A DNA stretch of 64,000 bases, taken from Streptomyces sp. NBC_00510. GTDB taxonomy: Bacteria > Actinomycetota > Actinomycetes > Streptomycetales > Streptomycetaceae. Each line of letters begins with the position of its first letter. Positions within the stretch are counted from its first letter, which is position 1. Positions 1 to 64,000 of the stretch are shown here, piece after piece. Made by a program: the position numbers and the translations under genes. The stretch spans positions 3,038,001 to 3,102,000 of the forward strand of contig CP107851.1 of assembly GCA_036013505.1 (NCBI GenBank). Direction: 5' to 3'. Below the pieces are notes generated by a model that saw only the letters and a program-made list of their open reading frames with translations, was not told where the DNA came from and searched no databases.

Positions 1-486
1 GCGCGACGGACCGCCCTCGACGAGGTAGCTCGCCAGGGTGAAGGGCGCGCCCGCGAAGCCGATCAGCGGCGTCGTGCCGAGTTCACCCGTGAGCATGCCG
101 ATCGCCTCGGTGACGTACTTGACGTCGTCCGGGTCGAGCGGCCGCAGACGCTGCAGGTCCTCCCGGGTGCGGATGGGCTGCTCGACGACCGGGCCGACGC
201 CCGGCTTGATGTCGAGGTCGAGCCCGATGGCCTTGAGCGGCACCACGATGTCGCTGAAGTAGATCGCCGCGTCGACCTTGTGCCGCCGAACGGGCTGCAG
301 CGTGATCTCGGTGACGAGGTCGGGCCGCATGCACGACTCGAGCATGGGGATGCCCTCGCGCAGCTTGAGGTACTCGGGGAGGGAGCGCCCGGCCTGGCGC
401 ATGAACCACACGGGGGTGTGCGGCACGGGCCGGCGCCGGCACGCCAGGATGAAGGGGGAAGCAGCGGTCTGCTGGTGCGCACTCAC
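1..486 (-). CDS. hemE: Uroporphyrinogen decarboxylase (HemE), 5' part; gene runs off the left edge
   Basis: The enzyme decarboxylates uroporphyrinogen III to coproporphyrinogen III in cytoplasmic haem biosynthesis. Only the first 162 codons lie in the window. The GTG start at 486 opens with [12 protein letters not shown]. The family signature [10 protein letters not shown], which lines the substrate pocket, follows about 20 residues later, and the FSDI segment about 55 residues after that. The last visible residues ([17 protein letters not shown]) are the typical HemE core, so the reading frame is intact up to the edge. The gene points away from the divergent DUF3000 gene that starts at 576. 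Recognition is by motif and is very secure; the C-terminal half cannot be judged. Confidence 0.95.
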
Positions 487-575
487 CCCCGAATCTTCGC
501 ATGCGCCAAGTGGGCGACCCGCCCGACCGGGTGTCCTCCCTCACTGCGGGCCCCCTTCGGCCTACGCTTCCGGGC

Positions 576-1226
576 ATGGCAGCGGCTCATGGGCACCTCT
601 CGGACGGGAACGACGCCCCCCTCCCGTTCCAGCACGCGGTCGACGCACTGCTGCGCGCCCGGGTACGGCACGAGGTGGAGCTCGATCCGGTGCCCCCGCC
701 CAAGCGCCTGGCACCGCACGCGTACGCCCTGGAGGCGGCGGTCGTCGTCGACGACGAGGAAATCGGGGACGGGCGCCTGGTGCTGCTCTACGACCCCGAC
801 GGGCAGGAGGGCTGGCACGGCGCCTTCCGGCTGGTCACCCTCGTCCGGGCGGAGCTGGAGCCGGAGATCGCGGCGGACCCGCTGCTGCCCGAGGTGAGCT
901 GGTCGTGGCTGACCGGCGCCCTGGAGGGCCGCGGCGCGGCCTTCACCGCGGCGGGCGGCACGGTCTCACGCAGTTCCTCGCACCACTTCGGCGCCCTGGC
1001 CGGGCGGGAGGACTCCACCCGCATCGAGATCCGGGCCTCGTGGACGCCGCTCGCCGTGAACGGCGGCGTACCGGACATGGCCACCCACCTGGCGGCCTGG
1101 TGCGACCTGGTGTGCACCTGCGCGGGGCTGCCGCCGGCGCCCACGGACCCCTCCTGCCCTCCGCCGGGCGGCGGCCCCTCGGTGGTGCCGCTGCCGAAGC
1201 GGCGCGGTCCGCAGCAGACGCGCTGA
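576..1226 (+). CDS. DUF3000 family protein
   Basis: A 216-residue soluble protein of unknown function that is widespread in actinomycetes next to hemE. The ATG at 576 was chosen because the sequence from MAAAHGHLS onward is acidic and protein-like, while the open frame further upstream overlaps the hemE promoter side. I see no signal peptide or membrane helix. The middle contains a conserved-looking stretch (VSWSWLTGALEGRGAAF) followed by a basic, proline-rich tail. It is divergent from hemE with about 90 bp between the starts. Family assignment rests on remembered similarity of neighbourhood and sequence; no function should be inferred. Confidence 0.8.
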   Translation: MAAAHGHLSDGNDAPLPFQHAVDALLRARVRHEVELDPVPPPKRLAPHAYALEAAVVVDDEEIGDGRLVLLYDPDGQEGWHGAFRLVTLVRAELEPEIAADPLLPEVSWSWLTGALEGRGAAFTAAGGTVSRSSSHHFGALAGREDSTRIEIRASWTPLAVNGGVPDMATHLAAWCDLVCTCAGLPPAPTDPSCPPPGGGPSVVPLPKRRGPQQTR

Positions 1227-1344
1227 GGGCCGCCGCGCCCGCGCTGACCATTCGCTTTACCGCCGTCAACAAGGTCTGACACCCGGTGACCGCGATCTTC
1301 ACACCTTCGATCGACCCTGGTCGACAGCGCGTCCGAATTGCCGG

Positions 1345-1362
1345 AATTGTTACTAAACAAGT
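1345..1362 (+). promoter_or_regulatory. AT-rich inverted repeat upstream of the response regulator
   Basis: TTGTT-ACTA-AACAA (1347-1360) lies in the only AT-rich part of the 215-bp gap before the LuxR-type gene, about 80 bp before its start. It could be an operator or part of the promoter. Arms of five bases are short, so this is weak. Confidence 0.25.
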
Positions 1363-1441
1363 CGTGATCATTCTCTAAAGCCGGGCGAAGTTGCTGCCGA
1401 AGGAACCTGTGACCCTTCCCGCCAATGTCCCAGGAGGCCCG

Positions 1442-2104
1442 GTGTCGGTTCTTCTCGAGCACCCCACAAGCCTGGTCGCCTACCGCCCCAACAAGCCGAC
1501 GGCGATGGTGGTGGTCGCCGATCCCCGCGTACGTTCCACCGTCACGCGCCACTTGTGGGCGCTCGGAGTACGCGACGTGATCGAGGCGTCCTCCATCGCC
1601 GAGGCCAGGCCCCGGGTGGGCACCCCCCGAGACATCTGCGTCGCCGACGTACACCTCCCCGACGGCTCCGGGCTGACCCTGCTCGCCGAGACCCGGGCGG
1701 CGGGCTGGCCCAACGGCCTGGCCCTGTCCGCCGCCGACGACATCGGTGCCGTGCGCAACGCCCTCGCGGGCGGTGTGAAGGGCTACGTCGTCACCGGCAC
1801 CCGCACCAACCTCGGCATCCCGGGCCGCCCCGGCGCCGTACCCCTCGGCCCGGCCGGCCAGCGGCTGCAGCGCCGCCCACCGGGCGCCCCGGGCCACGGC
1901 GGCGGCTACCGCGAACTGTCCGGCCGCGAGGTGGAGGTGCTGCGACTGGTCGCGGAGGGCCAGTCGAACAAGGCGATCGGCGTCTCCATGGGGCTGTCGG
2001 CGCTGACCGTGAAGAGCCACCTGGCCCGGATCGCCCGCAAGCTGGGCACCGGTGACCGCGCGGGCATGGTCGCGGTAGCGCTGCGTACCGGCATCATCCA
2101 CTGA
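1442..2104 (+). CDS. LuxR/NarL-type response regulator
   Basis: A 220-residue two-domain regulator. The first ~120 residues resemble a receiver domain: the phospho-acceptor aspartate is in VADVHLPDGSG, followed by a Ser in LALSAADD and a Lys in GVKGYV. The acidic pocket is thin, with only one Asp in VVVADPR, so phosphorylation may be atypical. The C-terminal ~65 residues are a LuxR helix-turn-helix (LSGREVEVLRLVAEGQSNKAIG, then LTVKSHLARIARKLG). GTG 1442 was chosen because AGGAGG lies about 7 bases before it; an upstream TTG at 1391 has no such site. No sensor kinase lies beside it, so it is an orphan here. A strong hairpin follows the stop codon. Confidence 0.85.
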   Translation: MSVLLEHPTSLVAYRPNKPTAMVVVADPRVRSTVTRHLWALGVRDVIEASSIAEARPRVGTPRDICVADVHLPDGSGLTLLAETRAAGWPNGLALSAADDIGAVRNALAGGVKGYVVTGTRTNLGIPGRPGAVPLGPAGQRLQRRPPGAPGHGGGYRELSGREVEVLRLVAEGQSNKAIGVSMGLSALTVKSHLARIARKLGTGDRAGMVAVALRTGIIH

Positions 2105-2124
2105 TCGAAGTCATATCCCGCGTG

Positions 2125-2156
2125 CGCCCGCCGACGGAACGTTCCGTCGGCGGGCG
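2125..2156 (+). terminator. Hairpin terminator after the response regulator
   Basis: A perfect 16-bp inverted repeat with no unpaired loop: arms 2125-2140 and 2141-2156, centred on GGAACGTTCC. It starts 21 bases after the regulator stop codon. No U-tract follows, as is usual for Streptomyces terminators. Confidence 0.75.
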
Positions 2157-2165
2157 CCTGCTGTA

Positions 2166-2184
2166 CACAGATACTCTTGACTGG
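2166..2184 (+). promoter_or_regulatory. Candidate leaderless promoter of the RNase D gene
   Basis: A -10-like TACTCT at 2172-2177 ends six bases before the GTG at 2184, and no Shine-Dalgarno sequence precedes that GTG. This is the spacing expected when transcription starts at the initiation codon. There is no obvious -35. Inference from spacing only. Confidence 0.4.
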
Positions 2185-3425
2185 TGACCGACGCCCGAGA
2201 GACCGCAACAGAAGCACCCCCGGCGCCGGTCCCGCTGCTGGACCCGCGCGAGGGAATCCCGCCGGTGACCGCCAGCCCGGAGGCCTTCGCCGACATCGTC
2301 GCGGCTTTCGCCGCGGGCTCCGGACCTGTCGCCGTCGACGCCGAGCGCGCATCCGGTTACCGCTACGGTCAGCGGGCCTATCTGGTCCAGCTGCGCCGCA
2401 CCGGGGCAGGGACCGCGCTGATCGACCCCGTCGCCTGTCCGGACCTGTCGGCGCTGAGCGCCGCGCTCGACGGCACGGAATGGGTGCTGCACGCCGCCAC
2501 GCAGGACCTGCCGTGCCTCGACGAGGCGGGCATGCGACCCGCCCGGCTGTTCGACACCGAGCTGGCCGGCCGCCTGGCCGGGTTCGCTCGGGTCGGGCTC
2601 GGCGCGATGGTGGAGAACGTCCTCGGGTACGCCCTGGAGAAGGGCCACTCCGCCGTCGACTGGTCGACCCGGCCGCTCCCCGAACCGTGGCTGCGGTACG
2701 CCGCGCTCGACGTCGAGCTCCTGGTCGACCTGCGCGACGCGCTGGAGGAGGAACTGCGCGCCCAGGGCAAGCTGGAGTGGGCGCTGCAGGAGTTCGCGGC
2801 CATCGCCGCGGCCCCGCCGCCCCCGCCCCGCGTCGACCCCTGGCGCCGCACCTCCGGCATGCACAAGGTGCGCCGGCGCCGCCAGATGGCGGTCGTACGC
2901 GAACTGTGGAACCTCCGGGACCGGCTCGCCCGCGAACGGGACGTCTCCCCCGGCCGCGTCCTCACCGACGCCGCGATCGTCACGGCGTCGCTGGAGGCCA
3001 CCCCCAACGCGCACGCGCTGGCCGCGCTCCCCGGGTTCGGGCACCGCATGGGGCGGCGCCAGCTGGAGCAGTGGCAGGCCGCGATCGACCACGCCCGCAG
3101 CATCCCCGAGCGCGACCTCCCGCAGCCCGGCCCCGCCTACACCGGCCCCCCGCCCCCGCGCGCCTGGGCCGACAAGGACCCGGCCGCCGCGGCCCGGCTC
3201 TCCGCGGCCCGCGCGGCGGTCTCCGCGCTGGCGGAGCAGCTGAACCTCCCCCAGGAGAACCTCATCACCCCGGACACCGTCCGCCGCCTGTGCTGGGCGC
3301 CCCCGCGGGACCGCAGCCCCGAGTCCGTGTCGGCCTTCCTCCAGGACGCCGGCGCGCGCCCCTGGCAGGTCGAGCTCACCACGCCCATCCTCACGGCGGC
3401 GCTCGCGGCAACGCCTCCGGCGTAA
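2184..3425 (+). CDS. rnd: Ribonuclease D (DEDD 3'-5' exonuclease with HRDC domain)
   Basis: Trims RNA 3' ends such as tRNA precursors and acts in the cytoplasm. The 413-residue protein has the DEDD exonuclease motifs in order: Exo I as VDAERASGYRY (residues ~52-62), Exo II around LHAATQDLPCLD (~103-114), and Exo III as RYAALDVELLVDLR (~171-184), so all catalytic acids are present. An HRDC-type helical domain follows (GMHKVRRRRQMAVVREL onward, ~225-300), and a C-terminal actinobacterial extension runs to residue 413. The GTG at 2184 has no ribosome-binding site and may be leaderless. It lies between two regions that are transcriptionally isolated by a hairpin upstream and a long gap downstream. 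Confidence 0.92.
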   Translation: MTDARETATEAPPAPVPLLDPREGIPPVTASPEAFADIVAAFAAGSGPVAVDAERASGYRYGQRAYLVQLRRTGAGTALIDPVACPDLSALSAALDGTEWVLHAATQDLPCLDEAGMRPARLFDTELAGRLAGFARVGLGAMVENVLGYALEKGHSAVDWSTRPLPEPWLRYAALDVELLVDLRDALEEELRAQGKLEWALQEFAAIAAAPPPPPRVDPWRRTSGMHKVRRRRQMAVVRELWNLRDRLARERDVSPGRVLTDAAIVTASLEATPNAHALAALPGFGHRMGRRQLEQWQAAIDHARSIPERDLPQPGPAYTGPPPPRAWADKDPAAAARLSAARAAVSALAEQLNLPQENLITPDTVRRLCWAPPRDRSPESVSAFLQDAGARPWQVELTTPILTAALAATPPA

Positions 3426-3560
3426 CCCGGGGGTTGCCCCTCGCGGCCGCCTGTTGTGTGCGGGTTGTTTGCGCCTGCGGCGGGCGGTTCCCCCGCCCGC
3501 TTGCCCGGCGCGGTCAGTGCGGGTCTCGCATCGTGTGCCTGGGTCGGGGCCGCGCCGGCG

Positions 3561-3600
3561 CACTCCCCCAGCCTTCGGCCGGGGGGACCCCCATGGGCGC
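3561..3600. repeat. Streptomyces-type C5/G6 intergenic hairpin
   Basis: CCCCC-A-GCC-TTC-GGC-C-GGGGGG (about 3565-3586) is followed by ACCCCCATGGGCGC. Hairpins with this CCCCCAGC...GGGGGGACCCCC pattern are, from memory, scattered between Streptomyces genes. One copy only in this window. Confidence 0.4.
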
Positions 3601-3799
3601 ACCTCGCCACACCCCCTCCCACGGGTTGGGGCGCATGACGGCCGGTGGGGGGTGAGTAAGGCACTTGCGGCCACCCCGGACCGCCTTCTCACCCCACTCT
3701 CCGGCCGTCAGTCGCGTCGCATGCGGAGGGGGCGGGGGCGTAGGGGTGGGCGTTCTGGACGCTGACGTGTATTTGTTGTGCGGCACGGACGGCAAGGAC

Positions 3800-3836
3800 C
3801 TGGACCGCCCGTCATGCACATAAATATGCGGTCCAG
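3800..3836. promoter_or_regulatory. 9-bp perfect inverted repeat with AT-rich 19-nt centre
   Basis: CTGGACCGC (3800-3808) and GCGGTCCAG (3828-3836) flank CCGTCATGCACATAAATAT, one of the few AT-rich patches in this region. It could be a hairpin in a long fadA leader or a protein site. It lies about 250 bp before the fadA start. Confidence 0.35.
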
Positions 3837-4006
3837 AATGCCCAGCCCCGCAGGCCCCGACCCCGGCCCACGACCCACAGGGCGAACCCGCACTGACCGC
3901 GCCGGGCCACCCTCAGAAACCCCACGGCAAGCACGAACGGCCGCACGCGGGAACCCCGGAGGAAGACCGAACGTGTGACCCCGCACACCCGCACTGTGCA
4001 CATCGG

Positions 4007-4020
4007 TTACCCGCGAGTAG
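4007..4020. promoter_or_regulatory. Candidate operator of the fadAB operon
   Basis: TTACCCGCGAGTAG is a near-palindrome of the form TACYCGCGRGTA and lies 66 bases before the fadA start codon. TetR-family fatty-acid regulators commonly use sites of this size, but I cannot name the regulator. Inference only. Confidence 0.35.
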
Positions 4021-4085
4021 CATGTACGGCGGAGCCGCCGTCTTCTGCCCGCGGCAAGCGAACCCGCATCTTGAGGAGAGCCAAC

Positions 4086-5306
4086 GTGCCTCGTACCGCT
4101 AGGGACGTCGTCTTCGTCGACGGCGTCCGCACCCCGTTCGGCAAGGCGGGCCCGAAGGGCATCTACCACGAGACCCGTGCCGACGACCTGGTCATCAAGT
4201 CCATCCGGGAGCTGCTGCGGCGCAACCCCGCGCTCTCCCCGGAGCTCATCGACGAGGTCGCCATCGCCGCGACCACCCAGATCGGCGACCAGGGCCTGAC
4301 CCTGGGCCGTACGGCCGCGATCCTGGCGGGGCTGCCCAAGTCGGTGCCCGGTTTCTCCATCGACCGCATGTGCGCGGGCGCGATGACCGCGGTCACCAGC
4401 GTCGCCGGCGGCGTCGCCTTCGGGGCGTACGACGTGGCGGTCGCGGGCGGCGTGGAGCACATGGGCCGGCACCCGATGGGCGAGGGCGTGGACCCGAACC
4501 CGCGCTTCGTGTCGGAGAAGCTGGTCGACGACTCCGCCCTGTTCATGGGCATGACGGCGGAGAACCTGCACGACCGCTTCCCGCACCTGACCAAGCAGCG
4601 CGCCGACGAGTACGCGGTCCGCAGCCAGGAGAAGGCCGCGAAGGCGTACGCGAACGGCAAGATCCAGCAGGACCTGGTGCCGATCTCGGTGCGCCGCACC
4701 TCCCCCGAGGGCGGCGAGACCGGCTGGGGCCTGGCGACGACGGACGAGCCGATGCGCCCGGGCACCACGCTGGAGAACCTGGCCGGCCTCAAGACCCCGT
4801 TCCGCGCCCACGGCAACGTGACGGCGGGCAACTCGGCGGGGCTGAACGACGGTGCCACCGCTTCCCTGATCGCCGCCGAGGACGTCGCCCAGGAGCTGGG
4901 CCTCCCGGTGAAGATGCGCCTGGTCTCCTACGCCTTCGTGGGCGTCGAGCCCGAGGTGATGGGCGTCGGCCCGATCCCGGCGACGGAGAAGGCGCTCGCC
5001 AAGGCGGGCCTGTCGATCTCCGACATCGGCCTGTTCGAGGTCAACGAGGCGTTCGCCGTGCAGGTGCTGTCGTTCCTCGACCACTACGGCATCGCCGACG
5101 ACGACGCACGCGTCAACCAGTACGGTGGCGCCATCGCGTTCGGCCACCCGCTCGCTTCCTCCGGCGTCCGTCTGATGACGCAGCTGGCCCGCCAGTTCGA
5201 GGAGCAGCCGCACGTCCGCTACGGCCTGACCACCATGTGCGTGGGCTTCGGCATGGGCGGCACCGTGATCTGGGAGAACCCGCACTTCGACGGAGGCAGC
5301 AAGTGA
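4086..5306 (+). CDS. fadA: Acetyl-CoA acyltransferase (thiolase, FadA)
   Basis: Carries out the last step of fatty-acid beta-oxidation, thiolytic cleavage of 3-ketoacyl-CoA. The 406-residue protein has the nucleophilic cysteine in SIDRMCAGAM (Cys ~96), the catalytic histidine in GGAIAFGHPLASSG (His ~353) and the second cysteine in MCVGFGMGG (Cys ~385), so the active site is complete. GTG 4086 was chosen because AGGAGAG lies just upstream; the open frame extends further but without an SD. Its stop overlaps the fadB start (GTGA), so the two are translationally coupled. Together they form the two subunits of an aerobic beta-oxidation complex. Confidence 0.95.
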   Translation: MPRTARDVVFVDGVRTPFGKAGPKGIYHETRADDLVIKSIRELLRRNPALSPELIDEVAIAATTQIGDQGLTLGRTAAILAGLPKSVPGFSIDRMCAGAMTAVTSVAGGVAFGAYDVAVAGGVEHMGRHPMGEGVDPNPRFVSEKLVDDSALFMGMTAENLHDRFPHLTKQRADEYAVRSQEKAAKAYANGKIQQDLVPISVRRTSPEGGETGWGLATTDEPMRPGTTLENLAGLKTPFRAHGNVTAGNSAGLNDGATASLIAAEDVAQELGLPVKMRLVSYAFVGVEPEVMGVGPIPATEKALAKAGLSISDIGLFEVNEAFAVQVLSFLDHYGIADDDARVNQYGGAIAFGHPLASSGVRLMTQLARQFEEQPHVRYGLTTMCVGFGMGGTVIWENPHFDGGSK

Positions 5307-7441
5307 CCACCACCGCCGAGCTCCTCAAGGGAGCGGCCGAGCTGTTCCCGGACGAGGTCGTGACGCAGGCGCAGGTGCGCCACCTCGACCTCCCCCAGGG
5401 CGCCGGGCGTTTCGCGCTCATCACCCTGGACAACGGCCTGGACCACACCAAGCCGACCACCTTCGGACCGCAGTCGCTGGCGAACCTGAGCGCCGCCCTC
5501 GACCAGGTCGAGAAGGAGGCCGCGGACGGCGGGATCGTCGGTGTGGGCATCACCGGCAAGCCGTTCATCTTCGCGGTCGGCGCCGACCTCAAGGGCGTCG
5601 AGCTGCTGAAGCGGCGTGAGGACGCCCTGGCGATCGGCAAGGGCGGCCACGACGTCTTCCGCCGTCTGCAGTCCCTCGCGGTGCCGACCTTCGCGTACTA
5701 CAACGGCGCGGCCATGGGCGGCGGCGTCGAGGTCGGCCTGCACTGCGGCTACCGCACCGTCTCCTCGGCCATCCCGGCCTTCTCCCTCCCCGAGGTCTTC
5801 CTGGGCCTGGTCCCGGGCTGGGGCGGCTGCGCGCTGCTGCCGAACCTCATCGGCGCCGAGCGCGCGGTGAGCGTCATCATCGAGAACTCGCTCAACCAGA
5901 ACAAGCAACTGAAGGGTGGTCAGGTCTACGACCTGGGCATCGCCGACGCGCTGTTCGACGGCGCGGACTTCCTGGAGCAGTCGCTCTCCTGGACCGCCGC
6001 CGTCCTCAAGGGCGAGATCCAGATCGTCCGCCCCGAGGTGGACCGTGGCGCGGCGTGGGACGAGGCCGTCGCCAAGGGCCGCGCCTTCGCCGACTCCAAG
6101 GTGCACGGCGCCGCCCCGGCCGCGTACCGCGCGCTGGACATCATCGCCGCCGCCAAGGACGGTGACCTGTCGGCCGGTTTCGACGCCGAGGACGAGGCCC
6201 TGGCGGACCTCATCATGGGCGGCGAGCTGCGCTCCGGCATCTACGCCTTCAACCTGGTGCAGAAGCGCGGCAAGCGCCCGGCCGGTGCCCCGGACAAGAA
6301 CCTGGCCCGCCCGGTCACCAAGGTGGGCGTCGTCGGCGCCGGTCTGATGGCCTCGCAGCTGGCGCTGCTCTTCGCGCGCCGCCTGGAGGTGCCGGTGGTC
6401 CTCACCGACATCGACCGGGAGCGCGTGGACAAGGGCGTGGGCTACGTCCACGGCGAGATCGACAAGCTGCTGCTCAAGGGCCGGGTCAACCAGGACAAGG
6501 CGAACCGCCTCAAGGGCCTGGTGTCCGGCTCCCTCGACAAGGCCGCCGCCTTCGGCGACGCGGACTTCGTCATCGAGGCGGTCTTCGAGGAGATCGGCGT
6601 CAAGCAGCAGGTGTTCGCCGAGGTCGAGGCGGTGGTGAAGCCGGAGACGATCCTGGCCACCAACACCTCCTCCCTCTCGGTCTCCGAGATGGCCTCGAAG
6701 CTGGAGCACCCGGAGCGGGTCGTCGGCTTCCACTTCTTCAACCCGGTCGCGGTGCTGCCGCTGCTGGAGATCGTGCGCGGCGAGCAGACCGACGACGCGT
6801 CGCTGGCCACCGCGTTCGCCGTGGCGAAGAAGCTGAAGAAGACCGCGGTGCTGACCAAGGACGCCCCGGCGTTCGTCGTCAACCGCATCCTCACCCGCTT
6901 CATGGGCGAGATCCAGAACGTCATCGACGAGGGCACCCCGGTGGAGACGGCGGAGAAGGCCATCGAGCCGCTCGGCCTGCCGATGTCCCCGCTGGTGCTG
7001 CTGGAGCTGGTCGGCCCGGCGATCGGTCTGCACGTCTCCGAGACGCTCAACCGCGCCTTCCCGGACCGCTTCACGGTCTCCCCGAACCTCGCGGCCGTCG
7101 TCAAGGCGGGCAAGCGCGGCTTCTACGTCTACTCCGCCGAGAACGGCTTCAAGCCGGAGCTGGACCCCGAGGTCGCCGCGCTCCTGGTGCAGGGTGACAG
7201 CGTCCTGACGGAGGAGCAGGTGCGCGCCCGCGTCCTGGACGCCGTCGCGCAGGAGATCGGGATCATGCTGGAGGAGGGCGTCGTCGCCGAGGCGCAGGAC
7301 ATCGACCTGTGCCTGATCACCGGTGCCGGCTGGCCCTTCCACCTGGGCGGCATCACGCCGTACCTGGACCGTGAGGGCGTCTCGGAGCGGGTGAACGGCA
7401 AGCCGTTCCTGGCCCCGGGCGTGGCCTCCGTCCCGGCGTAA
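5303..7441 (+). CDS. fadB: Fatty oxidation alpha subunit: enoyl-CoA hydratase / 3-hydroxyacyl-CoA dehydrogenase (FadB)
   Basis: A bifunctional beta-oxidation enzyme of 712 residues. The N-terminal crotonase half has the oxyanion-hole region GAAMGGGVEVG (~137-147) and a catalytic Glu in LPEVFLGLVPGWGG (~162-175). The dehydrogenase half starts with the Rossmann motif KVGVVGAGLMASQLA (~340-354), has the catalytic histidine segment VVGFHFFNPV (~472-481), and ends with the 3HCDH helical domain carrying AFVVNRIL and a second helical repeat. The usual GxGxxG reads GAGLMA, a small variant. The GTG at 5303 overlaps the fadA stop. The 20-bp hairpin after the stop ends the operon. Confidence 0.95.
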   Translation: MTTTAELLKGAAELFPDEVVTQAQVRHLDLPQGAGRFALITLDNGLDHTKPTTFGPQSLANLSAALDQVEKEAADGGIVGVGITGKPFIFAVGADLKGVELLKRREDALAIGKGGHDVFRRLQSLAVPTFAYYNGAAMGGGVEVGLHCGYRTVSSAIPAFSLPEVFLGLVPGWGGCALLPNLIGAERAVSVIIENSLNQNKQLKGGQVYDLGIADALFDGADFLEQSLSWTAAVLKGEIQIVRPEVDRGAAWDEAVAKGRAFADSKVHGAAPAAYRALDIIAAAKDGDLSAGFDAEDEALADLIMGGELRSGIYAFNLVQKRGKRPAGAPDKNLARPVTKVGVVGAGLMASQLALLFARRLEVPVVLTDIDRERVDKGVGYVHGEIDKLLLKGRVNQDKANRLKGLVSGSLDKAAAFGDADFVIEAVFEEIGVKQQVFAEVEAVVKPETILATNTSSLSVSEMASKLEHPERVVGFHFFNPVAVLPLLEIVRGEQTDDASLATAFAVAKKLKKTAVLTKDAPAFVVNRILTRFMGEIQNVIDEGTPVETAEKAIEPLGLPMSPLVLLELVGPAIGLHVSETLNRAFPDRFTVSPNLAAVVKAGKRGFYVYSAENGFKPELDPEVAALLVQGDSVLTEEQVRARVLDAVAQEIGIMLEEGVVAEAQDIDLCLITGAGWPFHLGGITPYLDREGVSERVNGKPFLAPGVASVPA

Positions 7442-7453
7442 CGCCGGCTGCGT

Positions 7454-7497
7454 ACGCGGAAGGGGCCCCCGCCGTCCGGCGGGGGCCCCTTCCGCGT
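7454..7497. terminator. Bidirectional terminator after fadB
   Basis: A perfect 20-bp stem (7454-7473 with 7478-7497) with a four-base loop. It sits between fadB (+) and the convergent SPFH gene (-), 13 bases past the fadB stop, and can serve both strands. Confidence 0.9.
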
Positions 7498-7504
7498 GCG
7501 CGGC

Positions 7505-8461
7505 TCAGGAGGCCTGCGCGCCGCCGTCGGGGACGTGGGCGGTGCAGTAGGCGACCGTCAGGTCCCGCACGAGGGCCTTGCGTTCGTAGTCGTCGAGGTC
7601 GACCAGGCCGCGCTCGAGCAGGCCCCGTACGGTCTCGCCGACGGCGGTGAGGGCGTCGTCGAGGGCGGCCCGGCGGTGGCGGGCGTCGAGCGCCGCCAGC
7701 TGGGCGCGGCGCATGGCGGAGGCCACGGCGGGGGCGTAGTCGACGCGGACGGGCTGGGCGGAGAACACCTCGACGCCGACCGGCCGCAGGTCCTGGACGA
7801 GGATCCGGGTGAGGTCGTCCGCAAGACGGTCGGTGGCGCGGAGCGTGGGACCGGGACCGTGGAAGTCGTCGGCTGGCAGCCGGGACACGCAGCGGGCGAC
7901 CGCGGCCTCGACCTGTTCGCGCAGGTAGCGGACGTGGTCGTGGACGCCGAAGGCGGCCCGCGCGGTGTCGCGGACCCGCCACACCACCAGGACCGTGATC
8001 TGCAGCGGGGTGCCGCCCGCGTCGGTGGCCTCGATGGGGCTGCTGCGCCAGTGGCGCAGGCTGGTGTCGATGCGGCGGCGGACGAGCAGCGGGCTGATCC
8101 ACAGCAGTCCGGTGCGGCGGACGGTGCCGTGGTAGGCGCCGTGCCGGGTGAGCATCCACACGGAGCCGGGGCGGCCCCGGGCGAGGCCCAGCGCGGTCAG
8201 GGCCGTGAGCGCCACGAGGACGGCCACGGCGCCGCCGCGGACGGCGGGGGACGTCCCGGTGGGGCCCAGCACGAGCGCCGCCGTGCCTCCGGCCGCCGCC
8301 AGGGCCGTGAGCACGGCGAGGCCGCCGGGAAGGCAGCGTCCCGGACGCTCGGCGATCTCGGGCAGCGGCGCCGCGCCGGCCCGGCCGGGGGTGGCGTAGG
8401 CGGTGGGGGCCTGGGCGGGGACGGGACGTTCGGCCCGGCTCCCCTGGGGGGTGATCGTCAT
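7505..8461 (-). CDS. SPFH/band-7 domain membrane protein
   Basis: A 318-residue protein with a proline-rich cytoplasmic N-terminus, two adjacent hydrophobic segments (LPGGLAVLTALAAAGGTAALVLG and AVAVLVALTALTALGLA, ~residues 45-95), then a band-7-like region. The diagnostic part is TPLQITVLVVWRVRDTARAAF followed by the SPFH-style helical tail (RRAQLAALDARHRRAALDDAL). Such proteins form oligomeric membrane scaffolds; no specific partner is known here. The ATG at 8461 shares ATGA with the stop of the upstream peptidoglycan hydrolase gene, so the two are translated together. That suggests an envelope role. Weak similarity to stomatin/prohibitin N-terminal halves; exact subfamily uncertain. Confidence 0.75.
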   Translation of the reverse strand: MTITPQGSRAERPVPAQAPTAYATPGRAGAAPLPEIAERPGRCLPGGLAVLTALAAAGGTAALVLGPTGTSPAVRGGAVAVLVALTALTALGLARGRPGSVWMLTRHGAYHGTVRRTGLLWISPLLVRRRIDTSLRHWRSSPIEATDAGGTPLQITVLVVWRVRDTARAAFGVHDHVRYLREQVEAAVARCVSRLPADDFHGPGPTLRATDRLADDLTRILVQDLRPVGVEVFSAQPVRVDYAPAVASAMRRAQLAALDARHRRAALDDALTAVGETVRGLLERGLVDLDDYERKALVRDLTVAYCTAHVPDGGAQAS

Positions 8462-9741
8462 GAGAAGAGCCGCCTCCACGTCTCGGGACCCGGGTAGCCG
8501 TCCGCCTGGCTGCCCGACCAGCCCTGGGACCGCTGGAAGGCCTCCACCGCGCGCCGGTCGGCCTCGCCCCAGCGGGGGCCGGGCCCCTTCGCGTAGAACC
8601 GGCCGAAGCCCTTGGCAGCCAGCCGCCGTCCCAGCGCGAGCACGTGCGGGCCCGACTGGCCGGGCCGGAAGCCCCCGAGGCCCGGGTAGGCCGGCTGGGC
8701 CAGGTGTGCCTGGCGGGCCGGGGGCGCCGGCGAGCGGCCGCCGCCGACGTCGGACCCGGCACCCTCGGTCAGGTAACGCCACGTCAGGGGGCCCGGGAAG
8801 CCGTCGGCCTGGTCGCCCTTCCAGCCCTGGGCGCGCTGGAAGGCGCGGGTGGCCTCGCGGTCGGCGTCGCTCCAGCGGGGTCCCGGACCGTCGTGGTAGT
8901 ACGCGCCCGCGCCCCGCTTCCGCAGCATCCGGCCGAGCCGGGTGACGTAGCCGTTGGAGGCGCCGGGGCCGAAGGACACGCTTCCCGGGTAGCCGGAGGC
9001 CAGGTCACCGAGGTCGAGGTCCCCGTAGAGGTCGTCGTAGAAGTCGTCGTAGCCCTCGCCGCTCAGGTACTTGTAGCGGTAGGGGACGTAGCGCTTGGAA
9101 TGGTCCCAGTAGGCGTACGGGGTCGTGCGCACCCGGGCGCGCGGCCGGGTCTCCTCGTAGGCCACGTAGCGGTTGTGCGCGGCGTTCGCCCAGCCCCCGA
9201 AGATCGTGACGTGGGAGCCGTCGACGGGGTCGCGGGGGTTGTGGAAGAGCAGGATGTCGCCGGGTTCGAGATCACCGCGGCCGATCCGTTCCGCGAAGCG
9301 CGGCAGCGTGCCGGTCCACTGGCTGCTGCCCAGGCCCCAGGCCATGGAGACGAATCCGGAGCAGTCCTGCCGGTAGCCGTCCCGCCAGCGGCGGCGCATG
9401 TCGTACGGGACGCGGGCGTCGATCCAGCGCTGGGCCCGCTCCAGGATCTGATCGCGGGTCAGCCGGAGCGGGGCCACGGCGCCGATCCGGTCGGGCTGCG
9501 CCTGCTCGGTCAGGCCCGCGGACGCGGCCTGGCCGGCGTCCTCCGCGGGGGCCGCCACGGCGGCGGGCGCCATGACGGCCGCGCCGGCCGTGGCCAGGAG
9601 GACCAGCGCGACGGGAGCGGCGGCCGGTGGCGCGCACGGGGGCGTGGCGCGGGTCGCCGCCCGGATCAGCCGCCGCCGTGCGCAGTCCTCACAGACGCAG
9701 CCCGGCTGCGGCCCGACCTCGTCGAACACCGGTGTGGACAT
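8458..9741 (-). CDS. Secreted NlpC/P60-like cell-wall hydrolase with two peptidoglycan-binding repeats
   Basis: A 427-residue protein. A short cytoplasmic N-terminus holds CVCEDC (residues 15-20), a possible metal knuckle. A hydrophobic segment with an Ala-rich cleavage-like end follows (PVALVLLATAGAAVMAPAAVAA). The catalytic domain has DCSGFVSMAWG (Cys 127) and GSHVTIFGGW (His 177), the NlpC/P60-type Cys-His pair. Two C-terminal PG_binding_1 repeats each carry GPRW(S/G)(D/E)AD and a PG(P)xTWRxL ending. The ATG at 9741 has GAGGAG 11 bases before it. The long unstructured part upstream of that ATG in the same frame looks non-coding. Likely anchored or secreted, acting on peptide stems; substrate bond not provable. 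Confidence 0.85.
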   Translation of the reverse strand: MSTPVFDEVGPQPGCVCEDCARRRLIRAATRATPPCAPPAAAPVALVLLATAGAAVMAPAAVAAPAEDAGQAASAGLTEQAQPDRIGAVAPLRLTRDQILERAQRWIDARVPYDMRRRWRDGYRQDCSGFVSMAWGLGSSQWTGTLPRFAERIGRGDLEPGDILLFHNPRDPVDGSHVTIFGGWANAAHNRYVAYEETRPRARVRTTPYAYWDHSKRYVPYRYKYLSGEGYDDFYDDLYGDLDLGDLASGYPGSVSFGPGASNGYVTRLGRMLRKRGAGAYYHDGPGPRWSDADREATRAFQRAQGWKGDQADGFPGPLTWRYLTEGAGSDVGGGRSPAPPARQAHLAQPAYPGLGGFRPGQSGPHVLALGRRLAAKGFGRFYAKGPGPRWGEADRRAVEAFQRSQGWSGSQADGYPGPETWRRLFS

Positions 9742-9830
9742 GCGCACCACCACTCCTCGCGATCGAGTGCCACATGCCCTTATTACCCGATTTCCACATA
9801 AATCTGATGGAATGACAGCAGGTGGTGTGG

Positions 9831-10568
9831 TCAGCCTGTCGCGGTGGTGCTGTTCACGACCTCGGCGACGGCCTTGTCGACCAGCTGCGTCAGCCTCTCG
9901 GGGGTGAGCCCGGACGCGCCGCCCGAAGGGTCGGTGACGGTCTCGCCGTTCACCTGCACGACCGGCGCGGAGGTGAACCCGGCCGCGGCGAACTCCTCCT
10001 GGGAGCGCCGCACCCACCCGTCGTGGTCCCCGCCCTGGACGCACGGGACGAAGTGCGTCTCGTCCACGTCGCCGGCCTTCTTGGCCAGGCCCTTCAGGAA
10101 CGTGTCACTGGTGAACGGGTCCTCCGAGGCGTCGGCGGGCTGGGCGTCCCACACCTGCGCGACGTACTCCTGGAAACGGCCCACGTCCTGGGCGCACGCG
10201 GCCGCGTTGGCGGCGGCCAGGGAGCCCGTGCCGCCGTCCGCGGTGTCGGTCGGCGTCACCAGGCGGTAGTCGATCCCCACCTGACCGGTGGCGACCAGCT
10301 TCGCGAGGGTGTCCCCGTACTCGGCGGCGAAGGCCTTCGACTCCGGGCTGCGCAGGTCCTCGTACACGGTCAGCGTCACCGGCAGCTTCGTCGGCTTGAC
10401 CGGCACCGCCAGCTGTTCCTCGCCCGAGGCGCCGGCCGGTACCTTGACCTCGTGCTGCTTCTCACTGCGCACATGCGCCCCGAGGACGGCCGAACCCCCG
10501 AACACCACGCCCAGGACGATCACCGTCCCGGCGTAGGACTGCCAGCGCTTGGACTTCGTCTGCTTCAC
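9831..10568 (-). CDS. DsbA-like thioredoxin-fold membrane protein lacking the CxxC motif
   Basis: A 245-residue protein that starts with GTG at 10568 (VKQTKSKRW). One transmembrane helix (~12-31) anchors an extracytoplasmic domain. The thioredoxin-like fold is suggested by LPVTLTVYEDLRSPESKAF (~62-80), which lies where DsbA homologues have YxDFxCPxCxxF, and by the cis-proline strand FTSAPVVQVNGE. In this protein the CPxC pair is replaced by SPES, so it cannot catalyse disulfide exchange at that site; two other cysteines (CAQD, FVPC) are distant. Family DSBA/thioredoxin_4. It precedes the cell-wall hydrolase on the same strand by 89 bp. The SD is weak. Confidence 0.8.
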   Translation of the reverse strand: MKQTKSKRWQSYAGTVIVLGVVFGGSAVLGAHVRSEKQHEVKVPAGASGEEQLAVPVKPTKLPVTLTVYEDLRSPESKAFAAEYGDTLAKLVATGQVGIDYRLVTPTDTADGGTGSLAAANAAACAQDVGRFQEYVAQVWDAQPADASEDPFTSDTFLKGLAKKAGDVDETHFVPCVQGGDHDGWVRRSQEEFAAAGFTSAPVVQVNGETVTDPSGGASGLTPERLTQLVDKAVAEVVNSTTATG

Positions 10569-10697
10569 CGGGACTTTCTACCACCGCGTACGAGCACGCC
10601 CCGTGGGAGGGTACGGCCTCCGCCCTATGCACCTGCCCCGCCGGCCGGTCACCGAGCAGGACACCCGGCCCCGGGCCGGCTGTGACAGGGTGGGCCG

Positions 10698-11105
10698 GTG
10701 AACGGTGGGAGCGCGCCCCTGGTCGTGGTCGACGCCGCCAACACCGTGGGGTCCGTCCCCGACGGGTGGTGGCGGGACCGGCACGGGGCGACGGAGCGCC
10801 TGCGGGACACCCTCGCCGGGCTGGCCGGTACCGGGCTGCCGGAGCGGGCGGACGTGCCGGAATGGGCCCGGCGGGCGCCGCTCGACGTCGTGCTCGTCGT
10901 GGAGGGCGCGGCCCGGGGCGTGGCACCCGTGCCGGGGGTACGGGTCGAGGCGGCGCCCGGCAGCGGTGACGACCTCATCGCCGAACTCGTCGCGGGCCGT
11001 CCGGCGGAGCTGCCGTGCCTGGTCGTGACGGCCGACCGCGAGCTGCGCCGCCGGGTGACCGCCCACGGCGCGGCCGTCACGGGGCCGCGGTCGGTGCGTG
11101 CCTGA
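10698..11105 (+). CDS. NYN/PIN-like RNase domain protein
   Basis: A 135-residue single-domain protein. Acidic residues fall where NYN/PIN nucleases bind metal: VVVDAANTVGS at the start (~9-19), GSGDDLIAELV in the middle (~88-98), and LVVTADRELRRRV (~107-119). The Rossmann-like alternation and spacing fit the YacP/NYN type. Action on RNA is inferred from the family. The GTG at 10698 has little SD. Its stop abuts the stop of the convergent glycosyltransferase gene with no spacer, so the transcripts must overlap. Confidence 0.7.
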   Translation: MNGGSAPLVVVDAANTVGSVPDGWWRDRHGATERLRDTLAGLAGTGLPERADVPEWARRAPLDVVLVVEGAARGVAPVPGVRVEAAPGSGDDLIAELVAGRPAELPCLVVTADRELRRRVTAHGAAVTGPRSVRA

Positions 11106-12638
11106 CTACCGGCGAGACGGCCGGACGTACAGCACCGCGCCGTCTGCGGTGGCGACGCGCTCGTAGCCGCCCCGGTCGAGCAGGCGGCGCAGACCGGGCA
11201 CGTGCGCCGCGCCGTAGGGGGCGTCCCGCGAGTCGTCGACCACGACGGCCGGGGGCGCGGCGGAGAACTCGCGGCGGAAGGCCGCCCAGGCGCCCGGTAC
11301 GGCGTACTCCTCGCCGACCCGGGCCCCGCCGCGGCCGCCGCTGAAGTTGGTGAGGAATCCCGCCGTGAGGAACCGGCCGGCCGGTGCGCGCCCGGACAGC
11401 CAGTACTGCTCCGGGTGCATGCCCCACACCAGGACGGTCCCGTCCGCGTCGGTGTGGGCGCGGATCGCGGCGGCGACGGCCCGGGCGTGGTCGAGTTCGG
11501 CGCGCGGGGCGGCGAAGCCCCAGCCGGTGAACACGGCCGCCGCCAGCACCGTCCAGACCGCGGCCGCCTTTCGGGCCGGACCGCGCGCGGGCAGCCGGCG
11601 CAGCGCGGCCACCCCGACGAGCGTGAGCGGGGGCAGCAGTTGCAGGTAGTAGTGGCCGTAGAACTGGAAGCCCGCCACGACGGCGACGGCGGCCGCGCCG
11701 AGCCAGATCCACAACTCGGCCCCGGCACCGGCCCTCCGGCGCGCGGCGAGCCGGACGGCCGGCAGCACCAGCCCAGCCCCGGCCGCCGCGAGGATCGCGG
11801 CGTTGCCGAGCCCCCGCCCGGCCGCGAGCAGCCAGGCTCCCTCGGGCGAGATGTAGGCCCCGGAGCCGGTGACCGTCCAGAAGACGAAGCGCCCCGCACC
11901 GGTCGCCAGGGCCACGGCCACGACGGGCAGCGCGCACCCCGCCGCCAACCGGGCCCATGCTCCAGCGGACGCGGACGCGGCCGCACTCCCCCGCCGGGCC
12001 CGCCACAGCATCCAGACCACCGGGAGGAGCACCACCGCGCCGGTCTGCTTGGTCAGCGCCGCCCCGGCCACCGCCACCCCGGCCGCGCCCCAGCGCCCGC
12101 GGTCGGCGCACAGCACGGCGGCGACCGTCCACGGCAGGGTGAAGACCTCGAAGGACGCCGCCTGCGTGTCCTCGGGCGCCAGCCCCACCGACAGCAGCAG
12201 GTAGCCGAACCCGGCGGCCGCGCCCCACCGGTCGCCCCAGCGGCGCCGGGCGAGGGCGACGAGCAGCGCCGCGGTCACCACGTGCGCCACGACGGCCGCC
12301 GCCCGCACGGGCCGGAGCGAGCCGTCGCCGAAGAGCACGAACGCCCCCTCGTAGAGCCACGGCAGCAGCGGGGGCTTGCGGTCCACGACGGTGTCGTAGA
12401 GGACGCCTCCGGAAGCGAGCACGCGCGCCTGGGTCGCGAGGAACCCCTCGTCGGGGTTCCAGACGGGGCGTACGAAGGAGGGCAGATGGACCAGCGCCGC
12501 CACCAGCGTCAGCAGCGGGAGCAGCACGGGCCACGAGAACCGGGTGAACGGTGAGGGCGTCCGGGACGGGGCGCCGTCCGCCCGCCGGTCCTGGAGCGCG
12601 GGCGCGGCGGCGCGGGCGGTCTCGGGGCGGGTCGGCAC
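11106..12638 (-). CDS. Polytopic membrane glycosyltransferase (GT39/ArnT-like)
   Basis: A 510-residue integral membrane protein with about ten hydrophobic segments. After the first helix, VRPVWNPDEGFLATQARVLASGG carries the acidic DE pair found in the first extracytoplasmic loop of polyprenyl-phosphate-sugar-dependent glycosyltransferases. VVDRKPPLLPWLYEG, with the KPP motif, follows, as in the PMT_2 family. The C-terminal ~120 residues form a soluble domain (LVWGMHPEQYWLSGRAPAGRF). Likely transfers a sugar from a lipid carrier to an envelope acceptor outside the membrane; donor and acceptor unknown. GTG 12638 start. Lies 37 bp downstream of the amino-acid permease on the same strand. Confidence 0.8.
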   Translation of the reverse strand: MPTRPETARAAAPALQDRRADGAPSRTPSPFTRFSWPVLLPLLTLVAALVHLPSFVRPVWNPDEGFLATQARVLASGGVLYDTVVDRKPPLLPWLYEGAFVLFGDGSLRPVRAAAVVAHVVTAALLVALARRRWGDRWGAAAGFGYLLLSVGLAPEDTQAASFEVFTLPWTVAAVLCADRGRWGAAGVAVAGAALTKQTGAVVLLPVVWMLWRARRGSAAASASAGAWARLAAGCALPVVAVALATGAGRFVFWTVTGSGAYISPEGAWLLAAGRGLGNAAILAAAGAGLVLPAVRLAARRRAGAGAELWIWLGAAAVAVVAGFQFYGHYYLQLLPPLTLVGVAALRRLPARGPARKAAAVWTVLAAAVFTGWGFAAPRAELDHARAVAAAIRAHTDADGTVLVWGMHPEQYWLSGRAPAGRFLTAGFLTNFSGGRGGARVGEEYAVPGAWAAFRREFSAAPPAVVVDDSRDAPYGAAHVPGLRRLLDRGGYERVATADGAVLYVRPSRR

Positions 12639-12675
12639 GCGCCCAACGTACCGGGCGCCCTCGGTGTGCGTCAGC

Positions 12676-14187
12676 TCACCCCTGCCGGGCCGGTGTGCGG
12701 ACCCGGCTGTGCCGGTAGCCGTAGAGGAAGTAGACGAGGAAGCCGAGGGCCATCCAGATGGCGAACCGCAGCCAGGTCTCGGCGGGGAGGTTGAGCATCA
12801 GCCACAGCGTGGCGAGCACCGACACCGCGGGCAGCCACGGCACGAGCGGGGTGCGGAAGGCACGCGGCAGGTCGGGGCGGGTACGGCGCAGCACCACGAC
12901 GCCGATGGCGACGACGATGAACGCAAAGAGGGTGCCGATGTTCACCAGCTCGGCCAGTTCCTCGATGGTCGTGAAGCCGGCGACGATCGCCACGATGCCG
13001 CCGAGCAGGATCGTCGAACGGTAGGGCGTGCCCCGGGTGGGGTGCACCCGGGAGAAGAAGCGCGGCAGCAGCCCGTCGCGGCTCATCGCGAAGAAGACCC
13101 GGCTCTGCCCGAGCAGCAGGATCATGCAGACCGTCGTCAGGCCCACCACCGCGCCGAAGGCGATCAGCCCGGCCCAGAAGGGGTGGCCCACCGCCTTGAA
13201 GGCGTCGGCCAGCGGCGCGTCCACCGTCAGCCGGGTGTAGTGCTGCATGCCGGTGACGACGATGGAGACGGCGACGTAGAGCACGGTGCAGATGATCAGC
13301 GAGCCGAGGATGCCGCGCGGCACGTCCCGCTGCGGGTTCCTGGTCTCCTCGGCGGCGGTGGCGACGATGTCGAAACCGATGTACGCGAAGAAGACAACGG
13401 CCGCCGCGGTGAAGATGCCCATGACGCCGAACTGGGACGGCGTGAAGCCCGAGATCAGCTGGATGAGCGGGGCCTTGATGCCGGCCTCCGCCCCCTCGGA
13501 CGGCACGGCGGGCGGGACGAACGGGGTGTAGTTGTGGCTCTTGATGAAGAACGCGCCCACGATGATGACGATCAGCACCACGGTGACCTTGATGGCGACC
13601 ACCACGGAGGTGACCCGGGCCGACAGCTTCATCCCGGCGACCAGGACGGCGGTGAGCACGGCCACCAGCAGGAAGGCCAGCAGGTCGAAGTGGAAGCCGC
13701 TCTGTTCGCCGCCGGACAGCACGGACGGCAGGTGCCAGCCCCAGTTGTCCATGATCGAGCGCAGGTAGCCTGACCATCCGACGGCTACCACGGCGCAGCC
13801 CAGCGCCAGTTCCAGCACGAGGTCCCAGCCGATGATCCAGGCGGGCAGTTCGCCGAGGGTGGCGAAGGAGAAGGTGTACGCGGATCCGGCCACCGGCACG
13901 GTGGAGGCGAACTCCGCGTAGCACAGGGCGGCGAGCGCGCACACGACGCCCGCGGCGACGAAGGACAGCGCGACGGCCGGGCCCGCGTTCTCCTTCGCCA
14001 CCTTGCCCGTGAGGACGAAGATGCCGGTGCCGATGACGACGCCGACACCGAAGACCGTGAGGTCGAGGGCGGACAGCGACTTCTTGAGCGCGTGCTCGGG
14101 CTCCTGGGTGTCCCGCAGGGAGTCCTCGACCGATTTGGTACGGAAGAAACCGCTCCGACCCTTCGCAGCGTTACCGCCCACGTCCAC
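12676..14187 (-). CDS. APC-superfamily cationic amino-acid permease
   Basis: A 503-residue, 12-helix transporter. The first helix carries the APC consensus GVGVVIGTGIFVLTG (~47-61), where backbone atoms bind the amino acid. FAYIGFDIVATAAEETRNPQRDVPRGI is the typical loop-6/7 signature of the CAT branch. The GTG start at 14187 was chosen because GGAGGT lies seven bases upstream. Likely imports or exchanges a cationic or branched amino acid by proton-coupled transport in the cytoplasmic membrane; substrate cannot be told from sequence. It lies downstream of dxs, from which it is separated by a hairpin. Confidence 0.9.
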   Translation of the reverse strand: MDVGGNAAKGRSGFFRTKSVEDSLRDTQEPEHALKKSLSALDLTVFGVGVVIGTGIFVLTGKVAKENAGPAVALSFVAAGVVCALAALCYAEFASTVPVAGSAYTFSFATLGELPAWIIGWDLVLELALGCAVVAVGWSGYLRSIMDNWGWHLPSVLSGGEQSGFHFDLLAFLLVAVLTAVLVAGMKLSARVTSVVVAIKVTVVLIVIIVGAFFIKSHNYTPFVPPAVPSEGAEAGIKAPLIQLISGFTPSQFGVMGIFTAAAVVFFAYIGFDIVATAAEETRNPQRDVPRGILGSLIICTVLYVAVSIVVTGMQHYTRLTVDAPLADAFKAVGHPFWAGLIAFGAVVGLTTVCMILLLGQSRVFFAMSRDGLLPRFFSRVHPTRGTPYRSTILLGGIVAIVAGFTTIEELAELVNIGTLFAFIVVAIGVVVLRRTRPDLPRAFRTPLVPWLPAVSVLATLWLMLNLPAETWLRFAIWMALGFLVYFLYGYRHSRVRTPARQG

Positions 14188-14270
14188 CGGCGCACCTCCA
14201 CAGTTGTTCCTGCATCACAGCACCCGCAGATGCTTGTGACCGGATCTGGCGCGCCTACACATCAGCAGAA

Positions 14271-14307
14271 GGGCCGGGCGATCACCCATTGGGGTGTCGC
14301 CCGGCCC
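14271..14307 (-). terminator. Terminator of dxs
   Basis: Arms 14271-14287 and 14291-14307 pair over 17 positions with one internal mismatch and a three-base loop. It begins 28 bases after the dxs stop. Confidence 0.85.
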
Positions 14308-14334
14308 GGTGGTGCGAAGGACGGGGAGCGGCCG

Positions 14335-16263
14335 TCAGTCGCCCGCGACCTGGGGCGCGGGCTCGTCGGCGTAGCGGCCCCCGAGCCGGCTGACGAGGCC
14401 GGTCACCTGGCGCGCGATGTCCGGGGCGGTCAGACCGATCTCGGCCATGACCTCCTTGCGGCTGGCGTGGTCGAGGAACTCCTGCGGGATGCCGAAGTCG
14501 CGCAGCGGCACGTCCACGCCGGCGTCGCGCAGCGCCTGGGCGACGGCGGAGCCGACACCGCCGACGCGCCCGTTGTCCTCGACGGTGACGACGACCCGGT
14601 GGCCGGCCGCGAGACCGGGCAGGGCCGCGTCGACGGGCTTGACCCAGCGGGGGTCGACGACGGTGGTGGTGATGCCCTGGGCGTCGAGCAGGTCGGCGAT
14701 CTCCAGGCACATCGGGGCGAGCGCGCCGACGGAGACCAGCAGGACGTCCGGCGTGGCGTCGTCGTCCTGCGGCTTGGCCTGACGCAGCACGTCCATGCCG
14801 CCGACCTTGCCGACGGCCTTGACCGCCGGGCCGACCGCGCCCTTGGAGTAGCGGACCACGGTCGGGGCGTCCGACACCTCGACGGCCTCGCGGAGCTGGG
14901 CGCGCACCTGGTCGGCGTCGCGCGGGGCGGCGATCCGCACGCCCGGGACGACCTGCAGGATCGACATGTCCCACATGCCGTTGTGCGAGGCGCCGTCGGT
15001 GCCGGTGATGCCGGCGCGGTCCAGCACGAAGGTGACGCCGCACTTGTGCAGCGCGACGTCCATCAGGACCTGGTCGAAGGCGCGGTTGAGGAAGGTCGCG
15101 TAGACGGCGACCACCGGGTGCAGGCCGCCGGTCGCCAGGCCCGCCGCGGACACCGCCGCGTGCTGCTCGGCGATCCCGACGTCGTAGACGCGGTCGGGGA
15201 ACGCCTTGGCGAACTTGTCCAGGCCCACGGGCTGGAGCATCGCGGCGGTGATGGCCACGATGTCCTTGCGCTCCCTGCCGAGCTTGACCATCTCCTCGCC
15301 GAAGACCGAGGTCCAGTCGGCGCCGGAGGCCGCGATCGGCAGGCCGGTGTCCGGGTGGATCTTGCCGACCGCGTGGAAGCGGTCGGCCTCGTCCTGCAGG
15401 GCGGGGGTGTAGCCGCGGCCCTTCTCCGTCAGGCAGTGGACGATGACCGGGCCGCCGAAGCGCTTGGCGCGCTGCAGCGCGGACTCCAGGGCGGCGATGT
15501 CGTGGCCGTCGATCGGGCCGACGTACTTCAGGCCCAGGTCCTCGAACATGCCCTGCGGGGCGATGAAGTCCTTGAAGCCCTTCTTGGCGCCGTGCAGGGT
15601 CTCGTACAGCGGCTGGCCGATGACCGGGGTGCGCTCCAGCAGTTCCTTGGTGCGGGTGAGGAAGCGCTCGTAGCCGTCGGTGGTGCGCAGCGTGGCGAGG
15701 TGGTTGGCGAGGCCGCCGATGGTGGGGGCGTAGGAGCGCTCGTTGTCGTTGACGACGATGACCAGCGGGCGGTCCTTGGCGGTGGCGATGTTGTTCAGCG
15801 CCTCCCAGGCCATGCCGCCGGTCAAGGCGCCGTCACCGATGACGGCGACGGTGTGGTCGTGCTTGCCCAGCTGCTCGTTGGCCTTGGCCAGGCCGTCGGC
15901 CCAGCCGAGCACCGTGGAGGCGTGGCTGTTCTCGATGACGTCGTGCTCGGACTCGGCGCGCGAAGGGTAGCCGGACAGGCCCCCCTTGCTCTTGAGCTTG
16001 GAGAAGTCCTGACGGCCGGTGAGCAGCTTGTGGACGTAGGACTGGTGCCCGGTGTCCCACAGCACCTTGTCCTGCGGCGAGTCGAAGACACGGTGGAGCG
16101 CGATGGTCAGTTCGACGACACCCAGGTTCGGTCCCAGGTGCCCGCCCGTCTTGGAGACCTCGTCGACCAGGAAGGTACGGATCTCGCCTGCCAGCTCGAC
16201 CAGCTGCTCCGGGCTGAGCCGGTCGAGGTCGCGCGGTCCCTTGATACGGGTCAGCAGAGCCAC
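14335..16263 (-). CDS. dxs: 1-Deoxy-D-xylulose-5-phosphate synthase
   Basis: The first enzyme of the MEP isoprenoid pathway. It condenses pyruvate and glyceraldehyde-3-phosphate using thiamine diphosphate in the cytoplasm. The 642-residue protein shows [13 protein letters not shown] near the N-terminus, the TPP/Mg motif GDGALTGG...VVNDN (~150-185), YVGPIDGHD, the transketolase pyrimidine domain with [17 protein letters not shown], and the C-terminal domain with [13 protein letters not shown] 16263 was chosen because AAGGAGG lies six bases upstream; the frame stays open for 38 more codons that are not conserved in the family. Single gene with its own terminator. Confidence 0.97.
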
Positions 16264-16334
16264 CCGTGCCTCCTTGTTGTCGCTTGCCGGTTTCCCGAGT
16301 GTATGTGTTCGCGTTTTCAGCTCCGCACACACCC

Positions 16335-16372
16335 GTGCCCGGCGCTGGGATGATCTTCCCTGCGCCGGGCAC
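16335..16372 (-). terminator. Terminator of the xylFGH operon
   Basis: Arms 16335-16345 and 16362-16372 form a perfect 11-bp stem, extended by GGGA/TCCC inside. It lies 28 bases after the xylH stop and before dxs on the same strand. Confidence 0.8.
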
Positions 16373-16399
16373 GTCACGCCACTGGTGCGGTGCGGACCC

Positions 16400-17701
16400 T
16401 CAGCCGCGGCCCGCGGCCTTCTGGCTCTTGCGGGACACCGAGTCGATGACCACGGCGGCGAGCAGCACCGCGGCGGTGATCATGTACTGGAGCGCGGTGT
16501 TCATGTTGAGCAGGTCCAGGCCGGTCTGGATGGACTGGATGACCAGCATGCCGAGCAGCGCGGACCAAACGTTTCCGCGGCCGCCGAAGAGGCTGGTGCC
16601 ACCGATGACCGCGGCCGCGATGGCCAGCATCAGGGTGTTGCCGCCGCCGGCGCCCAGGGTCGCCGTGAAGGTCTGCGCGGCGAAGAACAGACCGCCGAGC
16701 GCCGCGAAGCCGCCGGAGATGGCGAACACCGAGATGCGGACCATGGCGACGTTGATGCCGGCACGACGGGCGGCCTCGATGCCGCCGCCGACCGCGAACA
16801 CCTTGCGGCCGTACGAGGTGCGCCGGAGCACGAAGTCCGTGACGACCAGGGCCGCCAGGAAGACGACCAGCGCGTTGGGCACGCCGCTCGCCTGGTTCAG
16901 GACGTACGCGGCGACGAAGGAGACGACCGCCAGGGCGCCCACGCGGAACGCGATCTCGCCGGTGGGCCGGAACGGGACGCCGGCCGCGCGACGCCGCCGC
17001 TGCTCGATCAGCGAGCCCGCCAGCATGGCCACGGTGCCGAGGCCGGCCAGCAGGTAGGCGCCGGAGATGTCCTGGTCCATGAAGAAGGAACGCTGGCCCA
17101 GGATGTGCAGCGGGCCGTCGTCCGGGATCGAGAGGCTTCCGCTGTCGCCGAGCAGCTGCAGCATCAGGCCGTTCCAGCCGAGGAAGCCGGCCAGGGTGAC
17201 GACGAACGCGGGGACGCCGATCTTCGCGAAGAACCAGCCGTGCAGGGCACCGATGAGGATGCCGGTGACGATGGCCAGGATCATGGCCAGCCACGGGTTC
17301 ATCCCGTGGTTCGTGACGAAGATGGCGAAGACGGCCGAGGCCAGACCGCTGACCGAGCCGACCGACAGGTCGATCTCACCGAGCAGCAGTACGAAGACCA
17401 GACCGATGGCGAGCATGCCCGTGGCGGCCAGGAAGAAGCCGATGTTGGCCAGGTTGCCGGCGCTCAGGAAGTTGCTCGACTGGGTCTGGAAGATCGTCCA
17501 GATGATGATCAGGCCGATGATGACCGGCAGCGAGCCGAGCTCACCGCCGCGCACCTTGCGCTTGAACTCGGTGAGGTAGCCCTTGAAGCCCTCTTCACGG
17601 ACGAGCAGGCGCGGGTCGACCACGGGCACAGCCGCCGAGGACGCGTCCTCGACCGCCGCTGCCACCACGTCCTGCTTTACGGTCTTCGACGTGTCGCTCA
17701 C
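16400..17701 (-). CDS. xylH: Sugar ABC transporter permease (XylH-like)
   Basis: A 433-residue inner-membrane permease of the BPD_transp_2 (monosaccharide, RbsC/XylH) family. About 10-12 hydrophobic segments include [32 protein letters not shown] and [19 protein letters not shown]. The ribose/xylose permease signature GEIDLSVGS and the [10 protein letters not shown] motif are both clear. A long cytoplasmic N-terminus of ~50 residues precedes the first helix. Its ATG overlaps the xylG stop (ATGA). Works with XylG and the XylF lipoprotein; xylose is the likely substrate from comparison with the S. coelicolor operon beside rok7B7, but this is not provable from sequence. Confidence 0.9.
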
Positions 17702-18477
17702 TTTGCAGCCTCCGTGCGCCGCCCCTGACGGCGGGTCACGGCATTGTCCGTGGCACCGGTGATGGCGGAGATGATGTCTTCCTGGGACGTGCTCTTGACG
17801 TCGAAGACGCCGTTGTTGCGGCCGAGCCGCAGTACCGCCACCTTGTCGGCGACGGCCTTGACGTCAACCATGTTGTGGCTGATGAGGATGACGGCGAGGC
17901 CGCGCTCGCGCAGCCGCTCGACCAGGTCGAGCACCTGGGCGGTCTGCTCGACACCGAGGGCGGCGGTGGGCTCGTCGAGGATGACCAGCTTGGGGTCACC
18001 GATCAGGGCGCGCGCGATCGCGACGACCTGACGCTGACCACCCGAGAGGCTGGCGATCGGGATGCGGACGCTGGGGATGCGGATCGACAGCGTGCTGAGC
18101 AGCTCCCGGGACCGCTTCTCCATCATGACCTCGTCGATCACACCGGCGCGCTTGATCTCGCTGCCGAGGTAGAGGTTGGCGACGACGTCGAGGTTGTCGC
18201 ACAGCGCGAGGTCCTGGTAGACGGTGGCGACGCCCAAACCCTGGGCGTCGTGCGGCCGGTTGATGTTGACCGGCTTGCCTTCCCACTCGATGACGCCGTC
18301 ATCGATGGGGTGCACACCGGCAATCGTCTTGACCAGGGTCGACTTCCCTGCGCCGTTGTCGCCTACGAGCGCGACGACTTCTCCGGCGTGAACCTCCAGG
18401 TCGACATCGGTGAGTGCCTGGACCGCACCGAATCGCTTGGAGACTCCGCGCAACGCCAGCACGGGCGTAGCGGACAC
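17698..18477 (-). CDS. xylG: Sugar ABC transporter ATP-binding protein (XylG-like, single domain)
   Basis: A 259-residue ATPase energising the XylFGH transporter. Walker A GDNGAGKST (40-47), the Q-loop in VYQDLALCDNL, the ABC signature LSGGQRQ, Walker B LVILDEP and the switch histidine in LISHNM are all intact. E. coli XylG and RbsA contain two ATPase domains; here there is one, as is normal for actinobacterial homologues, so it should act as a homodimer. GTG 18477 was chosen: AAGGAG lies nine bases before it, while an ATG in frame sits directly on the SD. A large hairpin lies between it and xylF. Confidence 0.92.
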   Translation of the reverse strand: MSATPVLALRGVSKRFGAVQALTDVDLEVHAGEVVALVGDNGAGKSTLVKTIAGVHPIDDGVIEWEGKPVNINRPHDAQGLGVATVYQDLALCDNLDVVANLYLGSEIKRAGVIDEVMMEKRSRELLSTLSIRIPSVRIPIASLSGGQRQVVAIARALIGDPKLVILDEPTAALGVEQTAQVLDLVERLRERGLAVILISHNMVDVKAVADKVAVLRLGRNNGVFDVKSTSQEDIISAITGATDNAVTRRQGRRTEAAK

Positions 18478-18580
18478 GTGAACCATCTCCTTCGCCGCCT
18501 GACCGGCGGGGATGCCGCGCTTGGAGGGGCGCGGAGTTTTGTGCAAACTGCACAGCTTTACATGAACTGGAACGGACTGT

Positions 18581-18636
18581 CTGTCCGGCGCCCGCCCCGT
18601 CAGCGGGGTCTGTTGGACGGGGCGGGCACCGGACAG
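18581..18636 (-). other. Large intercistronic hairpin between xylF and xylG
   Basis: A 21-bp stem (18581-18601 with 18616-18636, one mismatch) and a 14-base loop, 38 bases after the xylF stop. Such structures after binding-protein genes usually reduce read-through or protect the upstream mRNA, so XylF can exceed the permease subunits. Confidence 0.75.
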
Positions 18637-18673
18637 GTTCGCGTGGCGGCCTCCGGAGGGAGGGCCTGCCGTG

Positions 18674-19777
18674 TTACTGGAGGCCGGCGGCCTTGCAGGC
18701 CTTGGCGAACTCGGCCGTGCAGATCTCCTCGACGGACCACAGCTTGTCGGCGACGACCGTGTCCTTGACGTTGGCCTTGGTGACCGAGACCGGGGTCAGC
18801 AGCTGCGACGGGACCTTGTCACCGGAACCGCTGGTCAGCGAGGTGGTGGCCAGCGAGTCGATGGCCTTGCCCTCGACCAGGTTCACCGCGAGCTGGGCGG
18901 CGGCGTCGGCCTCGGGCTTGAACGCCTTGTAGACGGTGCTCGACTGGGTGCCCGCGATGATCCGCTGGATGCCCGCGAGTTCGGCGTCCTGGCCGGTCAG
19001 CGGGATGCCGCTGATGCCGGCGCCCTTGAGGGCGGTGGCGATACCGCCGGCCATGCCGTCGTTCGCGGCGTAGACGCCCGCGATCTTCTTGGCGCCGATC
19101 TGGGTGATGGCCGCCGTCACCTTCTGGTTGGCGACGGTGTCCTTCCACAGACCGCTCTGCTCGTAGGCGATCTTGACCTTGCCGTCGAGGACCTTGTGGG
19201 CACCGGCCTTGAACAGCGCGGCGTTCGGGTCGGCGTCGTCACCGTTGATCATGACGACGTTCGCCGAAGGCTTGGCCTTGTCGCCCAGCGAGTCGAGGAG
19301 CGCCTGGCCCTGCAGCTCGCCGACCTTCTCGTTGTCGAAGGAGACGTACGCGGAGACCGGGCCCTGGGCCAGACGGTCGTACGCGATGACCTTGATGCCC
19401 TTGTCGACGGCGGCCTGGACGGAGGACTTGATGGCAGCGGCGTCCTGGGCGCTGATCACGATCACCTTGACACCCTTGGTGATCATGGTGCTGACCTGCT
19501 GGGCCTGCTTGCCGGAGTCACCCGCGGCGTTCGCGTACTGAACGTCGCAGTCCGCGCACAGCTCCTTGACCTTGGCCTCGAACAGCGGCTTGTCGAACTT
19601 GTCGTAGCGCGCGGTGACGCTGTCGGGGAGCAGCAGACCGATGGTCTTGCTCTTGCTGCCGGCGCTGCTGCTGCCGCCGTCCGCCTTGTCGTCACCGGCC
19701 TTGCCGCACGCAGCGACGGAAAGGGCCATGGAGACGGCCGCGGTGCCGATCACGACGCGACGCATCATTGCGTTCAT
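18674..19777 (-). CDS. xylF: Sugar ABC transporter substrate-binding lipoprotein (XylF-like)
   Basis: A 367-residue lipoprotein. After a basic N-terminus and hydrophobic stretch, the lipobox LSVAAC sets Cys24 as the acylated residue. A Ser/Gly/Lys linker follows, then a periplasmic-binding-protein type 1 fold with TIGLLLPDSVTARYD, VIVISAQDAAAI, VIAYDRLAQG, YVSFDNEKVG and GVYAANDGMAGG, which match xylose/ribose-binding proteins. An ATG at 19777 with GGGAGG upstream. First gene of xylFGH, preceded by a motif that fits published Rok7B7 sites. Substrate assignment to xylose is by synteny and family. Confidence 0.9.
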   Translation of the reverse strand: MNAMMRRVVIGTAAVSMALSVAACGKAGDDKADGGSSSAGSKSKTIGLLLPDSVTARYDKFDKPLFEAKVKELCADCDVQYANAAGDSGKQAQQVSTMITKGVKVIVISAQDAAAIKSSVQAAVDKGIKVIAYDRLAQGPVSAYVSFDNEKVGELQGQALLDSLGDKAKPSANVVMINGDDADPNAALFKAGAHKVLDGKVKIAYEQSGLWKDTVANQKVTAAITQIGAKKIAGVYAANDGMAGGIATALKGAGISGIPLTGQDAELAGIQRIIAGTQSSTVYKAFKPEADAAAQLAVNLVEGKAIDSLATTSLTSGSGDKVPSQLLTPVSVTKANVKDTVVADKLWSVEEICTAEFAKACKAAGLQ

Positions 19778-19854
19778 GTGGGGTTGCCTCCCTGACAGGG
19801 CCGCAAAAGACTGCGGCCGAGGTGAGCGTGAGTCAACTCGGCAACTGCCTTGAC

Positions 19855-19867
19855 GTCAAGAAGTAAA
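19855..19867 (-). promoter_or_regulatory. Candidate Rok7B7 (ROK regulator) binding site before xylF
   Basis: On the minus strand the bases read TTTACTTCTTGAC. This fits at every position the degenerate Rok7B7 motif TTKAMKHSTTSAV that I recall from S. coelicolor work. It overlaps the palindrome CTTGACGTCAAG (19849-19860) and a -35-like TTGACG. It lies 78-90 bases before the xylF ATG. The motif is quoted from memory. Confidence 0.55.
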
Positions 19868-19923
19868 TACTTAACGAGATGGCAACGGTGCGTTTCGTTA
19901 TCTAGATGAACGCAGAGTGATCT

Positions 19924-21126
19924 CTACGGCACAGCAACGGCCGCAGGAACGTTAGCATCCAAAAGGGATGAATCGCCCACTTCGCTGAGGGCCAGCGCCA
20001 GGGCGCCCAGGACCTCCGCACGGGCCCCGAGGCCCCCTGAGACCACCGAAAGCCTACGGGCCGCGCTGGGGATCGCGTACCGCGCCACCGACTCCCTGAT
20101 GGGCGCCAGGACCAGCTCCCCGGCCTCCGCGAGATCACCGCCGAGCACCACCCGGCTCGGGTTCAAGAGGTTGGCTAGGCTGGCGACACCCATGCCGATG
20201 TGCCGGCCGACGTCCGCGATCACCCGGCGGCAGCCGGGGTCGCCCTCCCTGGCCAGCTGCACCATGCGCGCCAGGGTCAGGTCCGGGCCGTGGCTGCCGC
20301 GCAGCAGGTCCAGCACGTAACGGGCGGCGGTGAAGGTCTCCAGGCAGCCGCGGTTTCCGCAGCGGCAGACCGGGCCGGACTCGTCCAGCGTGATGTGGCC
20401 GATCTCGCCCGCGGTGCCGCCGGGACCGCGGTAGATGCGGCCGTCGATCACCAGCCCGGCGCCGACGCCGCTGGCCACCTTGATGTACGCCAGGTCCTTC
20501 ACGCCCCGGCCGCCGCCCCAGACCAGCTCCCCGAGGGCACCGAGGTTCGCGTCGTTGTCCACCTGGACCGGCATGCGCAGCCGCTCGGCCAGTTCCTGGC
20601 GCGGGTTGATGCCGCCCCACCCCGGGAGGATGGCGGTGGACCCCAGCGCGCCGGTCTCCACGTCGATCGGGCCCGGGACGCCGAGGCCGACGCCGATCAC
20701 CTTGTCGGCGTCGATGCCGCTCGACTCGATCAGCCGCGCGACGAGCTGCTCGGCCCGGTCGAAGCCCTCGGAGGCCGAGGCGTCCACGTCGATCGGCTCG
20801 GACTGCTCGGCCAGCACCTGGTGGGCCAGGTTGCCGACCGCGACGCGCAGGTGGGAGTGCCCGAAGTCGACGCCCACGACGACACCCGCGTCGCCGGACA
20901 GCGCCACCGCGCGGGCCCGGCGGCCTCCCGAGGAGGTGGGCGTGACCTGTACGGTCCCGTTGTCGCGCAACTCGCGGACGATGTTGGAGACCGTCGCCGC
21001 GGACAGCCCCGTCGTACGGGCGATCTCCGCCTGCGTCAGCGAACCCGCCAGCCGTACGGCCCGGACCACCCGCTCGAGGTTGGCCCGGTGCAGCGACGAC
21101 TGGGACCCCGGAGTCTCCACGACCAT
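19924..21126 (-). CDS. rok7B7: ROK-family transcriptional regulator (Rok7B7/XylR-like)
   Basis: A 400-residue repressor-type ROK protein. The N-terminal winged helix is SLTQAEIARTTGLSAATVSNIVREL (~30-54). The sugar-kinase-like part has VVGVDFGHSHLRVAVGN (phosphate 1), GLGVPGPID, the EIGHITL sugar-binding motif and the zinc motif CRCGNRGCLETF. GxGD-type kinase residues look partial, as in regulators. ATG 21126 was preferred to GTG 21156 because GGAG lies just upstream. Position between an ngcEFG-like operon and xylFGH matches the S. coelicolor Rok7B7 locus, where it controls xylose uptake, carbon repression and antibiotics (established there, inferred here). Confidence 0.88.
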   Translation of the reverse strand: MVVETPGSQSSLHRANLERVVRAVRLAGSLTQAEIARTTGLSAATVSNIVRELRDNGTVQVTPTSSGGRRARAVALSGDAGVVVGVDFGHSHLRVAVGNLAHQVLAEQSEPIDVDASASEGFDRAEQLVARLIESSGIDADKVIGVGLGVPGPIDVETGALGSTAILPGWGGINPRQELAERLRMPVQVDNDANLGALGELVWGGGRGVKDLAYIKVASGVGAGLVIDGRIYRGPGGTAGEIGHITLDESGPVCRCGNRGCLETFTAARYVLDLLRGSHGPDLTLARMVQLAREGDPGCRRVIADVGRHIGMGVASLANLLNPSRVVLGGDLAEAGELVLAPIRESVARYAIPSAARRLSVVSGGLGARAEVLGALALALSEVGDSSLLDANVPAAVAVP

Positions 21127-21264
21127 TCCACTCCTGCCGAACCGGACGGGAGCCACGCCGATGAGACCCCGTCGTCTACAACATGTGAACTCTAAGCAAG
21201 CCTTTAGGCCCGCTTCCCGTCAAGGGGCAGAACCAGACCGCTGACGTAATGCCCGAAAAATCCA

Positions 21265-21295
21265 GAAGCGGCCCCGCATACGGCGGGACCGCTTC
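21265..21295 (-). terminator. Terminator of the ngcEFG-like operon
   Basis: A 13-bp stem with one mismatch (21265-21277 with 21283-21295), followed on the minus strand by TTTTT within six bases. It is one of the few hairpins here with a U-tract. It separates the transporter genes from the ROK gene. Confidence 0.8.
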
Positions 21296-21346
21296 CGCTC
21301 CAACGTCCGGGCGACCGGACGGCGGCCACGTGGAGTGACCTTCCGG

Positions 21347-22282
21347 TTACTTCAAGGTGCCGGCCGTCAGACCCGCCTGCACCTGCCGCTGGAAGGAGAG
21401 GTAGACCACGAGCACCGGCAGCATCGCGATGGTCATGCCCGCGAAGAGCGCCGGGTAGTCACCGGAGTACCCCTGCTGCTGCGCCAGGTTCACCAGGCCC
21501 TGGGCCAGCATCGAGCGGTCCGGGTCGCTGCTGGACTGCTGCTGCTGCAGGGTCATCGGCAGGATGTACTGGTTCCACTGGCCCAGCACGTTGAAGATGC
21601 CCACGCTGATCAGGCCCGGCTTCGCCATCGGCAGCATCACCTGGAAGAAGGCCCGGGAGTGGGAGCAGCCGTCGATCATGGCCGCCTCGTGCACCGCCGT
21701 GGGCAGGGTCCTGAAGAAGGAGTGCATGAAGAAGACGGTGAAGGGCAGCGAGTAGGCGACGTAGACCAGGATCAGGCCCTGGTAGGTGTTGAGCATGCCC
21801 AGGTTGCTGACCATGAAGAACAACGGCACGAGGGCGAGGTACACCGGGAACATCGCGCCGCCGACGAACAGGTAGAAGATGATCCGGTTGCCGGGGAACT
21901 CGTAGCGCGCCAACACGTACGCCGTCATCGACCCGAGCAGCATCGTCAGCGGCACCGAGAACACCAGCACGATCACCGTGTTCACGAAGAAGTCGCCGAT
22001 GCCCTTCTCCCAGGCCCGGGAGAACGCGTCGAAGGACCAGTGCGAGGGCCAGGACCAGGCGCTCGCGCCGATCTCGGAATTGTTCTTGAAGGACCCGAGG
22101 ACGATCCAGCCCAGGGGCAGGAGGATCAGCACGCCCCACAGGACCAGGAAACCGTGCGAGAAGACGTTGAGCGTCGCGCCGCCGTCGGCGAAGCGTTCCC
22201 GTTCCGTCTTCTTGCTGCCGATGGTGGTGGGCTGCCCCTTGAATACCGGTACCGGAGTGGGCTGCTTGATGGGAGTGGCCAT
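21347..22282 (-). CDS. ngcG: Carbohydrate ABC transporter permease, MalG type (NgcG-like)
   Basis: A 311-residue permease with six hydrophobic segments after a ~35-residue cytoplasmic N-terminus. The EAA loop EAAMIDGCSHSRAFFQVMLPMAKPG (~205-229) contacts the shared ATPase. The last gene of a binding protein-permease-permease operon that lacks its own ATPase, so it most likely uses a general ATPase such as MsiK encoded elsewhere. ATG 22282 lies 16 bases after the NgcF stop. By gene order next to rok7B7 it corresponds to the third gene of the S. coelicolor chitobiose/GlcNAc system. Confidence 0.85.
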   Translation of the reverse strand: MATPIKQPTPVPVFKGQPTTIGSKKTERERFADGGATLNVFSHGFLVLWGVLILLPLGWIVLGSFKNNSEIGASAWSWPSHWSFDAFSRAWEKGIGDFFVNTVIVLVFSVPLTMLLGSMTAYVLARYEFPGNRIIFYLFVGGAMFPVYLALVPLFFMVSNLGMLNTYQGLILVYVAYSLPFTVFFMHSFFRTLPTAVHEAAMIDGCSHSRAFFQVMLPMAKPGLISVGIFNVLGQWNQYILPMTLQQQQSSSDPDRSMLAQGLVNLAQQQGYSGDYPALFAGMTIAMLPVLVVYLSFQRQVQAGLTAGTLK

Positions 22283-22298
22283 GGGATGCGCTCCCCGC

Positions 22299-23231
22299 TC
22301 AGTACTCGATGCGATCGCGGCGGGAGACCCGCAGCGCGACGGCGGAAAGGATCAGGGTGAGGAAGAGGATGACGACGCCCATCGCACAGGCGTAGCCGCT
22401 CTTTCCGAAGGTGAGGAAGTTGCGCATCAGGTAGGTCGCCATGACCTCACCGTGGTAGTCGGGACCGCCGCCGAAGTTCGATCCCGGAGTGAGGACCGAG
22501 GCCAGTACGAAGAAGTCCATGGCGGCGATGGCGAGGTACACCCAGGCCGTCTGCACGCTGTCCCACAGGAGCGGAAGGGTCACCTTGAAGAAGGTCTGCA
22601 GGCGGCCGGCGCCGTCCAGCAGGGCGGCCTCGTAGATGTCCTTGGGAACGGACTGCATGGCCGCCGAGAACAGCACCAGGTAGAAACCGACACCGGCCCA
22701 GATCTGCACGCCGAGAAGGCACCACATCACCAGGTTGGGACTGTTCAGCCATTCGATCGGGGCCTGTGGGTCCTCGAGGTGCAGTTTGATCAGGATGCCG
22801 TTCAGCAGGCCGCTTCCGTCACTGCGGTAGACCGCCTGGAAGAGCACGACGAGAATGGCGACGGAAAGCACCTGGGGGAAGAAGAAGATCACCTTGTAGA
22901 AGGCGGATCCGTGTACTCCCCGGACGCCCGTCGTGCCGCCGCGGCCGCCCACGTTGAGCATGAAGGCGAAGAAGAGCGCCAGCAGGATCGTGATCACCGG
23001 CAGGAAGACCAGCAGCAGCACGTTGTGCCGGAGCGCCTGCAGGAAGACGTGGTCCCCGAAGAGCTTCGTGTAATTCTCCAGGCCGACGAAGTGCATCTCC
23101 TGGGACTGCCCGGACCAGTCCGTCAGGGAATACCCGAACGTCTGCAGGTACGGCCAGATCACGAAGACGACGTAGAGCACGACCGGAATGAAGAGGAATC
23201 CCGCGATGAACGGGTACTTGCGGTAACGCAT
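22299..23231 (-). CDS. ngcF: Carbohydrate ABC transporter permease, MalF type (NgcF-like)
   Basis: A 310-residue permease with six main transmembrane segments, from YPFIAGFLFIPVVLYVVFVIWPY to GVVILFLTLILSAVALRV. The coupling loop is EAALLDGAGRLQTFFKVTLPLLW (~192-214). It partners the MalG-type subunit just downstream. Its ATG at 23231 is 102 bases after the binding-protein stop, and that spacer holds a large double hairpin. Substrate inferred from the operon: N,N'-diacetylchitobiose or GlcNAc. Confidence 0.85.
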   Translation of the reverse strand: MRYRKYPFIAGFLFIPVVLYVVFVIWPYLQTFGYSLTDWSGQSQEMHFVGLENYTKLFGDHVFLQALRHNVLLLVFLPVITILLALFFAFMLNVGGRGGTTGVRGVHGSAFYKVIFFFPQVLSVAILVVLFQAVYRSDGSGLLNGILIKLHLEDPQAPIEWLNSPNLVMWCLLGVQIWAGVGFYLVLFSAAMQSVPKDIYEAALLDGAGRLQTFFKVTLPLLWDSVQTAWVYLAIAAMDFFVLASVLTPGSNFGGGPDYHGEVMATYLMRNFLTFGKSGYACAMGVVILFLTLILSAVALRVSRRDRIEY

Positions 23232-23260
23232 GGCACTGCTCCTGCCATCGGGTAGACCGT

Positions 23261-23317
23261 CGCACCGGGGCCCCGAACGCCCCCTGGACCATCAGGGGGC
23301 ACCGGGGCCCCGGTGCG
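23261..23317 (-). other. Double-stem hairpin between ngcE-like and ngcF-like genes
   Basis: An outer perfect 15-bp stem (23261-23275 with 23303-23317) encloses a perfect 8-bp stem (23279-23286 with 23293-23300). It begins 17 bases after the binding-protein stop. It probably sets differential expression of binding protein over permeases, as in the xylF-xylG gap. Confidence 0.75.
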
Positions 23318-23333
23318 CAAGGGCCGGTCGGTA

Positions 23334-24728
23334 CTAAGAGCCCTTCTTGGCCTTCTCGGCCGCCGCCTTGACCCGCTTGAGCCAGTCGGCGGGCTTGATG
23401 CGCTTGGCCATCAACTCGGCACTGGCGTTCTGCACGTCCGTGTCGAAGGCGCTCTGCGTGTTGATGTAGTTGTAGTTGAAGACGTTGCCGCCGGCCGCGG
23501 TGAGCGCCGTGACGGTGGACTTGGTGCCCGGGCGCAGCTGGACGTCGGAGCCGACGCCGTCCTTGAGCACGGTCAGCGAGTTGGCCGTCTGGGCGAACTT
23601 GCTCGAGGCTTCCTTGGTGAGCATCATCCGCAGGAACTCCAGGCCGCCAGCCTGGTTCTTGGCCTTCTTCGGGACGATGAAGGGCTCACCGGCGCCGGCC
23701 CGGATCGCCTCGAAGGGCAGCTTGTCGCCGTCCAGTGAGGGGATCGGCAGGAAGGTCATCTCGAAGTCCGCGGGGGTGGCCTTCAGCTGCTCGTTCTCCA
23801 GCCACGAACCGCAGGGGATGAAGGCGGCCTTGCCCTCGTTCCAGGCGGTCTGCGACTCGATGTGGGTCATGCCGTTGGTGCCGGGGAGCAGGTAGCCCTT
23901 GTCGGCGATCTGGTAGACGGCCTCGACGGCCGCCTTGGCGGCGGGCTCGTCCCACACCGTCGGGTCGAGGCTGTCGATCCGCTTCACCAGGTCGGGACCG
24001 CCGTGCTTGGCGATCAGGTCCATGACCACGATGTTGATGTAGTACGGGTACTTGCCCTGGTGGCAGAAGGGCGCCATGCCCGACTTCTTGATCTCCTCGG
24101 AGAGGGACATGAAGTCGGACCAGGTCTTCGGCGCGGTCCAGCCCTTCTCCTTGAAGAGCTTGCCGGAGTACCACAGGCCCCAGACGGTGTAGATGTAGGA
24201 CAGCTGGTACATCTTGCCGTCGTCGAAACTGCCGATCTCGACGGTGCCGGGCTGCAGGACGTCCCTGATCTTCTTGCTCGGGTCGTCGATGTAGGGCGCG
24301 TCGAGGAGCGGGGTGAGGTCGGTGAGCTGGCCGCTCTTGTAGAGCACGTCCAGCTTGATCTGCTGGGCGCCGGAGTCGTCGACGACGTCCGGCGGGTTGC
24401 CGGCGTTGAAGCGGGGCTGGAGCTTTCCGGTGATCTCCTGGGTGCCGAGGTGGCTGACCTTCGACCCGGAGAACTTCTTCTTGTAGATCTTCTCGAACTC
24501 GATGGCGTACGCGTCGCCGTAGCCGCCCTTGAAGATCACGACGTCCAGAGGGGCGTCGTTGGCCACGCCGAAGGGGTTGTCCTTGGACTTCTCGCCCTTC
24601 TCGCCGGTCTTGTCGTTGCCGCTGCCGCTGGACGCACAGGCACTCAGCAGACCCGCGGCCGGAGCGGCCAACAGGCCCACCGCTGCAGCCCGCTTGATCA
24701 GATCGCGCCGGTTGACGTCGGATCTCAT
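23334..24728 (-). CDS. ngcE: Tat-exported sugar-binding lipoprotein (NgcE-like)
   Basis: A 464-residue extracellular solute-binding protein. The signal peptide has a twin-arginine motif (NRRDLIKRAA, residues 6-15) and a lipobox GLLSAC, so it should be folded and lipidated before export. A Gly/Lys linker follows, then the family 1 fold with VIFKGGYGDAYAIEFEKIYKKKF and W-rich segments (YTVWGLWYSGKLFKEKGW) that stack on sugars. ATG 24728 has GTGAGG upstream. Heads the operon. In S. coelicolor the protein in this position binds diacetylchitobiose (established there; transferred by synteny). A candidate DasR site lies upstream. Confidence 0.85.
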   Translation of the reverse strand: MRSDVNRRDLIKRAAAVGLLAAPAAGLLSACASSGSGNDKTGEKGEKSKDNPFGVANDAPLDVVIFKGGYGDAYAIEFEKIYKKKFSGSKVSHLGTQEITGKLQPRFNAGNPPDVVDDSGAQQIKLDVLYKSGQLTDLTPLLDAPYIDDPSKKIRDVLQPGTVEIGSFDDGKMYQLSYIYTVWGLWYSGKLFKEKGWTAPKTWSDFMSLSEEIKKSGMAPFCHQGKYPYYINIVVMDLIAKHGGPDLVKRIDSLDPTVWDEPAAKAAVEAVYQIADKGYLLPGTNGMTHIESQTAWNEGKAAFIPCGSWLENEQLKATPADFEMTFLPIPSLDGDKLPFEAIRAGAGEPFIVPKKAKNQAGGLEFLRMMLTKEASSKFAQTANSLTVLKDGVGSDVQLRPGTKSTVTALTAAGGNVFNYNYINTQSAFDTDVQNASAELMAKRIKPADWLKRVKAAAEKAKKGS

Positions 24729-24844
24729 GCTCAAGTCCTCACCTTCTCCAGGACCCATGCGGTGCGGAGTTGAATCTGTGCACGGGCCACGCACCCGTTG
24801 TTCCCCCCGCGCAAGCCCGCGTTCAGCGGGCCTCCTGGACGCCG

Positions 24845-24860
24845 ACAGGTATAGTCCACT
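24845..24860. promoter_or_regulatory. Candidate DasR-responsive element (dre) before the ngcE-like gene
   Basis: ACAGGTATAGTCCACT matches the dre consensus ACTGGTCTAGACCACT at 13 of 16 positions. It lies 117-132 bases before the binding-protein ATG and overlaps a -10-like TATACC on the minus strand. DasR is the GlcNAc-responsive GntR regulator of chitin and amino-sugar uptake in streptomycetes, which fits the transporter. Confidence 0.6.
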
Positions 24861-24931
24861 TCCCGCGAGGTGGGCAAGGTCATGCGCGCTTTTGACGGAC
24901 AGCTTTCCCTAGTTGAGACCTGCCGGTAACG

Positions 24932-24972
24932 CGAACGGGCCCGCACCCCCGGCAGGGGTGCGGGCCCGTTCG
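24932..24972 (-). terminator. Terminator of aconitase gene
   Basis: A perfect 18-bp stem (24932-24949 with 24955-24972) and a five-base loop, 22 bases after the acnA stop. Confidence 0.9.
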
Positions 24973-24994
24973 TCGGGTCCGGACGCGGTGATCC

Positions 24995-27775
<2,781 letters not shown>

Positions 27776-27776
27776 C

Positions 27777-27795
27777 TAAGGTAAGGCTAAGTAAG
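27777..27795. promoter_or_regulatory. Iron-box-like sequence 1 upstream of acnA
   Basis: TAAGGTAAGGCTAAGTAAG matches the DtxR/IdeR/DmdR consensus TTAGGTTAGGCTAACCTAA at 13 of 19 positions, with a near-perfect left two-thirds. It overlaps the second copy by four bases. Confidence 0.5.
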
Positions 27796-27810
27796 GTGAG
27801 CCTTACCTCT
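27792..27810. promoter_or_regulatory. Iron-box-like sequence 2 upstream of acnA
   Basis: TAAGGTGAGCCTTACCTCT matches the DtxR/IdeR/DmdR consensus at 13 of 19 positions and is itself a good inverted repeat (AAGGTGAG/C-CTTACCT). It lies 83-101 bases before the acnA GTG. Confidence 0.5.
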
Positions 27811-27835
27811 GGCGGCAGCGGTGCGCCTTGGCAGA

Positions 27836-27853
27836 TATCTCGATGTCGAGATA
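27836..27853. promoter_or_regulatory. 18-bp MarR/TamR-type palindrome upstream of acnA
   Basis: TATCTCGATGTCGAGATA is an inverted repeat with eight-base arms around a TG centre. MarR proteins of the UrtR branch bind 18-bp palindromes of this style, and TamR of S. coelicolor is reported to control the aconitase gene. No tamR is seen in this window. Assignment by motif shape and precedent. Confidence 0.5.
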
Positions 27854-27979
27854 ACTCTAATACATCACCGCTGCCGGGTCATGCGCTGGGCCGCCCGTGT
27901 GCGGCATCACGCCCCTTCCCCGTGCCCCGGGGGCCCGTCCCGCCCCGCCCCGCCAGGGTGCCGCCGTGAGGCCCTGCCC

Positions 27980-28807
27980 TCACGCCTGCGGGAGCATCAG
28001 AGCGTTGAGCTCGCCCCAGGGGATGCCGCCCGCGACGGCGGCGTACGTGCCGGTGGCGAGCAGCTCGCGGGTGGCGCGGTCGACGAGGGCGTAGGCGGCC
28101 TCGGCGACCGCGCTGCCGAGGCTGACGCGCGCGGCGCCGGCGGAGGCCAGTACGGACACCGGCGGCGCGCCGGGCCCGGCGAGGATGCCGACGGGGGCGT
28201 CGATGCCCTCGGCCAGGGCGGCGACGACGGCCGGGTCGGTCACGCCGGGCACGAAGATGCCGTCGGCGCCCGCCGCGAGGTAGCCGGCGGCACGCTCCAG
28301 GGTCTCCCCCAGGTCGCCCGCGCCCCGCAGGAAGGTGTCGGTACGGGCGTGCACGAACAACGGCACCCCGGCCTCGTCGGCGGCGCGGTGGGCGGCGGCG
28401 ATGCGGGCGGCCTGGCCGTCGGCCGTGCGCAGCGGCGCGGGGCCGCCGTCGTGGGAGTCCTCGATGTTGATCCCGACCGCGCCCGCGGCCAGCACCGCCC
28501 GCACCGTCTCCGCGACGCCCTCGGGGTCGGCCGCGTAGCCGCCCTCGACGTCGGCGCTGACGGGGACGGAGACGGCCGCGGCGACCCGCGCGGTCAGCTC
28601 CAGCGCGAGGCCGCGGTCGACGTGGTCGCCGTCCGCGGTGCCCAGGGTCCAGGAGACCCCGGAACTGGTGGTGGCGACGGCGGCGGCCCCGGCGCGCTCG
28701 GCGACGCGGGCACTGGCGGCGTCCCAGGCGTTGGCCAGCAGCAGCGGGCGCCCGGGGACGTGGAGGGAGCGGAAGAGTTCGGCCTTGGCCTTGAGTTCGC
28801 TGATCAC
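27980..28807 (-). CDS. Isocitrate lyase / PEP mutase family protein
   Basis: A 275-residue TIM-barrel protein of the ICL/PEPM superfamily. Recognisable elements are PLLLANAWDAASARVAER, the TTSSGVSWTLG segment, the metal-binding aspartate in VSADVEGGY, NIEDS on the next strand, and VHARTDTFL. These match methylisocitrate-lyase-like and phosphonomutase-like hydrolases rather than true isocitrate lyase, which is longer and has a KKCGH motif. It probably cleaves or rearranges a small C-C or P-C compound; substrate unknown. Start uncertain: GTG 28807 begins where family similarity begins; GTG 28858 is also open but its extra 17 residues look non-conserved. Confidence 0.8.
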   Translation of the reverse strand: MISELKAKAELFRSLHVPGRPLLLANAWDAASARVAERAGAAAVATTSSGVSWTLGTADGDHVDRGLALELTARVAAAVSVPVSADVEGGYAADPEGVAETVRAVLAAGAVGINIEDSHDGGPAPLRTADGQAARIAAAHRAADEAGVPLFVHARTDTFLRGAGDLGETLERAAGYLAAGADGIFVPGVTDPAVVAALAEGIDAPVGILAGPGAPPVSVLASAGAARVSLGSAVAEAAYALVDRATRELLATGTYAAVAGGIPWGELNALMLPQA

Positions 28808-28940
28808 GGACCGCAGTCCATCACCGGCCGGGCCCCGGGTCCGGCGGATTTCCGACACCTACGTCCCGCGCCGCCTCCCCGTACGTCCACGTCGGATTCT
28901 CGCTAGCCCCGGCCCGCGCGGGCCACGGATGCTGGGGGAT

Positions 28941-30430
28941 GTGCATGAGGACTTCGAGCGCTGTGTGCGCGCCGTGCAGTCGAAGGACTCCCGTTTCGAC
29001 GGGTGGTTCTTCACCGCGGTGCTGACCACCCGCATCTACTGCCGGCCCGGCTGCCCCGCGGTGCCGCCGAAGCCGCAGAACATGACCTTCTACCCGAGCG
29101 CGGCCGCCGCCCAGCAGGCCGGGTTCCGCGCCTGCAAGCGCTGCCGCCCCGACGCCGCCCCGGTTCCCCGCGGTGGAACGAGCGGGCGGACCTGGTGGCC
29201 CGCGCCATGCGCCTGATCGCGGACGGGGTCGTCGACCGGGACGGCGTACCCGGGCTCGCGGCACGTCTCGGCTACAGCACCCGGCAGGTGGAGCGGCAAC
29301 TGCGGGCCGAACTCGGGGCCGGGCCGCTCGCCCTCGCCCGTGCGCAGCGGGCGCAGACGGCCCGCCTGCTGGTCGAGACCTCGGCGCTGCCCATGGCCGA
29401 CGTCGCCTTCGCCGCCGGGTTCAGCAGCATCCGCACCTTCAACGACACCGTGCGCGAGGTCTTCGCGCTCACCCCGACCGAGCTGCGGACGCGGGCGGCA
29501 CGGGGGCGGCACTCCGCCCCCGCCGCCGACGTGGCGGGCTCGCTGGCGCTGCGGCTGCCCTTCCGGGCACCGCTGTGCCCCGGCAACCTCTTCGGGCACC
29601 TGGCCGCGACCGCCGTGCCGGGCGTGGAGGAGTGGCGGGAGGGTGCGTACCGCCGCACACTGCGGCTGCCCCACGGCCACGGGATCGTGGCCCTGCGGCC
29701 CGAGCCCGACCACGTCGCCTGCCGGCTCTCCCTCACCGACTGGCGGGACCTGTCGCACGCGATCAGCCGCTGCCGGTGGCTGCTCGACCTGGACGCCGAC
29801 CCGGTCGCCGTCGACGGGCTGCTCCGGGAGGACCCGCTGCTCGCCCCGTACGTGGACAAGGACCCCGGGCGCCGGGTACCGCGCACGGTGGACGGGCCGG
29901 AGTTCGCGGTGCGCGTGGTGCTCGGGCAGCAGGTGTCGACCGCCGCGGCGCGCACGCTGGCCGGCAGGCTGGTGACGGCGCACGGCGAGCCCGTCGCCGA
30001 CCCCGGGGGCGGGCTGACCCACCTGTTCCCCTCGCCGTGGGCGCTGACGGCCCTGGACCCGGGGTCCCTGGCGATGCCGGGCACCCGGCGGGCCACGCTG
30101 ACCTCCCTGGTGGCCGCGCTCACCGAGGGGGGCCTGGACCTGGACGTCGGCAGCGACTGGGAGAAGGCCCGGCGGCAGCTCGCCGCGCTGCCGGGCTTCG
30201 GCCCGTGGTCGGTCGAGGTGGTCGCGATGCGGGCGCTCGGCGACCCGGACGCCTTCCCCGCCACCGATTTGGGCGTACGGTCGGCCGCGGAAAAACTGGG
30301 CCTCCCCACGACCCCCGCGGCCCTCGTCCGGCGGGCCGCGGCCTGGCGGCCGTGGCGCGCGTACGCCGTGCAGCACCTGTGGGCCACCGGCGACCACCCC
30401 GTCAACGTCCTGCCCGCCGACCCGGCCTGA
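28941..30430 (+). pseudogene. Ada/AlkA fusion (methylphosphotriester sensor - AraC HTH - 3-methyladenine glycosylase) with an apparent frameshift
   Basis: The product would repair alkylated DNA and regulate itself. In one frame, residues from VHEDFERCVRAVQSKD carry the Ada N-terminal zinc/methyl-acceptor motif (YCRPGCPAV... and ACKRCRPD: four Cys). The AraC helix-turn-helix (LAARLGYSTRQVERQLR, then MADVAFAAGFSSIRTFN) and the AlkA glycosylase with its helix-hairpin-helix LPGFGPWSVEV and catalytic Asp in PATDLGV are in another frame. The switch falls at about 29160-29163: family proteins read PGSPRWN there, which needs one extra G in CCCCGGTTCC. Either a real one-base loss or a sequence error; the first frame stops at 29216. 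GTG 28941 has GGGGG upstream; ATG 28929 is an alternative. Confidence 0.75.
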
Positions 30431-30439
30431 GGAATGATC

Positions 30440-30940
30440 ATGTCCCCTCGCACACACGCCCTGATCGACAGCCCCGTCGGGCCGCTGACCCTGGTCGCGA
30501 CCGACGGCGTCCTGTCCGGTCTCTACATGCCCGCGCAGCGTCACCGGCCGCCGGAGGAGTCCTTCGGCGCGCGCCGCGACCCGGCGACGTCGCCGTTCAC
30601 TCGGGCCGCCGAGCAGCTGCGGGCGTACTTCACGGGTGAGTTGACCGCCTTCGACCTGCCGCTCGACCTGCGCGGCACCCCCTTCCAGCAGCGTGTCTGG
30701 GCGGGTCTGCGGGCCATCCCGTACGGCACCGTGATGACGTACGGTCAGCTGGCGGAGGAGCTCGGCAGCCCCGGCGCGTCGCGCGCCGTCGGGCTCGCCA
30801 ATGGACGCAACCCGGTCGGCATCATCGTGCCCTGCCACCGTGTGGTCGGGGCCTCCGGCAGCCTCACCGGATACGGGGGCGGACTGGAGCGCAAGCGGTA
30901 CCTGCTGGACCTGGAGCTCGGGTTGCCATCTCATATGTGA
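30440..30940 (+). CDS. ogt: Methylated-DNA--protein-cysteine methyltransferase (Ogt)
   Basis: A suicide repair protein moving the alkyl group from O6-methylguanine to its own cysteine. The 166-residue protein has the DNA-binding helix-turn-helix segment RVWAGLRAIPYGTVMTYGQLAEELGSPGASRAVG and the active site IIVPCHRVVG (Cys ~131), followed by GSLTGYGGGLERKRYLL. ATG 30440 was chosen over 30434 because GAGG then has seven bases of spacing. It starts nine bases after the ada-alkA stop, so it should be in the same alkylation-response transcript. Its last codons overlap the operator-like palindrome of the next gene. Confidence 0.95.
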   Translation: MSPRTHALIDSPVGPLTLVATDGVLSGLYMPAQRHRPPEESFGARRDPATSPFTRAAEQLRAYFTGELTAFDLPLDLRGTPFQQRVWAGLRAIPYGTVMTYGQLAEELGSPGASRAVGLANGRNPVGIIVPCHRVVGASGSLTGYGGGLERKRYLLDLELGLPSHM

Positions 30941-30943
30941 GAT
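30928..30943. promoter_or_regulatory. Palindromic operator candidate of the XRE-MurA gene
   Basis: ATCTCA-TATG-TGAGAT (six-base arms) covers the ogt stop codon and ends at a -10-like TAGTCT (30943-30948). That -10 lies six bases before the ATG at 30955, so the gene may be leaderless and the palindrome sits in its core promoter. The downstream protein carries its own XRE DNA-binding domain, which makes autoregulation plausible. Confidence 0.5.
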
Positions 30944-30954
30944 AGTCTCTCCGC

Positions 30955-32484
30955 ATGGGAGACGACTACCTCGCACGCATCGGCAAGCTCATCCGTGACG
31001 CCCGCCAGCACCGGGGCTGGACTCAGTCCCAACTGGCGGAGGCACTCGGGACCAGCCAGAGCGCGGTGAACCGTATTGAACGCGGGAACCAGAACATCAG
31101 CCTTGAGATGATCGCCCGAATCGGTGAAGCGCTCGACAGCGAGATCGTCTCCCTCGGCTACGCGGGTCCCATGCATCTGCGTGTCGTGGGCGGGCGCCGG
31201 CTCTCCGGCTCCATCGACGTCAAGACCAGCAAGAACGCGTGCGTGGCGCTGCTGTGCGCCACGCTGCTGAACTCCGGGCGGACCACCCTGCGCCGCGTCG
31301 CGCGGATCGAGGAGGTCTACCGCATCCTGGAGGTGCTGAACAGCATCGGCGTGCGGACCCGCTGGATCAACGACGGCAACGACCTGGAGATCGTCCCGCC
31401 CGCCCGGCTGGAGCTGGACGCCATGGACACCGACGCCGCCCGCCGCACCCGCAGCGTGATCATGTTCCTCGGCCCCCTGATGCACCGCACCGACCGCTTC
31501 CGCATCCCGTACGCGGGCGGCTGCGACCTCGGCACCCGTACCGTCCAGCCGCACATGACCGCCCTGCGGCACTTCGGGCTGGAGGTGACCGCCACCAGCG
31601 GGATGTACCACGCCCGGGTCGCCCCCTCGGTGGCCCCGCGGCGGCCGATCGTGCTGACCGAGCGCGGCGACACCGTGACCGAGAACGCGCTCCTGGCGGC
31701 CGCCCGGCACGACGGGGTGACCGTCATCCGCAACGCCAGCTCGAACTACATGGTCCAGGACCTGTGCTTCTTCCTGGAGGAGCTGGGCGTCCGGGTGGAC
31801 GGCATCGGCACCACCACGCTGACCGTGCACGGTGTCACCGACATCGACCGGGACGTGGACTACGCGCCCTCCGAGGACCCGGTGGAGGCCATGAGCCTGC
31901 TGGCCGCGGCCGTGGTCACCGAGTCCGAGCTGACCATCCGGCGGGTGCCGGTGGAGTTCCTGGAGATCGAGCTGGCGGTCCTGGAGGAGATGGGCCTGGA
32001 CCACGAGCGCTCGGCCGAGTACCCCGCCGACAACGGCCGCACCCGGCTGATCGACCTCACCGTGCGCCCCTCCAAGCTGCGCTCCCCCATCGACAAGATC
32101 CACCCCATGCCCTTCCCGGGCCTCAACATCGACAACGTGCCCTTCTTCGCGGCCATCGCCGCCACGGCCCAGGGCTCGACCCTCATCCACGACTGGGTCT
32201 ACGACAACCGCGCCATCTACCTCACCGAGCTGACCCGGCTCGGCGCCAACGTCAAGCTGCTGGACCCGCACCGGGTGCTGGTCGAGGGCCCGACCCGCTG
32301 GCGCAGCGCCGAGATGATGTGCCCGCCGGCCCTGCGGCCCGCCGTGGTGACCCTGCTGGCGATGCTCGCCGCCGAGGGCACCTCGGTGCTGCGGAACGTG
32401 TACGTCATCAACCGCGGCTACGAGGAGCTGGCCGAGCGGCTCAACTCCATCGGGGCGCAGATCGAGACGTTCCGCGACATCTGA
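30955..32484 (+). CDS. XRE-type DNA-binding domain fused to a MurA-like enolpyruvyl transferase
   Basis: A 509-residue fusion. Residues ~7-62 are a Cro/C1-type helix-turn-helix (IRDARQHRGWTQSQLAEALGTSQSAVNRIERG). From ~75 an EPSP-synthase fold begins (RVVGGRRLSGSIDVKTSKNA), as in UDP-GlcNAc 1-carboxyvinyltransferase. The MurA loop cysteine is kept in AGGCDLGTRTV, and KNA for substrate binding is kept, so catalysis is possible. A canonical MurA is ~420-450 residues without HTH. S. coelicolor has a similar second MurA in this position next to aconitase. Function could be cell-wall precursor synthesis, a metabolite-sensing repressor, or both. ATG 30955 lacks an SD and may be leaderless. Confidence 0.88.
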   Translation: MGDDYLARIGKLIRDARQHRGWTQSQLAEALGTSQSAVNRIERGNQNISLEMIARIGEALDSEIVSLGYAGPMHLRVVGGRRLSGSIDVKTSKNACVALLCATLLNSGRTTLRRVARIEEVYRILEVLNSIGVRTRWINDGNDLEIVPPARLELDAMDTDAARRTRSVIMFLGPLMHRTDRFRIPYAGGCDLGTRTVQPHMTALRHFGLEVTATSGMYHARVAPSVAPRRPIVLTERGDTVTENALLAAARHDGVTVIRNASSNYMVQDLCFFLEELGVRVDGIGTTTLTVHGVTDIDRDVDYAPSEDPVEAMSLLAAAVVTESELTIRRVPVEFLEIELAVLEEMGLDHERSAEYPADNGRTRLIDLTVRPSKLRSPIDKIHPMPFPGLNIDNVPFFAAIAATAQGSTLIHDWVYDNRAIYLTELTRLGANVKLLDPHRVLVEGPTRWRSAEMMCPPALRPAVVTLLAMLAAEGTSVLRNVYVINRGYEELAERLNSIGAQIETFRDI

Positions 32485-32607
32485 CCCGCCCCGCCCCTCC
32501 TGGCCGGGAATCCGGCTACTCCCCCGCAAGGTGGCCGTGATAGTCATGCTCCGGGCCGCGGATCATGGCCCATGGGGGAGGAACGGCCAGGCCAGGAGGG
32601 GGTCTTC

Positions 32608-33630
32608 ATGGTGGCGGTCCGAGGTGGTACCGCGGGCGGGACGGTGGACGGCAACGCGCGGCGCAGTTCCGCGTTCTCACTGAGGCGGTGGGCGCCGCGC
32701 CCGTCGCCCCGGCTCGATCCGGCGCGGGGCAACCCCGCGCTCGCGGGCCTGCGCGCGGCCGCCGCCGCGGCGGACTGGCCCGCGATCCGGGAGCGGCTGT
32801 CGGCGGTGACCGACGACCGTGAGCGCAGCTGGCTCGTGGCGAACGTCGTGGACGTCGACGGCTGGGAACGCTGGATGCCGGCCGTCGTGGCGGCCGAGCC
32901 CGACTCCGGGCTCGCCCGGCTGGTGGCGGGCGCCCGCCAGGTGACCTGGGCCTGGGAGGCCCGGACCGGACTGCGCGCGCAGCACGTCTCGCGTGAGCAG
33001 TTCCAGGTGTTCCACGAGCGCCTCGAAGTGGCCGAGGACCTGCTGTACCGGGCCGCGGAGCTCGAACCCGCATGGGCTTCCCCCTGGTACTTCCTGCAGA
33101 TGAGCGGCCGGGGGCTGCAGGTCGGCCCGGACCTCGCGCGGCTGCGCTTCGAGGCCACCGTACGGCGCTCCCCGCTGCACCTGGGGGCGCACCAGCAGCA
33201 GTTGCAGCAGGTGTGCCGCAAGTGGGGCGGTTCGCACGAGGAGATGCACGCCTTCGCCCGGGAGTCCATGCTCGCCGCCCCCGAGGGCAGCGACCTGGGC
33301 GTGCTCGTCGCGGTCGCGCACCTCGAGCACTGGGGCGACCTGGACCGCGGCGACGACACGGCGTACATGCTCCGCCTGCAGGTCGAGAAGGAGCTGCACG
33401 AGGCCGCGGACCGCTCCTACCGCAACGCGGCGTACCAGGGCGCCCTCGACCCGGTCGGGACGCTCAACACCTTCGCCATGGCCTTCGCGCTGGCCGGCGA
33501 GAGGAAGGCGGCGGCCGAGGCCTTCGCCGCCACCGGCGGACTCGTCACCGAGTTCCCGTGGCAGTACCTCAACGGCAACGACCCGGTGGCGGCCTACCGC
33601 TCCCTGCGGTCCCGCGCCGGACGTCCCTGA
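32608..33630 (+). CDS. Helical-repeat (TPR-like) protein of unknown function
   Basis: I do not recognise a named family with certainty. The 340-residue soluble protein is Ala/Leu/Arg rich and predicted almost wholly helical. Segments such as LVAGARQVTWAWEARTGL, LLYRAAELEPAWASPWYFL and TLNTFAMAFALAGERKAAAEAF resemble degenerate tetratricopeptide repeats. ATG 32608 was chosen because GGAGGGGG lies six bases before it; ATG 32572 is in frame but has no SD. It lies 50 bp before the Hsp90-family gene on the same strand and could belong to the same transcript. No signal peptide or membrane helix. Confidence 0.75.
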   Translation: MVAVRGGTAGGTVDGNARRSSAFSLRRWAPRPSPRLDPARGNPALAGLRAAAAAADWPAIRERLSAVTDDRERSWLVANVVDVDGWERWMPAVVAAEPDSGLARLVAGARQVTWAWEARTGLRAQHVSREQFQVFHERLEVAEDLLYRAAELEPAWASPWYFLQMSGRGLQVGPDLARLRFEATVRRSPLHLGAHQQQLQQVCRKWGGSHEEMHAFARESMLAAPEGSDLGVLVAVAHLEHWGDLDRGDDTAYMLRLQVEKELHEAADRSYRNAAYQGALDPVGTLNTFAMAFALAGERKAAAEAFAATGGLVTEFPWQYLNGNDPVAAYRSLRSRAGRP

Positions 33631-33680
33631 CCGCCCCGCGCCCCGTTCCCCGTCCGCGCACCGCCCGGAAGGCCCCTTCG

Positions 33681-35525
33681 GTGTCCCAGTCCCCGTCAGC
33701 GCACACGTTCCAGGTCGACCTGCGCGGCCTGGTCGACCTGCTCTCCCACCACCTCTACTCCAGCCCCCGCGTCTACCTGCGGGAGCTGCTGCAGAACGCC
33801 GTCGACGCGATCACCGCCCGGCAGGCGGTCCAGCCGGGCGCACCGGCCAGGATCACCGTGCGGACCGGTGAGACGCTCAGCGTCACCGACACCGGTGTCG
33901 GGCTGAGCGAGGCCGACGTGCACACCTTCCTCGCCACCATCGGGCGCAGCTCCAAGCGCGCCGCCGACGGCGAGATCGAGGCCGCCCGCGGCGACTTCAT
34001 CGGCCAGTTCGGCATCGGGCTGCTGGCCTGCTTCGTGGTGGCCGACGAGATCACGGTCGTCAGCCGCCCGGCGACCGCCCCCGGCGCCCCGGCCGTCGAA
34101 TGGCGCGGCCGCTCCGACGGCAGCTACACCCTCCGCACGCTCCCCGCCGACGCGCTGCCCGAGCCGGGCACGCGCGTGACGCTGACCCCGCGCGCGGACG
34201 CCGGCGAGTGGACGGAGCCCGGCCGGGTGGCGTCGCTGGCCCGGCACTACGGCAGCCTGCTGCGGCACGAGGTCACCGTCGTCGACCCGCGCGGCGAGAC
34301 GACCTTGATCAACGAGACCCCGCCGTGGGAGCGCCGCCACGGCTCCCCGCTGGCCCGCGCCGAGGCGCTGGCCGAGCACTGCCGCGCGACGTTCGGCTTC
34401 ACCCCGCTCGACGCCATCGACCTCGACCTGCCCGTCGCCGGGCTGCGCGGCGTGGCCTACGTACTGCCGACCCCCGTCAACCCGTCGGAGCGGGCCGGGC
34501 ACCGGGTGCACCTGAAGGGCATGCTGCTCTCGGACCGGGCCGCCGAACTCCTGCCGGAGTGGGCGTTCTTCGTCCGATGCGTCGTGGACGTCACCAGCCT
34601 GCGCCCGACGGCCTCCCGCGAGGCGCTGTACGAGGACGAGACCCTGGCCGCCGTCCGCGACGCGCTGGGCGCCCGCATCCGCGACTGGCTGACCGGGCTC
34701 GCCGCCAGCGACCCGGCGCTCCTGCGGCGCTTCGTCGACAGCCACCACCTCGCCGTCAAGGCGCTGGCCCGCTACGACGACGCACTGCTGCGGATGCTGC
34801 TGCCGTGGCTGCCCTTCGAGACCACGGACGGCAACGTCACCCTGGAGGAGTTCGCCCGCGCCCACCCCACGGTGCTGGTCACCCGCAGCGTCGACGAGTT
34901 CCGGCAGGTCGCCCCGATCGCGGCGGCGGCCGGTCTCGGCGTCGTCAACGGCGGCTACACCTACGACCGGGACCTGGTGCACCGGCTGCCGGAGATCCGT
35001 CCCGGCACCACGGTCACCGACCTGGACCCGGCCACCATGACCGCGCACCTCGACCCGGTCGACTCGGCCGCCGAACTCGCCGCCGCCTCCTTCCTCGCGG
35101 TCGCCCGCGAGGTCGTCGGCCAGTACGACTGCGACGTCGTGCTGCGGGCCTTCCAGCCGGTCACGGCGCCCGCGCTGCTCCTGGACGACCGCGAGGCACG
35201 CCACGAGCGCACCCGGTCCGGCCTCGCGGAGAGCAGCGACGGGCTGTGGGCGGACATCCTCGGCTCGCTGCGCACGCAGGCCCCGCGGGCCCAGCTCGTC
35301 CTCAACCACCTCAACCCGCTGGTGCGCCGGGCCGCCACCGTCACCGAGCGCGGGCTGGCCCTCACCACGGCCGAGGCCCTGTACGGGCAGGCGCTGCTGC
35401 TCACCCGGCGGCCGCTGAAGTCCTCGGAGAGCGCGCTGCTCAACCGGGCCTTCATCGGTCTGCTCACCCACGCCATGCACGACCAGGACACCCCCGCGTC
35501 CGGGCCGGACGCCAAGGAGCACTGA
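33681..35525 (+). CDS. Hsp90-family chaperone (HtpG-like ATPase)
   Basis: A 614-residue GHKL ATPase. Hsp90 motifs are present in order: LVDLLSHHLYSSPRVYLRELLQNAVDA (Asn/Asp/Ala N-box), SVTDTGVGL (G1), TIGRSSK, and IGQFGIGLLACFVVADEI (G2). The middle domain carries TRVTLTPR, HRVHLKGMLLSD and the VDVTSLRPTASREALYED segment, which in HtpG holds the catalytic arginine. The C-terminal third diverges from E. coli HtpG, and the tail ends in AKEH with no EEVD. GTG 33681 has GGAAGG upstream. Its stop overlaps the next start (TGATG), coupling it to a large TPR protein. Confidence 0.85.
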   Translation: MSQSPSAHTFQVDLRGLVDLLSHHLYSSPRVYLRELLQNAVDAITARQAVQPGAPARITVRTGETLSVTDTGVGLSEADVHTFLATIGRSSKRAADGEIEAARGDFIGQFGIGLLACFVVADEITVVSRPATAPGAPAVEWRGRSDGSYTLRTLPADALPEPGTRVTLTPRADAGEWTEPGRVASLARHYGSLLRHEVTVVDPRGETTLINETPPWERRHGSPLARAEALAEHCRATFGFTPLDAIDLDLPVAGLRGVAYVLPTPVNPSERAGHRVHLKGMLLSDRAAELLPEWAFFVRCVVDVTSLRPTASREALYEDETLAAVRDALGARIRDWLTGLAASDPALLRRFVDSHHLAVKALARYDDALLRMLLPWLPFETTDGNVTLEEFARAHPTVLVTRSVDEFRQVAPIAAAAGLGVVNGGYTYDRDLVHRLPEIRPGTTVTDLDPATMTAHLDPVDSAAELAAASFLAVAREVVGQYDCDVVLRAFQPVTAPALLLDDREARHERTRSGLAESSDGLWADILGSLRTQAPRAQLVLNHLNPLVRRAATVTERGLALTTAEALYGQALLLTRRPLKSSESALLNRAFIGLLTHAMHDQDTPASGPDAKEH

Positions 35526-38437
35526 TGCTGGACACCCCCGAGGCCGTGTTCGAGGCGCTCCGCGAGAACAACGAGCGCCCCTACGGAACGCCCCGCACCG
35601 TGACCGCCGAGGAACTGGTCGAGGCGGCCGAGCAGTTCGAGGAGAAGGACGTCCTCGTGACGGCGCTGCTCGAACTCATGTCGGCGTACGAGTACGCCGC
35701 CGAGCACCGCAAGTCGCCGGTCGTCTTCGCCCGGATCCTCAAGCTGTGGGAGGAGGTGCCCGGCTCCTTCAGCGAGTGGGAGGGCCATCAGGTGCTGTGG
35801 CGCCACAAGTGGGTGACGACCTCGCTGCTCCAGGTGCCGGACGTCCCGCTGGCGGCGGTCCACGGGTGGGTCGGCCAGATGGGCGAGCGCTACCGCGCGG
35901 CCGGTGAGGGCCTGCAGCCGGTCGCGGCCATGCGGCACCGGATCGCCGCCCACACCGGCGCGGACCGCGAGACGGCCTGGGACCTGTGGGTCACCCGGCG
36001 CCAGGAGCGGCTCAGCGACTGCCAGGCCTGCGAGACCCGGCACCAGGGACTGCACCACCTCGCGGCGGGCGACGACGAGCGCGCCCTGCGGACCTGGGAA
36101 CCGGTCCTCGGCGGCGTCCAGAACTGCGAGGAGGAGCCCTGGGTCACCCAGGCCCACGCCCTGCTGCCGTTGCTGCGCCTCGGCCGCACCGACGAGGCCC
36201 GCTCCCACCATCTGACGGGCTACCGGCACGCCCGGGGCCGGATCGGCATGGCCGAGGAGACCGGACTGCACGTGGAGTTCTGCGCGCTGTCCGGCAACGA
36301 GGGCCGGGCGCTGGAGATCCTCGCCGAGAACCGCGCCCTCTTCGGCACCACCGGCGCGCCGCTGTCGCTGCTCGGTTTCCTCACCGGCGTCGAGGTCCTC
36401 ACCCGGCGCCTGGTCGACCAGGGGTACGACACGACCCCCGTCGCCGGACCGCTGGGGCGCACCTGGACCGCGCGGGAATTGCAGGACCACGTGAGCGAGC
36501 AGGGCGACACCCTGGCCGCGGCGTTCGACCGGCGCAACGGCACCGGCACCGTCGGCGAGCGCCGCCGGGCACGCCTGACCCGGCGCCCGCCGCTCGCCGA
36601 GCCGCTGGCACTCGGTCTGCGCACCGCGGCCGTGCCGTCCCCGGCGGCCGGGCCGGCGGCGACGGCCACGCCCACGGCCGTGGCCGCGCGGGAGGTGCCC
36701 GAGGACTTCGTCGAACTGGTGGAGAAGGCCCGCGAGATGGGGGACGCGGGCCGTCCCGGCGACGAGGAGCTGTGGCGCCGGATCGCCGAGCGCGCCGGTG
36801 CCGAGGGCCATGTGCACGACCCCCGGCTGGGCCCGGAGGAGCGGCTGCGGGCCGAACTGGCCGAGCACCGCGCCTTCGCGGCCATGGAGGACGAGGACCG
36901 CACGGCGGCCAGGGCCGCGCTCACCGAGGCACGGGAGCTGTTCGCCCTGGCCGGCATGCCCGAGCGCGTCCTGACCTCCCGCGCACGGCTGGCGTCGGTG
37001 GGCGTGGAGCCCGGCCCGGAGGCCGTCGCGGGCCGGGCGGAGCTGGACGCGGTGCGGACCGAGGCCCGCGCACTGGTGGACGAGGGCTCCGCCGAGGTCC
37101 GGCGCGCCTACTGCGTCGTACTGCAGTGCCGCGCCTACCTCGCCCATACCGAGGCGGCGGCCACGCTGCCGGACGTCCCCGCGGAACTGCGCGAGCGCTT
37201 CGAGGCCGCCGTGGCCGAGGCCCTGGCGGAGTCGGAGCGGCTCGGCATCCCGGAGCGCACGGTCAACACCCGGATGTCCGCCGCCGATCTCGCGGCGCGC
37301 TCCGGGGACCTGGACGGGGCCGAGCGGGAACTGCGGAGCGCCCTGCGGGTCGTGGAGGCGGCCGGGACGCCCTGGCGCGCCACCCGCCCGCGGGGCCTGC
37401 TCGGCCAGGTGCTGCTGCAGCAGCACCGCCCCGAGGAGGCCATGGAGCAGTTCCACGGCGCGCTCGCCACGGCCACCGCCCATGGCGACACCGCGTTCCC
37501 GGTGGCGCGCACCCACGCGCTGCTCGGCCACGCCGCCGACCACGCGGGCGACCTGAACGCCGCCGTACGCCACCTGTCCGACGCCGCGGCGCGGCTGGAC
37601 CGCGAGGGCGACGTCACGGGCGCCGCCGAACTGCGGGTGGAGCTGGCGGACGTGCTCGCCCGTGCCGACCGCCAGGCGGACGCCGTCGCCGTGCTGGAGT
37701 CGCTGGTCTGCGACGAGGCCGCGGCCGGCATGGACGAACGCGCCCTGGCCCAGGCCCGGCTGCTGCTGGCGCGGGGCCTGCGGGGACTGGAGGAGCACCG
37801 CGCGAGCGCCGAGCAGTTCCTGCTGCTGGCCGACGCCGTCCAGGGGTGGCAGGAGCAGTTCACGCACACGCTCGCCGCCTCGGAGGCCGCCGTCGCCCTG
37901 CTGGAGGCCGGCCGCGAGGACGCGGCGCGCTCCGCGTACGACCGCGCCGTCGCCTCGCACGCGAAGGGGCCGAACCCCCACGCGGTCGCGGAGATGATGC
38001 GGGACTTCGCGGGCTCCGCCGTCTCGGCACAGGGCGCCGAGGGCCTGGAGACCGCCCTGGACCACCTGCGCCGGGCCGACGAGGTGCTGGCGGCCGTGCC
38101 CGCGGACGACGAGGACTTCGCCCTCTGGTACGAGAGCGGCGCCACGCACTACCAGCGCGGCCGGGCCTATGCCGGCGCCGAGCGCTTCCCCGAGGCGCTC
38201 GCCGAACTGGAGCGGGCGATCGCCGCCCACGAGGAGGGCGGGCCGCGGGGCGAGGCGCCGCGCGCCGAGGCCGTCCGCGTCGCCGCCCTCGTCGAGGCGA
38301 ACGGCCTGGACCGGCCGGACGCGGCCCTGTCCCGTCTCGGTGCCGCGATCACCCGGTGCCGGGCGGCGGGGCTCGACCACGCGGCCGGGGTCCTGTCCCG
38401 GGTCAGGGACGAGGTGTCGTCGCGCCGCCGGGGCTGA
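35525..38437 (+). CDS. Large tetratricopeptide-repeat protein coupled to the Hsp90 gene
   Basis: A 970-residue cytoplasmic protein with no membrane or signal segment. It is built of helical repeats: TPR-like hairpins are clearest in the second half, e.g. ARSGDLDGAERELRSALRVVEAAG, LLQQHRPEEAMEQFHGALATATAHG, ADHAGDLNAAVRHLSDAAARLDREG and YAGAERFPEALAELERAIAAHEEGG. A linker rich in Pro/Ala/Thr (~370-395) divides two repeat blocks. The ATG overlaps the Hsp90 stop by one base, so translation is coupled. TPR proteins are classical Hsp90 partners in eukaryotes; a co-chaperone role is an inference. Conserved actinobacterial gene, function unknown. Confidence 0.85.
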   Translation: MLDTPEAVFEALRENNERPYGTPRTVTAEELVEAAEQFEEKDVLVTALLELMSAYEYAAEHRKSPVVFARILKLWEEVPGSFSEWEGHQVLWRHKWVTTSLLQVPDVPLAAVHGWVGQMGERYRAAGEGLQPVAAMRHRIAAHTGADRETAWDLWVTRRQERLSDCQACETRHQGLHHLAAGDDERALRTWEPVLGGVQNCEEEPWVTQAHALLPLLRLGRTDEARSHHLTGYRHARGRIGMAEETGLHVEFCALSGNEGRALEILAENRALFGTTGAPLSLLGFLTGVEVLTRRLVDQGYDTTPVAGPLGRTWTARELQDHVSEQGDTLAAAFDRRNGTGTVGERRRARLTRRPPLAEPLALGLRTAAVPSPAAGPAATATPTAVAAREVPEDFVELVEKAREMGDAGRPGDEELWRRIAERAGAEGHVHDPRLGPEERLRAELAEHRAFAAMEDEDRTAARAALTEARELFALAGMPERVLTSRARLASVGVEPGPEAVAGRAELDAVRTEARALVDEGSAEVRRAYCVVLQCRAYLAHTEAAATLPDVPAELRERFEAAVAEALAESERLGIPERTVNTRMSAADLAARSGDLDGAERELRSALRVVEAAGTPWRATRPRGLLGQVLLQQHRPEEAMEQFHGALATATAHGDTAFPVARTHALLGHAADHAGDLNAAVRHLSDAAARLDREGDVTGAAELRVELADVLARADRQADAVAVLESLVCDEAAAGMDERALAQARLLLARGLRGLEEHRASAEQFLLLADAVQGWQEQFTHTLAASEAAVALLEAGREDAARSAYDRAVASHAKGPNPHAVAEMMRDFAGSAVSAQGAEGLETALDHLRRADEVLAAVPADDEDFALWYESGATHYQRGRAYAGAERFPEALAELERAIAAHEEGGPRGEAPRAEAVRVAALVEANGLDRPDAALSRLGAAITRCRAAGLDHAAGVLSRVRDEVSSRRRG

Positions 38438-38767
38438 CACCCGTGGCACGAACGAGGCGACCGCCCTCGGCGCCCGCGCCCCGGACATCCGGAGGCGCGG
38501 GGTGTCGATCCGGGCGGTCGCCGTTCGTGTAGAGGGTGTGGAACGCCGGCGAAGGGCCGGCCCGGACCGCGCGGACGCGCGAGGCCGCGCAGGCGTACGG
38601 AGCAGCCGCCGCCCGCACCGAGAACGAGGCCGAACGGGACTTCCTGCGGCGCAGACGCGAGGCGCTCGGCGGCCCACCCTGACCGGCCCCGCGAAGGCCG
38701 TCCTGGCCGGGCGGGCTCGGGGCGGCGGACGCGACGGCGGTTGCCGCGGCCGTGCCTTGACGTTGGG
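38438..38767. other. 330-bp gap with only a gene remnant
   Basis: Between the TPR gene and the RidA gene (opposite strand). Apart from a short remnant resembling an ECF sigma factor C-terminus at 38536-38682, I see no intact gene. Several short GC-rich inverted repeats (e.g. GCCGGCGAAGGGCCGGC around 38544-38560) are present. Confidence 0.6.
38536..38682 (+). pseudogene. Remnant of an ECF sigma factor (DUF6596/ECF42-type C-terminus)
   Basis: The frame encodes VWNAGEGPARTARTREAAQAY then GAAAARTENEAERDFLRRRR and stops. The end of large SigJ/ECF42-type sigma factors reads like A..AYxxAxxLTxNxAERxFLxRRxxxL, so this looks like the last 30-40 residues of one. An in-frame stop precedes the GTG and nothing like the sigma-2/sigma-4 domains lies upstream, so most of the gene is gone. 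A real 48-residue gene cannot be excluded. Confidence 0.45.
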
Positions 38768-39166
38768 TCAGGAGAGCACGGCGAGGCCGTCGAGTTCGAC
38801 CATGGCCTCCTCGTCCCACAGGCGGGTGATGCCGATGACCGCCATCGCCGGGTAGTCACGGCCTGCCAGGGCGCGCCAGATGCGGCCGAGTTCGGGCGCG
38901 TGGTCGCGGTAGGCGGCGACGTCGGTGGTGTGGACGGTGAGGCGGGCGAGGTCGGCGGGGGTGCCGCCGGCAGCCTGGAGGGCGGTGAGCAGGTTGATCA
39001 GCGCGTGCTCGAACTGGGCGGGGAGCGTGTCGCCGACGACCTTGCCCCCGGAGTCCAGCGCGGTCTGGCCCGCGAGGAGGACGAGGGTGCGGCCGGTGGC
39101 GGTGACGGCGTGGCTGAAGCCGGTGGGCGGGGAGAGCTCGGGCGGATTGATCCGGTTGAGGGTCAT
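38768..39166 (-). CDS. RidA/YjgF family protein (likely enamine/imine deaminase)
   Basis: A 132-residue single-domain protein. TGFSHAVTATGRTLVLLAGQTALDSGGKVVG at the N-terminus, FEHALINLLTALQAAGGTPADLARLTVHTTD in the middle and a C-terminal beta strand ending in ELDGLAVLS match the trimeric RidA fold. The family arginine that binds the imine carboxylate (position ~105 in RidA) seems absent from the YPAMAVIGITRLW segment, where members such as Rid4-7 differ, so the substrate may not be 2-aminoacrylate. Its ATG overlaps the acyl-CoA dehydrogenase stop (ATGA). In this cluster it could hydrolyse an enamine or imine from 2-aminobenzoyl-CoA breakdown (inference). Confidence 0.85.
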   Translation of the reverse strand: MTLNRINPPELSPPTGFSHAVTATGRTLVLLAGQTALDSGGKVVGDTLPAQFEHALINLLTALQAAGGTPADLARLTVHTTDVAAYRDHAPELGRIWRALAGRDYPAMAVIGITRLWDEEAMVELDGLAVLS

Positions 39167-40269
39167 GCGAAGAGCTCCTTGGCGATGATCGACCGCTGGA
39201 CTTCGGTGGCACCTTCGTAGATACGCGGTGCGCGGACCTCGCGGTAGAGGTGTTCCAGGACGTGGCCGCGCTCCAGGGCGCGGGCCCCGTGGATCTGGAC
39301 GGCCGCGTCGACGGCGTACTGGGCGGTCTCGGTGGCGAAGAGCTTGGCCATGGCGGAGCTGCGGGCGGTGCCGGGGGCACCGGAGTCGTAGGCCTCGGCG
39401 GCGGCGTAGACCAGCAGGCGGGCGGCCTCGGTGCGGGTGGCCATCTCGGCGAGGGTGTGGGAGACGGCCTGGAGCTCCTTCAGGGGCGCGCCGAAGGCGG
39501 TGCGGGAGGCGGCGTGGGCGGTGGCCGCCTCGAGGGCGGCCTGCGCCATGCCGACCGCGAAGGCACCGACGCTGGGCCGGAAGCGGTTGAGGGTGGTCAT
39601 GGCGACCCGGAAGCCGCGGTCGACCTCGCCGATCACGTCGTGCCGCCCGACCGGTACGGCGTCGAAGCGCAGCCGCCCGATGGGGTGCGGGGAGAGCATG
39701 TCGAGGTGTTCGCCGCCGAGGCCGGGGCGGTGGGCCGGGACGGCGAAGGCGGTCACGCCGCGGGCCCCGGCTCCGGGGGTGGTCCGGGCGAAGACCGTGT
39801 AGATGTCGGCCTCGGGGGCGTTGGAGATCCAGCACTTCTCTCCGGTGAGCCGCCAGCCGCCGTCCGGCGCGGGCTCCGCGGCCAGTTCGAGGGCGGCCGC
39901 GTCGGAGCCCGCTGCGGGTTCGGTGAGCGCGAAGGCCGCGACGGCCTCGCCGGAGACGACCCGCGGGATCCAGCGGGCGGCCAGTTCAGGGGATTCCAGC
40001 AGGGGGTGGGCGCCCAGGCCCTGCAGGGCGAGCGCGGTCTCCGCCTCGGTGCACTCCCGGGCCAGGGACTCCCGGAGCAGGCACAGCTCGAGGGCGGTGC
40101 CGGGGAAGAGGCGCCCCAGCAGGCCGAGTTCGCCGAGGGCGGCGAGCAGCGGCCGGTTGACCCGCCCGGGTTCGCCGGACGCCGCCAGCGGCCGGAGCCG
40201 TTCGGCGGCCCAATCGCGGACCTGCGCACACCACTTGAGCTGTTCCGGGTCCAGCGCGAACGATGCCAC
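39163..40269 (-). CDS. Acyl-CoA dehydrogenase
   Basis: A 368-residue FAD enzyme. FALTEPAAGSDAAALE and EKCWISNAPEADIYTVFARTT are the FAD-binding signatures of the family. The C-terminal helical domain has RTAFGAPLKELQAVSHTLAEM, IHGARALERGHVLEHLYREVRAPRIYEGATEVQRSIIAKELF, with the Glu of YEGATEVQ as the likely catalytic base. GTG 40269 was chosen for GGAGG seven bases upstream. Translationally coupled to the RidA gene and divergent from the CoA ligase, with which it shares a 95-bp promoter region. Likely acts on a ring-derived CoA ester in anthranilate breakdown. Confidence 0.9.
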   Translation of the reverse strand: MASFALDPEQLKWCAQVRDWAAERLRPLAASGEPGRVNRPLLAALGELGLLGRLFPGTALELCLLRESLARECTEAETALALQGLGAHPLLESPELAARWIPRVVSGEAVAAFALTEPAAGSDAAALELAAEPAPDGGWRLTGEKCWISNAPEADIYTVFARTTPGAGARGVTAFAVPAHRPGLGGEHLDMLSPHPIGRLRFDAVPVGRHDVIGEVDRGFRVAMTTLNRFRPSVGAFAVGMAQAALEAATAHAASRTAFGAPLKELQAVSHTLAEMATRTEAARLLVYAAAEAYDSGAPGTARSSAMAKLFATETAQYAVDAAVQIHGARALERGHVLEHLYREVRAPRIYEGATEVQRSIIAKELFA

Positions 40270-40294
40270 GCGGCACCTCCCGTATCGCGTACCG

Positions 40295-40322
40295 TTGACT
40301 GCCGTCACAAACACGTTACGCT
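40295..40322 (+). promoter_or_regulatory. Promoter of the CoA ligase with an overlapping TGAC-N4-GTCA operator
   Basis: -35 TTGACT (40295-40300) and -10 TACGCT (40317-40322) are 16 bases apart and lie 43 bases before the ligase ATG. The palindrome TGAC-TGCC-GTCA (40296-40307) overlaps the -35. The same TGAC-N-GCC-GTCAC block occurs before the enoyl-CoA hydratase gene at 46004-46021. Confidence 0.6.
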
Positions 40323-40364
40323 GAATCCGCCCGCAACCAGGTGCCAACGAGGGGCGAACCCGCC

Positions 40365-41969
40365 ATGGACCTGCTGCCATCAGCACACGTGGACACTTTC
40401 CCGCGGGATCACCTCCCGCGGCGTGACCAGTGGCCCGTCCTGACCCAAGACCTCCCCGAACTGGCCTATCCCGGCCGGCTCAACTGCGGCACCGAACTCC
40501 TCGCCGCCGGCCTGCCCGAGGCGCCCTGCCTGCGGATGCCGGGCGGTGAGGTCTGGTCGTACGCGGACCTGCGCGCCGCCTCCGACCGCATCGCGCACGT
40601 GCTGACCGACGACCTCGGGGTGGTGCCCGGCAACCGCGTGCTGCTGCGCGGCCCCACCACGCCGTGGCTGGTGGCGTGCTGGTTCGCCGTCATGAAGGCG
40701 GGCGCGGTCGCGGTGACCGTGCTCGCGGCGCACCGCCCGCACGAGCTGGCCACGATCTGCGAGATCGCCGCCGTCCGGCACGCGCTGTGCGACATCCGCG
40801 CGGTCGACGACCTCGCCAAGTGCGAGGCGCCCGGGCTGCGCATCGCCACGTACGGTGGGGAGGCGCCGGACGATCTGCTGCGGCTCGCGGCCGAGCGGCC
40901 GGACTCCTTCCCCGCGGTGGAGACCTCGGCCGACGACGTCGCGCTGATCGCCTTCACCTCCGGGACGACCGGACGGCCCAAGGGGTGCATGCACTTCCAC
41001 CGGGACGTGCTGGCGATCGCCGACACCTTCTCCGCGCACGTACTGCGACCGACCTCCGCGGACGTGTTCGCCGGCAGCCCGCCCCTGGGCTTCACCTTCG
41101 GGCTGGGCGGCCTGGTCGTCTTCCCGCTGCGCGTGGGGGCGTCGGCGCTGCTGCTGGAGCAGGCCGGCCCCGAACAGCTCGCCCGGGCCGTCGCGGAGCA
41201 CGCGGTGACCGTGCTGTTCACCGCGCCCACCGCCTATCGGGCCATACTCGCCTCGCACGGCACCCGCGACCTGTCCTCGCTGCGGCGCTGCGTGTCGGCG
41301 GGCGAGAACCTGCCCGAGGCGACTTGGCACGCCTGGTACGCGTCGACGGGGCTGCGGATCATCAACGGCATAGGGGCCACGGAGCTGCTGCACATCTTCA
41401 TCTCCGCCGCCGACGACGTGATCCGGCCGGGCACCACGGGCCTGCCGGTGCCGGGCTACCAGGCCCGGGTCGTCGACCCTTCGACGCTCTCCCCCGTGCC
41501 GGACGGCGAGCCGGGGCTGCTCGCGGTGCGCGGCCCCACGGGCTGCCGCTACCTGGCGGACGAACGGCAGCGGGAGTACGTGCGCGACGGCTGGAACATC
41601 ACCGGCGACACCTACGTGCGCGAGCCGGACGGCTACTTCCGCTACGTGGCCCGCGCCGACGACATGATCATCTCGTCGGGGTACAACATCGCCGGCCCCG
41701 AGGTCGAGGAGGCGCTGCTGCGCCACCCCGACGTGCGGGAGGCCGCGGTCATCGGCGTGCCGGACGACCAGCGCGGCCAGATCGTCCGGGCCTTCGTCGT
41801 GCTGCGGGACGGCCCCCCGCGCGACGAGCACACGGTCGAGGCGCTGCGCGCCTTCACCCGGGAGGAGATCGCGAGCTACAAGTGCCCCCGCGAGATCGCC
41901 TTCCTCGACGCCCTGCCCCGCACTCCCACCGGGAAACTGCAGCGCTTCCGGCTGCGCGACCTACAGTGA
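40365..41969 (+). CDS. 2-Aminobenzoate/benzoate-CoA ligase family protein
   Basis: Activates an aromatic acid with ATP and CoA. The 534-residue protein begins with SAHVDTFPRDHLPRRDQWP, a start typical of benzoate-CoA and 2-aminobenzoate-CoA ligases. The P-loop-like A3 motif is AFTSGTTGRPKGCMHF. IGATELLHIFIS is the A5 region, YVARADDMIISSGYNIAGPEVE holds the hinge Asp, and PTGKLQRF has the A10 lysine near the end. ATG 40365 was chosen (GAGGGG ten bases upstream). With a PaaX regulator four bases downstream and a 2-aminobenzoyl-CoA monooxygenase/reductase nearby, anthranilate is the likeliest substrate. Confidence 0.88.
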   Translation: MDLLPSAHVDTFPRDHLPRRDQWPVLTQDLPELAYPGRLNCGTELLAAGLPEAPCLRMPGGEVWSYADLRAASDRIAHVLTDDLGVVPGNRVLLRGPTTPWLVACWFAVMKAGAVAVTVLAAHRPHELATICEIAAVRHALCDIRAVDDLAKCEAPGLRIATYGGEAPDDLLRLAAERPDSFPAVETSADDVALIAFTSGTTGRPKGCMHFHRDVLAIADTFSAHVLRPTSADVFAGSPPLGFTFGLGGLVVFPLRVGASALLLEQAGPEQLARAVAEHAVTVLFTAPTAYRAILASHGTRDLSSLRRCVSAGENLPEATWHAWYASTGLRIINGIGATELLHIFISAADDVIRPGTTGLPVPGYQARVVDPSTLSPVPDGEPGLLAVRGPTGCRYLADERQREYVRDGWNITGDTYVREPDGYFRYVARADDMIISSGYNIAGPEVEEALLRHPDVREAAVIGVPDDQRGQIVRAFVVLRDGPPRDEHTVEALRAFTREEIASYKCPREIAFLDALPRTPTGKLQRFRLRDLQ

Positions 41970-41973
41970 TCGC

Positions 41974-42798
41974 GTGACCGAGCACACCCCCAGTTCGCTG
42001 ATCGTGACCTTCTTCGGCGCCTACGGCCGGGCCGAGGCCTGGGACGGGCGGATACCCGTCGCCGGGCTGATCCGGCTGATGGGCGCCGTGGACGTGGACC
42101 CGCAGTCGGTGCGCTCGGCGGTCTCCCGGCTCAAGCGCCGCGGCCTGCTGGAGCCGGACCGCGTCGGCGGCGCCGCGGGCTACGCCCTGTCCGAGGACGC
42201 CCGGCAGCTGCTCGCCGACGGCGACCGCCGCATCTACGGTCACCCGGCCGGCGGAGCCGGGGACCAGGAATGGGTGCTCGCGGTCTTCTCCGTGCCGGAG
42301 AGCGAGCGCCACAAGCGGCACCTGCTCCGCTCCCGCCTGGCCCGGCTGGGCTTCGGCACCGCCGCCCCGGGCGTGTGGATCGCGCCCGCTCGCCTCCACG
42401 AGGAGGCCCTGCACACCCTGCGCCGGCTCGGCCTGGACACCTATGTCGACCTCTTCACCGGCACCCACCTCGGCTTCGAGCCGACGGCCGCGGCCGTGCG
42501 CCGCTGGTGGGACCTCGACGCCGTCGCCAAGCGCCACCACGCCTTCCTCGACGCCCACGAGCCCGTACTGCGCGCCTGGGCCGCCCGGGAGACGACCCCG
42601 CCGCAGGAGGCCTTCGCGGACTACCTGCGCGCCCTCGACTCCTGGCGCCGCCTCCCCTACGCCGACCCGGGCCTGTCGCCCGCCCTCCTCCCGCCCGACT
42701 GGCCCGGCGGCCGCGCCGCGGCGGTCTTCGAGGGCCTGCACGCACGGCTGCGCGACGCGGGGGCACAGTTCGCGCGGTCCGCCGACCCCACGGCGTGA
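41974..42798 (+). CDS. PaaX-family transcriptional regulator
   Basis: A 274-residue repressor-type protein. The N-terminal ~75 residues form a winged helix (GRIPVAGLIRLMGAVDVDPQSVRSAVSRLKRRGLLEPDRVGG). PaaX-like central and C-terminal domains follow, with EWVLAVFSVPESERHKRHLLRSRLARLGFGTAAPGVWIAP, a strongly characteristic PaaX segment. PaaX proteins sense aryl-CoA esters such as phenylacetyl-CoA. GTG 41974 lies four bases after the ligase stop, so it is in that operon and probably controls this cluster through the TGAC-N4-GTCA palindromes. Effector is likely 2-aminobenzoyl-CoA (inference). Confidence 0.9.
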   Translation: MTEHTPSSLIVTFFGAYGRAEAWDGRIPVAGLIRLMGAVDVDPQSVRSAVSRLKRRGLLEPDRVGGAAGYALSEDARQLLADGDRRIYGHPAGGAGDQEWVLAVFSVPESERHKRHLLRSRLARLGFGTAAPGVWIAPARLHEEALHTLRRLGLDTYVDLFTGTHLGFEPTAAAVRRWWDLDAVAKRHHAFLDAHEPVLRAWAARETTPPQEAFADYLRALDSWRRLPYADPGLSPALLPPDWPGGRAAAVFEGLHARLRDAGAQFARSADPTA

Positions 42799-42846
42799 CC
42801 GGGCACCGACACCTCCCTCTTCGCCTGACCAGCGGCCCGCGACCCC

Positions 42847-45114
42847 TCACACGTCCAGCGTGAGACGGGGCCGGGGGGCGTCCGTGCGGCCCGTGGGCGG
42901 GCGGCGGCTGCCCGCCTGGTACGGGAGGGGCCAGGGTGCGCCGGGGCCGGAGTAGTCCTGTTCGGCGGCGGCGTGGAGCGTCCAGTTGGGGTCGTAGAGG
43001 TGGGGGCGGGCGAGCGCGCACAGGTCGGCGCGGCCCGCGAGGATCAGGGAGTTGACGTCGTCCCAGGAGGAGATGGCGCCGACCGTGATGACGGGCACCC
43101 CGAGTTCGTTGCGGATCCGGTCGGCGTAGGGGGTCTGGTAGGAGCGGCCGAAGTCGGGGGCCTCGTCGGCGACGACCTGGCCGGTCGAGACGTCGATGGC
43201 GTCGGCACCGTGGGCGGCGAAGGCCCGGGCGATCTCGACCGCCTCGTCGGCGGTCGTGCCGCCCTCGGCCCAGTCGGTGGCGGAGATGCGGACGGTCATC
43301 GGGCGGTCGGCGGGCCAGACCTCGCGGACGGCGTCGAAGACCTCCAGGGGGAAGCGCAGCCGCCCGGTCAGGTCGCGGCCGTAGGCGTCGGTGCGCCGGT
43401 TGGTGAGCGGGGAGAGGAAGGACGAGAGCAGGTAGCCGTGGGCGCAGTGCAGTTCCAGCAGGTCGAACCCCGCGCGGGCGCCGCGCGCGGCGGAGGCGGC
43501 GAACTGCTCGCGGATCGCGGCGAGCCCCTCGGCGTCCAGGGCGTGCGGGACCTGGCTCACGTGGGGGTGGTACGGCAGCGGGGAGGGGGCCGCGAGCGGC
43601 CAGTTGCCCTCCGGGAGCGGCTGGTCGATGCCCTCCCACATCAGCCGGGTGGAGCCCTTGCGGCCGCTGTGGCCGAGCTGCAGGCCGATCGCGGCGCCGG
43701 GCCGGGCGTGCACGAAGCCGGTGACGCGGCGCCAGGCGTCCTCGTGCCCGTCGTTCCACAGGCCCGCGCAGCCGGGGGTGATGCGGCCCTCGGGGCTGAC
43801 GCAGACCATCTCGGTCATGACCAGGCCGGCGCCGCCGAGGGCACGGGCGCCGAGGTGGACGAGGTGGAAGTCGCCGGGGGTGCCGTCGGTGGCGGAGTAC
43901 ATGTCCATCGGCGAGACGACGACCCGGTTGCGCAGGGTCAGCCCGCGCAGGGTGAACGGGGTGAACATCGGCGGGGTGTCCGGCCCGGTGCCGAACTCCC
44001 GCTCCACGGAGGCGGTGAACTCCGCGTCGCGCAGGCGCAGGTTGTCGTGGGTGACCCGGCGGCTGCGGGTGAGCAGGTTGAAGGCGAACTGCCGGGGCGG
44101 CTGGGCGGTGTACTGCTCCAGGTGCTCGAACCACTCCAGGCTGGCCCGCGCGGCGCGCTGCGTGCTGGCGACGACCGGCTTGCGCTCGGCCTCGTAGGCG
44201 GCGAGCGCCTCGGGGACGCCGGGCTGCTCGTGCAGGCAGGCGGCGAGGGCGAGGGCGTCCTCCATGGCGAGCTTGGTGCCGGAGCCGATGGAGAAGTGCG
44301 CGGTGTGGGCGGCGTCACCGAGGAGCACGATGTTCCCGTGCCGCCAGCGCTCGTTGACGACGGTGGTGAAGGCGATCCAGCGGGAGCGGTTGCCGCGCAG
44401 GCCGTGGCCGTGCAGGGCGTCGGCGAAGATCTTCTCGCAGCGGGCGATCGACTCGGCCTCGTCCAGCCGGTCCAGTCCGGCGCGCTGCCAGACGTCCTCG
44501 CGCATCTCGACGATGAAGGTGCTCGCGTCCGGCCGGTACGGATAGCCGTGGGCCTGCATCACGCCGTGCTCGGTCTCGGCGATCTCGAAGCGGAAGGCGT
44601 CCAGGACGAGGTCGGTGGAGAGCCAGATGTAGCGGCAGCGGTGGCCGGTGAGGGTGGGGCGGAAGACGGCGGCGTGGGCCCCGCGGGTGGCGCTGCCCGC
44701 GCCGTCGGCGGCGATGACGAGGTCGTGGTCGCGGGCCAGCCGTTCGGCGGCCGGGGCGAGTTCGCGGCTGCGGACGGTCACGCCGAGGTCGTGGCAGCGG
44801 TCGTGGAGGACCGCCAGCAGCGTGCGCCGGTCCACCGCCGCGAAGCCGTGGCCGCCGGAGGTGACGGCACGGCCGCGGTGGCGCACGTCGATGTCGTCCC
44901 AGCGGGTGAACTCCCGTTCCAGGGCGCGGAAGACGACCGGGTCGGCGTGCTCGATGCCGCCGAGCGTCTCGTCGGACAGCACGACGCCGAAGCCGAAGGT
45001 GTCCTCCGGCGAGCCGCGCTCCCAGACGGTGATCTCGCGTTCCGGGTCGAGGCGCTTGAGCAGTGCGGCCGCGTAGAGCCCGCCGGGGCCGCCGCCGATG
45101 ATGGCCACCCGCAC
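42847..45114 (-). CDS. 2-Aminobenzoyl-CoA monooxygenase/reductase (FAD monooxygenase - old yellow enzyme fusion)
   Basis: A 755-residue fusion. Residues 1-~370 are a flavin aromatic hydroxylase: VRVAIIGGGPGGLYAA (Rossmann), GFGVVLSDETL, DHDLVIAADGAGSATR (the DG motif) and NIVLLGDAAHTAHFSIGSGTKLAMEDA (GD motif). Residues ~400-755 are an OYE-type FMN reductase: MFTPFTLRGLTLRNRVVVSPM, LGHSGRKGS, ELHCAHGYLLSSFLSPLTNRRTDAYG. This order is that of salicylyl-CoA 5-hydroxylase and, with the extra OYE half, of Azoarcus 2-aminobenzoyl-CoA monooxygenase/reductase, which hydroxylates and hydrogenates the ring without ring-cleaving dioxygenase. GTG 45114 is two bases after the hydratase stop, with GGAAGGG upstream. 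Confidence 0.9.
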   Translation of the reverse strand: MRVAIIGGGPGGLYAAALLKRLDPEREITVWERGSPEDTFGFGVVLSDETLGGIEHADPVVFRALEREFTRWDDIDVRHRGRAVTSGGHGFAAVDRRTLLAVLHDRCHDLGVTVRSRELAPAAERLARDHDLVIAADGAGSATRGAHAAVFRPTLTGHRCRYIWLSTDLVLDAFRFEIAETEHGVMQAHGYPYRPDASTFIVEMREDVWQRAGLDRLDEAESIARCEKIFADALHGHGLRGNRSRWIAFTTVVNERWRHGNIVLLGDAAHTAHFSIGSGTKLAMEDALALAACLHEQPGVPEALAAYEAERKPVVASTQRAARASLEWFEHLEQYTAQPPRQFAFNLLTRSRRVTHDNLRLRDAEFTASVEREFGTGPDTPPMFTPFTLRGLTLRNRVVVSPMDMYSATDGTPGDFHLVHLGARALGGAGLVMTEMVCVSPEGRITPGCAGLWNDGHEDAWRRVTGFVHARPGAAIGLQLGHSGRKGSTRLMWEGIDQPLPEGNWPLAAPSPLPYHPHVSQVPHALDAEGLAAIREQFAASAARGARAGFDLLELHCAHGYLLSSFLSPLTNRRTDAYGRDLTGRLRFPLEVFDAVREVWPADRPMTVRISATDWAEGGTTADEAVEIARAFAAHGADAIDVSTGQVVADEAPDFGRSYQTPYADRIRNELGVPVITVGAISSWDDVNSLILAGRADLCALARPHLYDPNWTLHAAAEQDYSGPGAPWPLPYQAGSRRPPTGRTDAPRPRLTLDV

Positions 45115-45116
45115 GG

Positions 45117-45944
45117 CTAACGGCCCTTCCAGTTGGGGCTGCGCTTGTCGGTGAACGCGGCGTGGAACTCGGCGTAGTCCTCGCTGGTCATCAGGAGCGC
45201 CTGGGTGGCGGCGTCCATCTCCACGGCGGCGCCGAGCGGCATGTCGAGCTCCGCGGTGAGCAGGGCCTTGGTCTGCGCGTACGCCAGCGCGGGGCCGGCC
45301 GCCAGGCGCTTGGCGAGGGCGGCGGCGCTCGCGTCCGCCTGCCCGTCGTCGACGAGCTCGCTGACCAGGCCGATGCGATCGGCCTCCGCGGCGCCGACGG
45401 TGTCGCCGAGCATCAGCAGCCGGGTGGCATGGCCGAGGCCGACGATGCGGGGCAGCAGGTAGGCGGCGCCCATGTCGGCGCCCGCGAGGCCGACCTTGGT
45501 GAAGAGGAAGGCGAAGCGGGCCGAGCGCTCGACGATCCGGAAGTCGGAGGCGAGGGCGATGACGGAACCGGCTCCGGCCGCGACGCCGTGGACGGCGGCG
45601 ACGACGGGGAAGGGGGCCTCGCGGAGGGCGCGGACGACCTGTCCGGTCATGCGGGTGAAGTCCAGGAGCTGGCCCGCACCCATGGCGAGGGTGGCGCCGA
45701 TGATCTCGTCGACGTCCCCGCCGGAGCAGAAGCCGCGACCGGCCCCGGCGAGCACGAGCACGCGGGTGTCGCCGTGGTGCGGCAGCTCGGTGAGCAGGTC
45801 GCGCAGGTCGGCGTAGGCACCGAAGGTGAGCGCGTTGAGCTTGTCGGGCCGGTCGAGGGTGACGGTGACGACGCCGTCGGCGCGCTCGACGCGCAGGTGC
45901 CGCCATTCCTCGGTCCGGCCTGCGGAGCCTCGGTAGGGGCTCAT
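45117..45944 (-). CDS. Enoyl-CoA hydratase/isomerase family protein
   Basis: A 275-residue crotonase. TLDRPDKLNALTFGAYADLR, GAGRGFCSGGDVDEIIG (oxyanion hole), and AAVHGVAAGAGSVIALASDFRI are family signatures. The usual second catalytic Glu region reads FTKVGLAGADMGAAYLLPRIVG: Asp replaces Glu, as in aromatic-CoA ring hydrolases and phenylacetate-type isomerases, so it may hydrate or open a ring. ATG 45944 has AAGGAGG eight bases upstream; GTG 45950 sits too close to that SD. First gene of the minus-strand half of the anthranilate cluster. Confidence 0.9.
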   Translation of the reverse strand: MSPYRGSAGRTEEWRHLRVERADGVVTVTLDRPDKLNALTFGAYADLRDLLTELPHHGDTRVLVLAGAGRGFCSGGDVDEIIGATLAMGAGQLLDFTRMTGQVVRALREAPFPVVAAVHGVAAGAGSVIALASDFRIVERSARFAFLFTKVGLAGADMGAAYLLPRIVGLGHATRLLMLGDTVGAAEADRIGLVSELVDDGQADASAAALAKRLAAGPALAYAQTKALLTAELDMPLGAAVEMDAATQALLMTSEDYAEFHAAFTDKRSPNWKGR

Positions 45945-46003
45945 GGGCACGTCCTCCTTCGCGGGGGAGGCAGGCTTGCCAACACCGCGAAGTTATCACT
46001 CCT

Positions 46004-46021
46004 TCGTGACCGCCGTCACGA
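46004..46021. promoter_or_regulatory. TGAC-N4-GTCA palindrome at the enoyl-CoA hydratase promoter
   Basis: TCGTGAC-CGCC-GTCACGA is a perfect seven-base inverted repeat, 60-77 bases before the hydratase ATG. On the minus strand one half forms a -35-like (G)TGACG, 17-18 bases from TAACTT as -10. It shares TGACNGCCGTCAC with the ligase/dehydrogenase promoter of the same cluster. Confidence 0.6.
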
Positions 46022-46042
46022 GTGCGCGATATGCGCGGCGCC

Positions 46043-47047
46043 TCACACGCCTCCCAGCGTGGCGACGAGGACGGCCTTGATGGTGTGCATCCGGTTCTCG
46101 GCCTGGTCGAAGACGATGGACCGCGCCGACTCGAAGACCTCGTCGGTGACCTCCAGCGAGGTCAGCCCGTGCCGTTCGTGGATCTCCCGGGCCAAGGTGG
46201 TGCCCAGGTCGTGGAAGGCGGGCAGGCAGTGCATGAACTTCGCGTCCGGGCGGCCGGTGGCGCGCAGCACGTCCGCGGTCACGGCGTACGGCTTCAGCAG
46301 CGCGATGCGCTCGTCCCACACCTCGGCGGGCTCGCCCATGGACACCCAGACGTCGGTGTGGACGAACTCCGCGCCGGCGACGCCCTCGGCGACGTCCTCG
46401 GTCAGGGTGACGCGGGCGCCGGTGGTCTCCGCGAGGCGCCGCGCCTCGGCGACGACGCCGTCGTCCGGCCACAGCTGCTCCGGGGCGGCGATGCGGACGT
46501 CCATGCCGAGGAGGGCGCCGGTGACCAGCAGCGAGTTGCCCATGTTGGAGCGGGCGTCGCCGAGGTAGGCGTAGGCGGTCTCCCCCAGCGGGGAACGGGA
46601 GTGCTCGGCCATGGTGAGCACGTCGGCGAGCATCTGGGTGGGGTGCCACTGGTCGGTGAGGCCGTTCCACACCGGCACCCCGGCGTGGGCGGCCAGTTCC
46701 TCGACGACCTCCTGACCCGTCCCGCGGTACTCGATGCCGTCGTACATCCGGCCGAGCACGCGGGCGGTGTCCTTCACCGACTCCTTGTGGCCGAGCTGGG
46801 AGCCGGCCGGGTCCAGGTAGGTGGTGGACGCGCCCTGGTCGGCCGCGGCGACCTCGAAGGCGCAGCGGGTGCGGGTGGAGGTCTTGGCGAAGATCAGGGC
46901 GATGTTCCTGCCGGCGAGCCGCCGGACCTCGGCGCCCGCCTTCTTGGCCGCCTTCAGCTCGGCGGCCAGGTCCACCAGCCCGCGGAACTCCTCGGGGGCG
47001 AAGTCCAGCTCCTTGAGGAAGTGGCGGCCCGTGAGGTCGATGGCCAT
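46043..47047 (-). CDS. argF: Ornithine carbamoyltransferase
   Basis: Transfers a carbamoyl group between carbamoyl phosphate and ornithine, giving citrulline, or runs in reverse in arginine catabolism. The 334-residue protein has the carbamoyl-phosphate motif [13 protein letters not shown] (~53-65), [14 protein letters not shown], the ornithine-binding MGEP region and the HCLPAFHD motif with the catalytic Cys. ATG 47047 has AGGAG upstream. It follows the arginine deiminase gene on the same strand by 115 bp, so it may serve as catabolic ArcB; a separate biosynthetic copy cannot be checked here. The gap has a short AT-rich stretch (47106-47135) that might hold an ArgR site, though I see no clear ARG box. 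Confidence 0.93.
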
Positions 47048-47162
47048 GGGGGCTCCTAGGTCGGGGTCGGCCGGGTGCCGAACATGAGTGCGCCGAGACC
47101 ATGGAAGTCTATACGAACAGATGCATCCTTATACAGTCCGGGCCCGGCCACGGATCGCCCCG

Positions 47163-48398
47163 TCAGACCGGGTCCCGCTCGATGGGGCAGCTCATGCAGC
47201 GCGGACCGCCGCGGCCGCGCCCGAGTTCACTCCCGGGGATCTCTATGACCTCGATGCCGCGCTTGCGCAGGAAGGTGTTGGTGGTGACGTTGCGCTCGTA
47301 CGCCAGCACGACGCCCGGCTCCAGCGCGAGCACGTTGCATCCGTCGTCCCACTGCTCGCGCTCGGCGGAATGGACGTCCTGGGTCGCGGTGAGCACGCGG
47401 ATGTCGTCCAGGCCCAGGGCCGCCGCGATGGCCCGGTGCATGTGCTCCGGCGGGTGGTCGGTGACCTTCAGGTCGCGCTCCCCCGCGCCGGGCTCGATGG
47501 TGTACGAGCGCAGCATGCCCAGGCCCGCGTACTTGGTGAAGGTGTCGCCGTCGACCATCGTCATCACGGTGTCCAGGTGCATGAAGGCACGGCGCTTGGG
47601 CATGTCGAGGGCCACGATCGTGGTGGCCGACCCGGCGTTGAACAGGCGCTGGGCCAGCATCTCCACGGCCTGCGGGGTGGTGCGCTCGCTCATGCCGATG
47701 AGGACGGCGCCGTTGCCGATCACCAGGACGTCGCCGCCCTCGATGGTGGACGGGTAGGCCGCCTGGCCCTCGGACCACACGTGGAAGGAGCCGCCCGCGA
47801 AGAGCGGGTGGTGGCGGTAGATCGCCTCGTAGTGGATCGTCTCGTGCCAGCGGGCCGGCCAGCGCATCGCGTTGATGCTGACCCCGTCGTAGACCCAGGC
47901 CGAGGTGTCCCGGGTGAAGATGTGGTTCGGCAGCGGGTTGACCAGGAAGTCGTCCAGGTCCGTCACATGGAAGCGGACCGAGGTCGGCTCCGCGAAACGG
48001 GCCAGGAACTCCCGTTTGGTCATGCCGCCGACCAGGGCCTCGGTCAGCTCGGCCGCGGACAGCTCGTCGAAGGCCGCGCGCAGGTGGTCGGTGACCACCG
48101 GGCCGTACTCCTTCTCGTCGAAGACCCGGTCCAGCACCATGCGCCGGGCCTCGGGCAGGGTCAGCGTCTCCCGCAGCAGGTCACCGAAGAGGTGCACGGC
48201 CACGCCCCGGTCGCGCAGCACGTCGGCGAAGCCGTCGTGCTCGGCACGGGCCCGGCGCACCCACAGGACGTCGTCGAAGAGCAGGGCGTCCTTGTTCGAC
48301 GGCGTGAGCCTTTTCAGCTCCAGGTCGGGGCGGTGGAGGATGACGCGGTGCAGCCGCCCTGCCTCGGAGTCCACATGGAATGCCATGGAGCTAGACAT
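47163..48398 (-). CDS. arcA: Arginine deiminase
   Basis: Hydrolyses arginine to citrulline and ammonia. The 411-residue guanidino-modifying enzyme has [17 protein letters not shown], the catalytic Asp/His of FTRDTS and [34 protein letters not shown], and a C-terminal catalytic cysteine in [17 protein letters not shown]. Start uncertain: ATG 48398 (MSSSMAFHV) is annotated, but ATG 48386 (MAFHVDSE) coincides with where family similarity begins and GTG 48404 is also open; none has an ideal SD. No carbamate kinase (arcC) lies in the window, so the full arginine deiminase pathway is not complete here. Confidence 0.92.
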
Positions 48399-48426
48399 TC
48401 CCACTTGGCAAGGGTTTACCGCCAGG

Positions 48427-48456
48427 GAGGGGCGGGCACCCGGGTGCCCGCCCCTC
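48427..48456 (-). terminator. Terminator of the hen1-pnkp operon
   Basis: A perfect 15-bp inverted repeat with no loop (48427-48441 with 48442-48456), six bases after the pnkp stop and just before arcA. Confidence 0.85.
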
Positions 48457-48461
48457 GCCCG

Positions 48462-51008
48462 TCACAGCCGGGGGTCCACCGGCTCGGACTCCAGCGCCAG
48501 GACGGCGAAGACCGCCTCGTGCACGCGCCACAGCGGCTCGCCCGCGGCCAGCCGGTCCAGCGCCTCCAGGCCCAGCCCGTACTCGCGCAGCGCGAGGGAG
48601 CGCTTGTGGCCCAGGGCGCGGGAGCGGAGCCTGGCCAGCTGGTCGGGACGGGTGTACTCGGGACCGTAGATGATCCGCAGGTACTCCCGGCCGCGGCACT
48701 TGATGCCGGGCTGGACCAGCCGGTTGCCGTCCTCGGTGCGCACCAGGGCCTGGAGCGGCTTGACGACCATGCCCTCGCCGCCGGCGGAGGTCAGCTCCAG
48801 CCACCACTGCGTACCGGCCGCCACCGACTCCTCGTCGCGGGTGTCGACCAGCAGCCGGCGGGTCTCCTGGAGCAGTCCCGTCGGGTCGTTGGCGACCATG
48901 CGGTCGATGAGCGCCAGCTGCTCGTCGTGCGGGAGCGCGGCGAGGCTGCGGCCCTGGGCGGCCAGGATCTGGAACGGCGCGAGACGCACCCCGTCCAGGC
49001 CCTCGGTCGTCCAGCAGTAGCGCCGGTACGCCTCGGTGAAGGCGGCGGCGTCAGCGGACCGCCCGCGCTGCCGCTCCAGCAGGCCCGTCACGTCGGTGCC
49101 GCGCGCGGCGGCGTGCTCCAGGGCGGCGATCGCACCCGGGAAGACCGCGCCGGAGGCGGCGCCCACGGCGGCGTACTGCCTGCGCAGCAGGCCGGTGGCC
49201 TTCAGCGACCAGGGCAGCAGCTCGGCGTCGAGCAGCAGCCAGTCCGTGCCCAGCTCCTCCCAGAGCCCGGCGGCGGTGACCGAGGCCCTCAGCCGGTCGA
49301 GGACCTGCTCGGTGACGGCCGGGTCGTCGAAGAACGGACGGCCCGTGCGGGTGTGCAGGGCGCCCGTCACGCCGCCGGTCACCCCGAAGCGCTCGCCGGC
49401 CGTCTCCGCGTCGCGGCACACCAGCGCCACGGCGCGGGAGCCCATGTGCTTCTCCTCGCAGAGCACCTGGCCGATGCCGTCCGCGCGGTAGGCGGCGAAC
49501 GCCTCGTGCGGGTGCTCCAGGTAACCCTCCCGTTGCGAGGTCGCGCACGGCGACATCGTCGGCGGCAGGTACATCAGCAGCCGCGGGTCGACCGCGAAGC
49601 GGCTCATGACCTCCAGCGCGGCGGCCGCGTTCTCCTCACGGACGGCGACCCGGCCGTGGTGCACGGTCTCCACGACACGGCGGCCGGCGACGTCGGCGAG
49701 GTCGAGCGGTCGCCCGTCCTGCCCACCCGGGGCCTCGCCGGCGAGCGGCTTGGCCGGCTCGTACCAGACCCGCTCGGCGGGGACGTCGACGATCTCGCGC
49801 TCGGGCCAGCGCAGGGCCGTCATCCGCCCGCCGAAGACGGCGCCGGTGTCGAGGCAGATCGTGTTGTTGATCCACGAGGTGCTCGGCACGGGTGTGTGGC
49901 CGTAGACGACGGCGGCGCGGCCGCGGTAGTCCTCGGCCCACGGGTAGCGCACGGGCAGGCCGAACTCGTCGGTCTCGCCGGTGGTGTCGCCGTACAGGGC
50001 GTGCGAGCGGACCCGGCCGGAGGTGCGGCCGTGGTACTTCTCGGGCAGGCCGGCGTGGCAGACGACCAGCTTGCCGCCGTCGAGGACGTAGTGGCTGACG
50101 AGTCCTTCGATGAACTCGCGCACCTGCTCGCGGAAGGCGGGGGCCTTCTCGTCCTCCTGCTCCATCTGCTCGATGGTCTCGGCGAGGCCGTGGGTGTGCT
50201 GGACCTTCTTGCCCTTCAGCCAGCGGCCCAGCTTGTTCTCGTGGTTGCCGGGCACGCACAGGGCGTCGCCGGCGGCGACCATGCCCATGACGCGGCGCAG
50301 CACGCCGGGGCTGTCGGGGCCACGGTCGACGAGGTCCCCCACGAAGACGGCCGTGCGGCCCTCGGGGTGCACGCCGTCGACGTAGCCCAGCTTGCCGAGC
50401 AGGGTCTCCAGCTCGGAGCTGCAGCCGTGGATGTCGCCGATGATGTCGAACGGGCCGGTGAGCTCGCGCTTGTCGTTGTAGCGGCGCTCCAGCACGACCT
50501 CGGCCGCCTCGACCTCCTCGGTGCCGCGCAGGACGTGCACCTTGCGGAAGCCCTCGCGCTCCAGCTGCCGCAGGGAGCGGCGCAGCTCGCGCTGCTGGCG
50601 CTGCACGACGTGCCGGGGCAGGTGGGCGCGGTCGGGACGGGACGCGTTCCGCTCGATGCAGACCTGCTCGGGGACGTCGAGGACGATCGCGATGGGCAGC
50701 ACGTCGTACTCGCGGGCGAGCCGGACGAGCTGGCGGCGGCTCTCCTGCTGCACGCTGGTGGCGTCGACGACGGTGAGCCGGCCTGCGGCCAGCCGCTTGC
50801 CCGCGATGTAGTGCAGCACGTCGAAGGCGTCACCGCTGGCGCCCTGGTCGTTCTCGTCGTCGCTGACCAGGCCGCGGCAGAAGTCCGAGGAGATCACCTC
50901 GGTGGGCTTGAAGTGGCGCCGGGCGAAGGTCGACTTGCCGGAGCCGGTGGTACCGATCAGGACCACGAGGGAAAGGTCGGTCACCGGGAGGGTGTGCTTG
51001 CCGGTCAT
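48462..51008 (-). CDS. pnkp: Bacterial polynucleotide kinase-phosphatase (Pnkp) of the RNA-repair system
   Basis: Heals and seals broken RNA ends. The 848-residue protein has three modules. A 5' kinase with P-loop VVLIGTTGSGKSTFARRHF (~14-32) comes first. A metallophosphatase follows with FDIIGDIHGCSSEL, GDLVDRGPDS and GNHENKLGRW, removing 2',3'-cyclic or 3' phosphates. Last is a ligase-type adenylyltransferase with the nucleotidyl lysine in VLCEEKHMGSRAV and the EGMVVKP motif V. All key residues are present. Its ATG overlaps the Hen1 stop (ATGA). Together they form the Pnkp/Hen1 RNA-repair pair known from Clostridium and actinomycetes. Confidence 0.95.
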   Translation of the reverse strand: MTGKHTLPVTDLSLVVLIGTTGSGKSTFARRHFKPTEVISSDFCRGLVSDDENDQGASGDAFDVLHYIAGKRLAAGRLTVVDATSVQQESRRQLVRLAREYDVLPIAIVLDVPEQVCIERNASRPDRAHLPRHVVQRQQRELRRSLRQLEREGFRKVHVLRGTEEVEAAEVVLERRYNDKRELTGPFDIIGDIHGCSSELETLLGKLGYVDGVHPEGRTAVFVGDLVDRGPDSPGVLRRVMGMVAAGDALCVPGNHENKLGRWLKGKKVQHTHGLAETIEQMEQEDEKAPAFREQVREFIEGLVSHYVLDGGKLVVCHAGLPEKYHGRTSGRVRSHALYGDTTGETDEFGLPVRYPWAEDYRGRAAVVYGHTPVPSTSWINNTICLDTGAVFGGRMTALRWPEREIVDVPAERVWYEPAKPLAGEAPGGQDGRPLDLADVAGRRVVETVHHGRVAVREENAAAALEVMSRFAVDPRLLMYLPPTMSPCATSQREGYLEHPHEAFAAYRADGIGQVLCEEKHMGSRAVALVCRDAETAGERFGVTGGVTGALHTRTGRPFFDDPAVTEQVLDRLRASVTAAGLWEELGTDWLLLDAELLPWSLKATGLLRRQYAAVGAASGAVFPGAIAALEHAAARGTDVTGLLERQRGRSADAAAFTEAYRRYCWTTEGLDGVRLAPFQILAAQGRSLAALPHDEQLALIDRMVANDPTGLLQETRRLLVDTRDEESVAAGTQWWLELTSAGGEGMVVKPLQALVRTEDGNRLVQPGIKCRGREYLRIIYGPEYTRPDQLARLRSRALGHKRSLALREYGLGLEALDRLAAGEPLWRVHEAVFAVLALESEPVDPRL

Positions 51009-52462
51009 GCGGACGTGACCTCCTTCGCGGTCATCGTGAAAACTGCCATCTGGGTGGGCGGGCCGACCTCGGGGTCGTCGGGGCCGACGGGGACGAACCG
51101 CACGCCGTAGCCGTATCGTCCGGCGACCTGCTCCGCCCACGAGCGGAACTCCGCCCGCGTCCACTCGAAGCGGTGGTCCGCGTGCCGGGCGTGCCCGGCG
51201 GGCAGCGTCTCCCAGCGCACGTTGTACTCGACGTTCGGCGTGGTCACGACCACGGTCGCGGGTCGTGCCGCACCGAAGACGGCGTACTCCAGGGCGGGGA
51301 GCCGGGGCAGGTCGAGGTGCTCGACGACCTCGCTGAGCACCGCGGCGTCGTAGCCCTTGAGGCGGGCGTCGGTGTACGTCAGGGAACCCTGCACGAGCCG
51401 GACGCGGGAGGACTGCCGCTCGCCCATGCGGTCCAGCCGCAGTCGCCGCGCCGCCTCGCCCAGGGCCCGGGCCGATACGTCGACGCCGAGGATCTCGGTG
51501 AAGCGGACGTCCTTCAGCAACGCGCCGACCAGCTGGCCCTGACCGCAGCCGAGGTCGAGGACCCGGCTCGCCCCGGCGTCGCGCAGCTCCGCCAGGATCG
51601 CCTCGCGGCGCTGCACCGCCAGGGGCAGCGGCTTCTCCTCGGTGTCCACCTCCTCGTCGACGGCGTTGTCCAGCTCCTCGGCCTCGCTGTCGTCGGCCTC
51701 GGCGAGCCGGGCCAGTTCCAGCCGCTCCATGGCCTGCCGGGTCAGCGACCAGCGGCGGGCGAGGTAGCGGCTGGTGATCAGCCGCTGCTCCGGGTGGACG
51801 GCGAGCCATCCGTCGCCCATGCGCAGCAGCTTGTCGACCTCGTCGGGCGACACCCAGTAGTGCTTGGCGTCGTCCAGGACCGGGAGCAGCACGTACAGGT
51901 GCCGCAGGGCCTCGGACAGCCGCAGCTCCCCCTCCAGGGCCAGCCGCACGTAGCGCGACTCGCCCCACTCGGGGAACTGCTCGTCCAGCGCGACCGGTTC
52001 GGCCTCGACGGTCCAGCCCAGCGGCTCGAACAGCCGGCGGACGAGGGCGGCGCCGCCGCGCGCGGGCACGGCGGGGATCTCGATCCGCAGCGGCAGGGGC
52101 TGCGCGGCCCGCTCGGGGCGGGCGTCGCAGACGCCCCTCAGAGCGCTGGCGAACACCGTGCGGAGGGCGACCGCCAGCAGCGACGAGGCGGCGTACGGCC
52201 GGTCGTTGACGTAGTGCCCGAGAGCGGAGTCCGGGGCCCCGCCCCGGCCCTTGCCCTTGCCGCGCCGCACGAGCGCCACCGGATCGACCTCCAGCAGCAG
52301 CGCGGCCGTGCACCGTTGCTCGGACGCCACGGGGTAGAAGACGTGGGCGTCGCCGTAGGAGGTCGAGAAGACCTGGGCCTTCTCCGGATGCTTGTGCAGC
52401 AGGAAGCCGAGGTCCGTGGCGGGCATGCCGCCGCTGCCGGTGGTCGTTATCGTCAGGAACAC
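51005..52462 (-). CDS. hen1: 3'-terminal RNA ribose 2'-O-methyltransferase (Hen1)
   Basis: Methylates the 2'-OH at the 3' end of cut RNA before Pnkp seals it, protecting the junction from repeat ribotoxin cleavage. The 485-residue protein has an N-terminal Pnkp-interacting/ligase-activating domain (~1-240) and a C-terminal SAM methyltransferase: SRVLDLGCGQGQLVGALL (motif I) and the metal-binding set in SEVVEHLDLPRL (Glu/His) and RHADHRFEWTRAEF (His). An acidic hinge (EADDSEAEELDNAVDEEVD) separates them. GTG 52462 lacks an SD, but a GATACT six bases before it suggests a leaderless promoter inside the end of mmuM; mmuM overlaps it by ten bases. Confidence 0.93.
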   Translation of the reverse strand: MFLTITTTGSGGMPATDLGFLLHKHPEKAQVFSTSYGDAHVFYPVASEQRCTAALLLEVDPVALVRRGKGKGRGGAPDSALGHYVNDRPYAASSLLAVALRTVFASALRGVCDARPERAAQPLPLRIEIPAVPARGGAALVRRLFEPLGWTVEAEPVALDEQFPEWGESRYVRLALEGELRLSEALRHLYVLLPVLDDAKHYWVSPDEVDKLLRMGDGWLAVHPEQRLITSRYLARRWSLTRQAMERLELARLAEADDSEAEELDNAVDEEVDTEEKPLPLAVQRREAILAELRDAGASRVLDLGCGQGQLVGALLKDVRFTEILGVDVSARALGEAARRLRLDRMGERQSSRVRLVQGSLTYTDARLKGYDAAVLSEVVEHLDLPRLPALEYAVFGAARPATVVVTTPNVEYNVRWETLPAGHARHADHRFEWTRAEFRSWAEQVAGRYGYGVRFVPVGPDDPEVGPPTQMAVFTMTAKEVTSA

Positions 52463-53415
52463 CGCCTGAGTATCGCCTGCCCGTCCCCGCTCCGAACAGC
52501 GGTTTTCCCCGACTGTGGGGTGAGTGCGCAGGCGAGGGCGGATATCTGCGCGGGCCCGACCCGGCAGCATCCCCCGATGAGCCGGGCACCGGCCCGCTGC
52601 CAGCCGGACGCCAGTGCCGGGTCGAAGACGGAGCCGCCGCGCCAGTCCCGGGCCCGTTCGTCCCAGCTCTCGCCGCTGTTGGGGTAGACGACCACGGGAA
52701 GGTCCACGGTCGCCGCCGCCGTCTCGACCGCCCGGGCAGCGTCGGCCGGGTCGCAGCAGTTGACGCCGACGGCGATCACCGCGTCCGCGTCCGCCGCGAT
52801 CCGGAACGCCTCCTCCAGCGGCTGACCCGCCCGGGTAGTCCCGCCGGCGACGGTGTAGCTCAGCCAGACCGGCACCCCGAGGTCGCCGACGATCCTCAGC
52901 AGCGCCTCCGCCTCATCGGTGTCCGGCACGGTCTCCAGCGCCAGGACGTCCGGACCGGCCTCGGCCAGCGTCTCGATCCTGGGCCGGTGGAAGCGCTCCA
53001 GTTCCGCCACGCTCAGCCCGTAGCGGCCCCGGTACTCGCTGCCGTCCGCGAGCATGGCGCCGTACGGTCCCACGGAGGCCGCCACCCATACGTCCTCGCG
53101 GTCGCGGGCGGCGGCACGGGCGAGGGCGACGCTGCGGCGCAGCAGGGCGGTCGCCTCCTGCCGTCCGATGCCGCGCGCGGCGAAGCCCTCGTAGGTCGCC
53201 TGGTAGCTGGAGGTGATGAGCACCCGCGCGCCCGCCCTTACGTAGGCGGTGTGCGCCGCCTCGATCTGCTCCGGCGCGTCGGCGAGCAGCCGGGCCGACC
53301 AGAGCGCGTCGGCCAGGTCGCAGCCCTGGTCGGCGAGCTGGTTGGACAGCCCGCCGTCGAGGACGACGGTGGACTCGGCGAGGGCTTGCGCCAGGGGCCG
53401 GTGGGGTGCGGGCAT
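52453..53415 (-). CDS. mmuM: Homocysteine S-methyltransferase
   Basis: Makes methionine from homocysteine using S-methylmethionine or SAM. The 320-residue TIM-barrel protein has the start VVLDGGLSNQLADQG, TSSYQATYEGF, and the three zinc cysteines in GVNCCDP (one) and GGCCRVGP (two). ATG 53415 has AAGGAG nine bases upstream. The 3' end overlaps the hen1 start by ten bases. A link to RNA methylation (methyl supply) is conceivable but unproven; the overlap alone may reflect compactness. Confidence 0.9.
   Translation of the reverse strand: MPAPHRPLAQALAESTVVLDGGLSNQLADQGCDLADALWSARLLADAPEQIEAAHTAYVRAGARVLITSSYQATYEGFAARGIGRQEATALLRRSVALARAAARDREDVWVAASVGPYGAMLADGSEYRGRYGLSVAELERFHRPRIETLAEAGPDVLALETVPDTDEAEALLRIVGDLGVPVWLSYTVAGGTTRAGQPLEEAFRIAADADAVIAVGVNCCDPADAARAVETAAATVDLPVVVYPNSGESWDERARDWRGGSVFDPALASGWQRAGARLIGGCCRVGPAQISALACALTPQSGKTAVRSGDGQAILRRCS
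52463..52474 (-). promoter_or_regulatory. Candidate leaderless promoter of hen1-pnkp
   Basis: On the minus strand GATACT lies six bases before the hen1 GTG, inside the last codons of mmuM. The spacing equals that at the RNase D gene. No SD is present. Confidence 0.4.
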
Positions 53416-53446
53416 CGCGGGTGCTCCTTGCGGTGGTGTGCCGGGG

Positions 53447-54370
53447 TCAGCCGAGCTGCGACTGGACCTCGGAGGCGATCAGTTCCAGGTGCCCGAGGTC
53501 GCTCAGGTCCAGGATCTGCAGGTAGAAGCGGGTGGCACCGAGCTCGGCGTAGCGGCCGATCTTGTCGACGACCTCGGCAGGGGACCCGGCGAGGCCGTTG
53601 GCCTTGAGCTCGTCGACCTCGCGGCCGATGGTGGCGGCCCGGCGGGCGACCTCGGCGTCGTCCTTGCCGACGCACACGACGAGGGCGTTGGAGTAGACGA
53701 TCTCGTCCTTGCCCCGGCCGTGCTCCTCGGCGGCCTCCCGCACCCGGGCGAACTGCTGGGCGGTGTCCTCCAGCGAACCGAACGGCAGGTTGAACTCGTC
53801 GGCGTAGCGGGCCGCGAGCCGTGGGGTGCGCCTGGCGCCGTGCCCACCGATGAGGACGGGGAGCTTGGCCTGGGCCGGCTTGGGCAGGGCGGGCGAGTTC
53901 TCCACCGTGTAGTGCGTGCCCTTGAAGTCGAAGGTCTCGCCCGTCGGGGTGCCCCACAGCCCGGTGACGATGGCGAGCTGCTCCTCCAGCCTGGCGAACT
54001 TCTCCTTCGGGAAGGGGATGCCGTACGCGGTGTGCTCGTCCGCGTACCACCCGGCGCCCAGGCCCAGCTCGACGCGACCGCCCGACATCTGGTCCACCTG
54101 CGCGACCTGGATGGCGAGCACACCGGGCAGCCGGAACGTGGCGGCCGTCATCAGGGTGCCGAGCCGGATCCGCTTCGTCTCGCGGGCGAGTCCGGCCAGG
54201 GTGATCCACGCGTCGGTCGGCCCCGGCAGACCGTCCGCGTCGCCCATCTTGAGGTAGTGGTCCGACCGGAAGAAGGCATCAAAGCCGAGCTCCTCGGTCG
54301 CCTTGGCGACGGAGAGCAGGGTGTCGTACGAGGCCCCTTGCTGGGGCTCGGTGAAGATTCGAAGATCCAT
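53447..54370 (-). CDS. LLM-class F420-dependent oxidoreductase
   Basis: A luciferase-like TIM-barrel protein of 307 residues starting MDLRIFTEPQQGASYDT. Typical segments are FRSDHYLKMGD, RLGTLMTAATFRLPGVLAIQVAQVDQMSGGRVELGLGAGW and PVLIGGHGARRTPRLAARYADEFN, which position F420 or FMN. Actinomycetes mostly use F420 in this family. ATG 54370 was chosen as the conserved start; a GGAG motif is very close (three bases), so initiation may be weak. Substrate unknown. It lies 31 bp upstream of mmuM on the same strand. Confidence 0.88.
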   Translation of the reverse strand: MDLRIFTEPQQGASYDTLLSVAKATEELGFDAFFRSDHYLKMGDADGLPGPTDAWITLAGLARETKRIRLGTLMTAATFRLPGVLAIQVAQVDQMSGGRVELGLGAGWYADEHTAYGIPFPKEKFARLEEQLAIVTGLWGTPTGETFDFKGTHYTVENSPALPKPAQAKLPVLIGGHGARRTPRLAARYADEFNLPFGSLEDTAQQFARVREAAEEHGRGKDEIVYSNALVVCVGKDDAEVARRAATIGREVDELKANGLAGSPAEVVDKIGRYAELGATRFYLQILDLSDLGHLELIASEVQSQLG

Positions 54371-54488
54371 GACTCCATCCTGCACCTCTCCGGTCCGAAT
54401 CGATCGGCAACCTGTCGCGCGTGGCACCTTCCCGGGCCGGGGGCGACGGCACTCCGCCAACTCCGTTCACGCTCCGGCGGCTTACCGC

Positions 54489-54944
54489 TCATGCGCCCTC
54501 CCGCTGCCGCGCCTCGACCGCGCGCAAGAGCACACCCACCCGGTCCTTGGACTCGTCGGCGGCGTCCACCGCCTCGATGCACTGCCAGTACTCCGTCTCG
54601 CTCTCGGCGGCGCAGGCCACCGAGACCAGGGCCATGCCCAGCTCCGACAGCAGCTCGCGCAGTTCGCGCAAGGTCCCGGCCGGCTCGCGCACGTCGGTGA
54701 GCAGGGACGCCCGCAACGGCCCGGAGGCCACCCCCGGAGGTCCCGTGGCGCCGCACGCCCTGCCGCCCGCCTCGCAGACGGAGAAGCCTGGGGTGCGCAG
54801 CTCGGGCGCCCCGTGGAGGGCGAGGTGGCTGCCGACCGCCTCCGTCAGCGCCTGTACCTGCCAGGCCTCCGCCATCAGCTCACGCTCGGTCCCGCCGCTT
54901 CGCAGCGCCTCCCGCGTGGCCCGGATCAGCCGTACCGCGTCCAT
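54489..54944 (-). CDS. DUF6099-like small protein of unknown function
   Basis: I recognise it only as a streptomycete conserved protein, tentatively DUF6099. The 151-residue protein opens with MDAVRLIRATREALRSGG and is helical, with a Cys/Gly-rich middle (FSVCEAGGRACGATGPPG) and a long C-terminal helix pair (LRELRELLSELGMALVSVACAAESETEYW). ATG 54944 has GGAGG about nine bases upstream; GTG 54947 directly before it is an alternative. No signal peptide. Confidence 0.65.
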   Translation of the reverse strand: MDAVRLIRATREALRSGGTERELMAEAWQVQALTEAVGSHLALHGAPELRTPGFSVCEAGGRACGATGPPGVASGPLRASLLTDVREPAGTLRELRELLSELGMALVSVACAAESETEYWQCIEAVDAADESKDRVGVLLRAVEARQREGA

Positions 54945-55185
54945 CACGACGCACCTCCGCCCCGTCTCCGCCCCGTCGATCCCGCTCCTCACTCAGAGTG
55001 ACGGATCGTGACGCGAGGTGGAAGTGGCCGGTTCCCGCCTGTGGACAACCCGCTCACCCGCCCGTGCCAACGGGCGAACGCGCGGTTGACCGATGGACCG
55101 GTGAACCGACGGACCTGTGAATCGATCGGCGGCCCGGCGCGCGCACCCGCGACGCCCGCACCCGCGACGCACCGGCCGCCGCGCC

Positions 55186-55518
55186 TCAGTCCCCGGCCCC
55201 CGGCAGCGGGAAGCGCAGCTCGTTGCGGTCGATCTTGGCGGACAGCGCCTCGAGCACGTCGACACCGAGCACCTCGCAGAACTGCAGCAGGTACGCGAGC
55301 ACGTCCGCCACCTCGTCCCGCACCCGGTGGGCGCTGTCGGGCTCCTCCATGACCCGTGCGGCCTGCTCGGGCGTGAGCCACTGGAAGATCTCCAGGAGCT
55401 CGGAGGCCTCGACGCTCAGGGCCACGGCCAGGTTCTTGGGCGTGTGGTACGGCTCCCAGCGCCGGGCGGCCGCGAAGGCGGCCAGCCTGCGCTGCAGCGC
55501 GTGCAGATCCTCGGTCAC
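55186..55518 (-). CDS. MazG-like nucleotide pyrophosphohydrolase
   Basis: A 110-residue all-alpha NTP pyrophosphatase of the MazG/RS21-C6 group. The metal site is EASELLEIFQW followed by VRDEVADVLAYLLQF, giving the ExxE...ExxD pattern. RRWEPYHTPKNLAVALSVEA precedes it, as in dCTP pyrophosphatases. It likely hydrolyses a non-canonical or excess dNTP to the monophosphate. GTG 55518 has a poor SD and lies ten bases after the stop of the AAA-ATPase gene, suggesting co-transcription. A 240-bp gap follows downstream with GC-rich sequence only. Confidence 0.87.
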   Translation of the reverse strand: MTEDLHALQRRLAAFAAARRWEPYHTPKNLAVALSVEASELLEIFQWLTPEQAARVMEEPDSAHRVRDEVADVLAYLLQFCEVLGVDVLEALSAKIDRNELRFPLPGAGD

Positions 55519-55528
55519 ACCCGCAGGT

Positions 55529-56797
55529 CTACCCCATCGCCGCCGCGTGCTGCGCCGGGGCCTGCCCGGCCGGCGGGGCCCCGGCGTCCGGCGCATCCGG
55601 ACCCGTCCCCTGGGCCGGCACCCGTTCCGGGTCGGCCGCGGCGCTCCCGAGGCGCAGCAGGTTGACCCCGTCCGCCCCCTCGGCCACCGAGGGGTCGTGC
55701 ACCGTGCCGAGCAGCCTGATGTGGCCGCGCTCGGCGACCAGGGCGGCCAGCGCCAGCAACTGCCGCGTCTGCGCCCGGTCGAGACCGGCGTCCAGTCCGT
55801 CCGCCAGGACCGTGAGCACCTGCACGGCGTCCGGCACCTCGGCGCTGGTGTCCACCTCCAGCACGCCCGGCCCGGTGAGCAGCACCAGCGCCAGCGCGAG
55901 GAAGCGCAACTCCCCGTCGCCGAGCCGGTCCACCGGCACCAGCCCCAGCGGTCCCCGGTCGATGGCCGCCAGTACGGACTCCGCGTACGCCCCCGTCCCC
56001 GGCTCCCCCGCGGGGATCACCGTCAGTCCCTCGACGGGCGGGCTGCACACCGCCCGCAGGGCACCGACCAGCGCCGCGTGCCGCGTACGGCACTCGCCCT
56101 GGGTGCGGCGCAGCACCGCCGAGAGGTTGTCGCAGCCGCCGCGGAGCAGGCCGTCCGCCACGCGCGCGGGTTCCCGCATCGCGTGCGGCCGGGGGTCGAC
56201 GGGGAACGCCCCACGCAGCGCGAGCACCGTCTGCTCGGCGGCGGCGAGCACCAGCCGCTGCCCCTGCGTCGTCCCCGCGACGCGCAGCGGCAGCAGGGAG
56301 GTGGCCAGCCGGTCGTCGGGCAGCGGGGCCCGGGTCACCGGGACCAGCCCCGCCGTGTGCCAGGCCGCCTGGACCGTGCGCCGTCCCGGGTCGCGCAGCG
56401 CGGTGGCGAGCAGGGTCTCCCCGGCGCCGGTCAACCGCTCGCCGACGATGCGCAGTTCGGGTTCGGTCTGCACGGCGACGTCGAGCACGACGGGGCCGAC
56501 CGCGCCGTCCACCGTGCACCCGATGCGGAATCCGCGCCGCCCCTCCGCGTCCGGCCGGGCCGCGTGGGGCACGCAGGCCGCCACTCCCCCGCGCACGCCG
56601 TCGAACGCCGTCGCCAGTTCCTCTCCCGCGGCGAGCCGGCCGAGCAGGCCGAGCCCCTCCAGGACGCTGGACTTGCCGGTCCCGCTCGCCCCGCCCAGCA
56701 GGGTGAGCGGCCCGAGCGGGAAGCTCGCGCCGCGATGCGACTTGAACGCGGAGAGCCGCAGTTCGGTGACGACCGGGCGGTCACGCTTCGTGCTCAT
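55529..56797 (-). CDS. AAA/ABC-type ATPase with altered Walker B
   Basis: A 422-residue SMC/RecF-like ATPase. It begins VVTELRLSAFKSHRGASFPLGPLTLLGGASGTGKSSVLEGLGLL, a clear Walker A. An ABC-signature-like LGDGELRFLALALVLLTGP lies at ~285-303. The expected Walker B LLLLDEP just after reads VLEVDTSAE, so the catalytic Glu is missing at the usual place. LLGTVHDPS supplies an H-loop-like His. Relatives act in DNA repair, recombination or phage defence; this one may bind ATP more than hydrolyse it. ATG 56797, with no clear SD. Ten bases upstream of the MazG-like gene. Confidence 0.8.
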   Translation of the reverse strand: MSTKRDRPVVTELRLSAFKSHRGASFPLGPLTLLGGASGTGKSSVLEGLGLLGRLAAGEELATAFDGVRGGVAACVPHAARPDAEGRRGFRIGCTVDGAVGPVVLDVAVQTEPELRIVGERLTGAGETLLATALRDPGRRTVQAAWHTAGLVPVTRAPLPDDRLATSLLPLRVAGTTQGQRLVLAAAEQTVLALRGAFPVDPRPHAMREPARVADGLLRGGCDNLSAVLRRTQGECRTRHAALVGALRAVCSPPVEGLTVIPAGEPGTGAYAESVLAAIDRGPLGLVPVDRLGDGELRFLALALVLLTGPGVLEVDTSAEVPDAVQVLTVLADGLDAGLDRAQTRQLLALAALVAERGHIRLLGTVHDPSVAEGADGVNLLRLGSAAADPERVPAQGTGPDAPDAGAPPAGQAPAQHAAAMG

Positions 56798-56899
56798 GGA
56801 CGCGAACGTAGCGGCGGCGCCCGGTGCCGAACCGTTCCGCCGGGCCGGTGGTCCTCCGAAAGTGGGTAAGCCCGGCGAGGCGAAGGTTAATGTGGCAGG

Positions 56900-57442
56900 G
56901 TGACCGGATACGTGGCGCTCCTGCGCGGGATCAACGTCGGGGCGACGACCAGGCTCCCGATGCAGGACCTGCGGCAGCTGCTGGAGGAGATCGGCGGCGC
57001 CTGCGTGCGCACCCATCTGCAGAGCGGCAACGCCCTGTTCGAGCACGAGCAGGCCGACCCGGGGAAGCTGGCGGACGCCCTGGAGGCGGCCATCGCCGCG
57101 GCGTTCGACGGGCGGAAGGTGCCGTGCGTCGTCCGCGAGGCGGCCGCGCTCGCCGGGGTCGTCGAGCGCAACCCGTTCGACATGACGGGCGTCGATCCCG
57201 CGCGCTTCCTGGTCACCTTCCTGTCCGGGCCGGTCGATCCGGACCGGATCGCCGGTCTCGACCCGGCCGACTTCGCGCCCGACGACTTCCGTCCCGGCGA
57301 GCGCGAGATCTACGTGCACTGCCCGGGCGGGGTGCAGAAGACCCGGCTCTCCCACGCGCTGTGGGAGAAGCGCCTGGGTCTGACGGCCACGGCCCGCAAC
57401 TGGAACACCGTGACCCGCCTGGCGGCGATGGCCGCGGAGTGA
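56900..57442 (+). CDS. DUF1697 family protein
   Basis: A 180-residue protein with the family start GYVALLRGINVGATTRLPM, THLQSGNALFEH in the middle and TARNWNTVTRLAAMA at the end, all highly characteristic. The family has no established function. GTG 56900 start. Divergent from the AAA ATPase and convergent with the secreted esterase, with a shared hairpin after the stop. Confidence 0.9.
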   Translation: MTGYVALLRGINVGATTRLPMQDLRQLLEEIGGACVRTHLQSGNALFEHEQADPGKLADALEAAIAAAFDGRKVPCVVREAAALAGVVERNPFDMTGVDPARFLVTFLSGPVDPDRIAGLDPADFAPDDFRPGEREIYVHCPGGVQKTRLSHALWEKRLGLTATARNWNTVTRLAAMAAE

Positions 57443-57469
57443 CGGGGCGGGGCCGGCGCGCGCCCCGTC
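57441..57469. terminator. Hairpin between convergent DUF1697 and esterase genes
   Basis: A 9-bp stem GACGGGGCG/CGCCCCGTC (57441-57449 with 57461-57469), 11-base loop. It starts at the DUF1697 stop and lies before the esterase stop on the other strand; usable in both directions. Confidence 0.6.
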
Positions 57470-57481
57470 ACCCCCTCCCGC

Positions 57482-58477
57482 TCAGCCCAGGCCCCAGCCC
57501 GTCCCGAGCCGGTACGCCGCGCAGAGGTTGACGTCGAGCATGTAGGCGGCGGCCGTGCCGCACTGGGCCGCCCCGCTGCCCGGGTCGACGGGCTGGCCGT
57601 GTCCCATGCCCGTGATGCTGTACGTCTCGACGACGGCGGCGCCGGAGGCGTCCTTGTACGTCCGGTGCGGGAAGCCCGCCACGGTGTCGGAGACGTCGGC
57701 GGTCTGGTCGGCGCCGTGCACGTCCGTCCACTGCCGTACGAGGTCGTCCATGTTGACGGGCTTGACCGTGTAGTCGGCGGTGCCCTGGAAGACGGTCAGC
57801 CGCGGCCACGGGCCCGCGTGCCCGGGGAAGGCGGCGCGGACCCGGGCCCCCCACTGCGCGGGGGTCTGCGTCGCGCCGACGTACATGCACACGTACGGCG
57901 AACCCGCCGCCTGCGCGCAGCCGTACGGCAGCCCGGCGACCACGCCGCCCGCGGCGTACACGTCGGGATAGGCCGCCATCATCACCGCGGTCATCGCGCC
58001 GCCCGCGGAGAGCCCGGTGACGTACACCCGGGCCGGATCCCCGCCGGCGTCCGCGATCTGGCGGTCGGTCATCTGCCGGATGGAGGCGGCCTCGCCCTGG
58101 CCGCGCGCGATGTCGCCGGTCTGGAACCAGTTGAAGCACTGGCTGAGGTTGTTGGCCGAGGTCTGCCCGGGCAGCACCACGGAGAAGCCCCAGCGGTCCG
58201 CCAGGGCGGTCCAGCCGCTCTGGGCGCCGTACCCCTGGGCGTTCTGGGTGCAGCCGTGGAGGGCGACGACGACCGGCCGGCCCTGCGGCAGCCCGGCGGG
58301 GACGTAACGGTACATCCGCAGCGCGCCCGGGTTGCTGCCGAAGCCCGTCACCTCCTCGATCGCGCCGGCGGCGTGGGCGGGACGGACGGGGACGAGCGCG
58401 GCGAGGAGCGCCACGAGGACGGCGAGCAGGGCGGCACGCGGGCGGCCCCGGTGGAGTGCGGCTCTGAGTAAGGTCAT
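57482..58477 (-). CDS. Secreted PHB-depolymerase-family esterase
   Basis: A 331-residue alpha/beta hydrolase. The signal peptide (RPRAALLAVLVALLAALVPVRPAHAA) ends with AHA|AG. The oxyanion region is VVVALHGCTQNAQGYG, the nucleophile elbow is VTGLSAGGAMTAVM (Ser), and later Asp/His candidates are in FQGTADYTV and GMGHGQPVD. This order matches extracellular poly(3-hydroxybutyrate) depolymerases and related feruloyl/acetylxylan esterases. No substrate-binding module is attached, so it may favour soluble esters. ATG 58477 was chosen at the start of the signal peptide. Exported by Sec. Confidence 0.87.
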   Translation of the reverse strand: MTLLRAALHRGRPRAALLAVLVALLAALVPVRPAHAAGAIEEVTGFGSNPGALRMYRYVPAGLPQGRPVVVALHGCTQNAQGYGAQSGWTALADRWGFSVVLPGQTSANNLSQCFNWFQTGDIARGQGEAASIRQMTDRQIADAGGDPARVYVTGLSAGGAMTAVMMAAYPDVYAAGGVVAGLPYGCAQAAGSPYVCMYVGATQTPAQWGARVRAAFPGHAGPWPRLTVFQGTADYTVKPVNMDDLVRQWTDVHGADQTADVSDTVAGFPHRTYKDASGAAVVETYSITGMGHGQPVDPGSGAAQCGTAAAYMLDVNLCAAYRLGTGWGLG

Positions 58478-58517
58478 GCGCCGGACGGTAGGAGCGGTGC
58501 GGCGCCCGCGACATGGC

Positions 58518-58557
58518 CCGGGGCACCACATCGCGGGCGCCGCGCGTGGTGCCCCGG
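58518..58557 (-). terminator. Terminator of the ribosomal-protection gene
   Basis: A perfect 12-bp stem (58518-58529 with 58546-58557), five bases after the stop of the TetM/OtrA-like gene. Confidence 0.8.
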
Positions 58558-58562
58558 ACCGC

Positions 58563-60512
58563 TCAGTCCCGCCGGTGCCCGGGCAGCGCCGGGGGCTCGC
58601 CGCGGACCTCCCGCCAGTGGTCGAAGGCGTACTCCAGGACGCCCTCGCCGCTGGTCAGGGAGGGCAGTCGGCGTTCCAGGGCGTGCACCTGCGCCGCGGG
58701 GACGTCGCCCTCGACGACGTACGACGCACCTTGAGGCGCCGAGGTGCGCGGTACCGCGCGCAACCGGGCGAGGACGGGCAGCACCCGGGCGTAGGCCTGC
58801 TCGGGGAGGTCGAGGGTGAAGCGGTGGACCGGCTCGCAGACGACCGTGCCCGCCCGTTCCAGCGCGCGCATCAGCACCACCGGGGTGAGGCCCCGGAAGT
58901 CGCCCGCGGTGCTCGACATGCTCTTGTCGAACACCGCGTGCGCGTGGCTCTGCCGCGCGGCGTAACCCGAGTGCGTCATGGTGACCGTGCAGTCGACGAC
59001 CCGCCAGCCGTACAGGCCGTGCCGCAGCGTCTCGGTGACGGTCTCCTCGACGGCCCGGATGAACGCGTAGGGCATGGAGCCGAGTTCGACCTCCAGCCCG
59101 AACGCCACCCCGCTGCCCGCCGGTGCCGGGTCGACGCGCAGTCCCACGGTCGCCAGGAAGGGGTTGGAGGCGGTGTGGATGACCTCGGCGGCCGCGCCCG
59201 TGCCCACCGGCCGCTCGATGTGGATCGTCGTGGTCTCCTCGAAGGTCACCTCGACGCCGAAGTCGTCCGCCAGCGTCGCCTGTACGACCTCCTTCTGCAC
59301 CTCCCCGTAGAGGGAGACGGCGATCTCCTGCCGCACGTCGTCCAGCCGCAGGTCGATCAGCGGGTCCTGTTCGGCGAGCCGGGTGAGCGCCACGTGCAGC
59401 GCGCCCGCGTCCGCCGGCCGGCGGGGCACGACGACCGTCTCCAGCGTGGGCGGCGCGAAGTGCCGGTCCGCGCCGGGGGCCGTACGGTGCGGCTCGCCGA
59501 TCGCGTCGCCGACGCGGATCCCGCCGAGCCCCCAGAGCCTGCCGATCTGCCCCGCGGAGACCGCCTCCCCGGGCGTGTCCACGCCGCGCTCGAACACGCT
59601 GACCGCGGTGACCTTGCCCTCCTCCCCGGCACCGTGCGTCAGGCGGTCGCGTACGCGGACGGTCCCCGAGAACATCCGTACGTGGGCGATCTTCTCGCCC
59701 GCGGGGCCGCGTTCGATCTTGAAGACGGTGCCGGAGACCGGGCCGTCCGCGCTGCCCGCGGCGACGGGGAGCAGTTCCGCGACCCCCTGGACCAGGGCGT
59801 CCACCCCGGCGCCGGTGACGGCCGAGCCGAAGTACACCGGATGGACCAGCGCCCCGCGCGTCTGGGCGGCGAGGGCCGCCCGCAGCCGCGGGTGGGACGG
59901 CGCCGTCCCGTCCGCGACGTAGCCGGCCAGGAGTTCCTCGTCCCGCACGGACAGGACGTCCAGCAGCCGGGTGGCGAACCCGGTGTCGTCCGGACCGTAC
60001 GGCGTGGAGCGCGCGTCCCGGGTGCCGAGGCCCTCGACGCGGCCCATGGCCACGCAGGCCGGGCTGAGCCGCTCCGCGACGGCGCGCAGCACTTCGGCGT
60101 CCCGGGCGCCGGAACGGTCCGTCTTGTTGACGAAGAGCAGGGTGGGGATGCGCAGCCGGCGCAGCGTCCGCATCAGCACGCGGGTCTGCGCCTGCACGCC
60201 CTCCACCGCCGACACCACGAGCACGGCGCCGTCGAGGACGCCGAGCGCCCGTTCCACCTCCGCGATGAAGTCCGGGTGGCCGGGGGTGTCGATGAGGTTG
60301 ACGGTGATGTCGTCGCCGATCGCGAACGAGGCGACGGCGGACCTGATGGTGATGCCCCGCGCCCGTTCCAGGGCCAGGGTGTCGGTCTGGGTGCTGCCGT
60401 CGTCGACGCTGCCGAGCGTGTCGATGACGCCGGCGGTGTGCAGCAGCCGCTCGGTCAGGCTGGTCTTCCCGGCGTCAACATGCGCCAGGATCCCCAGGTT
60501 GAGCACGTGCAT
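58563..60512 (-). CDS. Ribosomal-protection GTPase, TetM/OtrA-like (tetracycline resistance family)
   Basis: An EF-G paralogue that dislodges tetracycline from the ribosome in this family. The 649-residue protein has G1 LAHVDAGKTSLTERLL (~9-24), the switch I end RGITIRSA, G3 DTPGHPDF, G4 VNKTDRSG, and EF-G domains II-V. Length fits TetM/OtrA (~640-660) rather than EF-G (~700). LERARGITI and DFIAEVERALGVLDGAVLVVSAVEGVQAQT are RPP-like. It may provide intrinsic tetracycline tolerance; the actual drug profile cannot be read from sequence. ATG 60512, with GGAGG 12 bases upstream, lies inside an upstream leader ORF. Confidence 0.9.
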   Translation of the reverse strand: MHVLNLGILAHVDAGKTSLTERLLHTAGVIDTLGSVDDGSTQTDTLALERARGITIRSAVASFAIGDDITVNLIDTPGHPDFIAEVERALGVLDGAVLVVSAVEGVQAQTRVLMRTLRRLRIPTLLFVNKTDRSGARDAEVLRAVAERLSPACVAMGRVEGLGTRDARSTPYGPDDTGFATRLLDVLSVRDEELLAGYVADGTAPSHPRLRAALAAQTRGALVHPVYFGSAVTGAGVDALVQGVAELLPVAAGSADGPVSGTVFKIERGPAGEKIAHVRMFSGTVRVRDRLTHGAGEEGKVTAVSVFERGVDTPGEAVSAGQIGRLWGLGGIRVGDAIGEPHRTAPGADRHFAPPTLETVVVPRRPADAGALHVALTRLAEQDPLIDLRLDDVRQEIAVSLYGEVQKEVVQATLADDFGVEVTFEETTTIHIERPVGTGAAAEVIHTASNPFLATVGLRVDPAPAGSGVAFGLEVELGSMPYAFIRAVEETVTETLRHGLYGWRVVDCTVTMTHSGYAARQSHAHAVFDKSMSSTAGDFRGLTPVVLMRALERAGTVVCEPVHRFTLDLPEQAYARVLPVLARLRAVPRTSAPQGASYVVEGDVPAAQVHALERRLPSLTSGEGVLEYAFDHWREVRGEPPALPGHRRD

Positions 60513-60576
60513 GGAATGCCATGTCCTCCGAATAGGCGATGAATTCGGGCTGGGTGGACATGTGCAGTCCCCGCAT
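60475..60576 (-). CDS. 33-codon leader ORF overlapping the ribosomal-protection gene start
   Basis: Starts at ATG 60576 with GGGGAG eight bases before it and encodes MRGLHMSTQPEFIAYSEDMA then FHARAQPGDPGAC. It ends inside the ribosomal-protection coding region, overlapping its start by 38 bases in another frame. Ribosome-protection genes such as tetM are controlled by leader peptides and attenuation, so drug-slowed ribosomes on this ORF could alter initiation downstream. Its expression is not shown. Confidence 0.45.
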   Translation of the reverse strand: MRGLHMSTQPEFIAYSEDMAFHARAQPGDPGAC

Positions 60577-60626
60577 GATCACGACTCCCCGGTGGATGGC
60601 CTGTGGTCCTGGCAGTGCAGCAGAGG

Positions 60627-60676
60627 CCGCCGGCCGGGGCAACCGGATTACCCCCGGCCGCCGGCCGGCCGGCGGC
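60627..60676 (-). terminator. GC-rich hairpin between the alcohol dehydrogenase and the ribosomal-protection leader
   Basis: GCCGCCGGCCGG (60627-60638) can pair with CCGGCCGGCGGC (60665-60676). An alternative pairing with CCCCGGCCG nearer the loop is possible. It is about 12 bases after the adh stop and ends 51 bases before the leader ORF, so it may end adh transcription or attenuate the next unit. Confidence 0.55.
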
Positions 60677-60687
60677 ACCCGGGCGGC

Positions 60688-61701
60688 TCAGGGGACGAGG
60701 ACCATGCGGAAGCGCGCGGCGCCGGACATCATGCGGGCGAACGCCTCGTTGACCTCCTCCAGCGGCACCGTCTCGGTCATCGGGCGGATCCCCGCGAGCG
60801 CGCTGAAGTTCATCGTGTGCTCGACGTCGCGCGAGGTGCCGGAGGGGTGGCCGACGACCGAACGGGACGACAGGATCAGCTGGGCCGGGGTGATCGGCAG
60901 CGGCTCGGAGTCGATCCCGATGACGATCAGCTGGCCGCGCGGCTGGAGACCCTCGACACCGGCCGCCATGGCCTGGGAGTTGGAGGCCGTGGCGAGCACC
61001 GCGGTGGCCCCGCCGAGGGCCTGGAGTTCCTTGGCCGGGTCGTTGGCGGAACTGTCGATGTAGTGGTGGGCGCCGAGCTCCATCGCCAGGGCCCGCTTGT
61101 CCTCCCCTCGCGCGACGGCGACCGTCTCGAAGCCGAACTTGGCCGCGTACTGCACCGCCAGGTGGCCGAGGCCGCCGATGCCGATCACCGCGACGAGGTC
61201 GCCGGGCCGGGCGGAGCTCTTCTTGAAGGCGTTGTACGTGGTGACGCCGGCGCAGCCGAGGGGGGCGGCATCGACCGCGGTCAGCCCGTCGGGGATCCGG
61301 GCCAGCGCGTTGACCGGCGCGACCATGTGCGTGGCGTAGCCGCCCTCGTACGCCCAGCCGGGCACCTGCAGGTTCCGGCAGTCGATGAAGTCGCCCTCGC
61401 GGCAGGGCGGGCAGTGCCCGCAGTGCCCGCCGAACCAGCCGACCTCCACGCGGTCGCCCACCGTCCAGTGCCGCACGCCCTCACCGAGGGCGTCGATGCG
61501 CCCGGCGACCTCGTGGCCGGCGACCAGGGGGAAGGTGATGTGGGGGAAGGCGTTGTGCACGAAGCCGGCGTCACTGTGGCAGACGCCCGACGCCTCGACG
61601 GCGATCCGGACGTGGCCGGGGCCGGGCTCCGGCAGCGCGCGCTCGACGATTTCGAATGGTCCGCCCGGTTCTGCGACCTGGGCCACCCGCATGGAGTTCA
61701 T
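60688..61701 (-). CDS. Zinc-dependent alcohol dehydrogenase
   Basis: A 337-residue MDR-family alcohol dehydrogenase. VCHSDAGF and AGHEVAGRIDALG hold catalytic zinc ligands. The structural zinc set is HCGHCPPCREGDFIDC with four Cys. AVIGIGGLGHLAVQYAAKFG is the NAD(P) Rossmann motif. Highest similarity in feel is to AdhA/propanol-preferring and cinnamyl-type enzymes; substrate unknown. ATG 61701 (MNSMRVAQVAEPGG) was chosen; the second ATG at 61692 is possible. No strong SD. It is divergent from the PPOX gene with 145 bp between. Confidence 0.92.
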   Translation of the reverse strand: MNSMRVAQVAEPGGPFEIVERALPEPGPGHVRIAVEASGVCHSDAGFVHNAFPHITFPLVAGHEVAGRIDALGEGVRHWTVGDRVEVGWFGGHCGHCPPCREGDFIDCRNLQVPGWAYEGGYATHMVAPVNALARIPDGLTAVDAAPLGCAGVTTYNAFKKSSARPGDLVAVIGIGGLGHLAVQYAAKFGFETVAVARGEDKRALAMELGAHHYIDSSANDPAKELQALGGATAVLATASNSQAMAAGVEGLQPRGQLIVIGIDSEPLPITPAQLILSSRSVVGHPSGTSRDVEHTMNFSALAGIRPMTETVPLEEVNEAFARMMSGAARFRMVLVP

Positions 61702-61846
61702 GGCCGTCCGGTGTGTGAGGGGTTGCGGCGCGTAGCGCCCTTCCCACCCATCGTGACCCCGGGGGCGTGATTTCTCGCGCCGAACACCGGTCGCCGGGCC
61801 GCCGGGCGGGGAGCGTAGGCTGCGCCCAGCCGACCGAGGGATCATC

Positions 61847-62239
61847 GTGAAACTACCCGCCGACCTGCTCGACCTGCTGCACCGCCCGAGCCTGTGCTTC
61901 CTGGCGACCACCATGCCGGACGGCTCGCCGCAGCTGACCCAGACGTGGGTCGACACGGACGGCGAGCGTGTGCTCGTCAACAGTGTCCAGAGCCATGTGA
62001 AGACGCGGAACATCGCGCGGGACCCGCGGGTGGCCGTCGCCGTCTCCGATCCGGACGACCCGTCCCGCTACTTCCAGGTCCGCGGGCGCGTGCGCGAGGT
62101 GACCACGGAGGGCGCGGCCGACCACATCGAGAAGCTCTCGCACCGGTACACCGGCGGCCCCTACCCCTGGTACGGCGGCCGTGACCAGGTGCGCGTGGTC
62201 TTCGTGATCGAGGCCGAGAGCATCAGCGGCACGGCGTGA
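61847..62239 (+). CDS. PPOX-class F420-dependent oxidoreductase family protein
   Basis: A 130-residue split beta-barrel flavin/F420-binding protein. FLATTMPDGSPQLTQTWVDTDGERVLVNS, KTRNIARDPRVAVAVSDPDD and YFQVRGRVREVT are hallmark segments of the PPOX F420 family. Such proteins reduce or bind deazaflavin F420 or biliverdin-like ligands. GTG 61847 start, with little SD. Ends just before a bidirectional hairpin shared with the AidB-like gene. Confidence 0.9.
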   Translation: MKLPADLLDLLHRPSLCFLATTMPDGSPQLTQTWVDTDGERVLVNSVQSHVKTRNIARDPRVAVAVSDPDDPSRYFQVRGRVREVTTEGAADHIEKLSHRYTGGPYPWYGGRDQVRVVFVIEAESISGTA

Positions 62240-62246
62240 CCGCAGC

Positions 62247-62279
62247 GGGTCCGCGACCGCGGCAGGCGGCCGCGGACCC
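62247..62279. terminator. Bidirectional hairpin between PPOX and AidB-like genes
   Basis: A 9-bp outer stem (62247-62255 with 62271-62279), extended by CCGC/GCGG inside after one mismatch; five-base loop. Seven bases after the PPOX stop and eight before the AidB-like stop. Confidence 0.8.
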
Positions 62280-62287
62280 CGGCCCGT

Positions 62288-63961
62288 TCAGCCCGTGGCG
62301 CCGGGCACGCGCTCGATGACGGCGGCCAGGTCCGTCCCGGCCGGGAGGGTGCCGAAGGCCAGGCCCCGGTCGCCGGCCAGGCGGGAGGCGCAGAAGGCGT
62401 CCGCGACCGGTGCCGGCGCGTACCGGACGAGCAGCGAACCCTGCAGCACCAGCGCCAGGCGCTCGACCAGACGGCGGGCCCGCAGCGGGGCGTCCTCGGT
62501 GGGCACCAGTTCCCCGCGCACCTGGCGCCACGCCTCGTCGAGGCGGGCGTCGCCGCCCGAGGCGGCCTCGACCTCGGCGCGGAAGGCCTCGAGGGAGTCC
62601 GGCTCACGGGTCAGGGCGCGCAGCACGTCGAGGGCGTTGACGTTGCCCGAGCCCTCCCAGATGCCGTTCAGCGGGGCCTCGCGGTAGAGCCGGGGCATGC
62701 CGGAGGCCTCGTCGTAGCCGTTGCCGCCCAGGCACTCCAGGGCCTCCGCGACCGCCGCGGGCTGCCGCTTGCACACCCAGTACTTGCCGACCGCGGTGGC
62801 CAGCCGCAGGAAGGCCCGCTCCTGCGCGTCCCCGCGGCGGGCCCGGTCGACCGCTCCGGCGACGCGCAGCGCGAGGGTGGTGGCGGCCTCGGACTCCAGG
62901 CCCAGGTCGGCGATGACGTTGCGCATCAGGGGCTGGTCGATCAGCCGGGCTCCGAACACCGAGCGGTGGCGCGCGTGGTGGGCGGCCTGCGCGAGCGCGG
63001 CACGGGTGCCGGAGGCGGAGCCGAGGATGCAGTCCAGCCGCGTCATGGTGACCATCTCGATGATCGTCCGTACGCCCTGGCCCTCGGGACCGACCAGCCA
63101 GGCCACGGTGTCGTCGAACTCGGGCTCGCTGCTGGCGTTGCTGCGGTTGCCGAGCTTGTCCTTCAGCCGCTGGATGCGGAAGGTGTTGCGGCTGCCGTCC
63201 GGCAGCACCCTGGGCACCAGGAAGCAGGACAGGCCCGCGGGGGCCTGGGCCAGCACGAGGAACAGGTCGTTCATGGGCGCGCTGGTGAACCACTTGTGCC
63301 CGCGCAGCCGCCAGGTGCCGTCCGGCTGCTCGACGGCGGTGGTGGTGTTCGCCCGTACGTCGGTGCCGCCCTGCTTCTCGGTCATCCCCATGCCCGCCAG
63401 GAGCCCGCGCTTGCCGGCGGGGGCGCGCAGTCCGGGGTCGTAGACGCGGCTGGTGAGCAGCGGCTCGTACACCGCCGCCAGGTCCGGCGCGGCACGCAGC
63501 GCGGGGACGACGGCGTAGGTCATGGACACCGGGCAGCCGTGGCCGGCCTCGGCGGTGCTCCACACCATGAAGCCGGCCGCGCGGGCCACGTGCGCGCCGG
63601 GCCGGTCGTCGGCCCAGGGTGCGCCGGCGAGGCCCTCGGCGAGGGCGACCTCCATGAGCGCGTGGTAGGAGGGGTGGAAGTCCACCTCGTCGACGCGGTT
63701 GCCGTACCGGTCGTGGGTGCGCAGCACCGGCTCGTACCGGTTGGCCTCCTCGGCCCAGCGCTGCACCTGCTCCGATCCGGCGAGCCGGCCCAGCCGGTGC
63801 AGGTCGTCGACGTACCAGCCGGCTCCCTCGCGGCGTACGCCCTCCAGCAGCACGTCGTCGTCGGCGACGTCGTGGCCGACCAGCGGCGGGGCCTGGTTGG
63901 TCACCTCGTGCGTGCGCGCGGTGGGGTTGCTGCGCGGCGCGGCATCTGCGATCGCGGTCAT
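62288..63961 (-). CDS. AidB-like acyl-CoA dehydrogenase
   Basis: A 557-residue flavoprotein. The N-terminus ARTHEVTNQAPPLVGHDVADDD is characteristic of AidB, which in E. coli is induced with ada and protects DNA from alkylation. FAD signatures are AGMGMTEKQGGTDVRANTT and LRGHKWFTSAPMND. The C-terminal domain has VFGARLIDQPLMRNVIADLGLE, ALECLGGNGYDEASGMPRLYREAPLNGIWEGSGNVNALDVLRAL. Length fits AidB (541) with its extra C-terminal helical domain. ATG 63961 start. It is ~33 kb from the ada-alkA-ogt genes. DNA-protective role is inferred; a simple acyl-CoA oxidation role is also possible. Confidence 0.9.
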   Translation of the reverse strand: MTAIADAAPRSNPTARTHEVTNQAPPLVGHDVADDDVLLEGVRREGAGWYVDDLHRLGRLAGSEQVQRWAEEANRYEPVLRTHDRYGNRVDEVDFHPSYHALMEVALAEGLAGAPWADDRPGAHVARAAGFMVWSTAEAGHGCPVSMTYAVVPALRAAPDLAAVYEPLLTSRVYDPGLRAPAGKRGLLAGMGMTEKQGGTDVRANTTTAVEQPDGTWRLRGHKWFTSAPMNDLFLVLAQAPAGLSCFLVPRVLPDGSRNTFRIQRLKDKLGNRSNASSEPEFDDTVAWLVGPEGQGVRTIIEMVTMTRLDCILGSASGTRAALAQAAHHARHRSVFGARLIDQPLMRNVIADLGLESEAATTLALRVAGAVDRARRGDAQERAFLRLATAVGKYWVCKRQPAAVAEALECLGGNGYDEASGMPRLYREAPLNGIWEGSGNVNALDVLRALTREPDSLEAFRAEVEAASGGDARLDEAWRQVRGELVPTEDAPLRARRLVERLALVLQGSLLVRYAPAPVADAFCASRLAGDRGLAFGTLPAGTDLAAVIERVPGATG

Positions 63962-64000
63962 GGCAGTCGGGCCCTTCGTGGTCGTGGGGAGTCAGACGGC

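Follow-up and report, generated by a model that had tools for sequence, protein, structure and literature searches.

A MurA-type enolpyruvyl transferase fused to an XRE domain as a probable repressor of its own leaderless promoter in actinobacteria

Background

Peptidoglycan synthesis begins with MurA, the target of fosfomycin, and what is known of how cells adjust its amount concerns mostly proteolysis and feedback inhibition. Some active enzymes carry DNA-binding domains and repress transcription, often that of their own gene; such trigger enzymes include PutA, BirA and NadR, and to our knowledge none has been described for the reaction that opens peptidoglycan synthesis. HipB-type XRE antitoxins and C proteins, too, bind palindromes that cover their own promoters. 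HipB, C.AhdI and C.BclI are among the matches of the helix-turn-helix (HTH) domain of the protein described here, hereafter XRE-MurA, and the Y4mF antitoxin family is among the models; these antitoxins and C proteins are, however, small and without an enzyme domain, and XRE-MurA involves no toxin.

The nearest precedent for the fusion of an XRE domain to an enzyme is BzdR of Azoarcus, which is reported to have an XRE-type domain joined to an enzyme-derived domain, to have lost the enzyme activity and to control benzoate degradation genes (PMC3602430). XRE-MurA shares this arrangement and, unlike BzdR, has an intact active site and a putative operator at its own gene. Membership of the BzdR family was considered and rejected, as the model PRK08154 matches only residues 3-66, i.e. 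the HTH, and the shikimate-kinase-like C-terminal domain that defines such proteins was not found.

In the literature, the second MurA of Streptomyces (SCO5998 in S. coelicolor, MurA2 in S. venezuelae) figures as a cell-wall gene controlled by BldM-WhiI, SigB or DmdR1. SCO5998 is described as MurA2, one of two UDP-GlcNAc transferase genes (PMC12161575), and is reported to have a SigB-dependent promoter (PMC8346170), while overexpression of murA2 did not mimic overexpression of whiI (PMC11005364). We infer that SCO5998 and sven5810 (vnz_28735) are very probably orthologues of XRE-MurA. Among the best matches in the open-licence literature searched, no description of a DNA-binding role for MurA or MurA2 was found.

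Results and discussion

Organisation of the locus

The features below lie in the window, i.e. the whole stretch of 64,000 nucleotides of the Streptomyces sp. NBC_00510 genome that was analysed.

30434 to 30940, plus strand: ogt-like gene 5' of XRE-MurA (PF01035 and PF02870 matches)
30927 to 30944, no strand assigned: putative operator O1, CATCTCATATGTGAGATA (consensus TATCTCATATnTGAGATA), kept in 223 of 233 orthologous loci
30943 to 30948, plus strand: -10 box TAGTCT (TANNNT), with TANNNT in 216 of 223 loci
30955 to 30957, plus strand: ATG start, with a predicted transcription start at or beside it (leaderless)
30955 to 32484, plus strand: XRE-MurA gene, 509 amino acids, ATG start
30979 to 31152, plus strand: XRE helix-turn-helix domain, residues 9-66 (HTH_3, 56.9 bits against a cut-off of 23)
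31057 to 31080, plus strand: predicted recognition helix, residues 35-42 (AlphaFold model), with putative specificity residues 36 and 39
31094 to 31109, no strand assigned: operator-like site O2 in the HTH coding sequence, ACATCAGCCTTGAGAT (10/12), with the rare CTT codon 50
31174 to 32481, plus strand: MurA-type enolpyruvyl transferase domain, residues 74-509 (catalytic positions, structure match)

The fusion of an XRE HTH to a MurA-like transferase, proposed in the initial annotation, was borne out by domain searches, in which HTH_3 matched residues 13-64 above its gathering score (E = 2.1e-15) and EPSP_synthase (PF00275) matched as a full-length domain at residues 79-496 (E = 1.3e-45, 156.3 bits). 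The loop cysteine said to be retained in AGGCDLGTRTV is indeed present, as C190 (codon 31522-31524). The open frame 5' of the ATG extends for three codons only, so a much longer XRE-MurA start is excluded. In the NBC_00510 genome, the final codons and stop of the ogt-like gene lie within O1, and no intrinsic terminator (a GC-rich stem followed by a T run) was found for this gene in 30700-31200. A canonical MurA (L002), 33% identical to XRE-MurA, is encoded elsewhere in the 10.15-Mb genome.

Distribution of XRE-MurA

XRE-MurA is present in all genomes of family f1 in the order sample (197 genomes), in 114 of the 394 genomes of the class sample, spread over 26 of 138 genera, and in 6 of the 149 genomes of the phylum sample, all of them belonging to the same class as NBC_00510. 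A scan of viral contigs found no relatives. For comparison of the loci, 128 from the order and class searches were combined with 105 from family f35, giving 233, of which 110 belong to f35, 54 to f1, 36 to f28, 20 to f21, 4 to f19 and 9 to seven other families. Family f1 appears to be the Streptomycetaceae, while f35 seems to include Janibacter and Humibacillus, f28 Aeromicrobium and f46 Brachybacterium. Left out of this set were L142, from the same genome as L121, and G640 and G662 (contig edge, split gene).

A leaderless promoter joined to a conserved palindrome

The palindrome ATCTCATATGTGAGAT occupies exactly 30928-30943. It had originally been described as lying across the promoter, and the core holds as claimed; the element is, however, 18 bp long (consensus TATCTCAN4TGAGATA, with C at position 1 in the window), and rather than spanning the promoter it sits directly upstream of the -10 box and is joined to it, the last TA of O1 being the first TA of TAGTCT. 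The ATG follows after 6 nt and no Shine-Dalgarno (SD) sequence is visible, in line with the first description, and the comparison between genomes upholds the suggestion of a leaderless promoter. Among the 223 loci with O1, the first in-frame start lies 6-8 nt after the -10 box in 215; none has an SD-like pentamer at a distance of 4-15 nt ahead of the start, and 4 have one anywhere within the 15 nt preceding it. Because of the conserved TANNNT, this spacing and the near absence of SD-like sequences, a leaderless start of XRE-MurA appears well supported.

A scan with the sigma-70 consensus found no -35/-10 pair at XRE-MurA. The SigB promoter reported for SCO5998 (PMC8346170) matches sequences that lie 334-368 nt ahead of the start in three relatives; it is a distal promoter, beside which the leaderless one may work.

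An O1 that agrees with TATCTCAN4TGAGATA at 11 or more of 14 positions is found in 223 of the 233 orthologous loci, and the whole 12-base core is exact in 93; the 10 loci from which a good O1 is missing are all from f35. The alignment of the loci contains information only at the operator, the T of TANNNT and the start codon, every other position having less than 0.4 bits, and the flanks of O1 diverge among the 223 loci that bear it.

Exact copies of the operator lie mostly at XRE-MurA

With up to two mismatches, ATCTCAN4TGAGAT occurs three times in the window against an expectation of 0.32. The genome search for this pattern proposed in the initial annotation found the exact sequence at one place in the 10.15 Mb. 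With up to three mismatches, the 18-mer matches 20 places in the same genome, as opposed to 7 for the reversed control, and the best of the other sites (27836-27853) is itself within the window. Among 296 genomes of the class, the exact 18-mer is present in 18, once in each and by coordinates always just upstream of XRE-MurA, with none for the reversed control among the matches listed; this exact search misses sites that are one base off, such as the O1 of the window. Of 101 family genomes, 74 have the exact 16-mer, mostly at a single place among the matches listed, and 27 are without it. Twenty of the listed 16-mer stretches were taken, of which 18 hold XRE-MurA and two (L369 and L377, in genomes G689 and G665) have the matching palindrome at other genes. 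These distributions suggest that the O1-type operator has mostly one target, the promoter of XRE-MurA itself.

The recognition helix and the operator vary together

Where the recognition helix is intact, O1 is present at 223 loci and absent or weak at 3; where the helix is eroded or missing, O1 is present at none and absent at 7 (Fisher p = 2e-11, relatedness ignored). The latter seven comprise L121, L130, L143 and L144 from one genus, L197 and L202 from another, and L246, in which the HTH has been deleted, the enzyme domain retained and O1 is absent. The exceptions are L208 and L214, which have an intact helix without O1, and L237, whose intact helix is accompanied by a weak O1 (10/14). Four HTH-loss changes are seen on a quick MurA-domain tree, from which L131 was left out as too short, and O1 was lost in all three of the independent pairs on supported branches (sign test, p = 0.25).

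Changes in the sequence of the operator can also be related to the protein. In the set of 219 loci used for this purpose (L129, L131, L245 and L247 not being part of it), a symmetric change of operator T3 to A in both halves accompanies Gly36 in 16 of 16 cases and Ser36 in 3 of 203. Ranking all 509 positions by their mutual information with the operator change places residue 39 highest at 0.33 bits and residue 36 next at 0.32, with 0.16 for the position that follows, and the same two residues lead when f35 is considered alone. Both fall inside the predicted recognition helix, residues 35-42. The tree has 8 changes of Gly36 and 8 of the AA operator, and among five supported pairs three agree, none disagree and two do not differ (sign test, p = 0.25). 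As the Fisher p-values ignore relatedness and the tree-aware pairs are too few for significance, the ranking of residues is the stronger argument that the HTH reads the operator. The XRE domain thus very probably reads the conserved O1 palindrome at its own promoter, and control of its own gene by the enzyme is accordingly very probable.

The transferase domain is that of a divergent MurA

XRE-MurA is 27% identical to E. coli MurA over the aligned positions. The equivalents of K22, N23, R91, C115, R120, D305, R331, R371 and R397, the catalytic residues of the E. coli enzyme, are invariant in 125 of 125 orthologues (a count that excludes the split genes L129-L131, and for which the row L359, a wrong-frame ORF, was ignored). 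Differences are found at P121, D123, K160 and S162-G164, the UDP-contact residues of E. coli MurA, where the replacements in the UDP loop (P121T, K160E, S162G, V163D and G164T in E. coli numbering) are invariant, position 123 being the one exception. The canonical MurA of the NBC_00510 genome likewise has another residue in place of K160. Because the score of 311.7 bits against the equivalog model TIGR01072 is below its cut-off of 392.7 while that of the MurA subfamily model NF006873 is reached (328 vs 297), XRE-MurA is best labelled, on these profile scores, a divergent MurA-type subfamily. The AlphaFold model, built from 38 aligned sequences, has a mean pLDDT of 87.1, with low confidence at the linker of residues 64-70. 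Its best Foldseek matches are MurA structures with a target TM-score of about 0.9, including MurA with UDP-GlcNAc and MurA with UDP-MurNAc and a PEP adduct. XRE-MurA is like E. coli MurA in its fold, full length and nine catalytic positions, including Cys115, and differs from it in the added XRE domain, the low identity and the replaced residues of the UDP loop.

No MurA-type gene besides XRE-MurA was found in 70 of the 100 XRE-MurA genomes searched outside the Streptomycetaceae. In a search of 61 such genomes outside f1 with TIGR01072 at E <= 1e-20, in which G273 was treated as having one split gene, 40 (33 of f28, 5 of f35 and 2 of f44) were without another MurA-type gene and the other 21 also had a canonical MurA. 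In 39 further f35 genomes, a canonical MurA scored above the cut-off in 9 and none did so in 30, the remaining hits at E <= 1e-10 being weak (at most 58 bits) and probably AroA-like. By comparison, all nine f1 genomes searched have both XRE-MurA and a canonical MurA. Lineages in which the HTH is eroded or deleted (G445, G568, G603, G617, G637 and G643) also have XRE-MurA as the sole MurA-type gene found. This sole-MurA status, which extends to lineages without the HTH, argues that XRE-MurA is very probably the essential MurA where no other is found. An altered acceptor substrate, suggested by the replacements in the UDP loop, was considered and is unlikely given this finding.

A candidate second operator within the coding sequence

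A further site, O2, lies 166 bp from O1 in the window and is marked by codon usage. In f1 and f19, 56 of 57 genes use CTT for Leu50, although CTT makes up 1.3% of the leucine codons in the MurA part of the loci, and the resulting bias of 7.3 bits compares with 2.5 at the next highest of 413 positions and a mean of 0.24. The CTT completes TGAGAT, the same half-site as in O1. Across all families, the place of O2 is 166-168 bp from O1 in 164 loci, a distance of about 16 helical turns. Among 18 further XRE-MurA loci, which were partly picked because of their paired 16-mer sites, 9 have a perfect ATCTCAN4TGAGAT, with a rare AAT codon as well, exactly 167 bp from O1, while O2 is absent in L370 and weak in L371. 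Families f35, f28 and f21 do not show this codon signal.

We therefore regard O2 as a candidate operator and a novel intragenic second site. That the CTT signal instead reflects translation, through pausing or mRNA structure, is an unlikely explanation: codon 50 is near the start of the gene and the serine codons 34, 36, 49 and 62 are also unusual, but CTT completes the same half-site as in O1, and the whole site is perfect at the fixed distance in half of the further loci, even if these were partly chosen for the pair. In the Streptomycetaceae, the mostly weaker O2 some 167 bp downstream probably helps O1, and would do so by looping or as a roadblock.

Autoregulation and its alternatives

A conserved cognate operator at its own promoter is what would be expected of an autoregulatory DNA-binding enzyme, and is what was found. 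On the basis of these comparisons, autoregulation through O1 is very likely, and control is likely to take the form of repression. In the proposed mechanism, the N-terminal XRE domain would bind the O1 palindrome, presumably as a dimer, and the bound protein would keep RNA polymerase off the adjoining leaderless -10 box, such that the amount of enzyme feeds back negatively on its own synthesis. The sole-MurA status and the invariant catalytic positions together make a working enzyme that represses its own gene very likely, and there is a high probability that XRE-MurA is a bifunctional autoregulator of this kind, acting via O1. The original suggestion of a moonlighting enzyme that represses its own synthesis is strongly supported as regards autoregulation, O1 being kept, lost with the helix and co-varying with it, but 'moonlighting' understates the role of a protein that is the sole MurA in so many genomes.

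Activation, instead of repression, by XRE-MurA bound directly 5' of the -10 box would fit the lack of a -35 in the consensus scan, and activators that bind the spacer exist, as in the MerR family; nevertheless XRE proteins at such promoter sites are usually repressors, O1 shares two bases with the -10 box, self-activation of an essential gene would be prone to instability, and the lineages with an eroded or absent HTH retain XRE-MurA as the sole MurA-type gene found, all of which makes activation very unlikely. The idea that the transferase domain has become a dead or repurposed sensor and is no enzyme draws on the replaced UDP-loop residues and is the least credible of the alternatives, being at odds with the nine unchanged catalytic positions, with the many genomes in which no other MurA-type gene was found and with the lineage that shed its HTH yet kept the enzyme domain. 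There is likewise only a slight chance that the palindrome is read by another factor (BldM-WhiI, DmdR1 or one not yet described) and that the HTH acts elsewhere. BldM-WhiI is reported to footprint the S. venezuelae murA2 promoter (sven5810) (PMC4125116), and the interval from SCO5998 to SCO5999 has a predicted DmdR1 site (PMC12161575). However, the published Group II motif, TGnnCCGnnCGGGTGA, is unlike O1 (PMC4125116). Of 54 f1 loci, 29 have a Group II-like site 27-33 nt further upstream than O1; the window has none, its best upstream match having 4 mismatches. O1 is kept in f21, f28 and f35, in which the Group II motif is at the level of shuffled sequence, and loss of the HTH is accompanied by loss of O1, whose sequence varies along with the recognition helix. 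BldM-WhiI was rejected as the reader of O1, the Group II motif fitting a separate, phased upstream site.

Plain autorepression by XRE-MurA requires no ligand, but could be refined by one, and the sensing of UDP-GlcNAc or PEP proposed in the initial annotation is a hypothesis of this kind. It is plausible, though we would not count on it, that UDP-GlcNAc, PEP or the feedback inhibitor UDP-MurNAc closes the MurA domain and thereby switches DNA binding, in which case transcription would follow precursor levels beyond the amount of protein; this would be a refinement of control through O1 and no alternative to it. A full conserved active site is fused to the HTH, ligand-bound MurA structures (with UDP-GlcNAc, and with UDP-MurNAc and the PEP adduct) are among the structural matches, and the shikimate-kinase-like domain of BzdR is reported to bind its effector (PMC3602430). 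Against this, the low-confidence linker at residues 64-70 of the model makes mechanical coupling less than evident. Speculatively, MurA bound to substrate or UDP-MurNAc might have an altered affinity for DNA. The most elaborate form of the idea, in which MurA is a sensor of peptidoglycan precursors whose ligand switches the XRE domain, acting in Streptomycetaceae through an O1-O2 repression loop and with no other regulator, is doubtful; if it were true, the first committed step of cell-wall synthesis would set its own expression without another regulator.

DNA-binding enzymes are themselves already known, and what appears to be new is a variant sited at the entry to peptidoglycan synthesis. 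Actinobacterial families appear to have built transcriptional feedback into MurA itself, including in species where it is the sole MurA, and the HTH that the second Streptomyces MurA carries can be given a possible molecular role. As the circuit would comprise one protein and one operator, its binding, its specificity, which concerns residues 36 and 39 and operator base 3, and its sensing of metabolites are directly testable.

Predicted operator sites within and around XRE-MurA

A rare CTT at codon 50, in the HTH coding sequence of XRE-MurA, creates a second operator-like site (O2, window 31094-31109), which comparison of XRE-MurA loci found to be kept in families f1, read as Streptomycetaceae, and f19. 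Genome G726 carries two copies of the gene (L362 and L363), each with a perfect O2 and a perfect O1, the predicted operator at the -10 box. Frameshifts split the gene in three genomes (L129, L130 and L131); as the split gene of L130 is the sole MurA-type gene found in its genome, G273, a sequencing error is likely there.

In 29 of the 54 f1 loci, a phased site resembling the published BldM-WhiI motif lies 27-33 nt 5' of O1; this site is absent from the window. Judged from sequence, the putative site is a developmental layer added in Streptomyces.

Neighbouring genes and other palindromes

The window's O1 contains the stop codon of the upstream ogt, part of an alkylation-repair pair immediately 5' of XRE-MurA. 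This pair and two further palindromes are listed here.

Window 29003-30940: tandem arrangement of ogt with an AraC-AlkA fusion gene (gene calls and domain matches)
L369 (genome G689) 575-590: operator-like palindrome between genes other than XRE-MurA
Window 27836-27853: palindrome TATCTCGATGTCGAGATA, upstream of the aconitase-like gene 24995-27709 (-)

The L369 palindrome may be an extra target or a chance match. The likeness of TATCTCGATGTCGAGATA is not to O1 but to a MarR/TamR-type site; its neighbour is presumably aconitase-like, judging by the gene's sequence.
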